From an uncultured bacterium (GTDB lineage Bacteria; Bacteroidota; Ignavibacteria; UBA10030; BY39): DNA of 64,000 bases. Location of the stretch: assembly GCA_937967455.1 (NCBI GenBank), contig CALCJK010000012.1:1-64000 (forward strand), read 5' to 3'. The notes below the pieces were generated by a model that saw only the letters and a list, made by a program, of their open reading frames with translations, had not been told where the DNA came from and searched no databases. Shown here piece after piece: positions 1 through 64,000 of this stretch (the first letter of the stretch is position 1; the number at the start of each line of letters is the position of its first letter). The position numbers and the translations under genes are program-made.

Positions 1-257
1 CTGTTCATCTGGTTTATAGCCTAAAAAGACGCCAATAATTATTACAAGACAAAATTACCGCAATAGTGTAAATTTTACCGGTAATTGATAATTTACCCCT
101 CAAGAATTAAAAAATAAGGCATTTTTTATTTTGGCATTAAATTGGTGTGTTTGATATTCAGTTAAGTTTTTCATGGTAAGCTCCTTTTGTTGTTAGATCG
201 ATCAGCTCCTCCTGAGGGTCGATAAGTTAATACCCCAGTTCCGGGAACTGGGGTTTT
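1..257. other. left-edge non-coding stretch with hairpin and tiny ORF
   Basis: No plus-strand reading frame entering from the left stays open for more than about 40 bases, so no protein gene crosses this edge on that strand. The stretch contains a strong hairpin (233-258) and, on the minus strand, a 24-codon ORF with a good ribosome binding site (100-174). It could be the end of a small RNA gene, a decayed gene or the end of a mobile element; the sequence to the left would be needed to decide. Confidence 0.4.
100..174 (-). CDS. 24-residue ORF with strong Shine-Dalgarno (unrecognised)
   Basis: On the minus strand an ATG at 174 is preceded by AAAGGAGC about 8 bases upstream, a better ribosome binding site than most genes here have. 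It opens a frame of only 24 codons (starts MKNLTEYQTHQF) ending in TGA at 100. I do not recognise the peptide. It may be the N-terminus of a gene broken by frameshift or decay, or a short leader peptide. A second minus-strand frame without a start codon (hydrophobic, reading off the left edge) follows it, so a frameshifted longer gene is possible but unproven. Confidence 0.25.
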   Translation of the reverse strand: MKNLTEYQTHQFNAKIKNALFFNS

Positions 258-258
258 T
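233..258 (+). terminator. rho-independent terminator-like hairpin
   Basis: A perfect 8-bp stem (CCCCAGTT ... AACTGGGG) with a short CCGG loop is followed on the plus strand by TTTTTTATTTT. The T-run is on the plus-strand side, so it fits termination of a plus-strand transcript from the left edge. On the minus strand it sits directly behind the stop of the GH13 gene and lacks a T-run there, but could still protect that mRNA end. Confidence 0.65.
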
Positions 259-2045
259 TATTTTAAATTGTAAAGCAAATACCCATATGGTTTTATTGAA
301 ATACCATCCAATGTTTCATATTTAAGTATTTCATTATCTGTTAGGTTTTCTAATAATTGAAAATTTTCATACAATTTTAATTCAATTTTTTGTTCTTTGT
401 TTGAAAAATTTAAGATTACAAGTATTCTTTCTTTTTCACTTTTTCTCAGAAATGCATAAATTGATTGCGAGTTTATTTGTTCTATTGGTTCGAAAGCTCC
501 ATTTACTAAAGCTTGATGGTTTTTACGCAGTATAAATAAATTTTTGTATAATTCGTACATTTCAGATTTTCGACTCCAATCGATCTCAACTTTTTCGAAT
601 AAATCCAGGCGTTTATCATTTGCAACTTCTTCACCATTGTAAAGCAAGGGAATACCTGGTATTGTATTTATCAAAATTGCTGATAATTTCAACCCATAAA
701 TTCCAAACTTTTGAACTGCCGGTTTATCCCATGCATTCTTATCATGATTGGTGTTAAATCTTAATCTTAAAGAACCTTTAGGAAAACGCAAGGCTTCATT
801 CTTAAAAATTTGATCCAAAGATTTTGCTGAAGTTTTTCCTTTCAGTAATGGCTCTAATTTATCATATAAATTCCAAGAGTAAGTAATATCAAATGCTTTA
901 AGATGATGTTCAGGTAAAGAACCTTCAGAAAGCATCATTACAGGTTTAATTTTGTTTAATTCCAGACGAGCGGTTTCCCAGAATTCTAATGGTACGAGCT
1001 CGGCTACATCACATCTAAAACCATCAATATCTATTTCTTTTATCCACCATTTCATCATTTCAATCATGTATTCCCATAAATCCCTTCTTGAATAGTCAAG
1101 ATCTGCTACATCTGTCCAATCTGAGTTTGGTGAGACAATTTTCCCATCACTATTTTTTGTAAACCACTCAGGATGATTTTTAATCAGCTCACTATCCCAA
1201 GATGTATGATTTGCAACTAAATCAATTATTATTTTTAATTTGTGTTCATGAACTGTTTTAACCAGGGACTTAAAATCTTCAAGTGTTCCAAATTCTGGAT
1301 TTACAGAATAGTAGTCCTGTACAGAATATGGACTGCCAAGTGTACCTTTTCTTTTAATTTTACCAATTGGGTGAATTGGTAAAAGCCATATTACAGTTAC
1401 ACCAAGTTCTTTAAGTTCAGGTATTCTTTTTTCAAGTGATTTAAATGTACCTTCTTTAGAAAAGGATCTAAGATATACTGAGTAAATTATTGCTTCCTTT
1501 ACCCATGTAACACTTTCTATTGCTGAAAGCTCAGCGTATTTAGATTTAATGTGTTTATCGATATCTTTATATTCGATTATAAAGACTGGTTTATAAATTC
1601 CTCCTGGTCCTCCGTAATCAATTACTTGAACTACAATGGTATTTTGCCCATTTTTGATTTTGTCTTTGAGCTCAAAAAAGAATGCTTCATTATAACCAGA
1701 ATGACTTCCTATTTCTTTTCCATTTATCCACACGCTTGCATCGTCATCTATACCTTCAAAATAAATAATTAAATCTTTAGAGGCATTATCGATGAAAAAA
1801 TTTTTTGCGTACCATCCCCAGCCATCGTAATTTGTGAGAAACGAATGATCATCCCAGTACTTGGGTAAATCTATTTCTTCCCAGTTATCTCTTTGGTAAT
1901 CAGTTTTAAAATATCCTTCGCTGATTCCAGATTGTGTGGGATCAGATTTAAAGAACCATTTTCCATCGAGTGAGATTTTTTCTTCCATTGTTAAACAACG
2001 GGAAAAGATGTTTAATAATAGTAAAATAATTGGAAAAAATTTCAT
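258..2045 (-). CDS. GH13 alpha-amylase-family glycosidase with N-terminal GH2-like sugar-binding domain
   Basis: Secreted 595-residue glycoside hydrolase. Residues 1-17 form a signal peptide ending near Cys17, a poor but possible lipobox. Residues about 25-160 resemble the jelly-roll sugar-binding domain of GH2 enzymes (LDGKW start, VWINGKEIGSHSGY). Residues 183-520 are a GH13 barrel with all four family motifs: DLVANH (275-280), DGFRCD (341-346, nucleophile D346), LSEG (372-375, acid/base E374) and NTNHD (431-435, D435). A C-terminal all-beta domain follows. It probably acts on alpha-glucans or maltodextrins; exact specificity (amylase, neopullulanase, glucosidase) cannot be read. It lies 4 bases behind argS and ends the minus-strand operon. 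Confidence 0.88.
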   Translation of the reverse strand: MKFFPIILLLLNIFSRCLTMEEKISLDGKWFFKSDPTQSGISEGYFKTDYQRDNWEEIDLPKYWDDHSFLTNYDGWGWYAKNFFIDNASKDLIIYFEGIDDDASVWINGKEIGSHSGYNEAFFFELKDKIKNGQNTIVVQVIDYGGPGGIYKPVFIIEYKDIDKHIKSKYAELSAIESVTWVKEAIIYSVYLRSFSKEGTFKSLEKRIPELKELGVTVIWLLPIHPIGKIKRKGTLGSPYSVQDYYSVNPEFGTLEDFKSLVKTVHEHKLKIIIDLVANHTSWDSELIKNHPEWFTKNSDGKIVSPNSDWTDVADLDYSRRDLWEYMIEMMKWWIKEIDIDGFRCDVAELVPLEFWETARLELNKIKPVMMLSEGSLPEHHLKAFDITYSWNLYDKLEPLLKGKTSAKSLDQIFKNEALRFPKGSLRLRFNTNHDKNAWDKPAVQKFGIYGLKLSAILINTIPGIPLLYNGEEVANDKRLDLFEKVEIDWSRKSEMYELYKNLFILRKNHQALVNGAFEPIEQINSQSIYAFLRKSEKERILVILNFSNKEQKIELKLYENFQLLENLTDNEILKYETLDGISIKPYGYLLYNLK

Positions 2046-2049
2046 TTAG

Positions 2050-3696
2050 TTACATTTTTTCTGGTGCTGTAATTCCAAGAATTCTTAATCCATTTTTTAG
2101 AATAGTTTTTGTAGCTATACAGAGAGCGATTCTTGCTGAGCTAAGTGATTTATCATCACTAACAACTCTGTAAAGGTGATAAAATTTATGAAAAATTCCA
2201 GCTACATCATGCAGGTATTCCGCTAATAAATGGGGTTGGTACGACTGAGCGCAGCTTTCAACTATATCTGGAAATTGCTCTAATTGTTTGATTAATTGTA
2301 TTTCTTCTGGTTTATCAAGTAATTCAAAATTTGGTACATGTTTTAGAGCCGCTCCCTCGCTTTCAGCATATCTTATAATGCTTGCAATTCTTGCATGTGC
2401 ATATTGAAGATAATAAACTGGATTTTCTTCTGATTGATTTTTTGCAAGGTTTAGATCGAAATTCAGGTGACTGTCCATACTTCTCATCAGGAAAAAGTAT
2501 CGTACAACGTCGGCTCCAACTTCGTCTATCAACTCATCGAGTGTTATAAAGTTAGCTTTACGAGTGGACATTTTGACAATTTCACCGTTTTGTAGAATCG
2601 TAACAAATTGATGTATTAACACTTTTACTTTCTTTTCATCATAGCCAAGAGCTTTTAACCCAGCAAGTACATCTGGGTAAGTGGCAATGTGATCAGCTCC
2701 TAAAATATCTATAATGAGTTCAAAACCTCGTTGAAATTTATTTCTGTGGTATGCAATATCTGGAAGTCGGTAAGTAGGTTCGCCAGTGCTTTTGATGATT
2801 ACCTTATCAGCTTCACCACCAAGAGCTGTTGCTTTGAACCAGGTTGCACCATCTTTTTCGTAAGCAAGATTTTTTGATTTTAAAATGTTCACAACATCCT
2901 GCACGCTACCGTCGTCATAAAGAGATTTTTCGTTAAAAAACACATCAAATTCAATGTCAAGGCGCTTAAGTGTTCTTTTTATATCATCAAAAATTTCTTT
3001 TTCAGCTTGTTGCTTGAAGAATTCACTGTCAGTTTGGTTTTTGAGTGAGTCACCATATTCTTCAAAAATATGCTGTGCTATATCTTTAATATAATCACCC
3101 TGATAATAATCTTCCGGGAAATCAATCGGTTCACCGGTTAATTCCAGATACCTGAGTCGTACAGAATCACCTAAAACGCGCATTTGTCGACCAGCATTAT
3201 TAAAGTAGTATTCTCTTGTAACATTATGGCCTGTCCATTCTAGCAGATTTGCAATTGTATCTCCTAGTACAGCTCCTCTACCGTGTCCAACTGTGAGGGG
3301 TCCTGTTGGATTTGCACTAACGAACTCTACCTGTGTTTTTAACCCTTTAGCTATATTTGAAGACCCAAATTTGTCGCCGCTTGATATTATTTCTTTTAAA
3401 CGTTCATAGAAATATTTTTGAGTAAAGAAAAAATTAATGAAGCCGGCGCCTGCTACCTCAATTTTTTTGAAGTATGTTTTATCAATCTCCAATTTAGAAA
3501 TCAGATCTTCAGCAATAGTTCTCGGTGGTTTACCAAACTTTTTTGCAAGAACCATTGCAATGTTTGTTGTTAAATCTCCGTGATCGGGTATTCTTGGTTT
3601 TTCAATTACGATTTTATAGGGAAATGAGCTTTCATCAAAATCATGTATCAGGGATTTTGCAGCTGTTATTATTTTATTTTTTAGAAACTCTTTCAC
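2050..3696 (-). CDS. argS: arginyl-tRNA synthetase
   Basis: Class I aminoacyl-tRNA synthetase that charges tRNA-Arg. The HIGH-type motif GHGR follows SANPTGPLTV, and a KMSTR motif stands for KMSKS about 240 residues later; an N-terminal Add1-like domain and a C-terminal DALR anticodon-binding helical domain flank the core. The frame is open upstream to a TTG at 3738, but that would overlap rsfS by 65 bases and add 14 residues before the first family-like helix. The GTG at 3696 gives 548 residues and a 23-base overlap, so I prefer it. Neither start has a strong Shine-Dalgarno. It is translated from the same operon as rsfS. Confidence 0.95.
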   Translation of the reverse strand: MKEFLKNKIITAAKSLIHDFDESSFPYKIVIEKPRIPDHGDLTTNIAMVLAKKFGKPPRTIAEDLISKLEIDKTYFKKIEVAGAGFINFFFTQKYFYERLKEIISSGDKFGSSNIAKGLKTQVEFVSANPTGPLTVGHGRGAVLGDTIANLLEWTGHNVTREYYFNNAGRQMRVLGDSVRLRYLELTGEPIDFPEDYYQGDYIKDIAQHIFEEYGDSLKNQTDSEFFKQQAEKEIFDDIKRTLKRLDIEFDVFFNEKSLYDDGSVQDVVNILKSKNLAYEKDGATWFKATALGGEADKVIIKSTGEPTYRLPDIAYHRNKFQRGFELIIDILGADHIATYPDVLAGLKALGYDEKKVKVLIHQFVTILQNGEIVKMSTRKANFITLDELIDEVGADVVRYFFLMRSMDSHLNFDLNLAKNQSEENPVYYLQYAHARIASIIRYAESEGAALKHVPNFELLDKPEEIQLIKQLEQFPDIVESCAQSYQPHLLAEYLHDVAGIFHKFYHLYRVVSDDKSLSSARIALCIATKTILKNGLRILGITAPEKM

Positions 3697-4072
3697 TCTT
3701 TTTCTTAGTTTGTTTTTTTGCAGGAAGTTTATCTTCAATGGTTTCTATTTTTGCATCACCCCAGAGTTTTTCGAGGTTATAATATTTACGAATTTCTTTC
3801 AAAAAAATATGAACAACTACATCTATGTAATCTATAATAACCCATTGTCTTTGACTTAGCCCTTCTGTTTTCCACGCTTTAATTCCAAGCTTTTCTGTGC
3901 CGTCTACTACTGCATCTGTTATTGCTTTAACTTGAACATCCGAATCTGCTGAACATATAACAAAAAAGTCAGTAATGTCTGTAATTTTTCTTAAGTCCAT
4001 TATTAAAACATTACTTGCTTTTTTTTCTAATGTGAAGTTTGCAATTCTTTTAGCTAAGGTTTTGGTTCTCAA
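3674..4072 (-). CDS. rsfS: ribosomal silencing factor RsfS
   Basis: RsfS/Iojap protein of 132 residues. The family binds ribosomal protein uL14 and blocks joining of 30S and 50S subunits when nutrients are short. Hallmarks visible are ITDFFVICSA near residue 35, and WVIIDYIDVVVHIF followed by YYNLEKLWGDA (about 77-107). A basic, low-complexity tail (PAKKQTKKKSERVSKK) follows the conserved part. The gene is 10 bases behind the LytR_C gene and overlaps argS. Confidence 0.94.
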   Translation of the reverse strand: MRTKTLAKRIANFTLEKKASNVLIMDLRKITDITDFFVICSADSDVQVKAITDAVVDGTEKLGIKAWKTEGLSQRQWVIIDYIDVVVHIFLKEIRKYYNLEKLWGDAKIETIEDKLPAKKQTKKKSERVSKK

Positions 4073-4082
4073 TTATCCTCCT

Positions 4083-4547
4083 TTACATCATTGGTTTTAG
4101 TTGTGTACAATTTTTTCCAAGTATTAGTGTAATTGAAACGAAATAATCTGGATTAATTTGTTGCAATATGTCCTTTTCTGTTAGCCCAATTATTTGAGCG
4201 ACACGAAGTGATGCTTTTTTGTCCCCAACTCGATCGATGATTATAGTATTATCTAAAGAGAAAATTTTATAATTTCTTGCATCTACTACATCTATTCCGT
4301 TTTTTCTTAAATAATTTGTGAATTTTGCACCAGCACCCTTTATTCCACTACCATTCAGTATTTCTATCTGTATTACCTGATTTGTTGAGTCGATCAACAG
4401 TGTGGTGTTAGGTTCAGGTTGTGGAACTTGTTGTGAAATGAAAGAATAAAAAAGATAGATTACAATTAACGACATTATCACTATCAGGATATTTAGAATC
4501 CAGGTAAAGAAAAATTTTGGTGTTTTATTGGTATAGGGTGATTTCAA
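4083..4547 (-). CDS. LytR_C-domain membrane protein
   Basis: Protein of 154 residues with a short cytoplasmic N-terminus, one membrane segment (about 12-35), a linker, and an extracytoplasmic LytR/CpsA/Psr C-terminal domain (about 54-150) recognisable by IEILNGSGIKGAGAKF and the following alternation of strands and helices. The LCP catalytic domain is absent, so this is the accessory domain alone. Its role is not known in detail; a cell-envelope function is likely from the family name and location. It lies directly upstream of rsfS in the same operon. Confidence 0.75.
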   Translation of the reverse strand: MKSPYTNKTPKFFFTWILNILIVIMSLIVIYLFYSFISQQVPQPEPNTTLLIDSTNQVIQIEILNGSGIKGAGAKFTNYLRKNGIDVVDARNYKIFSLDNTIIIDRVGDKKASLRVAQIIGLTEKDILQQINPDYFVSITLILGKNCTQLKPMM

Positions 4548-4609
4548 TTTATTTATATAACAACTCCTCGATGCATGTATAATTGACTAAAAACTTTGAA
4601 AACACAATA

Positions 4610-5095
4610 TTACTTCTCATCATAGTAAAATGGTGAGGTGTACCAGTGATATGGCAGATAATAGCCATAATAACTAACTGGTAACTGGCGGTATTGTAAT
4701 TGAAGGTAAAAATTTTCCCATGGTCGATAATTTATTTCGGCACGACTGATAAACAATTTGTTTAGATTGTTTCTATAATCTCCAAATGGTGAACCCATTA
4801 GACTTATATCCAGCCTTGCGTTTAAATTGTTAGAAAATTGATAAAACATACTATTTGTATAAGATGCAATTGAATTACCTCCATTACCACCAGAAAAATA
4901 CTGAAGCGACAAATTGTGTTGCATACGAAAGTTCTGGGGATTAAACCAGCTTAATATGGACGGATATGGAGCAGGTTTATAGAAAGAATTTACCACACTT
5001 GTCTGTTCAGGGATTTGATTTTTTAATTGTGAATTTGATATATACGGGACTAAACTCAAAATTGCTATTATTATGTATATTTTAAGTGTTTTCAT
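4610..5095 (-). CDS. small secreted protein of unknown function, aromatic-rich
   Basis: Protein of 161 residues with a clear signal peptide (about 1-22, ending ISNSQ). The mature part has amphipathic beta-strand-like stretches (LSLQYFSGGNGG, ARLDISLMGSP, INYRPWENFYLQLQYRQ) like parts of outer-membrane barrels, and ends in a segment very rich in Tyr, Trp and Pro. I do not recognise a family. It is too short for a full transport barrel and could be a small surface-associated beta protein. It lies between the GlmU-like gene and the LytR_C gene. Confidence 0.6.
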   Translation of the reverse strand: MKTLKIYIIIAILSLVPYISNSQLKNQIPEQTSVVNSFYKPAPYPSILSWFNPQNFRMQHNLSLQYFSGGNGGNSIASYTNSMFYQFSNNLNARLDISLMGSPFGDYRNNLNKLFISRAEINYRPWENFYLQLQYRQLPVSYYGYYLPYHWYTSPFYYDEK

Positions 5096-5152
5096 AAGCT
5101 CTTTCCTAACTATCTTTTAACATTAATATTATAGTTAAAATTTATCAAATTT

Positions 5153-5917
5153 TCAAGAAGGTAAACCTCTTTGTGTAAAAACTTTCCTTGCGAGTTCCAG
5201 CTGTGTTACGTCATTTATTCCCATAATTTCCAGTGGATCTTTGCTTTTCACAGCTATAACTTTATAATTCTTTTTCCAGAAATGCTCAAAGACATCAGTC
5301 AGATAATATTCATTTTGAGCATTATCAGGTTTTAGATGTTTCAATGCTTCAAAAAGTTTAGTAGCATCAAAAAGATAAATACCAGAATTTATTTCTTTAA
5401 TTTTCAGAATCTCTGGTGGAGCATCTTTATGTTCTAAAATTTTAAGAACAGCATTATCTTCACTTCGGATAATTCTACCATAACCTGTTGGGTCTTCCAG
5501 TTCGGTAGTAAGAATAACTGCATCAGCCTTGGTCGCAGAATATTCTTTAATCATTCTATCAATTGTAGAGTAAGATAAGAGTGGAACATCACCGGATAAG
5601 ATTAAAACCGAACCTTTGAAGTCTTTCAACAAATGATGTGTTTGCATTACAGCATGACCTGTACCTAGTTGTTCTAATTGTTCAACGAATTCAATTTTTT
5701 CACTCTCATTTTTAAAGTAATCTATTATCATTTGTCTTTGCCATCCTACAACAATAATTAAACGAGCAGGGTTAATTTTTTTGCTTAACTCAACAACATG
5801 ATATATCATTGGTTTATTACCAATTTCATACATTACCTTTGCCATATCAGGGTTCTTCATTCTTTTACCTTTTCCAGCTGCTAATATTATAACTGCAATA
5901 TTAGTGTTCGTGTTCAT
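5153..5917 (-). CDS. GlmU-like nucleotidyltransferase without acetyltransferase domain
   Basis: Protein of 254 residues with the full sugar-1-phosphate nucleotidyltransferase fold of GlmU: LAAGKGKRM (12-20), QLGTGHAVMQT and LSGDVPLL in the nucleotide/sugar pocket, then NSGIYLFD. In most bacteria GlmU continues into a left-handed beta-helix that acetylates glucosamine-1-phosphate; here the gene stops at the end of the first domain. It probably makes UDP-GlcNAc, so acetylation would need a separate enzyme, but another sugar nucleotide is possible. Its ATG overlaps the panC stop (ATGA), so the two are translationally coupled. Confidence 0.82.
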   Translation of the reverse strand: MNTNTNIAVIILAAGKGKRMKNPDMAKVMYEIGNKPMIYHVVELSKKINPARLIIVVGWQRQMIIDYFKNESEKIEFVEQLEQLGTGHAVMQTHHLLKDFKGSVLILSGDVPLLSYSTIDRMIKEYSATKADAVILTTELEDPTGYGRIIRSEDNAVLKILEHKDAPPEILKIKEINSGIYLFDATKLFEALKHLKPDNAQNEYYLTDVFEHFWKKNYKVIAVKSKDPLEIMGINDVTQLELARKVFTQRGLPS

Positions 5918-6765
5918 CTTTTCACCATAATATTATCAATTAAGCGAACAGTGCCTGTTCTTACCGCAAGCGAAATTAAAATAGATTTATTTGGGTGTGC
6001 GATTGATAAATCATCTAATGTTTCAGCATCGTTGAAAGAAATATAATCAATCGTAAAAATTTTCTTTTCAAGAATCATTTTTTCCATGGTGGATTTTATT
6101 TTTTCAATGTCAGTTTCACCATTGAGTATTTCAGTTTCTGCAAATTTCAGGGATTGATATAAAATAGTTGCGTTTTTACGTTCATCGTTTTTAAGATACA
6201 CATTTCTAGAACTCATAGCCAGTCCATCGGTTTCGCGAACAGTTGGACCAATTAATATCTGAATATCAAAATTTAAATCTTTTACCATTTTTTTTATCAC
6301 AAGTGCTTGTTGAGCATCTTTTTGTCCAAATACAGCAATGTGTGGTTTTGTTATATTAAAGAGCTTTGCTACTACGGTTGTAACTCCTCGGAAATGTGTT
6401 GGGCGAAATTTTCCCTCCAACTTTGAAGTGATTTTTTCAACATTAACATAAGTGAGAAAATTTGAATTATACATCGCAGAAGTTTCTGGTGCAAAAACCA
6501 CATCTACTTCTTCAGCTTGGCACATTGCCAAATCCCTGTTCAGGTCGCGCGGATATTGCTCAAAATCCTCATTCGGAGCAAATTGAGTAGGATTTACAAA
6601 GATTGTTGTGATAACAAAATCAGAATTTTGTTTTGCGAGGCGAATTAAGCTTAGGTGACCTTCGTGTAAATAGCCCATTGTTGGAACAACACCAATTTTG
6701 TAGCCCAGATTTCTGGTTTTGTCGGCAAGTTGCTGCATTTCTGTAATTGATGTGATAAGCTGCAT
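5914..6765 (-). CDS. panC: pantothenate synthetase
   Basis: PanC joins pantoate and beta-alanine using ATP, the last step of pantothenate (vitamin B5) synthesis. PTMGYLHEGH (28-37) is the HIGH-like ATP site, and FGQKDAQQ and LAMSSRN are further family signatures. The start is the ATG at 6765, which has AAAGGA 8 bases upstream; an upstream in-frame TTG at 6786 would only add seven residues and overlap accD. Its length of 283 residues is normal. No panB or panD is seen in this window. Confidence 0.95.
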   Translation of the reverse strand: MQLITSITEMQQLADKTRNLGYKIGVVPTMGYLHEGHLSLIRLAKQNSDFVITTIFVNPTQFAPNEDFEQYPRDLNRDLAMCQAEEVDVVFAPETSAMYNSNFLTYVNVEKITSKLEGKFRPTHFRGVTTVVAKLFNITKPHIAVFGQKDAQQALVIKKMVKDLNFDIQILIGPTVRETDGLAMSSRNVYLKNDERKNATILYQSLKFAETEILNGETDIEKIKSTMEKMILEKKIFTIDYISFNDAETLDDLSIAHPNKSILISLAVRTGTVRLIDNIMVKR

Positions 6766-6782
6766 TTTTTTTCCTTTAAATG

Positions 6783-7625
6783 TCAAGAATACATTAATTT
6801 AATCAGGCGGGTTACAGTTTCTTTCATTTCCTTGCGATGTACAACCATATCTACAAATCCGTGCTCAAGTTGAAATTCGGCTCTCTGAAATCCAGGTGGC
6901 AGGTCTTTTCCTATAGTCTGGCGAATGACACGTGGACCAGCAAAACCAATTAAAGCCCCAGGTTCAGCTATGTTTACGTCCCCCATCATTGCATACGAGG
7001 CTGTTACTCCACCTGTTGTAGGATCTGTAATTATAGATATATATGGAATCGACTCGTTTGCGAGTTGGGCTAATTTAGCATTGGTTTTTGCAAGTTGCAT
7101 AAGCGAAAAAGCTCCTTCCATCATTCGAGCTCCACCACTTGCAGAAACAATAATAAGTGGAATTTTTGATTTTCGTGCTTTATCAGTAATACGAGCAACT
7201 TTTTCCCCAACTACCGATCCCATACTTCCACCAATAAAACTAAAATCCATGCAGGCAATTGCAACAGGTATTCCATTAATCTTTCCAGTCCCTGTACGAA
7301 CTGCGTCATTCAATCCGGTTTTGGATATTGATTCTTTAATTCGGACTTTATAAGGTTTCGTATCAGTAAAGTTCAAGATATCTTTGGATTTCATCTTTGC
7401 ATCTGTCTCTTTAAATGTCCCCTCGTCGATAAGGATTGATATGTATTCTTTGCTCCCAATTCTAAAATGAAAATTACATTTCTGGCAGGTGAATAACTGT
7501 TGTTCTAAAATTGTGCGGTGAATTATCTCGCCACAATTTTCGCATTTTAACCAGAGTCCGTCTGGTATTTCTTTTTTCTTTGTCTCAGAGGCTATACTTT
7601 CCTTTGATCTTCTAAACCATGCCAT
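6783..7625 (-). CDS. accD: acetyl-CoA carboxylase carboxyltransferase subunit beta
   Basis: AccD is the beta half of the carboxyltransferase that makes malonyl-CoA for fatty acid synthesis. A four-cysteine zinc ribbon (C28, C31, C47, C50) is followed by the crotonase-like domain with SASGGARMMEG and the glycine-rich DPTTGGV. Its length of 280 residues is typical. accA is not in the window. It sits between tsaB (21 bases upstream) and panC in the minus-strand operon. Confidence 0.96.
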   Translation of the reverse strand: MAWFRRSKESIASETKKKEIPDGLWLKCENCGEIIHRTILEQQLFTCQKCNFHFRIGSKEYISILIDEGTFKETDAKMKSKDILNFTDTKPYKVRIKESISKTGLNDAVRTGTGKINGIPVAIACMDFSFIGGSMGSVVGEKVARITDKARKSKIPLIIVSASGGARMMEGAFSLMQLAKTNAKLAQLANESIPYISIITDPTTGGVTASYAMMGDVNIAEPGALIGFAGPRVIRQTIGKDLPPGFQRAEFQLEHGFVDMVVHRKEMKETVTRLIKLMYS

Positions 7626-7646
7626 TTTTATTCCTCTTTTTGTTTC

Positions 7647-8342
7647 TTAATGTTGTGATTTAACAAGTGTCTGAAAATCTTTTAAATAAATTGGTTCAAT
7701 TTCAGCTATTTGATTTAAATTATATATAATATCTTTTTTTTCAGCCAACAATGCAATAGATACTGCACTGCAAAAGTTAACATTACTTGAGTAAAATTTC
7801 AAATTTTTTAAAGTAGTGTTATTGCTGGTTAGTAGTATCCTGAATTTATCAGCTCCTTCTCCAATGATGATGTATTCTTTGTCTGTTTGCAGAAATGATA
7901 TTATATCTTTGAATAAAAATGGTTTTGGTGAAATCAGCTCTAAAAGTTCATCGTTTTCAATTTTGTATAAAGAACAATAAAATTCCTCTCTGCGAGCATC
8001 TAGTAAAGGTAAAATTAATGCTGTGGTTTGTATTTTGTGTAAAATTACATTGTATGCTAGGGCTTTTAATGTTGATACTGGTATTATGGGTTTTTTACTT
8101 GCATAAGCCAACCCTTTTGCTGTACTTAATCCTACTCTTAAGCCTGTAAATGAACCTGGACCGATAGATACAGCAATTTTGTCAAACTCTTTAAAGTTTT
8201 TTAATACTTCATCAATCAGTGGAATTATTTTTTCTGAGTGTATATTTTTTTCAAGTAACGACTTCTCAGATAAAACCTTGCTGTTTTCTATTAACGCGAT
8301 GGAACATACGGAAGTGGCAGTTTCAATTCCAAGTATTTTCAT
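7647..8342 (-). CDS. tsaB: tRNA t6A biosynthesis protein TsaB
   Basis: TsaB is an inactive ASKHA-fold paralogue of TsaD and scaffolds the TsaB-TsaD-TsaE complex that puts threonylcarbamoyl on A37 of ANN-decoding tRNAs. The N-terminal MKILGIETAT and SIGPGSFTGLRVG (about 61-73) are characteristic. Its length of 231 residues is normal. Its ATG overlaps the end of tsaE by 4 bases, so both subunits are made together; tsaD is not in this window. Confidence 0.95.
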   Translation of the reverse strand: MKILGIETATSVCSIALIENSKVLSEKSLLEKNIHSEKIIPLIDEVLKNFKEFDKIAVSIGPGSFTGLRVGLSTAKGLAYASKKPIIPVSTLKALAYNVILHKIQTTALILPLLDARREEFYCSLYKIENDELLELISPKPFLFKDIISFLQTDKEYIIIGEGADKFRILLTSNNTTLKNLKFYSSNVNFCSAVSIALLAEKKDIIYNLNQIAEIEPIYLKDFQTLVKSQH

Positions 8343-8764
8343 ATTTTTTGTATTTTAATTATTCTTTCGTTTTCTTCGTTTGTGTGTAATAAAAAAATGT
8401 TGTATCTGTTTGTTGGGAGTATTTCTTCAATTCTGTCTGCCCATTCAATTAATGAGATCCCATTACTGTAGATATAATCATCAAAACCAATTTCGGTAAG
8501 CTCCGAAATATCATTGATTCTGAAAAAATCGAAATGGTATATTGTAATGTTCTTAGATCTGTATTCATTTATAATTGTGAAAGAGGGGCTCGAAATGTTG
8601 TGTTCAATATTGAATGCTTTGCATACACCTTTAACAAAGTGTGTTTTACCTGAACCTAATTCACCAAAAAGAGCTACAACACTTCCATTTTGGAGATTTT
8701 TTATTGCGAAATTTTTTGCAAGTTCAACCGTTTCTGCTGCGCTTTTTGTTTTGTATACTTCCAT
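8339..8764 (-). CDS. tsaE: tRNA t6A biosynthesis ATPase TsaE
   Basis: Small P-loop ATPase of the t6A complex. Walker A is GELGSGKT (34-41), SPSFTIINEY lies in the switch region, and the segment YHFDFFRI followed by IEWADRI is typical of the family. Its length is 141 residues. It is located 5 bases downstream of porX, a neighbourhood also known from Bacteroidota genomes, and overlaps tsaB. Confidence 0.95.
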   Translation of the reverse strand: MEVYKTKSAAETVELAKNFAIKNLQNGSVVALFGELGSGKTHFVKGVCKAFNIEHNISSPSFTIINEYRSKNITIYHFDFFRINDISELTEIGFDDYIYSNGISLIEWADRIEEILPTNRYNIFLLHTNEENERIIKIQKI

Positions 8765-8769
8765 TACTG

Positions 8770-10332
8770 TTAAATTTTTGGTTCGAGCACAACAAATGGT
8801 AGTATCATTTCTTCAAGAGATATTCCGCCATGCTGAAAACTATCCCGATACTGGCTCAAATATTTGTGATAATCTGTTGGATAAACAAAGTAATAATCTT
8901 CTTTGGCAATTATATAATTAATCGTAACTCCGCGAACTGGTAAGTGGTATTCGTGAGGATTTTTTATGATTATTGCATGTTTTTCATCAACTTTGAGATT
9001 TCTACCGAATTTATATCTTAAGTTAGTTGCCGCTTCTTTATCTGCAATTACTTTTGCACCCCTTAGACAACGTACGCTACCATGATCTGATGTAATTATA
9101 ACTTTGATGTTTTTTTGTAATGAGAGAGTCTTCAAAATATTCAGAAGCGAAGAATGCTGAAACCAGGACTGAGTAAGAGAGCGATAGGCTGATTCATCCG
9201 GTGCAATTTCTTTTAATATTTGTGAATCCGACCTCTGGTGAGCAAGCATATCGACAAAGTTAATGACAATCGATGTGAGTTTATTATTTATAAGGGAAAG
9301 AATATTTTGTTCAATATTTTTCCCAAATTCTGGATCGATGATTTTAATATATTTAGGTTCTGGTCTGAGATTTATTCTTCTTCTTTCCAGAAGATTTAGA
9401 AGGAATTGGTGTTCAAATTTATTCCGACTGTTATCATCATCTTCCCATTGTTCCCAAATTTCAGGAAATCTTCTTTCAATTTCATCTGGCCAGGAGCCCG
9501 AGAATATAGCATTTCGTGAATATGGTGTAGCAGTTGGAAGTATTGAATAGTAAAATTGCTTTCTAATATTAAAATAATTACGTAAAATATTTTCCATTCC
9601 CATCCATTGATCATATCTCAAACAGTCAATTACCAGAAAAAAAACTGACTTGTTTGTTTGTAATTCTGGTATTAGTAGCTTATCAACAACATCGATAGAG
9701 AATATAGGCCGGTTTTTGCTTTCTAACCAATCTCTGTAATTTCTTTCGATGAATTTTGAAAACTCGATGTTACAAGAACGAAACTGATCACTAAGAGTAT
9801 CATTTAATCCCAGTTCTGGATGTTCGTCTATTTCGATTGCCCAATTAACTAGTCTGTGGTAGATATCTGTCCATTCTTGAAAAGAAGGATTTAAGGTTAG
9901 TTGAGTTGATATTTCATTGAATTCTTTGATGTAATCACGAGATACATACTCGCTTTCAATTTTTTTCCCCTCAAGAAATTTTTTGCAGGTAAGTAAAATT
10001 TGACTTGGATTTACAGGTTTAGTGAGGTAATCATCAATTTTGCTTCCAATTGCATTTTCCATCAAACCCTCGTCTTCTGATTTGGTAACCATAACAACAG
10101 GTAACTCAGGTCTGATGTTTTTGATCTCTGTAAGTGTTTTTAATCCACCCATACCTGGCATCATTTCATCAAGAAATACGAGATCATAATTTCTCGCTGT
10201 TACCAAATCAATCGCATCTTCGCCATTTGTTGCAGTTTCAACTATATAACCTTTCTCTTTAAGAAAAAGAATATGTGGTTTTAGTAATTCAATCTCGTCG
10301 TCTACCCAGAGTATTTTACCTTTATCAATCAT
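8770..10332 (-). CDS. porX: PorX-type response regulator with PglZ phosphatase domain
   Basis: Residues 1-118 are a receiver domain with acidic pocket D11/D12, phosphoacceptor D55 (in LVFLDEMMPG), T84 and K106. A helical linker leads to an alkaline-phosphatase-superfamily PglZ domain with metal-ligand motifs FLVIDCLRYD (D237), a TAT/S nucleophile region around T268-S273, VDMLAH (D362, H366) and ITSDHG (D417, H418). This layout is that of PorX, which with PorY controls the type IX secretion system; the effector domain hydrolyses phosphodiesters or nucleotides in known homologues. Its ATG overlaps the end of sprA, so regulator and translocon are co-translated. No histidine kinase is nearby. Confidence 0.92.
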   Translation of the reverse strand: MIDKGKILWVDDEIELLKPHILFLKEKGYIVETATNGEDAIDLVTARNYDLVFLDEMMPGMGGLKTLTEIKNIRPELPVVMVTKSEDEGLMENAIGSKIDDYLTKPVNPSQILLTCKKFLEGKKIESEYVSRDYIKEFNEISTQLTLNPSFQEWTDIYHRLVNWAIEIDEHPELGLNDTLSDQFRSCNIEFSKFIERNYRDWLESKNRPIFSIDVVDKLLIPELQTNKSVFFLVIDCLRYDQWMGMENILRNYFNIRKQFYYSILPTATPYSRNAIFSGSWPDEIERRFPEIWEQWEDDDNSRNKFEHQFLLNLLERRRINLRPEPKYIKIIDPEFGKNIEQNILSLINNKLTSIVINFVDMLAHQRSDSQILKEIAPDESAYRSLTQSWFQHSSLLNILKTLSLQKNIKVIITSDHGSVRCLRGAKVIADKEAATNLRYKFGRNLKVDEKHAIIIKNPHEYHLPVRGVTINYIIAKEDYYFVYPTDYHKYLSQYRDSFQHGGISLEEMILPFVVLEPKI

Positions 10333-13300
10333 TGTATTGCTATCCTTAAATCTAACCCACCCTCATTTGTTGTAGTTCCAGGAATTAGAGACCCACCTTC
10401 ATCTGGTTTAATACTTGTGTATCTATAATATATTGCAGCAGTTATGCGGGAACTTAGTACATAACGGATTCTTGGTTCAATTATTGTGCGAGTTGTTCCT
10501 TCGAGTGGTGTTCCATCTGGATTTACTTCGAGTAAATTTACTTCATATGTTGTTCGCGATGTGTGATTAAGTGAATAATTCAGAGTTGCTTCAAGATCGT
10601 TGCTTAATGATAGACCAAAGAATGGAAATTCAAAACCTCTGCGATTATAGCTTAATGAGAACGAAACTTCTGTGTTTGATTGCTCGACAATACTTCGTGA
10701 AGCTATGTTTAAATCGTATGATGCCCCTTTGTTAAATTTAAATGAGAAAGTCATATTTCCCTTTAAAATTTCCTTCATTGTAGCATCTAAGCCTATCAGT
10801 GGTGCAAAGCTATAATTAACACGTTCAGCTTCTACTCTAATACCACCGTTTGGATTGCCTTTCCATTGTTTTGTAAAACCAGAAGTATAAGCATGACTGA
10901 ATGATAATCTATCTACGAATTTTGTGAAACCCAGAGTTTTTTCAACACCATCCCAGCGCATTGAGTAGTTAACTCTAGGTAGTAATGAACCGAATAATTT
11001 TTGAAATACAGGAAGTGCTTCCATGCCCTTTTCAAAGGATTCTGCAAGTTTTACGTCATCGGAAGCTTCATCTGTAATATTGTTGCGTCGTGCATTGTAT
11101 TTTTTCCCAACATCCTCAAGGTTGCTCTTGAACATTTTGAACAAAAGTATAGGTGGCATTGTGAAAAATGATCTTTCAAGATTTCCACCAATTGCAACCG
11201 AATTGATTGTAGGTACACCCTCAGCATCAGTAATTAGTGTTGTGCTTTTATTGAATGCCCAGTTAAGGTTCCAGTTCAAATCTATTGAGGCACCTTCCCA
11301 GAGAGGTCGATTAGTTCTTAATGCAATTCTGTTTGTCTGATTGAATTGATCAGAAATCTGAGTATTAGGTGCTCTCAATCCACGGATTACATTAAATTTT
11401 ATAAATGGGAAACTTGATGAAGAGGCATATTCGAGTTTTCCAGACGGGTCGCTTAATAATCCTAATTGGTAAAGTCTTGATGGACCATAGTCAAGTTTTG
11501 GATCTTCAAAGGGTGGAACTCCCCAGAAGTTCATCATACCGGTATGACCACGAACTCCACTGTTAATGCTTCTGTTAGTTTGTGCAAATGATATATTTAT
11601 AGTTTCATAATCCAGGAACGGATATTTTATAAAAATTTTGGAAATTGTCTTTAGCTGGTTAAGTATATTAATTTTTTTCTCAGGTTTTGATTCGGTTGAT
11701 TTCTTGACTGTTGAAGTATCGCTTTTTGATATTGAATCAGCTTGTTCATTCCTCTGCTGGGGTCGAGTTCTGACTGGAGCTTGTTGTGCAGTTGTTTGAG
11801 GTTCTTTAGATATAAACCAGGGATCTGTCAGAGTTTTTAATCTGAAGTTTAAAGTTAGATTAATATTATTATCCCAACCTGCACCTTTACCTCTATCCTC
11901 TGGTTGAAAATTGTCCGACCAACCATAGTTTACAGAATATCCTGTTCCCACATCCAGATATTTATTGATATCTAACAGGTTTGGAATTTTAGGTTTTGCG
12001 TTAATTGTGAATCTTTGTGAATATCGGGCAGTAAGTCCAAAGTTGATTACTTTGTTAGTTCTGAAAATATCTCTAAGTATTTGACTAAATGGTCGTTGGT
12101 TCCCGAGTGAATCTGTCTCAAGGTGAAGTAATGAACTTTCAACATTTATACCGTAATCACCTGAAAGGTTGATTAATCCACTTTCAGATAAACGCCATCC
12201 GAAGTTCAGGTTTCTACTTGCATTAAAAGATCTGCTGATTGGTCTTTGTGTTGTAGTTTGTAGTCTGGGGGTTTCTTTGCTTTGTCCACGTTGAACACCT
12301 ATACCAGTATTAAAGTTTGTTATTGGTATGAAATAAATTTTGTAATCTTTGTAGTCATTAAGTAACCATAAACCATCGAATAATTTTTTAAAAGGAGCGA
12401 AATAGAAATCAGCTGGCAAACTGACGGAATATCCAGTCCTTCCATTCCAGCTCCAATTATATCTTTGTATTATTAGAGGATTACGTTCTGTTGATCTGTT
12501 GTAACCAAAGCTCCAGCTAATTTTATTAATAGTTTCATTAATATACCATGCTGAAGATGGGAAGACAATTCTGAGATTTGGGACACCAAAGGATTCAGAC
12601 ATTCTAACGGTTTGAACTTGTCTTATTACCTCATTTTTAAGTTTTTCTGCTTCATCAGTTGGAGTCCCATTGTTAATTGCAGTTTCTTTTATTCTTTCTG
12701 CAGCTTGTTTTGTATCTATATCTGTATTAGGAAGGTAAAGAGGGTTTTCAATACTTTCGCTGTGATTATAATTAAATGGAATTGTTGTTCCTTGCCAGCT
12801 TTTGGGTAAAAATTTTTCTAAAGAAAAGCTTGCGCCAACTGCCCAATTGTTTGTTGTTTTTCGACTTCCAAATCTTTGATCGAGTCCGTGGAAGTACGGA
12901 TCCATTTTTGAGTAATTGAATGAGGCATTTCCAAAATCAGCTATTTTTAACTGTGTATCAAATTTGTATGCCCAACCGGGTGTATCATCAACATCTGAAA
13001 CTCGTAATTCATTTATCCATACTTCACCATAAAGTATCGTTTTGCCTTTGTTAGCGGGGTTTTCTACGCCAATCCATATATATTTAATGCTTGTCAAAGA
13101 TGGATTACCTCTCACAACATAAACAGCTCCTGGTGGTCCATTTGGTACTGGAACTGGAGTCGAGCGGTTTCGAACAGAATCTCTTCCTTCTTTTATAGCT
13201 GTGAGTTCAGCGAATTTGATTATGATTTCATTATTTGCTGGGTCCCAACCAGGATGTAAAGGTGCTCGATACTCATAATAATTTAATGAATCTATTCCAA

Positions 13301-16300
13301 AGCGTAAGTAAACTTCAGCATCGTAATCATCCAGACTGTTGAATACAAAATTTTTATCTCCATGTACAAACATCTTCATTGTGCGGTAATTAAACACATC
13401 AAGGGGTCTATAAGAGTAGAATTTAAATGCTTCTCTTGATTCTCCGTCTAGTAAACCGTTTATTTTTAAATTTAATGATTGTTCGTTTCCTAAAATTTGT
13501 TGATCTGGTTGAGTTCTATCACGTTCGCGAATAACACCTGGTGGAATTTCATATTCTGGATTATCCTCAAAATTAATCACAGCAACTTTTAGTACAGTGT
13601 CAGTTTTTGAAACTTCTTGCCATTGATTACCAACCAAACTTATATCCGCAATTCTGATTCTGACTGGTTCATCAAAACCTGAGATCCAAATTCTAACATA
13701 TTGCATATTCTGTAATATGTCTGTAGCGCTTTCGTTGCCTTGAGTGATTTTCCTCGTAAATTCTGTAAGTGGTATCCTGAATTGATACCAACCATAAATT
13801 CCACCACCAACAATATAATTATTTGTTCTCTCAATACCTGTTGAATCTATATAAACTGAATCTAGTGGAATTTCATATTCAAGATAGCTATTTAGCAAAT
13901 CCAATTCTCCGTTAGCGTTTAAATCCTCTGTGTCGGGAAATCTACCTTCTGGACTTAATTCATTTTTTTCAGATCCGTTTATTCTGCTGAAATCTCTACC
14001 TCCAGTAGTGTATGCAAAATTATCACCGCTTGGATCATCATATAATTCTGGATATTTTACAATTAAATCTGCGTATATCTGTCTTTCCTCTGCATCAGTT
14101 AACATATCTAAACCAACATCTTCCCCTGGATTTAGTACACCATTTGGAATGTTACTTTTAACTAAATCTTCGCTATTCAGTCTTTTATTTGGAATAACAT
14201 CTTCGCTGATTTTACCTAAATTAAAAAATATTCTACCTCTTTTTAAATTGGGTGCTGAAGTAGAGATTTGTTCAGTTTTTAACCACAGTTCTATATAATT
14301 AATGTTTTGCTCTATTATATTAGTCCCGGCTGTGCCTAAATATTTCATTATACCAGCCCAATTTTTTTGAGGTTCTGCAAGGAGTGTTTTTTCAATATCC
14401 ATTGAATAATTGTATTGCCCTCGCTCTTTTGGAAAGAAATCCAGATTTAAAACAGTGACCTGTTCTTGTCCCCTTCTTACGCTTTTGTTTGGCCAAATGT
14501 CAGTAACAATTACATCACTTGGTAATCGATTATACCACCAGAGTTTTGATTTTGAATAGGTTTTTGTGCTATCCGGTATATCACCAAGGAATGTGTAAAC
14601 TGGTGGACTTGTGAGTCGCCAGGTTGAATAACCAACCCCTAATGGAATACTTCTGCGTGCACCTTCGAAATCATCTATATAAGCGATTCCAGAACCTCTA
14701 TCACTTGCAATAGTACTCTTTTTTGTATTTGGATCAGGAAGCATATATGCTGCTTCACCAGAAAATTTAATTGTTGACATTTCCTGTGTTCGAATAAATG
14801 GAAGTGCATCAATTGCTTTTGTCAGGAATTCAAGATTGAAAGATGTCATTGCATCAATACCAAAGATTGAGTTATTTGTTGGTTCTTCATTGAGGCGAAC
14901 TTTGTCACTTAATGTTTCCTGATTCAAATTCATAAAAGTGAATCCCAATTTTGTATTTGGGAGTGGATCCATTTCTCCCCTTGCACCAATCAATGTTTTA
15001 GACGCTAACTGGAATAAATCATTTTGTTCATATTTAATTTGTAGATTTGCACCAGGCATTAGCGCTCTCTGATTTCTTATAATAACTTCTCCAATCATAT
15101 AGTCGACAGAATAATCAACATTCGGCGTGAGTGGCGAACCATCAAGAAGAACCTGAACACTTCCTTCAACTACATTAAATCCAAGATTATATTTGTTCTG
15201 GCGTTCGGTAGCAGATTTGCCTTTGAGTATGTATTTGTTTCTTATACTTTGTTGTGCGAATGTTCTTAATGTGTCGTAAATTTCTGGATATATGTAAGTT
15301 TCTATCACTGATTCAGGTTCTCCAATACTTAGCAGGAATTCGCTAATTGATTTTCTAAAAGGTTCCAGTGTTGGGAATATTATTTCAGCTCGAGATTCGT
15401 CAATTGTTAAACCTCTGATATAGTCAAACTTATCATCAGGTTGATTTAAGTTGTTTTCACCATATTTATCTAATCCAAGAATTCTAATTAGTGGAGTACC
15501 AAACAATTGGTCCTGATCGGATTGTGAACCTTCTTCTCTAAAGATCTTTAATTCAAAACCTTGTTGCTTAAGATTGGAGCCTCCAATTGAATAGATGTTT
15601 TTCAACATCAAGTTCCATGCGTATTTGTGGTTGGGAACAAGATTTTTCGGTCTTATCAATTTTAATATTAACGGTTTTGTTGAGGATGTATCAATTCCAG
15701 CAAATTCACCAAATATGATATCATCATCAGTTGCACCAGTTGGTCCCTGGGTTCTAAATGCTACTGCAAGTGCTTGATCGGCTTGCAAACTGGTATTTAG
15801 TGAAATATAACCAGATTGTGCATTTAACTTATATTCATTTGGTTGTAGTTTTATCCAGGTGCCTTTCTCTATTATACCTGAAATAGAATTAAGCTCTCTT
15901 AAAGAATCTGCATATGAATCACCTGCTACGATTGGTGGCAGGTCAACAATTGCAACCGCTTCTTTTTGACCAGCTTGATAAACACCACCTTGGCGGGTTT
16001 TCCATACTTCAATATCTACAACATTAAATTGTAACATATTGATAGGCAATTGTACATTTAATCCGGAATGAGTGATTTCAAAAATACTTCTATACAATGT
16101 ATCTAAAAAGTAATGATTTGTTGAATATTCAAAAGCCCTGATTGTAAATTCTCTTTCTTGTGCACCACCAGAAGCAGTTAGCTCTCTTGTCTGCCCCTTT
16201 TTCTGAGACATAACTGTTTGTAGTGTTAAAGGGCCAAGCTGGAATTTGCTTTTAATTCCAAAAAGTGCCTGACTGCTTCCAATATAAGAAGCTGGAGATT

Positions 16301-17255
16301 GAAGCGAAACATTGCCAGCTTCAATTGTTTGAATTATTTCGTCTTCGTAACCTGTATACTTAATCTTTAATTGGTTCTCATACTCAAATGTGCGCTGTGT
16401 GTTCCAATCGGCATTGATATTAAGTTTATCCCCAATTGTACCGTTTACATTTACCTGTACTTCCTGGTTGAAATTTGGTTCGTTCCGCACTTGATCCTGT
16501 CGCGAGATGGTTGCCTGATCAGATTTCTGACTTCTAAATCCTGCTTTAATATTAACTGCTCCATTTATTCTAATATTTATTTTTGGAGGACCAAATATAC
16601 TTAAAAACGGGACTGATGGGACTGGGATATCAATATTGGTTACCGATCCTAAAAATTCACTTAAGCCAACACCATGTTCTTTTTCTTTATAAACTTTAAC
16701 TAATGCTTCCCAATTTTTGTATTTTTCGTGTTCAAGTCGCCTTCGTATGTATTCATCTAAAGTTAATCTAATTGGTATTTTTACATCTTTTCCATAAATG
16801 CTTTCAGTTACATTTACATATGAACCTGTGCTATCGAGCTCGACATTGAATTGATATGCTGTGGAACGATTTTCAAGAAATAGGGGATGTGGTTTTTTGT
16901 TAAATGGTTGTGCATAAACTGGATCAATCCTTCGATATACAAAGTGTTCAACTCTTGCTGATGAATCTATAAAAATGTATGATGTTGAATCAATCCATTC
17001 TGTTATACTCGTATCCTGTGAAATAACCCTAGGTAATATTGTATCTATTTCTTCGGCATCTAAGGTATCAGTTTCTAGTTCAAGATCAGTTGTATCTGTC
17101 GATGGTATGTAAAAATTGTATGGTTTTGATAATTCTATTTTAGTTGAATTAAAATAAGAAAATGAATTGAAAATTAATGCGAAGAATGCTAATAGTAAGG
17201 CTACAAATTTTAGGGAGTACTTTTTGAGAGTATTTTTGTTTGTAAAAGAATACAC
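10329..17255 (-). CDS. sprA: SprA/Sov, type IX secretion outer-membrane translocon
   Basis: Giant protein of 2308 residues, the usual size of SprA/Sov, the single-chain 36-strand barrel through which T9SS cargo crosses the outer membrane. A hydrophobic N-terminal signal (about 12-36) is followed by an Asp/Thr-rich stretch and many amphipathic beta strands to the C-terminus. A Gln/Lys/Ser-rich linker lies near residue 1820-1870 (positions about 11680-11800), probably a loop. The start is a GTG at 17255 without a clear Shine-Dalgarno; no better in-frame start lies nearby. Only PorX of the other T9SS genes is next to it. The identification rests on size, composition and the coupling to porX. Confidence 0.9.
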   Translation of the reverse strand: MYSFTNKNTLKKYSLKFVALLLAFFALIFNSFSYFNSTKIELSKPYNFYIPSTDTTDLELETDTLDAEEIDTILPRVISQDTSITEWIDSTSYIFIDSSARVEHFVYRRIDPVYAQPFNKKPHPLFLENRSTAYQFNVELDSTGSYVNVTESIYGKDVKIPIRLTLDEYIRRRLEHEKYKNWEALVKVYKEKEHGVGLSEFLGSVTNIDIPVPSVPFLSIFGPPKINIRINGAVNIKAGFRSQKSDQATISRQDQVRNEPNFNQEVQVNVNGTIGDKLNINADWNTQRTFEYENQLKIKYTGYEDEIIQTIEAGNVSLQSPASYIGSSQALFGIKSKFQLGPLTLQTVMSQKKGQTRELTASGGAQEREFTIRAFEYSTNHYFLDTLYRSIFEITHSGLNVQLPINMLQFNVVDIEVWKTRQGGVYQAGQKEAVAIVDLPPIVAGDSYADSLRELNSISGIIEKGTWIKLQPNEYKLNAQSGYISLNTSLQADQALAVAFRTQGPTGATDDDIIFGEFAGIDTSSTKPLILKLIRPKNLVPNHKYAWNLMLKNIYSIGGSNLKQQGFELKIFREEGSQSDQDQLFGTPLIRILGLDKYGENNLNQPDDKFDYIRGLTIDESRAEIIFPTLEPFRKSISEFLLSIGEPESVIETYIYPEIYDTLRTFAQQSIRNKYILKGKSATERQNKYNLGFNVVEGSVQVLLDGSPLTPNVDYSVDYMIGEVIIRNQRALMPGANLQIKYEQNDLFQLASKTLIGARGEMDPLPNTKLGFTFMNLNQETLSDKVRLNEEPTNNSIFGIDAMTSFNLEFLTKAIDALPFIRTQEMSTIKFSGEAAYMLPDPNTKKSTIASDRGSGIAYIDDFEGARRSIPLGVGYSTWRLTSPPVYTFLGDIPDSTKTYSKSKLWWYNRLPSDVIVTDIWPNKSVRRGQEQVTVLNLDFFPKERGQYNYSMDIEKTLLAEPQKNWAGIMKYLGTAGTNIIEQNINYIELWLKTEQISTSAPNLKRGRIFFNLGKISEDVIPNKRLNSEDLVKSNIPNGVLNPGEDVGLDMLTDAEERQIYADLIVKYPELYDDPSGDNFAYTTGGRDFSRINGSEKNELSPEGRFPDTEDLNANGELDLLNSYLEYEIPLDSVYIDSTGIERTNNYIVGGGIYGWYQFRIPLTEFTRKITQGNESATDILQNMQYVRIWISGFDEPVRIRIADISLVGNQWQEVSKTDTVLKVAVINFEDNPEYEIPPGVIRERDRTQPDQQILGNEQSLNLKINGLLDGESREAFKFYSYRPLDVFNYRTMKMFVHGDKNFVFNSLDDYDAEVYLRFGIDSLNYYEYRAPLHPGWDPANNEIIIKFAELTAIKEGRDSVRNRSTPVPVPNGPPGAVYVVRGNPSLTSIKYIWIGVENPANKGKTILYGEVWINELRVSDVDDTPGWAYKFDTQLKIADFGNASFNYSKMDPYFHGLDQRFGSRKTTNNWAVGASFSLEKFLPKSWQGTTIPFNYNHSESIENPLYLPNTDIDTKQAAERIKETAINNGTPTDEAEKLKNEVIRQVQTVRMSESFGVPNLRIVFPSSAWYINETINKISWSFGYNRSTERNPLIIQRYNWSWNGRTGYSVSLPADFYFAPFKKLFDGLWLLNDYKDYKIYFIPITNFNTGIGVQRGQSKETPRLQTTTQRPISRSFNASRNLNFGWRLSESGLINLSGDYGINVESSLLHLETDSLGNQRPFSQILRDIFRTNKVINFGLTARYSQRFTINAKPKIPNLLDINKYLDVGTGYSVNYGWSDNFQPEDRGKGAGWDNNINLTLNFRLKTLTDPWFISKEPQTTAQQAPVRTRPQQRNEQADSISKSDTSTVKKSTESKPEKKINILNQLKTISKIFIKYPFLDYETINISFAQTNRSINSGVRGHTGMMNFWGVPPFEDPKLDYGPSRLYQLGLLSDPSGKLEYASSSSFPFIKFNVIRGLRAPNTQISDQFNQTNRIALRTNRPLWEGASIDLNWNLNWAFNKSTTLITDAEGVPTINSVAIGGNLERSFFTMPPILLFKMFKSNLEDVGKKYNARRNNITDEASDDVKLAESFEKGMEALPVFQKLFGSLLPRVNYSMRWDGVEKTLGFTKFVDRLSFSHAYTSGFTKQWKGNPNGGIRVEAERVNYSFAPLIGLDATMKEILKGNMTFSFKFNKGASYDLNIASRSIVEQSNTEVSFSLSYNRRGFEFPFFGLSLSNDLEATLNYSLNHTSRTTYEVNLLEVNPDGTPLEGTTRTIIEPRIRYVLSSRITAAIYYRYTSIKPDEGGSLIPGTTTNEGGLDLRIAIQ

Positions 17256-17411
17256 GTTGTTATACGATACTTTTTCAGTTGATAGAAAATTTCATAAAAT
17301 TATTTTAGTAATCTATAGCAAAATATCGATAACAACGCGTCCTTTAAGTTTTTTGTTATAATTTCAGAAAAAAGTTATAAAAAAGCAAATTAAACTACAA
17401 TTTTTCTAAAA

Positions 17412-19574
17412 TTAGCGAATTTCCATTTCTTTTAAAAGATTTTGAGCATTTGAGAACTTATCGAGTATGAACAACACATAACGCGAATCTACACTGATTG
17501 CGCGATTCATTTGCTCTTCAAAATAATAGTCGCCAACTACACCTTCCCAGTTACCATCAAAAGCTACACCTGCTAATTCACCTTTACCATTAATTATTGG
17601 GCTCCCTGAGTTTCCACCTGTAATGTCTAAATTAGATATAAATGCTATGGGTACATCATTAATTTTGGGATCAGTGTATATTCCAAAATCTTTCTTTTCC
17701 CATAGTTCTTTAAGTTGATCTGGAACTTCAAATGGTTCAATACCAGTCTCTTTTTCTATAACACCAGTTAAACTTGTTACATAATCCCAATAAACTGCAT
17801 CTCTCGGTTTAAGTGGCTTAACCGTTCCAAAAGTCAGGCGCATGGTTCTATTTGCATCTGGATAAATATTTTCCCCTTTCCATTTAAGAAAAGCCTCCAT
17901 CAAATCTCTTCTTAATGAATTCATTTTTGTTTCATATGCTTGATATTTTTCACGAAGTGGTGCTTCATCTTTCTCAAGCTCAATGGCAAATTCTACAAAT
18001 TCATCATCCCGTATGTCATCATCATCTTTTAGAAGTAATTTTTCCGCACTTGCAATGGAATTTAATTTTGTGTCCTCATACAAATTATCAACAAATTTCC
18101 GGATTGCTTTTTCAAGTTTCTCTCCTTTTTTGCCTTTTGTTATTTTTTGGACAAAGCTAATTGCTTGTGCTTCTGGAAGTTCAGCTGCCTTGAGTAACAA
18201 AGCTGTTAAATTTTCCTTGTCAATTTCTTGAACATAGTTTTTATAAACAGCAGCCATAAAGTTTTTAACTGGCATACGATCTGCCTCTGTCTTAGGTACA
18301 ATTTTACCTGTTGAGTCCTTTTTAGGAATTGCAGTGTAGTTCATCAAGCGCTGAGCGATTCGAAGTAAGTCGCAACTCATAACTAAACTGGATAGCATAA
18401 CTCTTTTTTTATTATATGCTTTAAGATCATTGATTTGTGATTCAATTTCATTTAATATGTTTCCGTATTTTGCATTCATATCTGGATTTGAAGAAAGAAA
18501 TGTTAAGAATTTTTGTTCTTCTGCACTTTTAAGCTGTATTAGTTTCAGTCGTTTCATACCTTCTAATACACCTAGATAGTTTTTATATGTGTTTTCAAGT
18601 CCTCTTAATCTGCTTGCGAGTTTTAGTTCAATTTCGCGATCTTTCTTTGTCCATTTGTTGAGAATATCTATTCTGATTTTAAAAATATCAACTGAGATTG
18701 GTAAGGCTTCCTCGTATGCGTATTTAATATCTGCCGTTGTTCTGTAGCGAAAAGTTCTTCCTGGATATCCAATTATCATCATAAAAGAACCTTCTTGATA
18801 TCCTTTTGTAGAAACGGGTAGAAAATGCTTGGGTTTGTAAGGGACATTCTCTTTAGAGTATTTTACAGTTTTACCTTCAGGAGAGACATAAGCTCGCAGA
18901 AATGAGAAGTCGCCAGTGTGTCGTGGCCACATCCAGTTATCAATTTCTCCTCCATAGTTTCCAATTGAGTTTGGTGGACAATATACGAGTCTAATATCCT
19001 TTATTACTTCATATGTGAAAAGGTAGTATTTTACACCATAAAATATTTCACTGGCTCGGCATTCATATTCGGTGTTGGCTTTCTCCCTATTCTCAATTTC
19101 TCGTAGTTTAGCATTAATAGCTTTTTGTTGTTCTCCAGGTGTCATTTCTGGTTTAATAGTACTCATTACTTCATCAGTAATATCTTTCATAGAGATCAAA
19201 ACTTGTGCTGTCATGTTCTCTACCGGGATTTCTTCTTCAAGCGATTTTGCCAGAAAACCATTTTTCAATCTGTCTTCCATCACAGTGCTGACAGATACAA
19301 TTGCACCATATGCGACATGATGGTTCGTTATAATTAAACCCTGATTGGATATAAATGAACCGGTTCCACCTCCTAATAGTACAATTGCATCTTTAATGCT
19401 TGGCCCGTTTGGATTATAAATTTGTTCGGGAGTTAACTCAAAGCCATTCTTTTTAAATTCACTTAAATTGAGCTTATTGATTGCATCCAACAACCACATT
19501 CCCTCATCAAGAAGTGAGAAGGAAGTAGTATGAATAAATAGAATTAATAAAAATACAATATACTTGATTTTCAT
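17412..19574 (-). CDS. S46 family dipeptidyl peptidase (DPP7/DPP11-like)
   Basis: Secreted serine peptidase of 720 residues that removes dipeptides from N-termini of peptides in the periplasm. A signal peptide covers about 1-20. The chymotrypsin-like triad is visible as H86 (ITNHHVAYG), D222 (WPRHTGDFSF) and S656 (TGGNSGSPI). The residue 18 after the serine is Gly (AFDGNWEG), as in DPP7, which prefers hydrophobic P1 residues; DPP11 has Arg there. Start ATG has AAGGA about 8 bases upstream. It stands 156 bases ahead of sprA, possibly with its own promoter, and is divergent from the transporter gene. Confidence 0.93.
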   Translation of the reverse strand: MKIKYIVFLLILFIHTTSFSLLDEGMWLLDAINKLNLSEFKKNGFELTPEQIYNPNGPSIKDAIVLLGGGTGSFISNQGLIITNHHVAYGAIVSVSTVMEDRLKNGFLAKSLEEEIPVENMTAQVLISMKDITDEVMSTIKPEMTPGEQQKAINAKLREIENREKANTEYECRASEIFYGVKYYLFTYEVIKDIRLVYCPPNSIGNYGGEIDNWMWPRHTGDFSFLRAYVSPEGKTVKYSKENVPYKPKHFLPVSTKGYQEGSFMMIIGYPGRTFRYRTTADIKYAYEEALPISVDIFKIRIDILNKWTKKDREIELKLASRLRGLENTYKNYLGVLEGMKRLKLIQLKSAEEQKFLTFLSSNPDMNAKYGNILNEIESQINDLKAYNKKRVMLSSLVMSCDLLRIAQRLMNYTAIPKKDSTGKIVPKTEADRMPVKNFMAAVYKNYVQEIDKENLTALLLKAAELPEAQAISFVQKITKGKKGEKLEKAIRKFVDNLYEDTKLNSIASAEKLLLKDDDDIRDDEFVEFAIELEKDEAPLREKYQAYETKMNSLRRDLMEAFLKWKGENIYPDANRTMRLTFGTVKPLKPRDAVYWDYVTSLTGVIEKETGIEPFEVPDQLKELWEKKDFGIYTDPKINDVPIAFISNLDITGGNSGSPIINGKGELAGVAFDGNWEGVVGDYYFEEQMNRAISVDSRYVLFILDKFSNAQNLLKEMEIR

Positions 19575-19662
19575 CTTTCAATCCTTAAATTTTTTATAGA
19601 ATATGCGAAAAATTAAGTAAAATAAAAAGTTACATATCACTTAACGGTGAAGTTCCCATAAA

Positions 19663-19691
19663 TTGTATCTCTCCCCCATTTTCTGTATTTT
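19663..19691 (+). promoter_or_regulatory. possible sigma-70 promoter for the transporter/kds operon
   Basis: TTGTAT (19663-19668) and TATTTT (19686-19691) are separated by 17 bases in the divergent intergenic region, about 20 bases ahead of the transporter start. Only partly consensus, so this is a weak prediction. Confidence 0.3.
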
Positions 19692-19713
19692 TTTATAAAT
19701 TTCAATTTATAAA

Positions 19714-21231
19714 ATGAATTTTTACAGAAAAATAAAACTTCACCACAAAATTTTATTAGGACTACTTCTGGGAGTAATTTTTGGAGTTATCTTTGGTGTA
19801 AACAAGTATGAGTTGGAAATTACACACAAAGGCAAAAAAAAAGAAGTTGTCAAAAATTGGGAAACAGTTGAATTTCTTGATCCAACCTCAAATGTTATCA
19901 TCAAATCGTTTGGTAGCGAAGATCAACTCAAGATATTAAGCTACTTTCAAAGCTTAAAGGAAGATTTTAAAGATAAAATCGTTGTTGTTGTAAACTTTAA
20001 AAAGGTTGCTGAGAGCGAACGGTATGAGAAAAAATATTTTGAGAAAGTTTATAAGATTGATAAAGTTAAAACAATACCGATTCACATAAAACCAATTGGA
20101 ACAATTTTCATCCGTCTCTTAATGTTTATAGCAATTCCACTTGTATTGTCGTCTTTGATAGTGGGTGCATCAAGCTTGGGCGATTTGAAGAAAGTTGGTA
20201 GAATTGGTTTGAAGATGCTTGCGTTTTATAGTATCACAATTGCTATCGCTATTATTATCGGTTTGTCGTTAACAAATGCTATTGAACCTGGTAGAAGACT
20301 TTCAGCCGATGCAAAAGAAAAGCTCATGGTAGAATTTGCACCAAATATACAATCACGAATTCAGGAAGCACTTGAGCTGAATATTATAAATACAATTGTT
20401 AATATAGTCCCAACAAACCCAATTTATGCTTTAGCAAACTCAGAGATGTTGCAGATAGTGTTCTTTGCTTTAATTGTTGGAGTAACTTTAACCGCCATTC
20501 GAAGAGAGAAATCTGAGCCTGTGATTAAATTTTTTGATGGTTTTAGTGAATTGATGATTAAGATGGTGGATTATATAATGAAAATTGCTCCTTATGGTGT
20601 TTTTGCATTAATTGCAGCAACAATCAGCGAATTTGGTTTTGATATTTTGCAGACACTTATTTGGTATGCTGCAACACTTTTACTTGGATTGTTTATTCAA
20701 CAGTTTTTTGTTTTAGGTGCATTTGTAAAAACTTTTGCTAAAATGAGTCCTATAAGATTTTTTAAAGGAATTCGTGAAGTAATGTTAATTGCTTTTAGTT
20801 CAAGTTCTTCTGCAGCCACACTTCCTATAAATATTGAAAGTTGTGAAGTTAATTTAGGTATACCTAAAAACATTACAAGTTTTGTTTTACCACTTGGCGC
20901 AACAATTAATATGAATGGAACCTCAATGTATCAAGCGGTGGCAGCTGTTTTTATTGCACAGGTTTATGGTGTGGAATTGCACATCTCAGAACAATTAATT
21001 ATTTTACTTACAGCGCTTTTGGCTTCGATTGGCACAGCACCAGTACCAGGTGTTGGCATAATAATGCTGATAATTGTGCTGAGATCTGTAAATATTCCAG
21101 AAGAAGGAATTGCATTGATAATTGGAGTTGATAGATTGTTAGATATGTGCCGGACTGTTGTAAATGTTTCTGGTGACGCTGCGGTTGCAGCAATCGTTGC
21201 CAAATCTGAAGGTGTTTTGAAACAAAATTAA
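19714..21231 (+). CDS. dicarboxylate/amino acid:cation symporter (DAACS family)
   Basis: Membrane transporter of 505 residues related to GltP/DctA, importing glutamate, aspartate or C4-dicarboxylates with Na+ or H+. The family core is clear: a serine-rich hairpin loop (AFSSSSSAATLP), the NMNGTSMYQ motif, and the second hairpin and binding helix (GTAPVPGVG, DRLLDMCRTVVNVSGDAA). Unusually, about 95 hydrophilic residues (about 31-127) are inserted between the first membrane helix and the next; E. coli-type members have only a short loop there. First gene of the plus-strand run leading to kdsA, 2 bases ahead of it. Confidence 0.9.
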   Translation: MNFYRKIKLHHKILLGLLLGVIFGVIFGVNKYELEITHKGKKKEVVKNWETVEFLDPTSNVIIKSFGSEDQLKILSYFQSLKEDFKDKIVVVVNFKKVAESERYEKKYFEKVYKIDKVKTIPIHIKPIGTIFIRLLMFIAIPLVLSSLIVGASSLGDLKKVGRIGLKMLAFYSITIAIAIIIGLSLTNAIEPGRRLSADAKEKLMVEFAPNIQSRIQEALELNIINTIVNIVPTNPIYALANSEMLQIVFFALIVGVTLTAIRREKSEPVIKFFDGFSELMIKMVDYIMKIAPYGVFALIAATISEFGFDILQTLIWYAATLLLGLFIQQFFVLGAFVKTFAKMSPIRFFKGIREVMLIAFSSSSSAATLPINIESCEVNLGIPKNITSFVLPLGATINMNGTSMYQAVAAVFIAQVYGVELHISEQLIILLTALLASIGTAPVPGVGIIMLIIVLRSVNIPEEGIALIIGVDRLLDMCRTVVNVSGDAAVAAIVAKSEGVLKQN

Positions 21232-21233
21232 AA

Positions 21234-22058
21234 ATGATTAAACTAAACAAAATTAAAATTGGTGATTCAACTCGGCTTGTTTTAATTGCCGGTCCGTGTG
21301 TTGTTGAGAACAGAGAAGTCACATTCAGGACAGCTAAGAAAATCAAACAGCTTTCCATCAAATATAATATTCCATTTATCTTTAAATCATCTTATAAAAA
21401 AGCGAATCGTACGAGTGTAGAATCTTTTTCTACAATTGGGATGCAGGAAGCGTTAAAAATTTTATCGGAGGTGAAAATTGAATTTGAAGTCCCAATTTTA
21501 ACTGATGTCCATTCTGAAAACGAAGTTAAATATGCTGCCGAAGTTGCTGATGTCTTGCAAATTCCAGCGTTCCTGTGTCGACAAACAGAATTATTGCAAG
21601 CAGCTGGTAGAACTGGAAAAATTATCAACATCAAAAAGGGGCAGTTTATGGCTCCCGAAAATATGAAACATCAAGCAGAAAAAATTGAATCAGTCGGGAA
21701 CAAAAAGATAATGTTAACTGAGAGGGGAACGACTTTTGGTTACAATAACTTGATAGTCGATATGCGCTCTCTGGATATAATGAAGAAATTTGGTTATCCA
21801 GTGATTTTGGATGTAACGCATTCAGTTCAAAGACCTGGAAGTGGAGCTGGAATTACGCTTGGTCAGCCAGAGTTTATCTTTCCAATTGCCCGTGCCGGAG
21901 TTGCAGTAGGTATCGATGGAATTTTTATTGAAACTCACCCTGATCCTAAAAAAGCACTCAGCGATTCTGCAAGTCAGTTGAAACTTGATCTGTTAGAAAA
22001 ACTGCTGGTTCAAATTATCCAGATAGATAATCTTGTAAAGAAAAAACTTAAAGTATGA
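21234..22058 (+). CDS. kdsA: 3-deoxy-8-phosphooctulonate (KDO8P) synthase
   Basis: KdsA condenses phosphoenolpyruvate with arabinose-5-phosphate to KDO8P for LPS. IAGPCVVE (18-25), FKSSYKKANRTS, PAFLCRQT and ERGTTFGYNN are conserved. C22 in the GPC motif marks the metal-dependent class, like the Aquifex enzyme; metal-free enzymes such as that of E. coli have Asn at this place. Its 274 residues are a full-length enzyme. The kdsC ATG overlaps its stop, and kdsD follows, so the Kdo branch is made as one unit. Confidence 0.96.
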   Translation: MIKLNKIKIGDSTRLVLIAGPCVVENREVTFRTAKKIKQLSIKYNIPFIFKSSYKKANRTSVESFSTIGMQEALKILSEVKIEFEVPILTDVHSENEVKYAAEVADVLQIPAFLCRQTELLQAAGRTGKIINIKKGQFMAPENMKHQAEKIESVGNKKIMLTERGTTFGYNNLIVDMRSLDIMKKFGYPVILDVTHSVQRPGSGAGITLGQPEFIFPIARAGVAVGIDGIFIETHPDPKKALSDSASQLKLDLLEKLLVQIIQIDNLVKKKLKV

Positions 22059-22558
22059 AATCAAAAAAAAATCTAAAAAGTAAACTAAAAAAAATTAAGA
22101 TGATATTATTAGACGTAGATGGAGTACTTACTGATGGAAAAATTATTATGTCGTCTGATGGGGTTGAATATAAAAATTTTCATGCTCATGATGGGTATGG
22201 AATATTAAAAGCAAAAAGAGCTGGAATTATTGTAGGAATAGTTAGTGGTAGAACTTCAGAAGTGGTAAACAAGAGGGCAGATAAATTAGGTATTGATATT
22301 GTATTTCAGGGTAATGAGGATAAATTATCGGTCTTTCAGGAAATTAAGAGCAAATATAATATTTCAGAAGAGGAAACGGCTTTTATAGGAGATGATGAAT
22401 TTGATATTCCGCTTTTAAAATCGGTTGGATTTAGTGCAGCACCAGCAAATGCAATTGGTACAGTGAAAAAGGCTGTAGATTATGTAACAAAAGTAGATGG
22501 TGGTAATGGTGTTGCACGAGAAGTGATTGATTTGATATTAAAAGCAAAATCAGGATGA
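22055..22558 (+). CDS. kdsC: KDO-8-phosphate phosphatase (HAD family)
   Basis: HAD phosphatase of 167 residues that turns KDO8P into Kdo. Motif I is LLDVDGVLTDG (D20 nucleophile, D22), motif II lies in VSGRTSE, and the metal motif is FIGDDEFD (110-117). There is no cap domain, as expected for the tetrameric C0 KdsC type. The N-terminus begins with a Lys-rich run before the first strand. It overlaps kdsA by 4 bases. Confidence 0.95.
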   Translation: MKSKKNLKSKLKKIKMILLDVDGVLTDGKIIMSSDGVEYKNFHAHDGYGILKAKRAGIIVGIVSGRTSEVVNKRADKLGIDIVFQGNEDKLSVFQEIKSKYNISEEETAFIGDDEFDIPLLKSVGFSAAPANAIGTVKKAVDYVTKVDGGNGVAREVIDLILKAKSG

Positions 22559-22562
22559 AATT

Positions 22563-23549
22563 ATGGATAGAGAAAAAATAATTGAAATGGCTAAGAGGGT
22601 AATTGATATCGAAGCCAATTCATTAAATGAGTTAAAAGATAAAATTGATGAAAATTTTGTAAAAGCGGTTGAAACGATTTACAATTCAAAGGGTAGAACA
22701 ATCGTAACAGGTATGGGCAAATCAGGTATTATAGCCCGTAAAGTGGTAGCAACGATGAACTCAACCGGAACACCTGCTATATTTCTACATCCATCTGATG
22801 CAGTACATGGTGATCTTGGAATAGTCAGGAAAGAAGATGTTATAATAATTATATCTAAAAGCGGTAATACACAGGAAATTCAACAGCTGATTCCAATGTT
22901 CAAACGAATTGGGGTGCCAATTATAGCAATTGTTGGAGATAAGAACTCAAATCTTGCAACTTCATCCGATATTGTTATAGATGTAAGTGTGAAAGAAGAA
23001 GCCTGTCCGTTTGATCTAGCGCCAACTGCATCAACAACTGCAGCGCTTGCAATGGGTGATGCACTGGCAATATCTTTACTTGATAAACGAAATTTTACAA
23101 AAGAAGATTTTGCACTTTTTCATCCAGGTGGTATACTTGGAAAACATCTCGCATTAAAAGTAGAAGAAATGATGATAAAAGGTGATGCAGTACCTAAAGT
23201 ACATCTTTCCACTCCGCTGAAAGATGTAATTCTAGAAATTACATCTAAAAGATTAGGTGCTACTAGCGTAATTGATAAAGAGAATGTATTGGTTGGAATT
23301 ATAACAGATGGAGACTTGCGCAGGATGCTACAACATACCGAAAATTTAAGTAATATAACAGCTGAACAAATTATGACTCGCAATCCTAAAACAATCACCA
23401 AAAATGTTTTAGCTGTTATTGCACTTCAAGAAATGGAATCCTACAACATAACACAACTTGTTGTTATTGATGAAAGTAGAAAACCTATCGGAATGATACA
23501 TTTACATGATCTTGTTAAAGCAGGACTGAAAACGGAAATTGACGAATGA
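22563..23549 (+). CDS. kdsD: arabinose-5-phosphate isomerase
   Basis: KdsD isomerises ribulose-5-phosphate to arabinose-5-phosphate, the substrate of KdsA. An N-terminal SIS domain (about 35-170; GMGKSGIIARK, ISKSGNTQE) is followed by two CBS domains (about 205-260 and 270-326), the standard 328-residue layout. GDLRR at the end of the first CBS repeat is typical. It lies between kdsC and lptC; the lptC start overlaps its stop. Confidence 0.95.
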   Translation: MDREKIIEMAKRVIDIEANSLNELKDKIDENFVKAVETIYNSKGRTIVTGMGKSGIIARKVVATMNSTGTPAIFLHPSDAVHGDLGIVRKEDVIIIISKSGNTQEIQQLIPMFKRIGVPIIAIVGDKNSNLATSSDIVIDVSVKEEACPFDLAPTASTTAALAMGDALAISLLDKRNFTKEDFALFHPGGILGKHLALKVEEMMIKGDAVPKVHLSTPLKDVILEITSKRLGATSVIDKENVLVGIITDGDLRRMLQHTENLSNITAEQIMTRNPKTITKNVLAVIALQEMESYNITQLVVIDESRKPIGMIHLHDLVKAGLKTEIDE

Positions 23550-24094
23550 GAAAAAGTTTTGCTTGTATATTTATTTTACTTTTGATTGCTTTGTTTATAA
23601 ATTCCTGTAAAGAAAAAATTAAACCAACGATAATAAATGCAAAAATAGAGGGTGTTTATCCAACTCAGGAAAGTTGGAACTCCCGCATAACGTTTACACG
23701 CGAAGGTAAAGTTCTCGCAATTCTTGAAGTAAAACATCTACTAATTTATGATGATCGTAAAGAAACTCTGCTTGAGGATGGAATTAAAGTAGATTTCTAT
23801 GATGAGGAACAAAAACATACAACTACACTAACAGCTAATAAAGGCCAGGTTAATGATATCACAAAAGATTTAGCAGCTTACGGCAATGTGGTTGTAGTCA
23901 ACTCTGAGGATGGAACAACTTTAAAAACGGAGAGACTCTTCTGGAAAAACAATACACAAAAAATCGAAACAGATGCTTATGTCGAAATTGATTCACCCAA
24001 AGAAAAGATTCGGGGAAATGGTTTAATTTCAGATCAGAATCTAAAAAACTATAAAATTATTAATGTTACTGGTCAAACTACAAAAATCGATTGA
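23546..24094 (+). CDS. lptC: LPS export ABC transporter periplasmic protein LptC (lipoprotein)
   Basis: Protein of 182 residues with an N-terminal signal and lipobox ending at C21 (LFINSC), then an OstA-fold beta-jellyroll seen in repeated strands (ITFTREGKVLAILEVKHL, NDITKDLAAYGNVVVVN). LptC bridges the inner-membrane LptBFG complex and LptA. In Proteobacteria LptC is membrane-anchored by a helix; lipid anchoring as predicted here is common in Bacteroidota-type proteins. The next gene starts at the A of its TGA stop. Confidence 0.85.
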   Translation: MRKSFACIFILLLIALFINSCKEKIKPTIINAKIEGVYPTQESWNSRITFTREGKVLAILEVKHLLIYDDRKETLLEDGIKVDFYDEEQKHTTTLTANKGQVNDITKDLAAYGNVVVVNSEDGTTLKTERLFWKNNTQKIETDAYVEIDSPKEKIRGNGLISDQNLKNYKIINVTGQTTKID

Positions 24095-25398
24095 TGTTGA
24101 ATAACTTAAAGAAAATTTCACTTTTTATTTTGACTTTTTCCTGCCTGTGCTTCTCACAAGACGAATCTAATATTGTTATACTTCATCATGCAGATAGCCT
24201 TGTTGGGAAAGTCATAAATAGTGAAGATATCCGCGAGTTGATTGGAAATGTTCAGTTCTCACAGGGTAGCGTAATTGTAAATTGTGATAGAGCAATACAG
24301 TACTTGAAATCAAATCTTTTAACGCTCGAAGGAAATATTAAAATTCAGGACGATACCTTAACATTTTATGGCAAAAGGGGCTCTTATAATAGTGCTGATA
24401 AAACCGCAGAAGCGTACGATGGCGTGTATATTGAGGAAGGTCTTAGAAAACTTTATGCCGATTATGGCAAGTACTATGTGCAAGAAAAAAGAGTTTTTTT
24501 TAAGGGGAAAGTGTTGGTCCAAGATACAAGTTCAAGTTTAACTTGTTCTGAACTCACTTATCTGCGAAATGATAAAATCACTATCGCTAGAAAAAATGTA
24601 ATTCTTTCTGATTTGAATAATAACATAAAAACTTATAGCGATTATTTTCAAAATAAAGATAAATACAGTTTCATCAGTGGAAATCCAGCAGTCATACAAA
24701 TTGATACCGCTGAAAATGGGAGATTAGATACCTTAATTATATTGAGCAATGAAATTCATGCATATCAGGATACGATTGAGCATTTCATTGCTGTTGGAGA
24801 TGTAAAAATGCAAAGGGGAAATGTTTTTGCGGAATGTGGTGAAACCATTTATTTTACAGATGCTGATAGCATTGTAATGAAGAAAAATCCGTTTGTATGG
24901 TATGAAGATACTCAAATTAGCGGAGATACGATATTTATTAAATTGATAAATAGAAAATTAAAAAATATTTATGTTAATGGGCGTTCTTTTGCAATTTCTT
25001 TAAGCGATACAAATTATCGTAATCGCTTTGATCAAATGCAGGGCGAAACAATGTTGATAAATTTTGATAATGGCAAAATTGATAATATAATTGTTAACAC
25101 AACAGCTAAGAGTTTATACTACCTTTATGAAGAAAATCCATCTGATAAAGATACAAATCTTAAAATTTTAGAAACAAATGGGCTGAATATCACCACAGGT
25201 GACCAAATAGTTATTCTATTCAAGGATAAAAAAGTTGAAAGTATTAAAGTTAGTGGTGGAGTTATGGGTAAGTATTTTCCTGAAAATATGGTGAAAGGCA
25301 AAGAAGAAAGTTATAATTTAGATGGATTTAACTTGCGTAGCGATAAACCTGATGTTTCTCTGAAATTTCAAATGATAACAAAACAAAAATTTGAATAA
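24094..25398 (+). CDS. OstA/LptA-like LPS transport protein
   Basis: Secreted protein of 434 residues, signal peptide about 1-22 (ending LCFSQ), built from OstA-type beta repeats: LIGNVQFSQGSVIVNCDRA, LEGNIKIQDDTLTFYGKRG, FKGKVLVQD and FIAVGDVKMQRGNVFAECGE. These resemble LptA and the N-terminal part of LptD, which carry LPS across the periplasm. No C-terminal LptD barrel is present, so it is an enlarged LptA-like protein. The ATG at 24094 overlaps the lptC stop; an in-frame TTG one codon earlier is less likely. Confidence 0.83.
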   Translation: MLNNLKKISLFILTFSCLCFSQDESNIVILHHADSLVGKVINSEDIRELIGNVQFSQGSVIVNCDRAIQYLKSNLLTLEGNIKIQDDTLTFYGKRGSYNSADKTAEAYDGVYIEEGLRKLYADYGKYYVQEKRVFFKGKVLVQDTSSSLTCSELTYLRNDKITIARKNVILSDLNNNIKTYSDYFQNKDKYSFISGNPAVIQIDTAENGRLDTLIILSNEIHAYQDTIEHFIAVGDVKMQRGNVFAECGETIYFTDADSIVMKKNPFVWYEDTQISGDTIFIKLINRKLKNIYVNGRSFAISLSDTNYRNRFDQMQGETMLINFDNGKIDNIIVNTTAKSLYYLYEENPSDKDTNLKILETNGLNITTGDQIVILFKDKKVESIKVSGGVMGKYFPENMVKGKEESYNLDGFNLRSDKPDVSLKFQMITKQKFE

Positions 25399-25401
25399 AT
25401 T

Positions 25402-26154
25402 ATGAATGAAAATAATCCAAATCAGAAAATTCTTTATTCGGTTGGTCTGTACAAAAAATACAGAAAAAGATATGTAGTAAAAAATGTGAGCATTGAAGTT
25501 AAACAGGGGGAAGTCGTAGGACTTCTCGGTCCAAATGGCGCCGGTAAGACAACAACTTTTTACATGATAGTTGGCATGATTAAACCCACCGATGGTAAAG
25601 TGTATCTTGATGGGGTTGAAATTACTAAAATGGCAATGTACAAAAGAGCACAACTTGGCATTGGATATTTACCACAAGAAGCTTCGATCTTTAGAAAGTT
25701 ATCTGTTTATGAAAATATTATGGCTGTCTTGCAAATGATGAAAATAACTCAGAAGGAAAGAGAAAAAAAGTGTAATGAGTTAATTGAAGATTTTGGATTA
25801 ACACAAGTTACAAAAAATAAAGGATATATGCTTTCCGGTGGAGAACGCAGAAGAGTTGAAATTGCGAGAGCTCTTGCAACAAACCCAAATTTTATCCTGC
25901 TTGATGAACCATTTGCTGGAATAGATCCAATAGCTGTTGAAGATATTATGAGAATAGTTCATAATCTAAAGAATCGTAATATCGGTGTTCTTGTAACAGA
26001 TCATAATGTACATGAAACACTTTCCATTACTGACCGTTCATATCTTTTGTTTGAAGGTGAAATTTTAAAATCAGGAACTGCCGAGTTTTTAGCCAATGAT
26101 GAAGAAGCCAGAAGATTATATCTTGGTGAAAAATTTAAGCTAGATAGATACTAA
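25402..26154 (+). CDS. lptB: LPS export ABC transporter ATP-binding protein
   Basis: Cytoplasmic ATPase of the LptBFG exporter. Walker A is GPNGAGKT (43-50), the ABC signature is LSGGE (143-147), Walker B ILLDEP (164-169) with AGIDP after it, and the switch His is H200. The segment [18 protein letters not shown] is diagnostic of LptB among ABC ATPases. Length 250 residues. LptF/LptG permeases are not in the window. Confidence 0.96.
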
Positions 26155-26157
26155 AAA

Positions 26158-28482
26158 ATGTTTGTGAAAATTTTAATATTAATAGGTTTAATAGCATTTT
26201 TTATTTCACTTTGTAGCTCTCAAGATGTTTTTGTTTTAAAAGGTAAAGTATTAGATAAAGAAACAAAACTTCCGATCCCTGCTGTTAATATTAGAATTCA
26301 TAACAGCACAAAAGGAACAATTACAAATTCAGAAGGAGTTTATCAATTATCATTATTTGCTGGTGAATATAATATTATATTCAGTCATGTTGGATATAAA
26401 TCAGATTCGATATTGCTAAGATTATTTAATGATTATTTTCTTGAAACAATCCTGACACCTGTTCAAATTCAGATGCCAGAGATTGTAGTGGTTGCGGAAG
26501 ATCCAGCGATTGAGATCATTCGGAGAGCAATAGCAAATAAACAGAAGTGGATTGATTATTTAAAAAGTTACAAATTTGAGGCATTTACCAGACAAACAAT
26601 TTACAGTGATACTGCAATAGCAGGAATCTCCGAAGCTTACACAGATGGTTATTGGCGTCGTGGCGATACACTTAGGGAAGTTGTAAAGCAAAAAAGACAA
26701 ACGCTTAATATACCTGCAGCTGGTAATCTGGCTGCAGTCCGACAACTTGCCAATTTCAACGAGGATATTATCCGGCTTTTTGGTTATTCATTCGTGGGTC
26801 CTACGGCAACTAACGCTCTCGAAAATTATGATTACAAATTATTACGGACCTTCGAAAAAGAAGGCTATGATATTTATGAAATATTAATGATTCCAAAATC
26901 CAGAATTAAACCACTTTTAAAAGGTAAAATTTTAATTGCAGATTTTACATACGCATTGATGGGAGTTGATGTCCAACCAAATGAATCGTTTAACATTCCT
27001 TTTATCAGAGATTTAGAATTAAACTATAAACAGTTTTTCTCACTCTACGAAGAGGATTTTTGGTTACCAACTGATATTAGAATTAAAGGTGGATTTAAAA
27101 TTAACTTTGCAGGAATGAGTTTCCCAAAGTTTACTTTTGAACAAACATCAGTTGTTTATGATTACAAAATTAATGTTGATTTACCAGATACAATTTTCCA
27201 GAAGCCGCGAGTAAGCGTTGATTCTACAGCAAATTTAATTGATTCGTTATACTGGAAGCAAAACGAGTATTTACCACTTACAACAACTGAACAGATGGCA
27301 TATGATTCTCTGGATAGCACCAAAACGTTTGGTATACTTTTCCGTCCAAGTGGTGCAAGTGTTGTATTGTTTGGGGATACAAGTGGTGCTTTAAAATTCT
27401 TGAATTATATTGATTTCCGTTTCAATCGTGTGGAAGGCTTCTTCCTAGGAAGTAAATATAAAATTGATTCACTTATGCAAACTGTTTCCATCTCAGCAAA
27501 GTTAGGTTATGGTTTTTCTGATGATTTACCTAAAGGCGAAGTTTTTGTGAAAAAATTTTTTCTAGACAAAAATAAAATCGGTATCGGATTAAATGTTTAT
27601 AGAAATATTAACAATGTTCCTGATGGTGATTATTATGATCCATTAACGATTTCACTTAGCTCATTGATAGGAAAAAATGATTATCGTGATTATTTTTTAT
27701 CTTCAGGTTGGAGTGGTGTGGTTTTTGTCAAACCATTTGAAAAATCAAATGTAACTCTATCATACATTAGGGAGTGGCACCGTTCACTTGTAGTAAATAC
27801 TGATTTTTCATTCATTTCACTTGGTAACAAATTTCGAGATAACCCTGAAATAGCAGCTGGTAAATATAGAGCAGTAAAATTTGATTTTAGATATGGAGAT
27901 GAGCCAATACCGTTTAATCTAATATCTCAAGATGAATTTAAATTTGATGTTGAATATTCAAGTCCAAAATTATTCAATAGTGATTATAAATTTACAAGAA
28001 TTAATTTTAGTTTGATATATAATATAAAGACATTTTTATTGAATCATCTTTTTCCACCGATTTTAAAAGTTGGCTTGTATGGTGGTATAGCATTTGGTGA
28101 GCTGCCTATGCAAAAGAAATTTACAATTGATACTCGACTTAGCGGATTTGCTCCTTTCGGAGTTTTAAAAACTGCAGGTATTAAAAATTTTGTTGGCGAT
28201 GAGTTTATTTCTTTAAATCTTGAGCATAATTTTAGAAGTATACCTTTTCTTGCACTTGGGATTCCATTTTTATACAAGCGGAACATTGAGCTAATAATTT
28301 TTGGTTCAGCAGCAAGAATGTGGGAAAACAAATTTGATACAACAGGTGGATGGTATACCGAAGCTGGTTTGGGTATTGGAAAAATTCTGGATATTTTGAG
28401 AATGGATTTTTCTTATAGGATACCAAATAAGGCAAGATATGGGAAAATTTTCTTTACCTTAAGTACAAGTCAATTATTTTAA
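26158..28482 (+). CDS. DUF5686-type outer-membrane protein with carboxypeptidase-regulatory-like domain
   Basis: Protein of 774 residues: signal peptide (about 1-21), a CarboxypepD_reg-like domain (about 25-105; VLKGKVLDKETKLPIPAVN ... HVGYKSD), then the DUF5686 family segment and a C-terminal beta-barrel ending in Phe, as expected for an outer-membrane protein. The function of the family is unknown; it is widespread in Bacteroidota and relatives. Position 3 bases behind lptB suggests co-expression with LPS export. Confidence 0.8.
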   Translation: MFVKILILIGLIAFFISLCSSQDVFVLKGKVLDKETKLPIPAVNIRIHNSTKGTITNSEGVYQLSLFAGEYNIIFSHVGYKSDSILLRLFNDYFLETILTPVQIQMPEIVVVAEDPAIEIIRRAIANKQKWIDYLKSYKFEAFTRQTIYSDTAIAGISEAYTDGYWRRGDTLREVVKQKRQTLNIPAAGNLAAVRQLANFNEDIIRLFGYSFVGPTATNALENYDYKLLRTFEKEGYDIYEILMIPKSRIKPLLKGKILIADFTYALMGVDVQPNESFNIPFIRDLELNYKQFFSLYEEDFWLPTDIRIKGGFKINFAGMSFPKFTFEQTSVVYDYKINVDLPDTIFQKPRVSVDSTANLIDSLYWKQNEYLPLTTTEQMAYDSLDSTKTFGILFRPSGASVVLFGDTSGALKFLNYIDFRFNRVEGFFLGSKYKIDSLMQTVSISAKLGYGFSDDLPKGEVFVKKFFLDKNKIGIGLNVYRNINNVPDGDYYDPLTISLSSLIGKNDYRDYFLSSGWSGVVFVKPFEKSNVTLSYIREWHRSLVVNTDFSFISLGNKFRDNPEIAAGKYRAVKFDFRYGDEPIPFNLISQDEFKFDVEYSSPKLFNSDYKFTRINFSLIYNIKTFLLNHLFPPILKVGLYGGIAFGELPMQKKFTIDTRLSGFAPFGVLKTAGIKNFVGDEFISLNLEHNFRSIPFLALGIPFLYKRNIELIIFGSAARMWENKFDTTGGWYTEAGLGIGKILDILRMDFSYRIPNKARYGKIFFTLSTSQLF

Positions 28483-28635
28483 CTGACTTTTTTTAGCGGT
28501 TATTGGAACAAATTGAGAAAACATAGCGAATAAAAACGTAAGAGAAATATTTTTAAAGTTATTAAAATTTCCGATTATTCAATAAATTATTATATTAATT
28601 TGTGATTAAATAAAATTTTTTAAAAGGGAAAGTAT

Positions 28636-30000
28636 ATGGAAATAATTCTACTATTAATTATATGCTTAGTGTTAGTTGTGAATCTTCTTTATATTTTCAG
28701 ACTACTCAAGATATTTAACCCTAAAATTTTTGAAGATTTACAAAACTCAGTAATTAATTTAAATAACAGCTTTTCTAATCTTCAAAATCTTATCAGGGAT
28801 GAATTCCAGCGTAATCGAGAAGAGTTTAATCGAAACTCCAGGGAGTCACGAGAAGAACTAATCAACTCATTTAAAAATTTTGGAGATACTATATCTAACC
28901 GTATGACGGAGATTGCTAACCTGCAAAAAAATCAACTCGATACTTTTTCAAATCAGTTAACTATGCTAACGCGCACAAACGAAGAGAAAATTGAGCGGAT
29001 GACGCAAAGCAACGAACAGAAAATGGAGAAAATGAGAGAAACTCTTGAAGCCAAGCTAAAAGCAATTCAGGAAGATAACTCACAACAGCTGGAAAAAATG
29101 AGACAAACTGTTGATGAAAAGCTTCACAAAACACTGGAACAAAGATTAGGCGAGTCATTTAAATTAGTAAGCGAAAGATTGGAACTTGTTCACAAAGGTT
29201 TGGGAGAAATGCAAAGCCTTGCAACAGGTGTTGGTGATTTGAAAAAAGTTTTAGCAAATGTAAAAACACGTGGAATACTTGGTGAAATTCAACTCGGAAA
29301 TATTCTTGAACAAATTTTATCTCCTGAACAATATGCTCGTGATGTAATAACAAAACAGGGAAGTCGAGAAAGAGTTGAGTATGCCATAAAACTTCCTGGT
29401 AGAGATGAAAGTGGTCAGGTGGTTTACCTGCCGATCGATTCAAAATTTCCGATGGAAAATTACGAAAATCTGTTAAACGCATATGAGACTGCTAACCCAA
29501 ATTTAATTGAAGAGGCTGCAAAATTACTTGAGGCTAACATTAAAAAATCTGCAAAGGATATTAAAGAAAAATATATTGATCCACCAAATACAACAGATTT
29601 TGGAATATTGTTTTTACCTATCGAAGGTTTATACGCGGAAGTTGTAAAGCGTACAAGCTTACTTGAAATTTTACACAGAGAATTCAAAATTGTTATCACG
29701 GGTCCAACAACCCTCGCAGCCATTTTAAATAGTTTGCAAATGGGATTTAAAACACTTGCAATTGAAAAACGCTCAAGCGAAGTCTGGAAAATTTTAGGAG
29801 CTGTAAAAACAGAGTTTGAAAAATTTGGTGATGTCCTGAAAAAAGCTCAGGAAAAAATAAATCAAGCAAGTCAGGATATTGATACATTGGTTGGTGTTCG
29901 AACCAGACAGATACAGAAAAAGCTGAAGGATATTCAGGAACTTCCTGCGCAAGAAATAATCGAGTTAACAGATGCAAATCCTGAAAATGATGAAGATTAA
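28636..30000 (+). CDS. rmuC: DNA recombination protein RmuC
   Basis: Protein of 454 residues with an N-terminal membrane helix (about 2-22), a long coiled coil (about 30-185) rich in Glu, Lys and Gln, and the RmuC nuclease-like domain (about 190-410; TRGILGEIQLGNILEQIL, YLPIDSKFPMENYE, LPIEGLYAEV). RmuC limits DNA inversions at short inverted repeats. The ATG has AAAAGGGAAAG just upstream. The gene ends one base before the end of the opposing terC-like gene. Confidence 0.93.
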   Translation: MEIILLLIICLVLVVNLLYIFRLLKIFNPKIFEDLQNSVINLNNSFSNLQNLIRDEFQRNREEFNRNSRESREELINSFKNFGDTISNRMTEIANLQKNQLDTFSNQLTMLTRTNEEKIERMTQSNEQKMEKMRETLEAKLKAIQEDNSQQLEKMRQTVDEKLHKTLEQRLGESFKLVSERLELVHKGLGEMQSLATGVGDLKKVLANVKTRGILGEIQLGNILEQILSPEQYARDVITKQGSRERVEYAIKLPGRDESGQVVYLPIDSKFPMENYENLLNAYETANPNLIEEAAKLLEANIKKSAKDIKEKYIDPPNTTDFGILFLPIEGLYAEVVKRTSLLEILHREFKIVITGPTTLAAILNSLQMGFKTLAIEKRSSEVWKILGAVKTEFEKFGDVLKKAQEKINQASQDIDTLVGVRTRQIQKKLKDIQELPAQEIIELTDANPENDED

Positions 30001-30001
30001 A

Positions 30002-30922
30002 TTATTCCCTTTTTAAAGGTAGGGAGGCAATAAATGCTATCCCGAGAATGATAAAAATTACAATCAGTGAATAGCTGGTTGGTATTTTATAAATATCAGC
30101 AATTAACATTTTTACTCCAATAAAACCAAGAACAAAAGCTAATCCAGTTTGCAAATACTTGAGTCGTATCATTAATCCTGCAATAAGGAAATAAAGTGCT
30201 CTAAGACCAAGTATTGCGAATATATTTGATGTATAAACAATAAATACATCGTGTGTAATACCAAATATTGCTGGAATTGAATCAACTGCAAAAACGATAT
30301 CTGTGCTTTCGATTACAAGTAATACAAGGAATAGAGGTGTTGCTAATAATTTACCATTAGTGCGAATAAAGAATTTTTCTCCCTCAACATTCTGAGTTAT
30401 AGGGAAAATTTTCTTAGCTATTTTAAGTATTATGTTCTTTTCAGGGTGAACTTGGGTATCTTGTTTAAAGGCTAATCTGATTGCGGTAAAAACTAAGAAA
30501 GCTCCAAAGACATACATAATCCAGTGGAAAGTTGCAATTAAAGCAGCTCCAGCAGCTATGAACAATATCCTGAAAATAATTGCACCAAGTATTCCCCAAA
30601 ACAAAATTTTATGCTGATATTCCTTCGGAATGCCAAAATATGTAAATATGACAATGAAAACAAATATATTATCGACTGATAAAGATTTTTCAACTATATA
30701 ACCGGTTAAAAATTCTAATGCTTTCTGATGTGATAGGAAAAGCCATATACCTACATTAAATATTAATGCCAGAAATATCCAGAATATACTCCACAATAAA
30801 GCTTCTTTAAACGAAGGGAAGTGAGCAGTGCGTTGGAATATTCTCATATCTAAAATTAACATTCCAATAACAAAAATTGTAAACGCGATTCCAACTAATA
30901 ATTCTGTGAATGATAGTTCCAT
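30002..30922 (-). CDS. TerC/Alx family membrane protein
   Basis: Integral membrane protein of 306 residues with about eight or nine membrane helices. Conserved acidic motifs of the family are present in helices: VEKSLSVDNIFVF and ESTDIVFAVDSIPA. Relatives such as Alx and TerC are linked to manganese export and to metalation of secreted proteins. No yybP-ykoY manganese riboswitch can sit in front, since larB ends 12 bases upstream; the two are probably one transcript. Confidence 0.9.
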   Translation of the reverse strand: MELSFTELLVGIAFTIFVIGMLILDMRIFQRTAHFPSFKEALLWSIFWIFLALIFNVGIWLFLSHQKALEFLTGYIVEKSLSVDNIFVFIVIFTYFGIPKEYQHKILFWGILGAIIFRILFIAAGAALIATFHWIMYVFGAFLVFTAIRLAFKQDTQVHPEKNIILKIAKKIFPITQNVEGEKFFIRTNGKLLATPLFLVLLVIESTDIVFAVDSIPAIFGITHDVFIVYTSNIFAILGLRALYFLIAGLMIRLKYLQTGLAFVLGFIGVKMLIADIYKIPTSYSLIVIFIILGIAFIASLPLKRE

Positions 30923-30934
30923 ATAATTGATTTA

Positions 30935-31711
30935 TTACCTGTTCATTAAACTTGCAGCAAAACCAGCGCCAAAGCCGTTATCAATGTTTACAACTGTCAC
31001 GCCGGATGCACAGGTATTGAGCATACCTAATAATGCTGCAACTCCACCAAAACTTGCTCCATAACCACCTGAAGTTGGTACTGCTATTACTGGTACATCA
31101 ACCAAACCACCAACAACACTTGGCAAAGCTCCTTCCATACCAGCTACAACAATAATAACATTTGCCTTTGCGATTTTATCGTAGCTGGACATTAAGCGGT
31201 GAATTCCTGCAACTCCAACATCATACAACCTTTCAACTGGATTCCCAAGCATCTCAGCTGTTATACAAGCTTCTTCTGCTACTGGTATGTCAATTGTACC
31301 TGCTGTTACTACTAATATGGTTTTCCTACCCTTAAAAGGTACTTTTGGTTTATTTGCAAATATTATCCTCGCAATTTTATCATATTGTACAATTTTGTTT
31401 TTCTTTTTTACTGCTTTAAAGTGTTCTAAACTTGCTCTTGTAGCAAGGAAGGGAAGTTTTTTCTTCAAAATTCTGGATGCAATAGATGCAACTTGCTCGG
31501 GTGTTTTTCCCTGACAAAAAATTACCTCGGGAAATCCTTTACGAAGTATACGATGATGGTCTAATGTTGAAAATTTTAAATCTTCAGATAAGAATGTTGC
31601 CAAATATTTGGCAATTGCCTTTTTAGAAATTTTACCTGTTTTAAACTTTGTAAGTAAAGTATTTAGTTCTTCTTTATTCAATTTTGAAAAAATTTTTATT
31701 AATATAATCAT
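30935..31711 (-). CDS. larB: LarB, nickel-pincer cofactor synthase (pyridinium-dicarboxylate synthase)
   Basis: LarB carboxylates and hydrolyses nicotinic acid adenine dinucleotide, the first step to the nickel-pincer nucleotide of lactate racemase and related enzymes. The N-terminal half has LDHHRILRKGFPEVIFCQGK, and the C-terminal half is the PurE-like domain with VVAGMEGALPSVVGGL, PTSGGYGASFGG and NIDNGFGAG. The length of 258 residues is normal. larC, larE and larA are not seen in the window. Confidence 0.92.
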   Translation of the reverse strand: MIILIKIFSKLNKEELNTLLTKFKTGKISKKAIAKYLATFLSEDLKFSTLDHHRILRKGFPEVIFCQGKTPEQVASIASRILKKKLPFLATRASLEHFKAVKKKNKIVQYDKIARIIFANKPKVPFKGRKTILVVTAGTIDIPVAEEACITAEMLGNPVERLYDVGVAGIHRLMSSYDKIAKANVIIVVAGMEGALPSVVGGLVDVPVIAVPTSGGYGASFGGVAALLGMLNTCASGVTVVNIDNGFGAGFAASLMNR

Positions 31712-31918
31712 TAGTAATGTATAATCAAAAAAGAAACATGATTTATTAATCGCAATATTGTATAATATTTTTTAAATCAAATATTAATAAAATAGTCGAT
31801 ATTATTTTGAACTTATTATCTTTTGTAAAATTTCCATTTTAAAAGATAGGTTAGTTTTGGTTATATAATAAATTATTATTATTTTTAAGGAAGTTAAATT
31901 TAGTTAAATAAGTTTAAA
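31712..31918. other. AT-rich divergent intergenic region larB/lysS
   Basis: About 207 bases of very AT-rich sequence between the divergent larB and lysS genes. TATAAT-like hexamers occur at 31761 and 31864, but neither has a convincing -35 box at the right distance. I see no riboswitch, T-box or terminator in it. Confidence 0.4.
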
Positions 31919-33451
31919 GTGAATACAACCAACGAAGAAAATAAAAATAAAGAATTATATCAGCAAGAACTTAATGAATTAATGCTACGTCGAAGAGAGG
32001 AATTGCGGGAATTAATTGAACGCGGCATTAATCCTTATCCGTATGAATTTGATAGACAAGATTATTCTAAAGATATAATTGATAATTTTAAGGAAGATAG
32101 CTCTCGCTGGGATGTTTCTGTTGCCGGTAGAATAATGTCCATTCGCCGAATGGGAAAAGCTTCCTTCTGTCATATACAGGATGCCAAAGGTAAAATTCAG
32201 GTATATCTCAAAAAAGACGACTTAGGAGAAATTTATGACTCGTTTCGGTTAATGGACATAGGCGATATCATTGGAGTAAAAGGATATGTTTTTAAGACAA
32301 AGACTGGTGAAGTTTCAATCCATGCGGAAAAGCTTATACTTTTATCTAAATCACTCAGGCCACTACCAGTTGTAAAAGAAAAGATTGACGAACATGGAAA
32401 CAAAATTATTTATGATCCATTCTCGGATAAGGAACTAAGGTATCGACAACGTTACGTCGACTTAATTGTAAATTCGAGTGTAAAAGAAGTTTTTGTAAAG
32501 AGAACTAAAATAATAAATGCAATTAGAGAGTATTTAAACGAACGTGGTTATCTGGAAGTTGAAACACCAATACTTCAACCAATTTATGGAGGAGCATTTG
32601 CGCGACCATTTATTACACATCATAATGCGCTCGATATAGATTTGTACTTGAGAATAGCTAATGAACTCTACCTGAAAAGATTAATTGTTGGGGGATTTGA
32701 TGGAGTATATGAATTTTCAAAAGATTTCCGCAATGAAGGTATGGATAAAACCCATAATCCAGAATTTACAATGCTGGAGCTTTACGTTGCTTACAAAGAT
32801 TACATTTGGATGATGGAATTGGTTGAACAACTGATAAGTTATGTCGCTTTAAAAGTAAATGGTACTACAAAAATACAGGTTGGTTCAAATGAAATTGAGC
32901 TAGCTCCACCTTGGAAAAGAATTTCAATGTATGATGCAATAAAGGAATATACAGGCCAAGACATTTCAAATTATCATGAAAATGAGTTGCAGAAGCTTGC
33001 AAATAAATTGAATCTGGAAATTAGCCCAAATCTTGGTAAGGGCAAGTTGATAGATGAGATATTTAGTGAAATTGTCGAGCCAAATCTAATTCAACCAACA
33101 TTTATAATGGATTATCCAATTGAAATGTCGCCTCTTGCCAAAAAACATAGAAGCAAAGCCGGACTTGTTGAGCGTTTTGAAGCAATAATAAATGGTAGCG
33201 AACTCTGTAATGCTTTCTCAGAATTAAATGATCCACTGGACCAGCGAGCAAGATTTGAAGAGCAAGCAAAATTAAAAGCACAGGGCGACGAAGAAGCAAA
33301 TGTGCTTGATGAAGATTTTTTACGAGCTCTTGAATACGGTATGCCTCCCACAGCTGGTTTAGGTATTGGAATAGACAGATTAACTATGCTCTTAACTAAT
33401 CAAGATTCAATAAGAGATGTAATATTTTTCCCTCAAATGAAACCGGAGTAA
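31919..33451 (+). CDS. lysS: lysyl-tRNA synthetase, class II
   Basis: Full-length LysS (510 residues) charging tRNA-Lys. An N-terminal OB-fold anticodon-binding domain (about 65-160) leads to the class II core with motif 2 [18 protein letters not shown] and motif 3 [11 protein letters not shown]. The start is a GTG at 31919, which keeps the usual N-terminal helix; the next ATG is 21 residues in and would cut it. TonB receptor gene follows after 6 bases. Confidence 0.97.
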
Positions 33452-33457
33452 AGAAGT

Positions 33458-35974
33458 ATGAAAGTTTTTGTTTTTATATTATTAACTTTATTTTTTACCT
33501 TTACCTCTTTAAGCGGAATTTATGGAGTTGTCGAAGGATATGTAAAAGACAAAGAAACTGGTGAAAACCTTGTCGGTGTAAATGTTATTCTACTCGGTAC
33601 AACAATGGGTACTGTAACAGATGTAAGTGGTTATTATCAAATATCAAATGTTAAAGCTGGAACTTACGATATACAATTTTCTATCATAGGATATAAAACT
33701 GCTATACAAAAAGGTGTAACTGTAGCACCTGATCTACGAACAAAAATAAATGTTGCACTAACACCGACAAGCATACAGTTGAACGAGATCGAAATAATCG
33801 CAGAACGACCTCTAATTCAAAGAGATGTAACAGCAACAACTTATAGCGTTGGAAGCATTCGACTTGAAAGATTACCAGTAACCTCAATGCAGGAAGTTTT
33901 AAGTTTACAACCAGGTGTAACACTCGACGGACATGTCAGAGGTGGTAAAACTACAGAAGTAGTTTATCTGGTGGATGGTTTGCCAATCCAGGATGTGATA
34001 GGGGGTGGTGCTGGAGCTGAGTTACCTAAGAGCGCAATTACCGAAATGACTATCCAAACTGGTGGTTTCGATGCTGAATATGGCAATGCACTTTCTGGGG
34101 TTGTAAATATTATTACAAAAACAAGTGCAGATAAACATAAATATCTGGCACGCATTGATAAAGATAACTGGTTAGGTGGAAAGCAAGTTAGTAAAACGAC
34201 TGATGCTGAAATTTCTGCAAGTGGACCTATTTCTCAAGCTCTGGGATATTTCACAGCGTTTAATTTGCACCTAACAGATACCCGTTGGTGGCAGGATTTC
34301 CAGTATTTTTTCAATTACCCAATTCAAAGAGAATTATCAAATTTCACAAAATTTGATTACAATTTTGGTAATGGTAAAAGGTTAAGTTTATCTGGACTTT
34401 TTTCGTTTAAACGCTGGAGAGATTATGAATTTAGCTGGAGATTTAATCTGAGTGGATTACCACCTCGCTCAAGAGATGCTTTTCGCATCACAAGCACCTG
34501 GAATCATTCAATATCTGAGAAAACATTTTATAATGTAACTATGAGTTTCTATAGTTTAATTCAGAAAATTAATGAAGGACCAAAAGATAAAATTGATACA
34601 ACAATTTATCAGTATGACTTTTATCTACAATATATAATAGAAGGCAATAGAGCCTGGTGGGTGGATTCAAGACAGAATATTTATACACTAAAAGCTGATA
34701 TAACAAGTCAAATTATGAAAAGCCACCTACTAAAAGCAGGATTTGAGTTTAACCAATACTTTATATTTTCTGATATCTTGAAGTATGAACCAAAAAAAAC
34801 ATATTTTGGTAAACCAATTCCAGGTGAACCTCAATTAAACTACACTTCAAATTATAAATACTATCCCAGAAGTGGAAGCGCTTATATTCAAGATAAATTT
34901 GATGAAGAGGGTCTAACATTGAACTTAGGCGGAAGATTTGATTTCTTAGATCCTGCTGCCGAAAGACCTGCGATTGAATATATTCCTGTTGGTGAAGATG
35001 AATTTTTACAAAATATAACCGGTTATGTTAAATCAAAATTCAAATATTCAGTCAGTCCAAGAATTGGTATATCAGCACCAATTGATGTTAATGGTTATAT
35101 TTTTATCAATTATGGGGAATATTTTCAGTTTCCGCTTTTTGACTATTTATATGCTGGTTTAAACAATGTTACTCTCGCAAAAGGTGCAAAAGCATTAATA
35201 GGAAATCCGGATTTATTACCTGAGAAGACAAAAGCATGGGAAATCAGCGTGAAGTATATTTTTGCTCAGAATTTTGTCGTGAGTTTAACTTATTTTAATA
35301 AAACAACAACCAACCAAATAGATACTAAAACACTTGTTCCTACAAATAGTCGTATAGCAGGCGATTATGGGTTTGCTGAATATGTTAATAATCCCTATGG
35401 AGAGTCTAATGGTTTTGAATTAACTCTTTCACGAGAACATGGTGCATGGATAAATGGCTCAATTTCCTATACATATATGGTTGCACAGGGTTTAAGTGAG
35501 TATGCAGATCAAAGCTTAAATTATGCTCAATGGGGTTTTGAACTTTATCCAAAACCTTTTTATCTGAGTTGGGATCAGCGGCATACTCTGAAGGGTAATA
35601 TAGAACTCACAACTCCAGATGAAACAAATATTAATTTATTATTCCAGTATAACACTCCAAGGCCATATACATATTATCCAACTAGTGATGGATTTAATCC
35701 TCCAGTATCTGAAAGAGGAATTATGCTTCCATTTATTCCTAATAATGCTAGGATGAAAGATTATTTAAATATAGATCTCAAGGCATCACGTAAATTTGTT
35801 TTTAACTTTCTCAAGAATGTATCTTTTTATCTTTATGCTGATATCAGAAATGTTTTGAACAGGAAAAATGTTAAGTGGATGGATTCAAATGGTAGAATAG
35901 GAGGGGAGCTTGGCGATCCATCAGCTTATTATAACCCCAGAAGGACCAGAGTCGGAATTCGTGCAGAATTTTAA
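33458..35974 (+). CDS. TonB-dependent receptor with carboxypeptidase-regulatory-like domain
   Basis: Outer-membrane receptor of 838 residues. Signal peptide about 1-22, CarboxypepD_reg-like domain about 25-105 (VEGYVKDKETGENLVGVNV), plug domain about 110-230 (LPVTSMQEVLSLQPGV, VYLVDGLPIQD, GFDAEYGNALSGVVNI), then a beta-barrel that ends in Phe. It takes up a scarce substrate with energy from TonB; the substrate cannot be read. Two paralogous lipoproteins follow with overlapping starts, so a receptor plus surface-lipoprotein unit is likely. No TonB, ExbB or ExbD gene lies in the window. Confidence 0.9.
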   Translation: MKVFVFILLTLFFTFTSLSGIYGVVEGYVKDKETGENLVGVNVILLGTTMGTVTDVSGYYQISNVKAGTYDIQFSIIGYKTAIQKGVTVAPDLRTKINVALTPTSIQLNEIEIIAERPLIQRDVTATTYSVGSIRLERLPVTSMQEVLSLQPGVTLDGHVRGGKTTEVVYLVDGLPIQDVIGGGAGAELPKSAITEMTIQTGGFDAEYGNALSGVVNIITKTSADKHKYLARIDKDNWLGGKQVSKTTDAEISASGPISQALGYFTAFNLHLTDTRWWQDFQYFFNYPIQRELSNFTKFDYNFGNGKRLSLSGLFSFKRWRDYEFSWRFNLSGLPPRSRDAFRITSTWNHSISEKTFYNVTMSFYSLIQKINEGPKDKIDTTIYQYDFYLQYIIEGNRAWWVDSRQNIYTLKADITSQIMKSHLLKAGFEFNQYFIFSDILKYEPKKTYFGKPIPGEPQLNYTSNYKYYPRSGSAYIQDKFDEEGLTLNLGGRFDFLDPAAERPAIEYIPVGEDEFLQNITGYVKSKFKYSVSPRIGISAPIDVNGYIFINYGEYFQFPLFDYLYAGLNNVTLAKGAKALIGNPDLLPEKTKAWEISVKYIFAQNFVVSLTYFNKTTTNQIDTKTLVPTNSRIAGDYGFAEYVNNPYGESNGFELTLSREHGAWINGSISYTYMVAQGLSEYADQSLNYAQWGFELYPKPFYLSWDQRHTLKGNIELTTPDETNINLLFQYNTPRPYTYYPTSDGFNPPVSERGIMLPFIPNNARMKDYLNIDLKASRKFVFNFLKNVSFYLYADIRNVLNRKNVKWMDSNGRIGGELGDPSAYYNPRRTRVGIRAEF

Positions 35975-36600
35975 TGATAATGTTTATGAGAAATTTTAAA
36001 TTTTTAATTTTTTTAGCTTTAATTGGAATCGGTTGCAATGAAATGCTTCCGCCATATATTAATCCACCACAGCCTTTTGGTGCCATAATGTATCATTATC
36101 CACCGTATAAATTAATTGATACTTTGTTAATATTTGAGGATCATTATTTTGAACCACCCAAAATATCGTACATTGATAGTACAATACTTTTCCGAATTGG
36201 TGCTGTTCATCAGTATGAGGAAGTTTTACAGGATGAGGCAAACATTAGCGGTTATTTAGAGATTTATGATATTTCTCAACCCGAAAGAGTTGCGAGAGTC
36301 CCAATTGATAATCGAAATGCCCAAAGCCAGTATATTTCAAATGGTATAATTACTCTTGCGAAAGGTGATACATTTTGGTTATCAGTTAGCTGGAATGGCA
36401 AATTCCCTAATAAAGTCTACCCAGTAGATGGTAAAAGGAGGAGTGAAATCCCCGGTACAGGAGGCGGCCTTGCAGATTATGAGATTATAAACTTTAGGGC
36501 TAAATCTTATATTCAGTTATTTAGAAAAGTTGGAGGTGTTTTTACAAATGAGACGGAATTTAAAGTTGTCTTTCGCGCTATCATGAGGTGGCCACCATGA
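35974..36600 (+). CDS. putative lipoprotein A (paralogue of the next gene)
   Basis: Protein of 208 residues with a lipoprotein signal ending in LIGIGC (C21). The mature part begins with a Pro/Tyr-rich stretch and continues as a beta-rich domain. Residues 69-100 align without gaps to residues 70-101 of the following gene (13 of 32 identical), and both end in a similar strand with TNE near the C-terminus. No family recognised. Its start overlaps the receptor stop (TAATG), so it is probably translated with the receptor. Confidence 0.7.
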   Translation: MIMFMRNFKFLIFLALIGIGCNEMLPPYINPPQPFGAIMYHYPPYKLIDTLLIFEDHYFEPPKISYIDSTILFRIGAVHQYEEVLQDEANISGYLEIYDISQPERVARVPIDNRNAQSQYISNGIITLAKGDTFWLSVSWNGKFPNKVYPVDGKRRSEIPGTGGGLADYEIINFRAKSYIQLFRKVGGVFTNETEFKVVFRAIMRWPP

Positions 36601-37220
36601 TTAATTCTGGGAAAATATTATTAACATTTATACTTCTATTTTCTTTAAATTTTTTTTCCTGTGACGAGTCTCTACCTGAATACAAAGCTCCTGAAAATGT
36701 ATTGGTTGCAAGTATTATAGTTCCAGCTGATCAGTATGTTTATAATTTACAAATATCAGAATTATATAATACTTATCCACCAAGAGTGGTGTATTCTGGT
36801 GCAAGTACTATTATGATAAGAATAAGAGTAAAAAATATTTTTGATGAAACACTCGAAGATTCAGCCATGGTTGGTGGATATGTTAAAATTCAAGATTTGA
36901 AAGATGAGGGTAATTTTGTAATTCAAAACATAAAATATTCAGATATAAAACCATTCCCTGGAAAATTGGGTGAAATTATTAGAATTAGACCAAATGAACA
37001 ATTTGATGTCGATGTTGAGTGCAAATATCTTAATGAAAATGGACTACATTTATGGAGAAATAAAGACTATGTTGAATCGCCTCCTGGATTTGTGACTTAT
37101 GATACTGTCCCTTTAAAAATTAAAGCTTATCTACGCCTATATAAAAAGTTAGGACCAGTTATCACAAATGAGATTGTTATATACCTAAACGTAAAAGCAT
37201 CAGTTTATTATCCGGGCTAA
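36597..37220 (+). CDS. putative lipoprotein B (paralogue of the previous gene)
   Basis: Protein of 207 residues with a hydrophobic signal and a probable lipidation Cys at C22 (NFFSC; the lipobox is not ideal). A beta-rich domain follows, related to lipoprotein A over most of its length. The ATG at 36597 overlaps the previous stop (ATGA) and has GAGGTGG just upstream; an in-frame GTG nine bases earlier is less likely. Function unknown; the pairing with the TonB receptor suggests a surface or periplasmic accessory of uptake. Confidence 0.7.
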   Translation: MINSGKILLTFILLFSLNFFSCDESLPEYKAPENVLVASIIVPADQYVYNLQISELYNTYPPRVVYSGASTIMIRIRVKNIFDETLEDSAMVGGYVKIQDLKDEGNFVIQNIKYSDIKPFPGKLGEIIRIRPNEQFDVDVECKYLNENGLHLWRNKDYVESPPGFVTYDTVPLKIKAYLRLYKKLGPVITNEIVIYLNVKASVYYPG

Positions 37221-37223
37221 AAG

Positions 37224-39269
37224 ATGAATTTTATCTTTGCAGTCCATAATCATCAACCAATTGGGAACTTTGATCATATTTTTGAGGACATTTATAAGAA
37301 AGCGTATCTTCCATTTCTAGAAGTGTTAGAAAAATTTCCTGAAATTAAAGTTACTCAACATTACACAGGAATTTTATTTGAGTGGCTTCATAAACATCAT
37401 CCCGAATTTATTGAACGGCTTGGAGCATTAATTAAATCTAATCAAGTTGAACTATTAGGGGGAGCATATTATGAAGCTATACTTTCGGTAATTCCCCCAA
37501 ATGATAGATTGAACCAGATAAAAAAACTCTCTGACTTTATCTTTAAATTATTTGAATACATACCATCTGGAATGTGGTTGGCTGAAAGAGTATGGGAACA
37601 AGCTATTGTTAAGGAAATTTCACAATCAGGTATAAAGTTTCTTCCTATAGACGAAGCACACTTTTTATATGCTGGCTATAAAGAAAAAGATCTATATGGA
37701 TATTTTATCACTGAAGAACAGGGTTATCCACTTTTTATCTTTCCTGGGAGTAAAAAGCTTAGATACACAATTCCCTTCGCTTCTGTTGAGGAAAATATAG
37801 AATGGCTTAAATCTCTAAATAGTGAACAAGAAGATAACATTGTTGTTTTTGCAGATGATGGTGAAAAATTTGGCTCCTGGCCTGGAACCTACAAACATGT
37901 TTTTGAAAATAAGTGGCTTGAAAGTTTTTTTGCAAAATTGATTGAAAACAAAGAATGGCTCAAAACAATACATTTTTCAGATGCAATCAAAAGTCATAAA
38001 CCAAAAGGAATTGTATACCTACCCACAGCATCTTATCCCGAAATGTTGAATTGGACTCTAAATCCAGATGTATCTGAGGAGTTTGAAACATTTGAAAACA
38101 AAATTATAAATTCTGAATTAAAAAAGTATTCAACATTTGTCCGCTCTGGTTATTGGCGTAATTTTTTTGCTAAGTATCCAGAAGCTAATTGGCTACATAA
38201 AAGAATGTTAAGAGTCTCAAAAAAGGTAAACGAAAGTAAATCACCTAAAAAAGATTCTGCTCAAAATTATTTACTTGCAGCCCAATGTAATGATGCATAC
38301 TGGCATGGAGTATTTGGTGGTCTTTACCTACCTAATCTAAGGTTTCCAGTTTATAGAAATCTAATCAAAGCCGAATCAATGATTCATAATTCAAAAGTGT
38401 ATGAGGTATCGGATTTTGATTGTGATGGCAGAAATGAAATTATTGTAGAAAACAATTTCTACAATCTGTACATCAAACCAGAAAAAGGTGGGGGAATTTA
38501 TGAAATGGATTATAAAACTGCAAATATTAATTTACTTGATATAGTAAATCGACGAGGAGAATCTTCTCATAAAAAATTGTTGAAGAAAGTTGAATCTAAT
38601 TTAGCCAATCCTGAAGAAATTAATCTTGCAAATTCTCTGATTTACGATTCATATCAGCACGGCAGTTTAATAGATCATTTTTTTGAACATAATGCTAAAC
38701 CTGAAGATTTATATAATGCCTGCTATAAGGAACTTGGAGATTTTTTTGATAAAGAATTTAGCTATGAAATAAAAGAGAAAAATAATATAATAACACTAAG
38801 CTTATGTAAAGAAGGTTTTGTTGATAAAAATAAAATTAGACTTACAAAGACAATTGTTACATATGATGACTCACCAATAATAGAGTTTAAATACAAATTA
38901 GAAAATTTAAATAATATCTCATTAGATTTAAAATTTGGAGTTGAATTAGTATATAACTTGCTCGCAGGTGATGCGCCAGATCGCTATTATTTAGCAGATG
39001 AAAATGATGTAAAGGATAAAAAATTGATGAGTATTGGCAACTTACCAAATATTCAACAAATAAGCCTTGTTGATGAGTGGTTGAATATAAAAATTAATAT
39101 TAAAGCTGATGATGCATCGGAGTTCTGGAGATTGCCTATTGAAACTATTTCAATTTCAGAATCTGGTTACGAAAAATTATATCAGGGATCAATTGTATTG
39201 CCCGTCTGGAATATAACTTTAAAAGACAAATGGGAAGCGACCATCATACAGAAAATCAGCACAATTTAA
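37224..39269 (+). CDS. GH57 alpha-amylase / 4-alpha-glucanotransferase family protein
   Basis: Protein of 681 residues with the GH57 barrel: HNHQPIGN (8-15), the nucleophile motif WLAERVWE (E121) and the acid/base motif FADDGEKFG (D212), 91 residues apart as in the Thermococcus litoralis glucanotransferase. Beta-sandwich domains of the DUF1925/DUF1926 type follow (about 300-680). There is no signal peptide, so it acts in the cytoplasm on glycogen or maltodextrins. The next gene starts inside its last 40 bases. Confidence 0.9.
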   Translation: MNFIFAVHNHQPIGNFDHIFEDIYKKAYLPFLEVLEKFPEIKVTQHYTGILFEWLHKHHPEFIERLGALIKSNQVELLGGAYYEAILSVIPPNDRLNQIKKLSDFIFKLFEYIPSGMWLAERVWEQAIVKEISQSGIKFLPIDEAHFLYAGYKEKDLYGYFITEEQGYPLFIFPGSKKLRYTIPFASVEENIEWLKSLNSEQEDNIVVFADDGEKFGSWPGTYKHVFENKWLESFFAKLIENKEWLKTIHFSDAIKSHKPKGIVYLPTASYPEMLNWTLNPDVSEEFETFENKIINSELKKYSTFVRSGYWRNFFAKYPEANWLHKRMLRVSKKVNESKSPKKDSAQNYLLAAQCNDAYWHGVFGGLYLPNLRFPVYRNLIKAESMIHNSKVYEVSDFDCDGRNEIIVENNFYNLYIKPEKGGGIYEMDYKTANINLLDIVNRRGESSHKKLLKKVESNLANPEEINLANSLIYDSYQHGSLIDHFFEHNAKPEDLYNACYKELGDFFDKEFSYEIKEKNNIITLSLCKEGFVDKNKIRLTKTIVTYDDSPIIEFKYKLENLNNISLDLKFGVELVYNLLAGDAPDRYYLADENDVKDKKLMSIGNLPNIQQISLVDEWLNIKINIKADDASEFWRLPIETISISESGYEKLYQGSIVLPVWNITLKDKWEATIIQKISTI

Positions 39270-40003
39270 GTTCTAATGTAGAAATAAGTGTAATAATACC
39301 TTCTTATCAAGAAGAAAAATTGATTGCTAATATTTTAAGGCAGTTTGATAGCGATATAAGAAATAGTTTTTCAATCGAATTGATTGTAAGTGATGGTGGA
39401 TCAAAAGATGGGACTGTGAAAATTGCAAAGAAATACGCTGATTTAGTAATTGAAAACAATTCTAAGATTAAGCAAAACATTTCAATTGGCAGGAACATTG
39501 GCGCCTCTAACGCGAAAGGAAAAATTTTAATTTTCGTTAATGCTGATACAATTATCTCAAATGTAAAACAATTTTTGAAAGATGTGGAAAAAGAATTTGA
39601 AAATCTTAAAATTGTAGGGCTTACCTGTCCTGTTTATGTTTATCCACAGGAAGAGAAATTAAAAGATAAATTGTTTCACTTATTTCTAAATATTTACTTT
39701 TTTACTTTAAATTTGATTGGTATTGGTATGGGTAGAGGTGAATGCCAGGTAATTCGCAGAGAATCTTTTCTAAAAATCGGTGGATACAATGAAAAAATTG
39801 CTGCCGGAGAAGATTTTGAAATGTTTAAAAGATTACGCAGATTAGGTAAAATAAAATTTCTATGGAAACATCGTATTTACGAGTCACCGCGTAGATATAG
39901 AAAATATGGTTACATAAAGGTAGTTATAACCTGGTTATTAAATGCGCTATCAGTTTTAATACTAAAGAAATCTCTCCAAAATGAATGGAAACCAATAAGA
40001 TAA
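39230..40003 (+). CDS. family 2 glycosyltransferase
   Basis: GT-A fold transferase of 257 residues: ISVIIPSYQEE at about 19-29, LIVSDGGSKDGT, the DXD-like VNADT, and a conserved GEDFEMFKRLRRLG acceptor-side motif. A hydrophobic helix near residues 145-163 and another near the C-terminus (VVITWLLNALSVLIL) suggest membrane association. The ATG at 39230 overlaps the GH57 gene by 40 bases; no later in-frame ATG lies before the catalytic domain. Substrate unknown. Confidence 0.88.
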   Translation: MGSDHHTENQHNLSSNVEISVIIPSYQEEKLIANILRQFDSDIRNSFSIELIVSDGGSKDGTVKIAKKYADLVIENNSKIKQNISIGRNIGASNAKGKILIFVNADTIISNVKQFLKDVEKEFENLKIVGLTCPVYVYPQEEKLKDKLFHLFLNIYFFTLNLIGIGMGRGECQVIRRESFLKIGGYNEKIAAGEDFEMFKRLRRLGKIKFLWKHRIYESPRRYRKYGYIKVVITWLLNALSVLILKKSLQNEWKPIR

Positions 40004-40068
40004 AATTTGATTTTGATAACTTTTTTAAATATACTAAAAGTGTGTTAATAAATATAAAAGGATTTTTT

Positions 40069-41679
40069 ATGATTAAGCGTTTTTCAATAGGAACCGTAAT
40101 AATTTTAATGATATTAGGCATTTTTTTAGGCTTTCAATTAAATTCGGTAATCTCTGGCGATAATATTTATGTTCAATTTAATAAATTTAAAGATGTTCTG
40201 AGTTTAACAGAGAAATACTATGTAGATGAAGTAAACACAAAAGAACTTGTAGAGGGTGCTATTACAGGCCTGCTTTCCAAATTGGATCCGCACTCTGTAT
40301 ACATACCTGCTTCGCAACTACAGAGAGTGGAAGAAGAATTCAAAGGTAGTTTTGAAGGAATCGGTATCGAGTTTGATGTATTGAACGATACTTTGCTTGT
40401 TGTTTCCCCAATAGTCGGTGGACCAAGCGAGGCATTAGGTATATTAGCCGGAGACAAAATTGTAAAAATAAATGATACATCTGCAATTGGTATAAAACGG
40501 GAAGATGTGCCTAAAAAACTTAGAGGTCCTAAAGGGACTAAAGTTAAAGTTACAATTCTTAGATCGGGAATTAAAGAACCACTTGAATTTGAAATTACTC
40601 GCGATAAAATTCCACTCTATAGCGTGGATGTTGCTTATATGGTAGATGATGAAATTGGATATGTAAGTGTAAATAGATTCTCTGCCACAACCAGAGATGA
40701 ATTTGTAGAAGCACTTAGAAAATTGAAAGATAGTGGAATGAAGAAGTTAATTCTTGACCTGCGTAATAATCCAGGTGGTTTTCTGGAACAAGCATATCAA
40801 ATGGCGGATTTATTACTTCCAGCTGGTAAAAAAATTGTTTATACCAAAGCACGTAGATCAGAGTTCAATGAAGAATTTATATCAAGAGGTTATACTGAGT
40901 TTCAGGATATTCCTTTGATAATTTTAATTAACCATGGTTCTGCTTCTGCAAGTGAAATTGTATCAGGTGCTATACAGGATTGGGATAGAGGATTAATCGT
41001 TGGAGAAACTTCATTTGGAAAAGGACTTGTTCAGAGGCAATTTGAGCTTCCAGATAGTTCGGCATTTAGATTAACAATAGCCAGATATTATACACCATCA
41101 GGTAGATTGATTCAAAAACCATTTGGAAAAGATTTGTCGGAATATAGAAAAAGAGTTGAAGATTTTGATGATGAAGAAATTGAAAATATAGATCACAAAA
41201 TTGAAGGAGACACAACTCGTCCGAAATTTTTTACAGCAAAGGGACGTACTGTATATGGTGGTGGTGGAATAACTCCAGATTATATAATAAAGTCGGATAA
41301 ATTAAGCAATTATGCAGCTCAACTTCGAGCTAAAGCTGTATTCCTTGAATTTGCTAAAAATTTCTTCGATAGAGAAGGTGTAAATTTTAAACAATATTAT
41401 GGAAAGGATATTAAAAAGTTTCTAAAAGAATTTAACATAACAGATGATATGCTTGCTGAGATTGTTGAAATTGGTAAGAAGAAAGGTGTTGAATTCAATC
41501 AGGAGGAATATATAAAAGATTTGAGATACATAAAAGCTTATGCGAAAGCTCAAATAGGTAGAAACATCTGGGGAAATGAAGGTTCGTATTCCGTCATACA
41601 ACAGGAAGATGAACAATTTAAAAAAGCCATTACGCTATTTCCTGAAGCAGCAAAAATAGCAAACTTAAGTATAAAATAA
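40069..41679 (+). CDS. C-terminal processing peptidase (S41, CtpA type)
   Basis: Periplasmic serine protease with an N-terminal membrane anchor (about 5-25), a PDZ domain (about 85-170) and the S41 catalytic domain. The catalytic Ser is in NHGSASASEIVSGA and the Lys in GETSFGKGLVQ, giving the Ser/Lys dyad. The ATG at 40069 is preferred: it follows AAAGGA and puts the membrane segment at the N-terminus, whereas the longer reading from 39985 overlaps the glycosyltransferase gene. The C-terminal 150 residues are Lys/Glu-rich and helical. Confidence 0.93.
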   Translation: MIKRFSIGTVIILMILGIFLGFQLNSVISGDNIYVQFNKFKDVLSLTEKYYVDEVNTKELVEGAITGLLSKLDPHSVYIPASQLQRVEEEFKGSFEGIGIEFDVLNDTLLVVSPIVGGPSEALGILAGDKIVKINDTSAIGIKREDVPKKLRGPKGTKVKVTILRSGIKEPLEFEITRDKIPLYSVDVAYMVDDEIGYVSVNRFSATTRDEFVEALRKLKDSGMKKLILDLRNNPGGFLEQAYQMADLLLPAGKKIVYTKARRSEFNEEFISRGYTEFQDIPLIILINHGSASASEIVSGAIQDWDRGLIVGETSFGKGLVQRQFELPDSSAFRLTIARYYTPSGRLIQKPFGKDLSEYRKRVEDFDDEEIENIDHKIEGDTTRPKFFTAKGRTVYGGGGITPDYIIKSDKLSNYAAQLRAKAVFLEFAKNFFDREGVNFKQYYGKDIKKFLKEFNITDDMLAEIVEIGKKKGVEFNQEEYIKDLRYIKAYAKAQIGRNIWGNEGSYSVIQQEDEQFKKAITLFPEAAKIANLSIK

Positions 41680-41695
41680 CCTAAATTTTTCTCTG

Positions 41696-42523
41696 ATGAA
41701 GGAATTCTTTTTTTCTTTTATTCTTTTTCTTAGTATCATCAATAGTACTGGTTTACTTGGTAAGGATAATAAAATTAAAATTTCAAACTCAAATTCAATA
41801 AATACCGAATTTGAAGTGGGTGAAGAATTAATTTATAATGTGAGTTACCTTTTTTTTAATCTTGGTGAAATTAAGATAAAGGTAATAGATAAAATTCGAG
41901 AACCAGAAAGAACAGTTTATAAAACTGTTGCATATATAGATAGTTATAAGGGTATACCATTTGTGAATTTGCATGAGGTGTATGAAAGTATATTTGATCA
42001 GAAAATTTATTCATATTGGTTTAGAGAACTTATCAAGTCCAGTTCAAATATCGATTTTATAACATTCAATTTTGATTACACAAATAAAAGAGTAGTTTTT
42101 GAAAGTGGCGATTTGATTAAGAATGTTGTTAAACAAACAGATACACTTCAGATAGATACATTATCTCAGGATGGATTATCTCTTTTTTTTCTAGCTAGAG
42201 CATATTTGTTCTCAAATGATACTATTGTGGCGCCAACAATAATGATAGGTAAGAAAGGGAATGCAGTAATCAATTTTTATGGAAAGAGAAAAGGTGTTAA
42301 AATTAAGTATATAGATTATCCAGTGGATGTAATAGAATTTAATGGTAATGCAAATTTTGTTGGTGTGTATGGTTTTACAGGTGGTTTTGAGGGTTGGTTT
42401 AGTAATGATGAAGCCCGGGTGCCTATAATGGCTAAACTAAAAGTGCTTATTGGAAAAGTAAAAGTTGAATTAAAAGAATGGAAAAAGAAAGATTGGATCC
42501 CACCAAGATATAAGGAAAATTAA
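41696..42523 (+). CDS. DUF3108-domain secreted protein
   Basis: Protein of 275 residues with a signal peptide (about 1-22) and a DUF3108 domain, recognised by the opening FEVGEELIYNVSYLFFNLGE and by the long antiparallel strands with a GISLFF-like segment (DGLSLFFLARAYL). The family is found in the envelope of Gram-negative bacteria; its function is not established. It lies between the CtpA-type protease and the gamma-carbonic anhydrase-like gene. Confidence 0.8.
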   Translation: MKEFFFSFILFLSIINSTGLLGKDNKIKISNSNSINTEFEVGEELIYNVSYLFFNLGEIKIKVIDKIREPERTVYKTVAYIDSYKGIPFVNLHEVYESIFDQKIYSYWFRELIKSSSNIDFITFNFDYTNKRVVFESGDLIKNVVKQTDTLQIDTLSQDGLSLFFLARAYLFSNDTIVAPTIMIGKKGNAVINFYGKRKGVKIKYIDYPVDVIEFNGNANFVGVYGFTGGFEGWFSNDEARVPIMAKLKVLIGKVKVELKEWKKKDWIPPRYKEN

Positions 42524-42526
42524 ATT

Positions 42527-43033
42527 ATGATACATGATTATCAAAATAAATTGCCTAAGTTAAATTCACCAGCATTTATAGCACAGAGTGCCGAGATAAT
42601 TGGCGATGTAATTATAGAAAAAGATGCAAGTGTATGGTATAATGTAACTTTAAGAGGTGATATTAACCAGATTATTATAGGTAGTACTACGAATATTCAA
42701 GATAATGCAGTTATACATGTTACGGAAATTTATCCAACAATAATTGGTATTGGGGCAACGGTTGGACATAGTGCTATTGTGCATGCTTGTAAAGTTGGCA
42801 AATATTCTTTGATTGGGATGGGTGCTTGTATACTTGATGGCTCTGTTATTGGTGATTATGTCCTAGTTGCAGCAGGTTCAGTTGTACTTCCAAATTCTAA
42901 TATACCAGATGGGGTTCTTGTAGCTGGAATACCTGGAAAAGTTGTACGCCAGCTAACAGATAATGAAAAACTGATGCTCGAGAAATCAGCAAATGATTAT
43001 TTATTATACGCAAGATCACATTCTAAAAAATAA
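42527..43033 (+). CDS. gamma-carbonic anhydrase family protein
   Basis: Left-handed beta-helix protein of 168 residues made of hexapeptide repeats, close to YrdA/PaaY and gamma carbonic anhydrases. The three metal-binding histidines are present (H64, H81, H86) along with R43 and D45 of the RGD segment. PaaY-like proteins can be thioesterases or carbonic anhydrases, so the activity is open. Cytoplasmic, no signal peptide. Confidence 0.9.
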   Translation: MIHDYQNKLPKLNSPAFIAQSAEIIGDVIIEKDASVWYNVTLRGDINQIIIGSTTNIQDNAVIHVTEIYPTIIGIGATVGHSAIVHACKVGKYSLIGMGACILDGSVIGDYVLVAAGSVVLPNSNIPDGVLVAGIPGKVVRQLTDNEKLMLEKSANDYLLYARSHSKK

Positions 43034-43043
43034 GAGATAGATT

Positions 43044-43940
43044 ATGAAACTTAAATTCTGGGGTACTAGAGGGTCAATTCCAACACCCGGTAAGCATACT
43101 GTTAAATACGGAGGGAACACTCCATGCGTTGAATTAAGATTAGAAAATAATGATTTAATAATTTTGGATGCTGGCACAGGAATTAGAAATTTGGGTGAAA
43201 AGCTTATTGAGATTGGGGATTCTATCAATGCGTATATATTAATTTCTCATCCACACTGGGATCATATTCAAGGATTTCCATTTTTTAAACCTGCATTTAT
43301 TTCTGGCAATCAATTGACAATTGTGTCATGTGAATCAGAGAATCTCACAATTTCCAAAATGATAGCAGATCAAATGAATAAAATATACTTTCCAATATTG
43401 TTGAATGAACTTAAAGCTACCATACACTTCAAACCAGTAGTTGAAGAAAAGTTTAAAGTGTTTGATGCTGAAGTTGAAACTATATTCTTGAATCATCCAG
43501 CATTTGCTCTTGGATATAAAATTAAACAAAATGGTTTTGCAATAGTTTATATTAGTGATAATGAACCATTTGATAGGTATGTTGCTCAAACTATTAAAAA
43601 TGTAGAACAGCGTATTATTGATAAATTTCTTGAATCCAGTAAAGATCCAAATCAACGACTATTTGAATTTGTTCAGGGTGCAGATATTTTAATTTATGAT
43701 ACAACGTATACGCCTGAAGAATATATTGATCGTGTTGGCTGGGGACACTCACATTATCTGTTTACATTACAAATGGCGTACGAAGGTAATGTAAAACATT
43801 TGATATTATTCCATTACGATCCATCACATTCAGATGAAAAAATTGATGAGATCTATGAAAAGTGTATCAGAGAGATAAAAATTAGAAAATATAAATTTCA
43901 TTGTACAGCAGCATACGAAGGTTTAGAATTACATTTGTAA
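43044..43940 (+). CDS. MBL-fold metallo-hydrolase
   Basis: Protein of 298 residues with the metallo-beta-lactamase fold. It opens with KFWGTRGSIPTPG, and the metal site HPHWDH gives H69, H71, D73 and H74; a further His lies in FLNHPAFA, an Asp in ILIYDTTY and a His in ILFHYDPSH. The group resembles cyclic-nucleotide or RNase Z-like phosphodiesterases; the substrate is unknown. It ends at 43940, only 9 bases before the cold-shock promoter. Confidence 0.85.
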   Translation: MKLKFWGTRGSIPTPGKHTVKYGGNTPCVELRLENNDLIILDAGTGIRNLGEKLIEIGDSINAYILISHPHWDHIQGFPFFKPAFISGNQLTIVSCESENLTISKMIADQMNKIYFPILLNELKATIHFKPVVEEKFKVFDAEVETIFLNHPAFALGYKIKQNGFAIVYISDNEPFDRYVAQTIKNVEQRIIDKFLESSKDPNQRLFEFVQGADILIYDTTYTPEEYIDRVGWGHSHYLFTLQMAYEGNVKHLILFHYDPSHSDEKIDEIYEKCIREIKIRKYKFHCTAAYEGLELHL

Positions 43941-43949
43941 TTTAAAAAT

Positions 43950-43978
43950 TTGACAATAAATTTTTACGGTTGTATATT
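43950..43978 (+). promoter_or_regulatory. consensus sigma-70 promoter of the cold-shock gene
   Basis: TTGACA (43950-43955) and TATATT (43973-43978) are spaced exactly 17 bases apart. Transcription would start near 43985 and give a leader of roughly 208 bases before the csp start codon. Confidence 0.8.
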
Positions 43979-44003
43979 ATATTGTATTTTATGTGTATAC
44001 TTA

Positions 44004-44129
44004 ATGAAAAATGATATATTTGAATTCTGGAAATGTTCTATTTTTACAGAGGGGCAAAAGAAAAATCGATTTGAATATATATGTAAGGACTCTCAGGTAT
44101 TAGTTGTCGCTGTAACCAATTTTAAATAA
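44004..44129 (+). CDS. 41-codon upstream ORF in the cold-shock leader
   Basis: An ATG at 44004 opens a frame of 41 codons ending at TAA 44127-44129, inside the csp leader. The peptide (begins MKNDIFEFWKCSIF) matches no family I know, and no Shine-Dalgarno is seen before it. Its last third covers the 5' arms of both leader stems, so translation could affect folding. A frame this short can also occur by chance in AT-rich DNA. Confidence 0.25.
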   Translation: MKNDIFEFWKCSIFTEGQKKNRFEYICKDSQVLVVAVTNFK

Positions 44130-44158
44130 CAACAACCTGAGATGTCTAGGTTACAGCG
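44088..44158 (+). promoter_or_regulatory. interleaved inverted repeats in the cold-shock mRNA leader (pseudoknot or switch)
   Basis: Stem A: CTCAGGT (44092-44098) pairs with ACCTGAG (44135-44141), extended outside by GAC/GTC (44088-44090 with 44144-44146) and inside by GTTGT/ACAAC (44103-44107 with 44129-44133). Stem B: CGCTGTAACC (44108-44117) pairs perfectly with GGTTACAGCG (44149-44158). The 5' arm of B lies in the loop of A and its 3' arm lies outside A, so both stems together make a pseudoknot; otherwise they are alternatives. The Shine-Dalgarno GAGGAGG follows at 44180-44186. The E. coli cspA leader is a known thermosensor that also refolds through a pseudoknot. Confidence 0.7.
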
Positions 44159-44192
44159 TTTATATAGTAATTTGTTTTTGAGGAGGTTTGTA

Positions 44193-44399
44193 ATGCCAAA
44201 AGGCAAAGTAAAGTGGTTTGATATTAAAAAAGGCTATGGGTTTGTCCAATGGAAAAATGGACAGGATGTTTTTATTCACTATTCTGAAATTCAGACCAAA
44301 GCGAAATTTAAAAAACTTGATCAGGGTGATGTGGTAGAGTTTGATCTTATTCAAGGTAACAAAGGTTTACAAGCCAAGAATGTTGTAGTTGTGAAGTAA
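44193..44399 (+). CDS. cold-shock domain protein
   Basis: Single cold-shock domain (68 residues), an RNA chaperone that binds single-stranded nucleic acid. RNP1 is KGYGFVQW (13-20) and RNP2 is DVFIHY (25-30). The start ATG at 44193 follows GAGGAGG by 6 bases; a longer frame from 44142 would only translate the leader. Unlike most CspA proteins, RNP1 ends in QW rather than TP/EP-type residues. It is monocistronic: own promoter, structured leader and a terminator at 44425. Confidence 0.95.
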   Translation: MPKGKVKWFDIKKGYGFVQWKNGQDVFIHYSEIQTKAKFKKLDQGDVVEFDLIQGNKGLQAKNVVVVK

Positions 44400-44424
44400 A
44401 TTTATTATTATATTAATAAAATTT

Positions 44425-44466
44425 CCCCGAGGATGCTCAAATGAGCAATCTTACGGGGTTTTTATT
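44425..44466 (+). terminator. rho-independent terminator behind the cold-shock gene
   Basis: CCCCG (44425-44429) pairs with CGGGG (44454-44458), with an inner GAT-GCTCA/TGAGC-ATC stem, followed by TTTTTTATT. It ends the monocistronic csp transcript. Confidence 0.9.
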
Positions 44467-44486
44467 ACTAAAATTTAGGAATTGCA

Positions 44487-44945
44487 ATGAAATACAAAAA
44501 TACTAAGTTTAAAACATTTAATCCTAAAAGCTTATCTATAATTAGAAAAGTATTAAATGCTAAGCTTAAAAAAATTGGAAAGTATTATAGATTTGAACTT
44601 ATAAATAAAGTTGATAAAAGAAAGTTAGCCCTCGAAATTTACCCACAAATTAAGATAGGGAATAAAAAGGGTAATCTGGTAACTGTCTATGCACTCAACT
44701 CTTTGTTACAATTGCATTTTTGCAATGGGTTTATTGTAAGCGAAGAGTTAAATGAAGTAACTTTTATTGGGGAATTCAATGGTAAATTGAGTGGTTTGAT
44801 TGTTGAGAGAGAAGCAGGATGCTCAATTTTTGCTAATGTGGATAAATATATTTTATCAAGCGATTTTACAAAATTAAGTCCAGAAGTAATGATATCTGGT
44901 ATTGCACTCTCTCTGGCAGAAAGTCTGGTAACAACGCGCAAATAA
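44487..44945 (+). CDS. conserved-looking cytoplasmic protein of unknown function
   Basis: Protein of 152 residues, no signal or membrane segment, basic N-terminal third (about 1-50), then a mixed alpha/beta part with VYALNSLLQLHFCNGF, a Glu-rich EVTFIGEFNGKLSGLIVEREAGC segment and a C-terminal helix (SGIALSLAESLV). I do not recognise the family. It has AGGA 7 bases before its ATG and its stop codon directly abuts the ybeY start, so it heads the operon with ybeY, the smg-like gene, topA, xerC, hpf and hprK. A link to RNA or ribosome metabolism is only a guess from context. Confidence 0.65.
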   Translation: MKYKNTKFKTFNPKSLSIIRKVLNAKLKKIGKYYRFELINKVDKRKLALEIYPQIKIGNKKGNLVTVYALNSLLQLHFCNGFIVSEELNEVTFIGEFNGKLSGLIVEREAGCSIFANVDKYILSSDFTKLSPEVMISGIALSLAESLVTTRK

Positions 44946-45380
44946 ATGATTACAGTATTTAACAATACTAAAGAATATAAAATTTTAAAAAAAGAAACTA
45001 TCTCTTTAATTAAAAACGTTTTAAAATCTGAAAAGATAAAAAAGGCTAATATTAATGTTATTTTTGAAAATGATGAGTTTATGTTATATCTTAATAAAAA
45101 TTATTTAAAACATAACTGGTTGACAGATGTGATAAGTTTTGAATTTGGTGAAGAAAATAAAATTGACGGTGAAATATATATTGGCTTGCAACAAGCTGAA
45201 AGGCAATCTGTTGATCTAAAGGTTGCATTTGATGAAGAAGTCTCCAGACTTGTAATTCACGGGGTTTTACATCTAATTGGTTATGATGATATTAAAGCTT
45301 CAGATAAAAAAATAATGCGTTTCAAAGAAAATTTATACCTTAAAAAATTTAATAAAATAAATGCAAGAAAGAATAGTTGA
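44946..45380 (+). CDS. ybeY: endoribonuclease YbeY (rRNA maturation factor)
   Basis: YbeY (144 residues) is a zinc-dependent RNase in 16S rRNA 3'-end maturation and ribosome quality control. The family segments WLTDVISFEF and HGVLHLIGYDD are clear. The usual third ligand His of HGxLHLxGYDH is Asp here, a change also seen in Bacteroidota homologues, so activity need not be lost. The end overlaps the next gene by 20 bases. Confidence 0.93.
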   Translation: MITVFNNTKEYKILKKETISLIKNVLKSEKIKKANINVIFENDEFMLYLNKNYLKHNWLTDVISFEFGEENKIDGEIYIGLQQAERQSVDLKVAFDEEVSRLVIHGVLHLIGYDDIKASDKKIMRFKENLYLKKFNKINARKNS

Positions 45381-45798
45381 AATAATAGTTTTTATTTTGA
45401 GTGAAATTAAACTAAATAATAAACAACTCAATGATGTAAATTTGAATGCACTTGAAAAGATGGGTTTTTCTAAGTCTGAACTAAATGCAGCTATTAGCTG
45501 GTTATTTGATAGATTGTATCTGCTTGAAAAAGAAAAGAAAGATAGAAAAAGCTTTAGAATTTTGCATGATGTCGAAAGATATATTTTTTCACCTCAAGCC
45601 TATGGTTACTTGCTTCAGTTAAGTGAATTAGATATAATTGATGAAAACGACATGGAATATATAATTGATATTTTGATAAGAACCTCTCAAACTGTTGATA
45701 TAACTGAAATTAATTCACTTATTGCTTCAATTGTATTACAGCGAACAGGTAATTACTTCGGCAATCTGAATCCGTACGAAAATGAAACAGTAAATTAG
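45361..45798 (+). CDS. DUF494 / Smg family protein
   Basis: Protein of 145 residues matching the Smg/DUF494 family: an N-terminal helix (ERIVEIIVFILSE), ALEKMGFSKSELNAAISWLFD, and the FRILHDVERYIFSPQAYGYLLQL core. In Proteobacteria smg lies near dprA and topA, and here it lies directly ahead of topA, so the neighbourhood is conserved though the function is unknown. It starts inside ybeY. Confidence 0.82.
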   Translation: MQERIVEIIVFILSEIKLNNKQLNDVNLNALEKMGFSKSELNAAISWLFDRLYLLEKEKKDRKSFRILHDVERYIFSPQAYGYLLQLSELDIIDENDMEYIIDILIRTSQTVDITEINSLIASIVLQRTGNYFGNLNPYENETVN

Positions 45799-45809
45799 AA
45801 AAATAAATT

Positions 45810-48074
45810 ATGGCACAAACACTTGTTATAGTAGAATCTCCATCAAAATCTAAAACAGTAAAAAAATACTTAGGTAAAGATTATATAGTCGAGGCTTCTG
45901 TAGGTCATATTAAAAATTTACCCAAAAGCAGACTAGGAGTTGATTTAAAAAATGGATACAAACCTGAATTTGTATTAATTAAAGGCAAAGAAGAGATTCT
46001 AAAAAAGCTATGTGATTTAAGCACAAAAGTGGAAAAGATATTTATTGCAACTGATCCTGATCGAGAGGGTGAGGCGATTGCATATGACATTGCACAGGAG
46101 ATAGAGAAAAATAACCCAAAAATATCTAGAGTTCTTTTCCATGAGATTACTGAATCTGGAATTAGGGAAGCAATGAAGAATCCACAAATGATTAATCTAA
46201 ACCTTGTGAATTCCCAGAGAGCAAGACGAGTTATGGATAGGATAGTTGGATACAAGATTAGTCCTTTTCTCTGGAAAACAATATATCACGGTTTGTCTGC
46301 AGGAAGAGTTCAATCAGTTGCCTTAAGATTAATATGCGAACGAGAGAAAGAAATACAGAATTTTGTTCCTGAAGAATATTGGTCGATTACAGGAGAATTC
46401 CAGGCAAGAGCAGAAGAACCTTTCTTTGCAAAATTGATCTCACGCGCTGGTGAAGAAATAAAAATTCCAGATGAGACAAGCGCAAATAATTTAGTTGAAG
46501 ATTTAAAGAAACAAAGCTACAGGATAAAATCTGTAGCAAAAAAAGTAGTAAAACGTAATCCACCAGCACCATTTATTACTAGCACTCTTCAACAAGAAGC
46601 AGCTAACAGATTGGGTTTCTCAGCAAAAAAAACTATGCAACTCGCTCAAGAATTGTATGAAGGAGTTGAAATTGGTGAAGATGGTCTGGTAGGACTTATA
46701 ACATACATGCGTACTGATTCAACAAGGTTAAGTGCTGATGCTATTGAGGTAGTTAGAGAATATATTTATAATAATTACGGAAAAGAGTATTTACCTAAAG
46801 AACCACGTGAGTACAAAAAAGGTAAAGCTTCACAGGATGCACACGAAGCAATTCGGCCAACAACTATAAAATATGAGCCTAAATCTATTAAGAAATTTTT
46901 ACATAATAAAGATCTGTTTCGTTTGTATGAGCTTATATGGAATCGTTTTATCGCCTGCCAAATGACTTCTGCTGAATTTGATCAGGTTACAGTCGAAATA
47001 TTAGGTGGGGATTATTTATTTAGAGCTACCGGAACCACGCCCAAGTTCAGGGGATTTTTGCAGGTTTACGATGATCTGAAAGTTGATGATCAAACCCAGA
47101 ATAATGTAGAAGAACCTGTATCAAAGATTCCATTAAATTTAAAAGTTGATGAATCTCTAAATTTAATTAATCTCTTACCAAAACAGCATTTTACAAAACC
47201 ACCAGCGAGATATACTGAAAGTAGTCTTGTAAAAGACCTGGAAACATATGGCATTGGTAGACCAAGTACTTATGCCCAAATTGTAAGTACCATTATCGAT
47301 CGTAAATATGTTGAGCAAAGAGATAAGAAACTGTATGCCCTCCCGTTAGGTATGGATGTTAATCAACTGCTAGTTCAAAACTTTCCTGAAATATTCAATA
47401 TTAAATTTACTGCTAAAATGGAAGAGGAACTTGATACTATTGCATCAGGTAAGAGAACCTTTTTAAAAGTTATGGACGATTTTTATAAACCATTTAGTAA
47501 TGCACTTGAAAAGGTTATAAAACAGACTAAAGAAATAAAAAAATCCATGCAAGAAACCACGGATGAGTTATGCGAATTGTGTGGTAAACCTATGGTTATT
47601 AAGTGGGGTAAAAATGGAAAGTTTAAAGCTTGTAGCGGATATCCAGATTGTAAAAACACAAAACCAATAGATGAAGATTTTAAAAAACATGAGCACCTAA
47701 ACGGAATTATATGTGAAAAATGTGGTGGCGAGATGATAGTAAAATCGAGTAAATATGGTACATTTTTGGGATGTTCAAATTATCCTAAATGTAATAATAC
47801 TAAGCCGATTTCTATGGAAATGAAATGCCCAAAATGCAAAGATGGAAATCTGGTTGAGCGGAAGACCAAACGTAATAAGATATTCTATGGATGTTCAAGG
47901 TATCCAGATTGTGATTTCGCTTCTTGGGATAAGCCAGTTGATAAAAAGTGTGATGCATGCGGATCAGATTATCTGGTGGAAAAATATAACCAAAAAATTG
48001 GTAAATATCTACAGTGCCCAAAATGTAAGTCAAAAATAGAAATTATCTCAGAAGAGATTGCAGTAAGCGAATAA
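45810..48074 (+). CDS. topA: DNA topoisomerase I
   Basis: Type IA topoisomerase (754 residues) that relaxes negative supercoils. The Toprim domain is at the N-terminus (IVESPSKSKT, ATDPDREGEAI), the active-site Tyr is Y299 in LITYMRTDSTR, and GRPSTYAQI lies in the gate domain. Four C-terminal zinc-ribbon repeats (about 575-750) each contain paired Cys motifs; the last one is shorter. The xerC gene starts on the next base after its stop. Confidence 0.97.
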   Translation: MAQTLVIVESPSKSKTVKKYLGKDYIVEASVGHIKNLPKSRLGVDLKNGYKPEFVLIKGKEEILKKLCDLSTKVEKIFIATDPDREGEAIAYDIAQEIEKNNPKISRVLFHEITESGIREAMKNPQMINLNLVNSQRARRVMDRIVGYKISPFLWKTIYHGLSAGRVQSVALRLICEREKEIQNFVPEEYWSITGEFQARAEEPFFAKLISRAGEEIKIPDETSANNLVEDLKKQSYRIKSVAKKVVKRNPPAPFITSTLQQEAANRLGFSAKKTMQLAQELYEGVEIGEDGLVGLITYMRTDSTRLSADAIEVVREYIYNNYGKEYLPKEPREYKKGKASQDAHEAIRPTTIKYEPKSIKKFLHNKDLFRLYELIWNRFIACQMTSAEFDQVTVEILGGDYLFRATGTTPKFRGFLQVYDDLKVDDQTQNNVEEPVSKIPLNLKVDESLNLINLLPKQHFTKPPARYTESSLVKDLETYGIGRPSTYAQIVSTIIDRKYVEQRDKKLYALPLGMDVNQLLVQNFPEIFNIKFTAKMEEELDTIASGKRTFLKVMDDFYKPFSNALEKVIKQTKEIKKSMQETTDELCELCGKPMVIKWGKNGKFKACSGYPDCKNTKPIDEDFKKHEHLNGIICEKCGGEMIVKSSKYGTFLGCSNYPKCNNTKPISMEMKCPKCKDGNLVERKTKRNKIFYGCSRYPDCDFASWDKPVDKKCDACGSDYLVEKYNQKIGKYLQCPKCKSKIEIISEEIAVSE

Positions 48075-48977
48075 ATGAAAAATTATATTCAAAGATTTCT
48101 GGAATATTTGGAGAAAGAACGTAAATATTCCAGTCATACAATAAAATCCTATGAAGATGATCTTAACCAGTTTTACAGTTTTTTATCTAAATATTTTTCA
48201 GATAATATAGAAATTAAGAAAATTGATAATTTTACTATAAGATTGTTTTTAGGAGAGCTTATTGAATTGGATCTAAAAAAGAAAAGTATTGCAAGAAAAT
48301 TATCTTCATTAAAATCTTTTTTTAAATATTTAACAAAAGAAAAGATATTAATTACGAATCCTGCAAATAATATTGCTTCTCCTAAAGTACCAAAAAAATT
48401 ACCTTCATTTTTAGATGAAAAATCAATCGATAAAATGATGGATTTACCGGATCAGTCTAAAATTACTGGTTTACGTGATAAAGCTATTCTAGAATTACTT
48501 TATAGCACAGGGATCCGATTGCAAGAACTCATATCATTAAATTTAAATCATGTAAATTGGGAAAAATCTACAATTAAGGTGCTTGGTAAAGGTAAAAAAG
48601 TTAGAATATTACCATTTGGTTCAAAAGCTAAAGAAGCAATAGAGAAATATCTTAAAAAAAGAGAGGAATTGTATTCTAAGTTTACAGATTCTGACGCCAG
48701 GGTTGCATTCTTTCTATCTAATAAAGGATTAAGATTATATCCTAAAGCTGTTTATAATATTGTTAGTCAGTATATTGAAAAAGTTTCTGACATTGAGAGA
48801 AAAAGTCCACATATTATCAGACATACTTTTGCAACACACTTACTGAATAGAGGTGCTGATTTGAAAGCAGTAAAAGAATTACTCGGTCATGAGAATTTAT
48901 CCACAACACAGATATATACACATCTGACAATTGATCACTTAAAAAAAATATATAATCAAGCTCATCCAAAATCATAA
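48075..48977 (+). CDS. xerC: tyrosine recombinase XerC-like
   Basis: Site-specific recombinase of 300 residues, probably resolving chromosome dimers at dif. An N-terminal SAM-like DNA-binding domain (about 1-90) precedes the catalytic domain with R148, K172, H246, R249, H272 and nucleophile Y281. A topA-xer arrangement like this is common in other phyla, where the enzyme is XerC/CodV; XerC versus XerD cannot be settled from one copy. Confidence 0.9.
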   Translation: MKNYIQRFLEYLEKERKYSSHTIKSYEDDLNQFYSFLSKYFSDNIEIKKIDNFTIRLFLGELIELDLKKKSIARKLSSLKSFFKYLTKEKILITNPANNIASPKVPKKLPSFLDEKSIDKMMDLPDQSKITGLRDKAILELLYSTGIRLQELISLNLNHVNWEKSTIKVLGKGKKVRILPFGSKAKEAIEKYLKKREELYSKFTDSDARVAFFLSNKGLRLYPKAVYNIVSQYIEKVSDIERKSPHIIRHTFATHLLNRGADLKAVKELLGHENLSTTQIYTHLTIDHLKKIYNQAHPKS

Positions 48978-48994
48978 AATGAAAGGAAAAAATT

Positions 48995-49327
48995 ATGGAT
49001 ATTCACATTACAGCAAGACAAATTAAATTACATCCCAAAATAAAAGAACATACAATTGCTGAATTGAATAAATTAAATCACTATTTTAATGGAATATTAA
49101 GATGCAATGTTATATTAAGACAGGAAGGGACTGATGATCAATCCAAAATTGTGGATATCAGTTTACACATATATGGGCACGACATTGTAGCTACTGAAAA
49201 ATCTGATAACTTTTTTAAATCAATTGATAATGCGATTATTAAGTTAGAAAAACAATTATCTAAGATCAAATCAAAATTGCAAACAAAAGACAAGAAAAAA
49301 GTAAGAGCAGTAAAAGGAAAGTTATAA
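48995..49327 (+). CDS. hpf: ribosome hibernation-promoting factor (short form)
   Basis: Protein of 110 residues with the HPF/RaiA fold (MDIHITARQIKLHPKIKEHT ... IYGHDIVATEKSDNFFKSID). It lacks the C-terminal dimerisation domain of long HPF, so it is the short type. It stalls ribosomes in the inactive state under starvation. A good GGAAAAA ribosome binding site precedes it, and hprK follows after 1 base. Confidence 0.93.
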   Translation: MDIHITARQIKLHPKIKEHTIAELNKLNHYFNGILRCNVILRQEGTDDQSKIVDISLHIYGHDIVATEKSDNFFKSIDNAIIKLEKQLSKIKSKLQTKDKKKVRAVKGKL

Positions 49328-49328
49328 T

Positions 49329-50339
49329 ATGGAATTAAAATGTAAGGAAATTATTAAAAAAAGTATAACAGTTGGTTTTTTATATCAAACCAACAAAGAA
49401 AGATTATCGCTAACATTATTGAATGGAGAAGTCGGCTTTGATCGTGAAATAAAGGATAAAAATTTTCACCGTCCAGGGCTTGCTCTGGCTGGTTATGTTG
49501 AACTCTTTACATTCAACCGTGTTCAAATTTTTGGAAACACGGAAATAAAATATTTGAATCATTTATCACTTGAGGAAAGAATTCAATCCTTTAAAAAATT
49601 ACTTGAATTTGATATTCCATGTATAATTATCACCAATAATAATACACTTAATCCGGAGCTTCTTGAATTGGCGTCTCAAAAAAATATTGCAGTTATGCAA
49701 ACCTCATTTGAAACAACGAAGTTAGTGTATTTCCTCAGTGATTTTTTAGATGATCAATTTTCAGTTCAAACGTTAGTTCATGGTTCCTTTGTGGATGTTT
49801 ATGGAATTGGCGTGCTTTTAATAGGTAGGTCCGGAATTGGGAAAAGTGAAATTGCACTCGACCTTGTGGAGAGAGGACACAGATTGGTTACAGATGATGT
49901 TGTTATGATCACACGAAAAGGTGAGGGTATATTGATTGGTTCAGGGACAAATGTTGTAAAACATTTTATGGAAATTAGAGGTTTAGGTTTAATTGATGTA
50001 CGTGCAATGTTTGGAATTAGAGCTATAAGATTTCAAAAAAGAGTTGAAGTGGTGATAGAATTAACTGATTGGAACCCTAATGAAGAATATACCAGAACAG
50101 GTTTGGATAGTGAAGGAATTAAAATTCTAGGTGTAGAATTACTACATGTGAAATTACCGATTTTCCCTGGTAAGAATGTTACTGTTATTTGTGAGGTAAT
50201 AGCTTTAAACTATTTGTTAAAGCATTATGGTTATGATGCTGCTAAGGAATTTGCAAAGCGCCTAGAGTCAGTTATTGATCGTAAAAGTCGTCAAATTGGT
50301 GATAGAGCAATTGATTATTTTGAGCATGATTTTGAATAA
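49329..50339 (+). CDS. hprK: HPr kinase/phosphorylase
   Basis: HprK (336 residues) phosphorylates or dephosphorylates a Ser of HPr. The N-terminal domain (about 1-140) precedes catalytic H151 (LVHGSFVDVYG), Walker A GRSGIGKS (166-173), and the signature IRGLGLIDVRAMFG. In Bacillota it controls carbon catabolite repression; outside them it is often in hpf-hprK clusters and its target is less clear. No ptsH or ptsI gene is visible here, so its partner must be elsewhere. Confidence 0.94.
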   Translation: MELKCKEIIKKSITVGFLYQTNKERLSLTLLNGEVGFDREIKDKNFHRPGLALAGYVELFTFNRVQIFGNTEIKYLNHLSLEERIQSFKKLLEFDIPCIIITNNNTLNPELLELASQKNIAVMQTSFETTKLVYFLSDFLDDQFSVQTLVHGSFVDVYGIGVLLIGRSGIGKSEIALDLVERGHRLVTDDVVMITRKGEGILIGSGTNVVKHFMEIRGLGLIDVRAMFGIRAIRFQKRVEVVIELTDWNPNEEYTRTGLDSEGIKILGVELLHVKLPIFPGKNVTVICEVIALNYLLKHYGYDAAKEFAKRLESVIDRKSRQIGDRAIDYFEHDFE

Positions 50340-50364
50340 AAAATTTCAAATTTTCGTTAAACTC

Positions 50365-50393
50365 TTGACAAAAGGGAATTTTTTTATTATAAT
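50365..50393 (+). promoter_or_regulatory. perfect sigma-70 promoter before the M23 peptidase gene
   Basis: TTGACA (50365-50370) and TATAAT (50388-50393) with a 17-base spacer match the consensus in all twelve positions. The start site would lie near 50400, about 60 bases before the gene. Confidence 0.85.
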
Positions 50394-50462
50394 TAACAAA
50401 AAAACGGCTTAAAAATAGCTAAAAAAAGGCATTTTTAAACGTTTTATAAAGAAAAATTTAAT

Positions 50463-51431
50463 ATGATATTCAAAAATAGAAAATATTTCTATTTATCAGA
50501 AAAAGATCTGCAATATAAGGAAGTCAAACATTTTGGCTTGAAAACTGTCGCCACTATTTTGCTGAGCATTGTTGTTATATTGGGTTTAATTATTTCTGGA
50601 AATTATTTTGTCTATGACTTTCTGAATCTGGGATACGATAGAATTGATAAAATAATGAGTGAAAATAAAGAATTAAGACTTCAAATTGCTACACTTACAG
50701 AAAAATTTAAACAACTTAAGTCTGATATAGATTTGCTGAACGCTCAAGGTGATCAGTTTAGATTGCTTGTGGATTTACCGCGCCTTAGTCAAGATGAATT
50801 AAAACTAGGTGTGGGGGGTAATATTCTTAATTTTGATGTTAACCGGATTCTTTATTCTGAGAATTCTATAATTGATAGTATAAATTTAATAATTGATCAG
50901 TTAAGTCGTGAAGTAAATTTACAAAAAGAGAGTTATAACAGTGTTCTCAATAAATATAATTATAATCAGAAACTTTTTGCTTCAATTCCTGCATTAAAAC
51001 CAATGGACGGTTATTATTCGCCTCATGGGTTTGGGAAAAGGATACACCCGGTATTAGGAGTTTTCCGTACACATGAAGGTCTGGATATAATTAATGATGT
51101 CGGAACTCCTGTTTATGCTACCGGTGATGGGGAAGTAGAATTTGCAGGTCCAAGTGGTGGTAGTTATGGAATTGTAATAATTATAAATCATGGTTTTGGA
51201 TATCAAACGCTTTATGCTCATTTATCAAAAGTTTTAGTTCGACCTGGTACCAAGGTTAAACGTGGTACGATGATCGCAAAGAGTGGTAAGACAGGTTTAG
51301 TAAGTGGTCCTCATCTTCATTATGAAGTGATATATAATGGTGTGAAAAAGAATCCTATTGATTACTTCTTCGACGATTTTGCTATCAATCAGTATCTAAA
51401 AAATTATTCGAACAAAAACCAGATTAACTAA
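50463..51431 (+). CDS. membrane-anchored M23 (LytM-type) peptidase
   Basis: Protein of 322 residues with one membrane helix (about 27-50), a coiled coil (about 55-100) and a C-terminal LytM domain (about 180-300). Metal ligands fit HPVLGVFRTHEGLD (HxxxD type) and GPHLHYE (HxH). It cuts peptidoglycan cross-links, or activates amidases if the metal site is inactive; ligands look intact. It has its own strong promoter, and the small DUF2795 gene follows in the same unit before a terminator. Confidence 0.92.
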   Translation: MIFKNRKYFYLSEKDLQYKEVKHFGLKTVATILLSIVVILGLIISGNYFVYDFLNLGYDRIDKIMSENKELRLQIATLTEKFKQLKSDIDLLNAQGDQFRLLVDLPRLSQDELKLGVGGNILNFDVNRILYSENSIIDSINLIIDQLSREVNLQKESYNSVLNKYNYNQKLFASIPALKPMDGYYSPHGFGKRIHPVLGVFRTHEGLDIINDVGTPVYATGDGEVEFAGPSGGSYGIVIIINHGFGYQTLYAHLSKVLVRPGTKVKRGTMIAKSGKTGLVSGPHLHYEVIYNGVKKNPIDYFFDDFAINQYLKNYSNKNQIN

Positions 51432-51449
51432 AAGAAAGGAGTGAAAGTT

Positions 51450-51674
51450 ATGATCTGGACGATGGAATTGGCTTCGTACTTGGATGATGCACCTTGGCCA
51501 GCTACAAAAGAGGAATTAATTGATTATGCTAATCGAATAGGTGCACCAATTGAGGTAATTGAAAATCTGCAGGAATTAGAAGATTCAGATGAACCATACG
51601 AAAGTATGGAAGATATCTGGATTGACTATCCTTCAGATCAAGACTTTTTCTTCGAAGATGAAAATGAATACTAG
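51450..51674 (+). CDS. DUF2795 small acidic protein
   Basis: Protein of 74 residues; DUF2795 signature is visible in LDDAPWPATKEELIDYANR and the acidic tail continues to the end. 23 of 74 residues are Asp or Glu and only two are Lys or Arg, so it is strongly acidic. Function unknown. Start ATG at 51450 follows AAAGGAG by 7 bases; the GTG nine bases earlier is unlikely. It ends 40 bases before a strong terminator. Confidence 0.85.
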   Translation: MIWTMELASYLDDAPWPATKEELIDYANRIGAPIEVIENLQELEDSDEPYESMEDIWIDYPSDQDFFFEDENEY

Positions 51675-51713
51675 TGCACCTAATTAAATATATTCTTGAT
51701 TCTTTTAAATGAT

Positions 51714-51749
51714 AAACCCATCTGGCTTACCAACGGATGGGTTTTTTTA
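51714..51749 (+). terminator. rho-independent terminator behind DUF2795
   Basis: AAACCCATC (51714-51722) pairs with GATGGGTTT (51736-51744) and runs into a T-tract. It separates the M23/DUF2795 unit from the barrel gene. Confidence 0.92.
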
Positions 51750-51764
51750 TAATTTTATAATTCT

Positions 51765-53873
51765 ATGAAATATATATATATATCATTAATAACTCTCTGG
51801 ATCTTGATTTTATTTTTTTTCTCCAACATTTCATTTGGTCAAATAATTGTTCCAGATCGACAAATTGAAATAAATAAAATCAAAATCAATGGAAATAATT
51901 ATTTTGAGGATTCTCAAATATTAGAATCATTTGCTACTAAAGAAACTCCAGGAGCAATTTCAAAATTTCTTTATAAATTATTTGGCGATAAATTTGGAAG
52001 ATCAAATGAATATTTTTATGAAGATGTTTTTCTATCAGATCTTGAAAGATTAAAACAACTTTATGCCGACAACGGCTTTTTTGATGTGAATATTAATGTT
52101 GATTATAATATATCTAAAGATACAACCCGTCTGGATATTTATCTTAATATTGTTGAGAATAAAAGAGCAACAATAGATACCGTTATCTACGCTGGATTAG
52201 AAAATTGTATTGATATTAATGTTAAAGAATTATATGCTAAATCGTTAATTAAAAAGGGTTCTTATTATAAAAAAAGTTTGATAAACGAAGAAGCAAATAG
52301 AGTTATTGATATAATTGCTAATAAGGGGTATCCATTCATAAATATTATACCAGATAGTTCAAAAGCTGAAAGATATTATTCCACAAATACTTTTAGAATA
52401 TATTACTACTTTCGTCCTGGCCAGAGATTTAAATTTGGAGATGTTTCCATATTGGTCGAACCCAAAAGACCAGATATAGTTCCAAGTATTATTGAAAAGT
52501 ATCTTGAATTTCAAAAAGGGGAATTAGTAAGTAAAAGTAAAATTCTTACATCTGAAAAAAATTTAAATCGACTTGGTTTATTTGAGTTGGCAAGAATTGA
52601 TGTAAAAGAAAATTCACTCGCTGATTCCTCCGGTATTATGCCTGTAATAGTTAACCTCAAACCTAAAAATAGACATGAACTGGCTCCAGAAGTAATTTTC
52701 TCTGACGAGGATAACACTTTCAATTTTGGAATTGGATTAGGATATACAAATCGAAATTTCTTAGGGAATGCACGCAACTTCACTTCACGTATCCGCTTAA
52801 ATACACAATCTATTATTGACTGGAACTTCAAGAGAGTATTTAGAAAAACCGGTCTTAATGACGAAACAGTACAAGGGCTTGCTGAGTTGAATTTTCAAAT
52901 AATTCAACCATATTTCTTTACAAAATCATTAAATGGCTCATGGACTTTATCTCTTTTAGCTGATAAAAAAAATTATTATTTTGTAACTCTTATCAGAAAC
53001 AAAATCGGGTTAGTAAATCAATTTGCTACCTATACAACTGGGTATTTTGAATGGATTCTTGAGCGATCAAACGTTAACTGGCTTGAAGATACTACAAAAA
53101 CTGGATTAAGTCTCATAAGGCTAAGGCAGGAGCAACAACCTCAATTTAATTCAATATTTAACTTTACATTGCAAAGGGATAAAACTAATGATATTTTTTC
53201 ACCGACTGAAGGGTTCTTTCATGCTGTTTCCTTTGAGGAATCAGGCCTGATGCAAAGCATATTTAAAAATCTTCAGCCAGATCTACCTTATACTCAGTTT
53301 TATAAAATTACTTTTTTTGGAAGATGGTATAAAGATTTGACCAGGAGAAAATTTAATATATTTGCTTTTAAATTAAAAGCTGGATATCAGGACAAATATG
53401 GTGAAAGTAAAGATAATCCTGAGAAATCAATTCCATTATCCCGGCGCTTTTTTGCAGGAGGAAGTGGCAGTATAAGAGCCTGGAAAACAAGAACATTAGG
53501 AGCAATTCCACAACATGAAATTCAATTAGGTGGAAATATTATTTTTGAAGGTAATGCTGAGTTTAGAGTGAATCACTTAAGAGGCTTTGGGAAATTATGG
53601 TTCCTTAATCTGGATAACTTTTGGGCAGTTTATTTCTTAGATTTTGGAAATGTCTGGAGTCGTCTAAATGATGTTAAATTTAGTGATATCGCCGTAGCTT
53701 CAGGTTTTGGGATTAGGTATGATACTTTTGTCGGTCCAGTTAGATTAGATTTTGCATTTAGAATTTATGACCCAATGGAGATTCAGGGGAAAAGATGGGT
53801 AACAGAGAGAAAATTTTTTAAAGAAATTTTATATAATGGAGTTTTAAATTTCGGAATCGGTCACGCATTTTAA
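51765..53873 (+). CDS. BamA/TamA-like outer-membrane protein (Omp85)
   Basis: Protein of 702 residues with a signal peptide (about 1-26), POTRA domains (about 30-315; INKIKINGNNYFED, then FKFGDVSI), and a C-terminal Omp85 barrel (about 320-702) ending in Phe. The barrel-lid motif, usually (V/I)RG(F/Y), reads SIRAW here (in GGSGSIRAWKTRTLG). The number of POTRA domains looks like three, as in TamA, rather than the five of BamA. It inserts or exports barrel proteins, but BamA or TamA cannot be decided from sequence alone. Confidence 0.88.
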   Translation: MKYIYISLITLWILILFFFSNISFGQIIVPDRQIEINKIKINGNNYFEDSQILESFATKETPGAISKFLYKLFGDKFGRSNEYFYEDVFLSDLERLKQLYADNGFFDVNINVDYNISKDTTRLDIYLNIVENKRATIDTVIYAGLENCIDINVKELYAKSLIKKGSYYKKSLINEEANRVIDIIANKGYPFINIIPDSSKAERYYSTNTFRIYYYFRPGQRFKFGDVSILVEPKRPDIVPSIIEKYLEFQKGELVSKSKILTSEKNLNRLGLFELARIDVKENSLADSSGIMPVIVNLKPKNRHELAPEVIFSDEDNTFNFGIGLGYTNRNFLGNARNFTSRIRLNTQSIIDWNFKRVFRKTGLNDETVQGLAELNFQIIQPYFFTKSLNGSWTLSLLADKKNYYFVTLIRNKIGLVNQFATYTTGYFEWILERSNVNWLEDTTKTGLSLIRLRQEQQPQFNSIFNFTLQRDKTNDIFSPTEGFFHAVSFEESGLMQSIFKNLQPDLPYTQFYKITFFGRWYKDLTRRKFNIFAFKLKAGYQDKYGESKDNPEKSIPLSRRFFAGGSGSIRAWKTRTLGAIPQHEIQLGGNIIFEGNAEFRVNHLRGFGKLWFLNLDNFWAVYFLDFGNVWSRLNDVKFSDIAVASGFGIRYDTFVGPVRLDFAFRIYDPMEIQGKRWVTERKFFKEILYNGVLNFGIGHAF

Positions 53874-53884
53874 GAAGGAATATT

Positions 53885-55000
53885 ATGAGCTGGGATGTAT
53901 TAATAGGACAAAATAGAGTTAAAGAAATAATAAAAAAACAGTTAGAAAACCAAAGATTACCTCATGCTCTTTTATTTTATGGCCCTGAGGGAACTGGTAT
54001 GGATGTGGCAGCCATTCAGTTAGCTAAAATATTAAATTGTAAAAATGCAAAATTAGATTCATGTGATACATGTGAAGATTGCCTTAAAGTTAGAACACTT
54101 CAGCATCCAAATATTCAGCTAATATTTCCACTTCCTGTTGGTAAGAATGAACAGCCGGATGATTCACCTTATGATAAATTATCTGATGATGAATTAAAAG
54201 ATGTAATGAGCGAAATCGAAAAAAAATCTAATAATCCTTATCACCAAATTAATATAGATAAGGCTAATTTTATTAAAATCACAAGCATAAGAGAAATTAG
54301 AAAAAAAACATCTTTAACAATATTTAGCGAAGGGAAAAAAGTTGTTATTATATTTGATTCTGATAAAATGACAGATCAGGCTGCTAATGCTCTGTTAAAA
54401 ACACTTGAAGAGCCTATTGGGGATACAGTTCTTATACTTACAACATCAAATAAAGATGCTTTGTTGCCAACTATAATATCTCGTTGTCAATCAATTAGGT
54501 TTGATGAATTAACGCCCGAGGAGATCAGTATTGCACTTCAGCAAAAAGAGAATGTCGACTTACAACAGAGCAATATAATTGCGCGCCTTGCGAATGGAAG
54601 TTACTCTAGGGCTTTAGAATTGGTAAAATCCGATTTAAATGAGAGAAGGGATGAAGCTATTAATTTTATTGCTCAAATTCTTACAAACAATCCTTTTAAA
54701 ATTTCTCAAACGATTGAAAAAATTTCAAAAGATTACGATAGAGTAGCAATAGAACAAATGTTGTTATTGATGAAAATGTGGTTCAGAGATGTCTTGATTT
54801 TAAAAGAAGGTAGCCAAAAAATCATTAATCTTGATCAAAAAAGTAGAATAGAGAAATTTATAAATATCTACAAAACAATTAACTTTAATGAGATATTTGA
54901 GTTGTTGGACACAACACTTTCACTTCTTAGAAAAAATGTATATATTCATTTGATTATTTTCTCTTTAGTTATTAACTTAAAGAAAAAAATTTCATCTTAA
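53885..55000 (+). CDS. holB: DNA polymerase III delta-prime subunit
   Basis: Clamp-loader subunit of 371 residues. The AAA+ domain (about 1-210) has a degenerate P-loop, GPEGTGMD, lacking the catalytic Lys, as usual for delta-prime; a Cys4 zinc cluster lies at about 52-66 (DSCDTCEDC), and ISRCQSIRF holds the SRC motif. A C-terminal collar domain follows. holB-ricT(yaaT) is an order also known from Bacillus, supporting the call. Confidence 0.92.
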   Translation: MSWDVLIGQNRVKEIIKKQLENQRLPHALLFYGPEGTGMDVAAIQLAKILNCKNAKLDSCDTCEDCLKVRTLQHPNIQLIFPLPVGKNEQPDDSPYDKLSDDELKDVMSEIEKKSNNPYHQINIDKANFIKITSIREIRKKTSLTIFSEGKKVVIIFDSDKMTDQAANALLKTLEEPIGDTVLILTTSNKDALLPTIISRCQSIRFDELTPEEISIALQQKENVDLQQSNIIARLANGSYSRALELVKSDLNERRDEAINFIAQILTNNPFKISQTIEKISKDYDRVAIEQMLLLMKMWFRDVLILKEGSQKIINLDQKSRIEKFINIYKTINFNEIFELLDTTLSLLRKNVYIHLIIFSLVINLKKKISS

Positions 55001-55019
55001 ACTTGTTGAAAAGCAAAAA

Positions 55020-55868
55020 ATGAACGAAAATACTAATAAAAATGAACCTGAAAAAAAATCAGGAGATATCGATAAGCAATTGGGAGATATTAACGAATGT
55101 CAAAATTATGAATTACATCATAGCTTCAATCCAATAAACATAAACGAACTTGAAAATATAGACCCAAATGTAAAACTTGCATTGGTTAGATTTAAAGCAA
55201 ATAGATATAATTTCTATTGCATCGAACCTGGTTTAGAAATAAAAATTGATGATTATGTAATTGTTGAAGCAGAAAGAGGTATTGATCTTGGACAAGTAGC
55301 AGCTACAGGCGAACTTGCATTTATAAAATTACAGATTCGTAAATCATCTTGTGGAGAATTAAAAAAAATAATAAGAATTGCAAGTCAGGAAGAAATTGAA
55401 AAGTTGAAAGAAAACCGACAAAAAGAAGATATTACCTACAATATTGCACTTGAAAAAATATCTAAACATAATTTACCTATGAAACTTGTTGATGTTGAAT
55501 ATCAGCTGGATGTAAGTCGAATAACATTTTATTACACAGCTGATCATAGAATAGATTTCCGTGAATTAGTGAAGGATCTGGCACATATTTATCATACTAG
55601 AATTGAGATGCGTCAGATTGGTGTGAGAGATGAAACAAAAAGAATTGGTGGAATTGGAGTTTGCGGAAGGGAGCTTTGCTGCGCAAGCTGGCTTAATAAT
55701 TTTGAGAAAGTATCTGCTCAACATATTGTTTTGCAAGGTTTGGCTAATAATCCTTTAAAACTTGCAGGACAATGTAGTAGATTAAAATGTTGCCTTACTT
55801 TTGAAATTAATAATTACTTAAAAGACGAAATAAAGGATACGGATTTAAACATTGAAAAAGCAGTATAA
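55020..55868 (+). CDS. ricT: RicT/YaaT (PSP1-domain) protein
   Basis: Protein of 282 residues with the PSP1 domain, in which the cysteine-rich segment GVCGRELCCASWL (about 217-229) and GQCSRLKCCLTFE bind iron-sulfur clusters in Bacillus RicT. In Bacillus, RicA-RicF-RicT work with RNase Y in mRNA processing; a similar role here is inference. The N-terminus is Asn/Lys-rich and not conserved. Downstream metG begins in its last 17 bases. Confidence 0.9.
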   Translation: MNENTNKNEPEKKSGDIDKQLGDINECQNYELHHSFNPININELENIDPNVKLALVRFKANRYNFYCIEPGLEIKIDDYVIVEAERGIDLGQVAATGELAFIKLQIRKSSCGELKKIIRIASQEEIEKLKENRQKEDITYNIALEKISKHNLPMKLVDVEYQLDVSRITFYYTADHRIDFRELVKDLAHIYHTRIEMRQIGVRDETKRIGGIGVCGRELCCASWLNNFEKVSAQHIVLQGLANNPLKLAGQCSRLKCCLTFEINNYLKDEIKDTDLNIEKAV

Positions 55869-57903
55869 GAGAATATTAATAACAGCAGCCCTACCATATG
55901 CGAATGGAAAAATTCATTTAGGCCATCTAGCAGGTGCCTATTTGCCTGCCGATATTTATGCCAGATACCAGAGAGCAAAAAAGAAAGAAGTGGTTTTTAT
56001 ATGTGGTTCTGATGAGCATGGTGTACCAATTACTATCACTGCTGAAAATGAAAAAACCACACCTCAAAAAATAGTGGATAGATATCATGAATTAAATAAG
56101 CAAACCTTTGAAAAATTCGGGATGAGTTTTGATAATTACTCAAGAACATCTATACCACTTCATCATCAAACTGCCCAAGAATTTTTCTTAAAAATGTATA
56201 ATGCTGGCATACTTATAGAAAAAAAGGAAAAGCAATTGTATGATGAGAAAGTAAAGATGTTCTTGCCTGATAGGTATGTAGAAGGAACTTGCCCTAAATG
56301 TGGTGCAGAAGATGCGCGTGGTGATCAATGCGAAAAGTGTGGAACATTTTTAAGCCCAAATGAAATTATCAATCCAAGAAGCAAAATTACAGGCGAAACA
56401 CCTGTTCTAAAAGAAACATCTCACTGGTATTTCCCATTAGGTAAATATCAAAAAAGATTACAAGATTACATTAAAGAAAAAAATGAAGAAGACGGTTGGC
56501 GAGAGAATGTATTAAAATATTGTCAGACGTGGTTTAATGAAGGACTTCAGGATAGAGCTGTAACACGTGATTTGCAATGGGGTGTTCCTGTACCTATTGC
56601 AGGTTATGAAAATAAAGTGCTTTATGTATGGTTCGAGGCAGTATTAGGATACATCTCAAGCACAAAAGAATGGTCCTATAAACAAAATCATCAGAAGTGG
56701 AGAGAGTTTTGGTTGAGTGAAGATACAAAATATGTAGCTTTTATTGGTAAAGATAATGTTGTGTTTCATTGTATAGTTTTTCCAGCAATGTTGATGGCTT
56801 GGAATGACAATAGTGAAGATAAATATGTTTTGCCAACTAATGTACCTGCTAATGAATTTCTTAATCTTGAAGGCCAGAAATTTTCAAAAAGCAGGGGTTG
56901 GGGATTGTATGTTGATGAATTTTTAGAAAAATATCCGGCTGATTCATTGAGATATGCCTTAACTATAAATTTACCAGAAATGAGAGATTCTGATTTTTAT
57001 TGGTCTGATTTTCAAGCTCGCCATAATAATGAATTAGCAAATACTTTAGGGAATTTTGTTAACCGGACACTTACTTTTGTTCATAAAAATTACAATGGAA
57101 AAGTGCCTGCGATAGGAAAAATTTCTGAATTAGATGAAAATTTTATAAACGAAATGAGAAAAGCTCCAGAGATAATAGGAAATTTAATTGAGAAATATCG
57201 TTTTCGTGATGCAACTCTTGAAATGATGAACTTAGCAAGATTGGCAAATAAATACTTCAATGATGCTGAACCTTGGAAGACTTTGAAACAAGCTCCTGAT
57301 AGATGCAGTACAACAATTTACTTGTGCTTGAATGCAGTGAAAGCACTATCCATATTGTTCGAACCTGTTTTACCGTTCACTTCAAAAAAAATAAGAAAAA
57401 TGCTAAATTTAAAAGATAATTATTACTGGGATGATGCATCTGAACTAAGCATGAAATCAGGTGAACAAATTGGTGAAATTGAAATTCTCTTTAATAAAAT
57501 AGAAAATGAATTTATAAGCGAATCCAGTCAATTAATGTCCGAGGGACCTGTTATGACACAAGAAGTAATGCAAAAACAAACTGTTACGATTGAAGAATTT
57601 AAAAAATTAGATTTAAGAGTTGCTAAAGTTATAGAATGCGAAAAGGTTCAAAAATCAAATAAATTATTAAAGCTGCAAGTTAAAATTGGTAATGAAATTA
57701 AACAATTGGTTGCGGGAATTGCTCAACATTATCAACCTGAGGAGCTTGTCGGTAAAAATATTATTGTGGTGAAAAATCTACAGAAAACAAGTATTATGGG
57801 AATTGATTCCGAGGGTATGATGTTGGCGGCTTCAGATCAAAATGGTAAATTGGTATATATAACAACTTCCACCGATATTGAAGATGGTTCAATTGTAAAA
57901 TAA
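55852..57903 (+). CDS. metG: methionyl-tRNA synthetase
   Basis: MetG (683 residues) with HLGH (22-25), four zinc cysteines (C147, C150, C160, C163), KFSKS (343-347), an anticodon-binding helical domain, and a C-terminal tRNA-binding OB fold (about 570-683; LDLRVAKVIECEKVQKS) typical of dimeric MetG. The start is TTG at 55852, overlapping ricT by 17 bases; no ATG lies before the catalytic core. Confidence 0.97.
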   Translation: MKKQYKRILITAALPYANGKIHLGHLAGAYLPADIYARYQRAKKKEVVFICGSDEHGVPITITAENEKTTPQKIVDRYHELNKQTFEKFGMSFDNYSRTSIPLHHQTAQEFFLKMYNAGILIEKKEKQLYDEKVKMFLPDRYVEGTCPKCGAEDARGDQCEKCGTFLSPNEIINPRSKITGETPVLKETSHWYFPLGKYQKRLQDYIKEKNEEDGWRENVLKYCQTWFNEGLQDRAVTRDLQWGVPVPIAGYENKVLYVWFEAVLGYISSTKEWSYKQNHQKWREFWLSEDTKYVAFIGKDNVVFHCIVFPAMLMAWNDNSEDKYVLPTNVPANEFLNLEGQKFSKSRGWGLYVDEFLEKYPADSLRYALTINLPEMRDSDFYWSDFQARHNNELANTLGNFVNRTLTFVHKNYNGKVPAIGKISELDENFINEMRKAPEIIGNLIEKYRFRDATLEMMNLARLANKYFNDAEPWKTLKQAPDRCSTTIYLCLNAVKALSILFEPVLPFTSKKIRKMLNLKDNYYWDDASELSMKSGEQIGEIEILFNKIENEFISESSQLMSEGPVMTQEVMQKQTVTIEEFKKLDLRVAKVIECEKVQKSNKLLKLQVKIGNEIKQLVAGIAQHYQPEELVGKNIIVVKNLQKTSIMGIDSEGMMLAASDQNGKLVYITTSTDIEDGSIVK

Positions 57904-57913
57904 AAGAGTATAT

Positions 57914-58393
57914 ATGAATACTCTATCAGCAGTAGAAATAATTCAAACAATATTAGCTCCGGCTATAATGATCTCAAGTTGTGGTTTGATAATGTTGGGT
58001 TTGCAAAATCGTTACTCAAATATTGTGTCAAGAATAAGATCTTTAAATGATGAACGCCGGCGCTTGCAAAAGAAAATTTCATCAGATGAAAATCTGGAAT
58101 ATTCTGAAAATGTACGCTTTCATAGTATAAGAAAACAAATTAATGAGCTTTCCAGCAGGTCTCTACTAATAAGAAATGCAATATTCTTCGAAATCTTAGC
58201 AGTTTTGTTTTTCGTGTTAGCTTGTTTACTAATTGGATTGTATTTTATTTACGCCAATGAATTCACGCAGATGTTGCCACTAATTTCATTTTTATTAGGC
58301 ATGATTTCGGTTTTTGTCGGATTAACATTCTTTGGGATAGAGATACTTAGAGCTTATAAAGTAGTACAAATTGAAATTATTGCGGAGGAATAA
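57914..58393 (+). CDS. DUF2721 membrane protein
   Basis: Protein of 159 residues with a first membrane segment near 10-28, an Arg/Lys-rich cytoplasmic coil (about 30-80, RIRSLNDERRRLQKKI), and two further membrane helices (about 90-115 and 120-145). The arrangement fits DUF2721; function unknown. It lies between metG and the beta-helix gene. Confidence 0.85.
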   Translation: MNTLSAVEIIQTILAPAIMISSCGLIMLGLQNRYSNIVSRIRSLNDERRRLQKKISSDENLEYSENVRFHSIRKQINELSSRSLLIRNAIFFEILAVLFFVLACLLIGLYFIYANEFTQMLPLISFLLGMISVFVGLTFFGIEILRAYKVVQIEIIAEE

Positions 58394-59572
58394 ATGTATA
58401 GGTTTTTATATTCTCTAATAGTTACTATAGCTGTTTTCAGTATACTGAGTTCACAAAATAAAACTATTGAAGTTAGATATGGTGATAATATTCAAGATGT
58501 AATTAACAAATCTTTGGATGGGGATACAATATTAATTTATGAAGGAGATTATAGAGCAGTTCCACAATCTTTTGTAGAATTTGAATGTGGTAACTGTATC
58601 GATTCTTCAACAGAGGTTACAGCAACTTATGGCTTTATAGTGGACGGCAAGTCGTTGACGATAATAGGTAAAAATCCTTTTAAAACCAGAATAATAACCA
58701 ATGCTGGTTATGGATTTTTATTCTTGAACAGTAAAAATTCCACTATTGCAAATTTAACTATAACTGGAGGTAAACGTGATAGAGATCCAAATGCTACAGA
58801 TGGTGGTATAGTTGTAAAAAAAAGTGTGCTTAAGATTAAAAATGTAAATATTAAGGATAATGATAATACTTTACCTGATATTATTGTTGGGATTTGTGGA
58901 ATTGTTGGAAGAGAAAATTCTGAAATAATAGTAGAAAAGTGCGTGATAAGAAATAATAGCTGGGATGGTATTGCACTTTATAGAGGAAGTAAAGCAATAA
59001 TAATTGATAATATAATTGAACAGGGGAGAGGTGTTGGAATAGGGATAACTTGGGATTCTAAAGCAATTGTATATAATAATAGTGTTTCATATTACTGGAA
59101 AGGTATTGGTACTTTTGGTAAAGCCTATGCAAATGTTCAAAACAATTTGGTGTTTGAAAATTTAGGATGGGGAGTTGTAATATCTGGAGCTTCTTATATG
59201 GAATTGTTTAATAATGTGATCGATAAAAACGGAAATTGTGGTGTAGCACTCTGGGATAGTTCGGCTCAAGGTAAAATTTATAATAATATAATTTCAAATA
59301 ATGGTTGGCGTGATGAATGGGTTTGTCCGCAAGTTGGTTTCTGGATGAATGGTACAACTCAAAATTTAGATTTTCACCATAATAATGTAGTTAATAATAT
59401 AATGGGAGATTATCGCAACATAGAAAACTTAACAGGAAATGATGGTAATGTATCAGTTGAACCAGAATTTGATCAGAATTATAAATTGCCTGATAACTCA
59501 CCATTACTAAATCTTGGATATTCCCAAGAAAAATCCGGAAGTTTTAAAAGAAAACCAATTGGGAGAAAATAA
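58394..59572 (+). CDS. secreted right-handed beta-helix protein
   Basis: Protein of 392 residues, signal peptide about 1-20 and then VRYGDNIQDVINKSLDGDTILIYEGDY, the opening of the DUF1565/NosD-type helix family. Repeated NNIIxxN/xGxG strand-turns run to about residue 360. It could be a polysaccharide-binding or lyase-like surface protein; catalytic residues are not identifiable. No T9SS C-terminal sorting domain is visible. Confidence 0.78.
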   Translation: MYRFLYSLIVTIAVFSILSSQNKTIEVRYGDNIQDVINKSLDGDTILIYEGDYRAVPQSFVEFECGNCIDSSTEVTATYGFIVDGKSLTIIGKNPFKTRIITNAGYGFLFLNSKNSTIANLTITGGKRDRDPNATDGGIVVKKSVLKIKNVNIKDNDNTLPDIIVGICGIVGRENSEIIVEKCVIRNNSWDGIALYRGSKAIIIDNIIEQGRGVGIGITWDSKAIVYNNSVSYYWKGIGTFGKAYANVQNNLVFENLGWGVVISGASYMELFNNVIDKNGNCGVALWDSSAQGKIYNNIISNNGWRDEWVCPQVGFWMNGTTQNLDFHHNNVVNNIMGDYRNIENLTGNDGNVSVEPEFDQNYKLPDNSPLLNLGYSQEKSGSFKRKPIGRK

Positions 59573-59650
59573 TTGAAACTTTTGAATTTCGGCTCAACTC
59601 CAACTAAACAGTAATTAAGTAAATACTAAAGGAAGTTTAGCCGAATTGAA

Positions 59651-59686
59651 AAAGGGCAATCTATTTTGTGATTGCCCTTTTATTTG
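59651..59686. terminator. bidirectional rho-independent terminator
   Basis: AAAGGGCAATC (59651-59661) pairs perfectly with GATTGCCCTTT (59670-59680), with T-runs on both strands. On the plus strand it ends the beta-helix transcript; on the minus strand it ends the tRNA transcript. Confidence 0.92.
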
Positions 59687-59761
59687 TGGACGCTGCGGGG
59701 TTCGAACCTGCGACCTCCGCCTTGTAAGGGCGGCGCTCTGAACCAACTGAGCTAAGCGTCC
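59687..59761 (-). tRNA. tRNA-Val (UAC)
   Basis: 75 bases with a perfect 7-bp acceptor stem (GGACGCT/AGCGTCC), D arm TAGCTCAGTTGGTTC, anticodon loop CTTACAA giving UAC, and T arm with GGTTCGAAC. CCA is not encoded and must be added. It lies downstream of tRNA-Gly in the same minus-strand transcript. Confidence 0.96.
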
Positions 59762-59770
59762 AGAAATTTG

Positions 59771-59842
<72 letters not shown>

Positions 59843-59864
59843 TGATATCGAAAGAACCGCTTTT

Positions 59865-59893
59865 AATATAAAAAAAAGTTGCTTCATTTACAA
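59865..59893 (-). promoter_or_regulatory. promoter of the tRNA-Gly/Val transcript
   Basis: On the minus strand TTGTAA (59893-59888), 17 bases, then TATATT (59870-59865); the start would lie near 59858, about 16 bases before tRNA-Gly. Confidence 0.65.
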
Positions 59894-59987
59894 TTTTAAT
59901 GTCTTCCACAAATATTTCCTAATTTTATTTATATAAACAATTATTGGTTGTAATAATTCAACTATCAACATTTCAAAAAATGGAAAT

Positions 59988-60016
59988 TTGACTTTTTAAG
60001 AAAAATCCATTATATT
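59988..60016 (+). promoter_or_regulatory. sigma-70 promoter of groES-groEL
   Basis: TTGACT (59988-59993) and TATATT (60011-60016) are spaced 17 bases apart. The CIRCE operator follows immediately and covers the expected transcription start. Confidence 0.85.
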
Positions 60017-60017
60017 A

Positions 60018-60044
60018 TTAGCACTCAATTTAAAAGAGTGATAA
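60018..60044 (+). promoter_or_regulatory. CIRCE operator (HrcA binding site)
   Basis: TTAGCACTC (60018-60026), nine bases, then GAGTGATAA (60036-60044). The consensus right arm is GAGTGCTAA, so there is one mismatch. Its position just downstream of the -10 box lets HrcA block transcription of groESL until heat shock. hrcA is not in the window. Confidence 0.93.
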
Positions 60045-60088
60045 TAATTATTATTTATTTAAAATCAACAAATTAAGGAGGATATAAT

Positions 60089-60373
60089 ATGAAAATTAAA
60101 CCTTTAGCAGATCGAATAGTTATTAAACCTGAGGTTGCTGAAGAAAAAACAAAAGGCGGTATAATTTTGCCCGATACAGCTAAGGAAAAGCCCGTAATTG
60201 GTACAGTTGTAGCTGTTGGTCCGGGCAAAAAAACCGATGATGGTAAAATTATCCCAATGGATGTAAAAGTTGGTGATAAAGTTTTATATGGAAAATACTC
60301 TGGCACAGAGGTTACAATAGATGGTGAAGAGTATTTAATTATGCGTGAAAGTGATTTATTTGCAATTGTCTAA
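60089..60373 (+). CDS. groES: co-chaperonin GroES
   Basis: GroES (94 residues), the lid of the chaperonin. [14 protein letters not shown] at the N-terminus and the mobile loop [15 protein letters not shown] (about 20-34) are visible. AAGGAGG precedes the ATG. It is first in the groESL operon, controlled by CIRCE. Confidence 0.98.
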
Positions 60374-60391
60374 CAATAAAAAGGAGAATAG

Positions 60392-62020
<1,629 letters not shown>

Positions 62021-62042
62021 GAATTCAGTTTATGTGATTTTC

Positions 62043-62071
62043 AGCCCCATCTTTGATGGGGCTTTTTTTTT
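62043..62071 (+). terminator. rho-independent terminator behind groEL
   Basis: AGCCCCATC (62043-62051) pairs with GATGGGGCT (62055-62063), a three-base loop and an eight-T tract follow. Confidence 0.95.
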
Positions 62072-62124
62072 AATTAAACTTATCATAAATTGTTAATGTC
62101 TAAACTTCAGAAAAGCTTATATTA

Positions 62125-62679
62125 ATGCAAGAAAAGTCAGATTTTGAGTTAATATCGGAATTTAAAAACGGAAATCAAGAAGCTTTTAATCTGCTGGTCA
62201 GAAAATACCAGAAAAAAGTATACTGGATTGCTCGGAAAATGCTTGGAAATCACGATGATGCTGATGATGTTGTGCAGGATGTTTTTGTTAAAATTTTTAA
62301 AAGCTTAAAAGATTTTCGCAATGAATCCTCTTTCTATACTTGGGTGTATAGAATTACAGTTAATTTCTCAATATCTTTCTTGCGTCGTAAAAAAATGTTT
62401 GATTTAATAAAATTTGATGAAGCATTTCCAGCAACTTTAAAAGTAAATACAAACGATAATCCAATATTGAGTATTGAAAATCAAGAAATGAATACAATCA
62501 TAGAACAAGCAATAGCACAACTACCTAATAAACAGAAAAAAGTATTTATTCTACGGTATTATAATGAATTACCTTACGAAGAGATATCAAAAATACTAAA
62601 AACGTCTGTTGGCGGTTTAAAAGCAAATTATTTCCACGCTTTGAAAAATATAAAAAAATATTTGGACAAAGAATTATGA
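62125..62679 (+). CDS. ECF-type RNA polymerase sigma factor
   Basis: Sigma factor of 184 residues with region 2 (about 20-90; DADDVVQDVFVKIFKSL, FYTWVYRITVN) and region 4 (about 120-182; LPNKQKKVFILRYYNELPYEEIS). Group: ECF, unclassified. It overlaps the next gene by 4 bases; that gene encodes a zinc-ligand membrane protein, the usual anti-sigma partner. No promoter of its own could be picked out in the 53 bases after the terminator. Confidence 0.92.
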   Translation: MQEKSDFELISEFKNGNQEAFNLLVRKYQKKVYWIARKMLGNHDDADDVVQDVFVKIFKSLKDFRNESSFYTWVYRITVNFSISFLRRKKMFDLIKFDEAFPATLKVNTNDNPILSIENQEMNTIIEQAIAQLPNKQKKVFILRYYNELPYEEISKILKTSVGGLKANYFHALKNIKKYLDKEL

Positions 62680-63272
62680 AATGTAATAAAAAATTTCTTC
62701 TACCAGACTTTATACAGGGCAAACTATCTCAAATAGAATCAACTATTTTAAGAGAGCATATTGATAAATGTAAAATTTGTACTTATGAATATAAAAACCT
62801 CAAATCAATTTTGAATAAACTTGAAAATGAAAATCAAAAGGAACCGGATGAGACCTATTGGATTAATCTATTACCAAATATTTATCAAAAAATTAGTTCT
62901 AAAAAATTTAATTATTATCAAAAATATTTTCCGCAAATTGTAGGTTCTGCTGTTATCCTGATCTTTATTGCATTATTAATAGTTAAACTATTTAATTACA
63001 ATTGGTATAATGAAGAATTTCCCAAAAATGCAGAAATTCTAACTTTATTAGATAGTGTTGATCAAGATGGGATATTTTTATATAATGAAAATAACATCTC
63101 TGATAAATATGCTTATAATAATTCGGATGATTTTGTGTTAAAAAGTATTATTTTAACAAGTAATAATGTTGAAGAGTTATATAAAGAAAATATAACAATA
63201 CATGAATTGAAAGATGAAGAGCTTAATTATTTATTGTCCTATTTAAATGAAGAAAAAAAATATAAGAGGTAA
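62676..63272 (+). CDS. putative anti-sigma factor with zinc-finger motif
   Basis: Protein of 198 residues. The N-terminal HIDKCKIC gives H28, C32 and C35 of the zf-HC2/ZAS motif (with a Cys at position 3), a membrane helix covers about 88-106, and the extracytoplasmic part is Asn/Asp/Glu-rich. It probably sequesters the sigma factor at the membrane until a signal arrives. Low similarity beyond the motif makes the call partly contextual. Confidence 0.8.
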   Translation: MKCNKKFLLPDFIQGKLSQIESTILREHIDKCKICTYEYKNLKSILNKLENENQKEPDETYWINLLPNIYQKISSKKFNYYQKYFPQIVGSAVILIFIALLIVKLFNYNWYNEEFPKNAEILTLLDSVDQDGIFLYNENNISDKYAYNNSDDFVLKSIILTSNNVEELYKENITIHELKDEELNYLLSYLNEEKKYKR

Positions 63273-63275
63273 AAA

Positions 63276-63791
63276 ATGAAAAGAATCACTATAATAACAA
63301 TTACAATTTTTTTGTTATTAAGCCAATTAAGTAATGCTCAGATCCATGAAAGACCTTTTGGTCCTGCACCAGAAAGGATAGAAAAGTATAAAAAGCTAAG
63401 ATTAATCGAGGAATTAAATTTATCGGACGAAACAGCTATACGATTTTCTAAATTATATAATGCACATCTGGATAGTCTTAGAGAAATTCGCAGAAAGATG
63501 GATGAGTATCAAAATGATCTTGGGATATATCTTGAGAAAGGTAAGTATTATCAGGATAGAGGTAATGAATACAATAAGTATCTTAAAGATTTTAGAAAAA
63601 TTTTAAAGGATTATGAAGATTGCCAGAAGAAATTTTGGGAGACCAACAAAAATTATACGGAAAAGCTTAAACAGCTGTTAAATGAAGAACAACTTGCTAA
63701 GTATTATTTATTTGAAAAAAAGTTCAATAAGGAATTGCGTGATGCGCTGGATCAATTGCGAGAGAATATGCCTAAACGAAGGATGAGGTAA
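63276..63791 (+). CDS. Spy/CpxP-like periplasmic protein
   Basis: Protein of 171 residues, signal peptide about 1-21 (ending LSNAQ), then a helical Glu/Lys-rich body (about 30-165) with an LSDE..RFSKLY segment and LLNEEQLAKYYLFE, similar to LTXXQ/Spy-like proteins often found with sigma/anti-sigma pairs. It may sense or buffer misfolded envelope proteins for the ECF pathway. Canonical LTxxQ is only approximate (LNEEQ), so the family call is moderate. Confidence 0.65.
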   Translation: MKRITIITITIFLLLSQLSNAQIHERPFGPAPERIEKYKKLRLIEELNLSDETAIRFSKLYNAHLDSLREIRRKMDEYQNDLGIYLEKGKYYQDRGNEYNKYLKDFRKILKDYEDCQKKFWETNKNYTEKLKQLLNEEQLAKYYLFEKKFNKELRDALDQLRENMPKRRMR

Positions 63792-63793
63792 TT

Positions 63794-64000
63794 GTGAAGT
63801 CTATTTATCTGGATTATGCAGCCACAACGCCGCTTGATCCTGAAGTGTTTGAAGTAATGAAGATTTATTTTTTAGATAAGTTTGGGAATGCTTCCTCAAT
63901 TCATAGATACGGACAAATAGCTAAAGCTGCATTGGAAGAAAGTAGACTAAGTATTGCCAAGTTAATAGGTGCAAAACCTGGAGAATTTTATTTTGTAAGT
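63794..64000 (+). CDS. cysteine desulfurase, N-terminal part (cut by window end)
   Basis: A GTG at 63794, preceded by GAGG about 6 bases upstream, opens a frame that runs off the window: 69 residues with YLDYAATTPLDPEV and FGNASSIHRYGQ, the N-terminal signature of NifS/IscS-type PLP cysteine desulfurases, which supply sulfur for Fe-S clusters and thio-tRNA. Which subtype cannot be told from this part. Confidence 0.9.
   Translation, partial: MKSIYLDYAATTPLDPEVFEVMKIYFLDKFGNASSIHRYGQIAKAALEESRLSIAKLIGAKPGEFYFVS

Follow-up and report, generated by a model that had tools for sequence, protein, structure and literature searches.

The 5' untranslated leader of one specific cold-shock gene (csp) has two crossing stems that probably coexist as a conserved H-type pseudoknot. 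Relatives in at least two phyla retain this arrangement although nearly every letter of it has been exchanged, which makes it very likely that the leader helps to control csp; the best reading is that a csp-specific pseudoknot leader would act in cis on the csp mRNA, on its translation or its stability. The window (the whole 64,000-nucleotide stretch of DNA analysed here) contains the leader and its gene on the forward strand, to which all features below belong unless marked (-).

A promoter with 11/12 consensus matches (TTGACA-17-TATATT, 43950-43978) precedes csp (44193-44399), which encodes a 68-aa cold-shock protein (Pfam PF00313, E=1.6e-23); the same -35/-10 pair, again at 17-nt spacing, also lies upstream of most related leaders. 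As a preliminary description of this DNA had estimated, about 208 nt separate the predicted transcription start from the ATG at 44193, and the Shine-Dalgarno sequence (SD) that it noted before csp is GAGGAGG at 44180-44186, outside the pseudoknot. The leader opens with a mostly AU, weakly conserved 5' domain (43985-44090). Stem S1 then pairs 44091-44098 (CTCAGGT at 44092-44098) with 44135-44142 (ACCTGAG at 44135-44141), making 8 bp once T44091-A44142 is counted, while stem S2 pairs CGCTGTAACC (44108-44117) with GGTTACAGCG (44149-44158) and ends 34 nt 5' of the start codon. Between the arms lie loop L1 (44099-44107), the A/U-rich 17-nt loop L2 (44118-44134) and the short loop L3 (44143-44148). 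These are the crossing stems A and B of the preliminary description, found where it had placed them; the extensions it gave stem A (GTTGT/ACAAC) do exist, but only in the window's genus, and are not conserved. A likely intrinsic terminator, read from the sequence (CCCCG...CGGGG and a T-run, 44426-44466) and missed by a simple terminator scan, follows csp. Further downstream, 44487-44945 (+) encodes a 152-aa protein with no match in Pfam or NCBIfam; the same protein trails csp in Ignavibacteria-type genomes and in the candidate phylum KSB1 (54% identity in L025).

We scanned for pairs of crossing helices with H-type loop lengths, scored by stacking energy. S1 and S2 were the best crossing pair in the leader, with a summed stacking energy of -35.5 kcal/mol that went unmatched in 2000 dinucleotide-shuffled versions of the leader. 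With the 64-kb window as a natural-sequence null, they were also the top pseudoknot-like stem pair on either strand, and nothing scored as high except these very stems when the minus strand was read. Pseudoknot-free (nested) folding of the leader region was ordinary (z -1.05), so what stands out is that the stems cross. The runner-up pairs elsewhere in the window, at 31122-31188 and 61599-61668 (-), scored -32 and -28 kcal/mol.

The same order of arms (S1, S2, S1', S2'), followed by 22-35 nt to the start codon, occurs upstream of the syntenic csp across five families belonging to the window's class: f1 (the window's own family), f10, f12, f13 and f20. The carriers share the gene order csp, 152-aa gene, ybeY, with a DUF494 gene next in most, indicating that these csp genes are orthologues. 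In per-leader shuffles, 32/37 leaders of these families reached p<=0.01, compared with 3/141 leaders of other csp genes, 0/24 from other classes and 0/10 from the syntenic csp of families f2 and f5, several of which are visibly short. Two of the five leaders below the threshold (L140 and L142) do have the crossing pair, and miss it because an extra hairpin in L3, between S1' and S2', exceeds the loop limit used; in the remaining three (L037, L144 and L154) the structure is apparently absent. All five genomes of the window family carry a single copy of the leader, directly upstream of csp. Since the syntenic csp of f2 and f5, and that of an f10 genus (L037 and L138), do without the knot, csp does not depend on it.

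The element is not restricted to the one phylum of which the preliminary description had spoken: six syntenic csp leaders of KSB1 (L238, L247, L252, L254, L255 and L257) have the architecture as well, a weaker set than the rest, with fewer sequences and with the stems of L252 and L254 read by eye. In these members S1 begins near the predicted transcription start, that is, the 5' end of the mRNA. The majority of the other KSB1 leaders examined showed no such architecture. We rejected L227 and L231, whose supposed S1 runs into the -10 box and would be left out of the transcript, and L245, where a stem covers TTGACA. L259 of KSB1 (and, less clearly, L258) has a different, nested csp-leader structure, with AACCC/GGGTT around GGAAAATCA/TGATTTTCC. 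A smaller crossing pair possibly occupies a similar position in three csp leaders of f50, from another class of the same phylum (L206, L210 and L215), with S1 as GTAGCC/GGCTGC and S2 as AAGGC/GCCTT, varying by compensation; singly, none of the three is above shuffles.

Covariation among related csp leaders was the check suggested at the outset, and it bears the structure out, with compensating substitutions in both stems across divergent relatives. Within the window family, the S1 sequence is kept in four leaders and replaced in L005 by ATACTTAGAC/GTCTAAGTAT, while S2 is replaced in L003 and L004 by ATAGTCGC/GCGACTAT and altered in L005 to TGTGACCGA/TCGGTTACA. We counted such changes in unsupervised MAFFT alignments and kept the counts within families, since in a pooled alignment of helices that were each found separately compensation would appear as a matter of course. 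Across the five f1 leaders, 4/8 pairs of S1 are changed on both sides, which 5/500 shuffles equalled. The nine f12 leaders have both-side changes at 9/24 pairs, amounting to 18 cells against 8.2 in shuffles (0/500), and 88% of their cells are paired, against 25-49% when the arms are slid. In f10 (three leaders) S1 is nearly constant, and 8/14 pairs of S2 are changed on both sides (0/500). Leaders L130 and L131 come from two species with Csp proteins that are 98% identical; they differ at four S2 pairs, all fully compensated. The seven f20 leaders are 98% paired, with conservation too high for a covariation test. G-U pairs are tolerated in the stems, which points to selection on RNA rather than DNA.

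In f12, f13 and f20 there is a third helix (e.g. GYGGC/GCUGC) on the outer side of S2, separated from it by an internal loop of purines (GA/AA); this helix is 96% paired in f12 and has no double-sided changes there. A covariance model of S2 and this third helix, built from f12, recovered held-out leaders of f13, f20 and f1 (L003, E=0.003) at the correct position and, across 294 genomes of the class, gave single matches at csp only. Significant covariance-model matches in genomes were always directly before csp, one each. The model of the window family (R1) retrieved none of the other families.

L1 spans 3-17 nt, L2 10-25 nt and L3 usually 0-12 nt; over 29 leaders L2 is 75% A+T, against about 42% in the stems, and it stays A/U-rich even beside GC-rich stems. 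In f1, f12 and f13 an extra 5' domain of 75-190 nt precedes the knot, and in the window family the knot is 74-106 nt from the predicted start; f20 and KSB1 lack this domain, and there the knot starts no more than about 10 nt from the predicted 5' end.

Crossing stems need not coexist. The preliminary description had left the choice between a pseudoknot and a bistable switch, in which S1 and S2 would alternate and never form together; the stems do cross, and a nested folding program permits only one at a time. Alternating helices, however, usually overlap or share nucleotides. Here the four arms are distinct in every lineage, with no base in common, the loop lengths permit both stems at once, and both stems covary. 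We therefore favour the pseudoknot, the half of that earlier alternative that stands, and consider a switch unlikely. A DNA-level feature, such as operator palindromes that interleave, or inverted repeats arising by chance would be very hard to credit. Operators can take the form of inverted repeats close to a promoter, but arm sequences are swapped with pairing kept, G-U pairs occur, and the knot keeps a near-constant spacing to the start codon and a variable one to the promoter; the shuffle tests, on the window leader and on each leader of the families, argue against chance. The knot has a conserved position, in sense orientation between a promoter and genes of a single family, as a cis-regulatory leader would. 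Several small riboswitches are themselves H-type pseudoknots, but a ligand-sensing riboswitch is very improbable here, given that no nucleotides outside the helices are invariant across families, only a single gene is targeted, and neither a terminator nor an SD-sequestering platform is seen. Counting against the csp-specific pseudoknot leader, the extended S2 of f12 and f13 shortens L1, which makes the three-dimensional arrangement less certain.

How such a leader would act is a separate matter, and the position of the SD bears on it. In the window the SD begins 22 nt 3' of S2, and the start codon too is outside the knot; the SD is thus not inside a regulatory helix, as it is in SD-sequestering thermometers such as ROSE and FourU. 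A conserved anti-SD switch was rejected, as the SD had no consistent complementary partner among 35 leaders. The SD is only partly paired in nested ensembles, and imposing the knot raised its accessibility in 21/30 leaders, a gain that is modest and not universal. In a rough energy model with a fixed pseudoknot penalty of 9.6 kcal/mol, the pseudoknot was in most leaders, between 10 and 55 C, comparable in stability to the nested folds or better, and no clear temperature transition appeared over this range. These results weigh on the proposal, also made in the preliminary description, of an RNA thermosensor, in which temperature would shift the leader between knotted and unknotted folds and turn on csp translation in the cold, as in E. 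coli cspA but by a different structure. The identity of the gene, a leader of 100-260 nt ahead of it, a strong promoter and the similar computed energies of the two folds in many leaders all speak for a thermosensor; the missing transition, and an SD that is in neither stem and has no conserved partner, speak against it, leaving it possible but somewhat doubtful. We are about equally tentative on a protein-bound autoregulatory site, at which Csp or another RNA-binding protein would recognise the knot and repress or stabilise the mRNA. Csp binds single-stranded RNA, including the E. coli cspA leader (PMC9947658), and the persistent A/U-richness of L2 beside GC-rich stems would suit it; no loop sequence motif, however, is common to all families.

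For the csp-specific pseudoknot leader, we propose the following sequence of events. The leader would fold during transcription, placing the knot immediately 5' of the 30S subunit at initiation. There both of its long helices would be kept from base-pairing with the region that the ribosome binds, so that the initiation region stays open, and the knot would also shield the csp mRNA from decay; together these effects would keep the message translatable in the cold. Csp prefers single strands and melts helices. The single-stranded, A/U-rich L2 would be a plausible landing site for Csp or ribosomal protein S1, and binding by Csp would make the leader autoregulated.

Cold-shock leaders are known in detail from few model species. 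The E. coli cspA mRNA is reportedly a thermosensor, as described by Giuliodori et al. in 2010 (Rfam RF01766); a pseudoknot has been described for its leader, which pairs with the coding region and hides the SD at 37 C. The leader described here resembles it in being a long structured leader upstream of a cold-shock gene, with the same place of action, but differs in having a compact crossing pair 5' of the ribosome site and in belonging to other phyla. The Rfam 15 families gave no match to the leader, the window or 20 related loci; RF01766 in particular had no gathering-threshold match in the window or the 20 loci, and was absent from the E<=5 matches in the leader. As far as it can be tested, this upholds the independence from E. 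coli cspA that had been suggested.

Two other RNAs invite comparison. The Chlorobi-RRM motif, to go by its name, presumably lies upstream of small RNA-binding protein genes. It is a conserved Chlorobi RNA listed as a candidate cis-regulator (RF01697; PMC2864571). It is associated with RRM genes rather than csp, and had no Rfam match in these leaders. The alpha-operon (S4) mRNA has a pseudoknotted leader subject to feedback by an RNA-binding protein, and its knot traps the initiating ribosome (PMC7858274), whereas here both the SD and the start codon are outside the knot. In the open-access papers searched, no csp leader of this group is described. It is quite possible, if short of probable, that these leaders form a novel pseudoknotted class, found in Ignavibacteria-type Bacteroidota and KSB1, that senses temperature or its own Csp through a fold unrelated to that of E. 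coli cspA, with a conserved architecture and almost no conserved sequence. If the architecture rather than the sequence has been kept across two phyla, it would represent an independent solution for keeping a cold-shock mRNA translatable. Searches by sequence or by nested covariance also miss RNA of this kind; a model of one family recovers only some of the others.

A further observation concerns the 5' part of the f12 leaders. About 20-35 nt past the predicted transcription start, leaders L140-L152 have a conserved block, ACATATCG, which in several reads TGACATATCGA; in many of these leaders a GGCGC...GCGCC hairpin comes next. The E. coli cold box is UGACGUACAGA, which the ACATATCG block resembles, possibly by chance.
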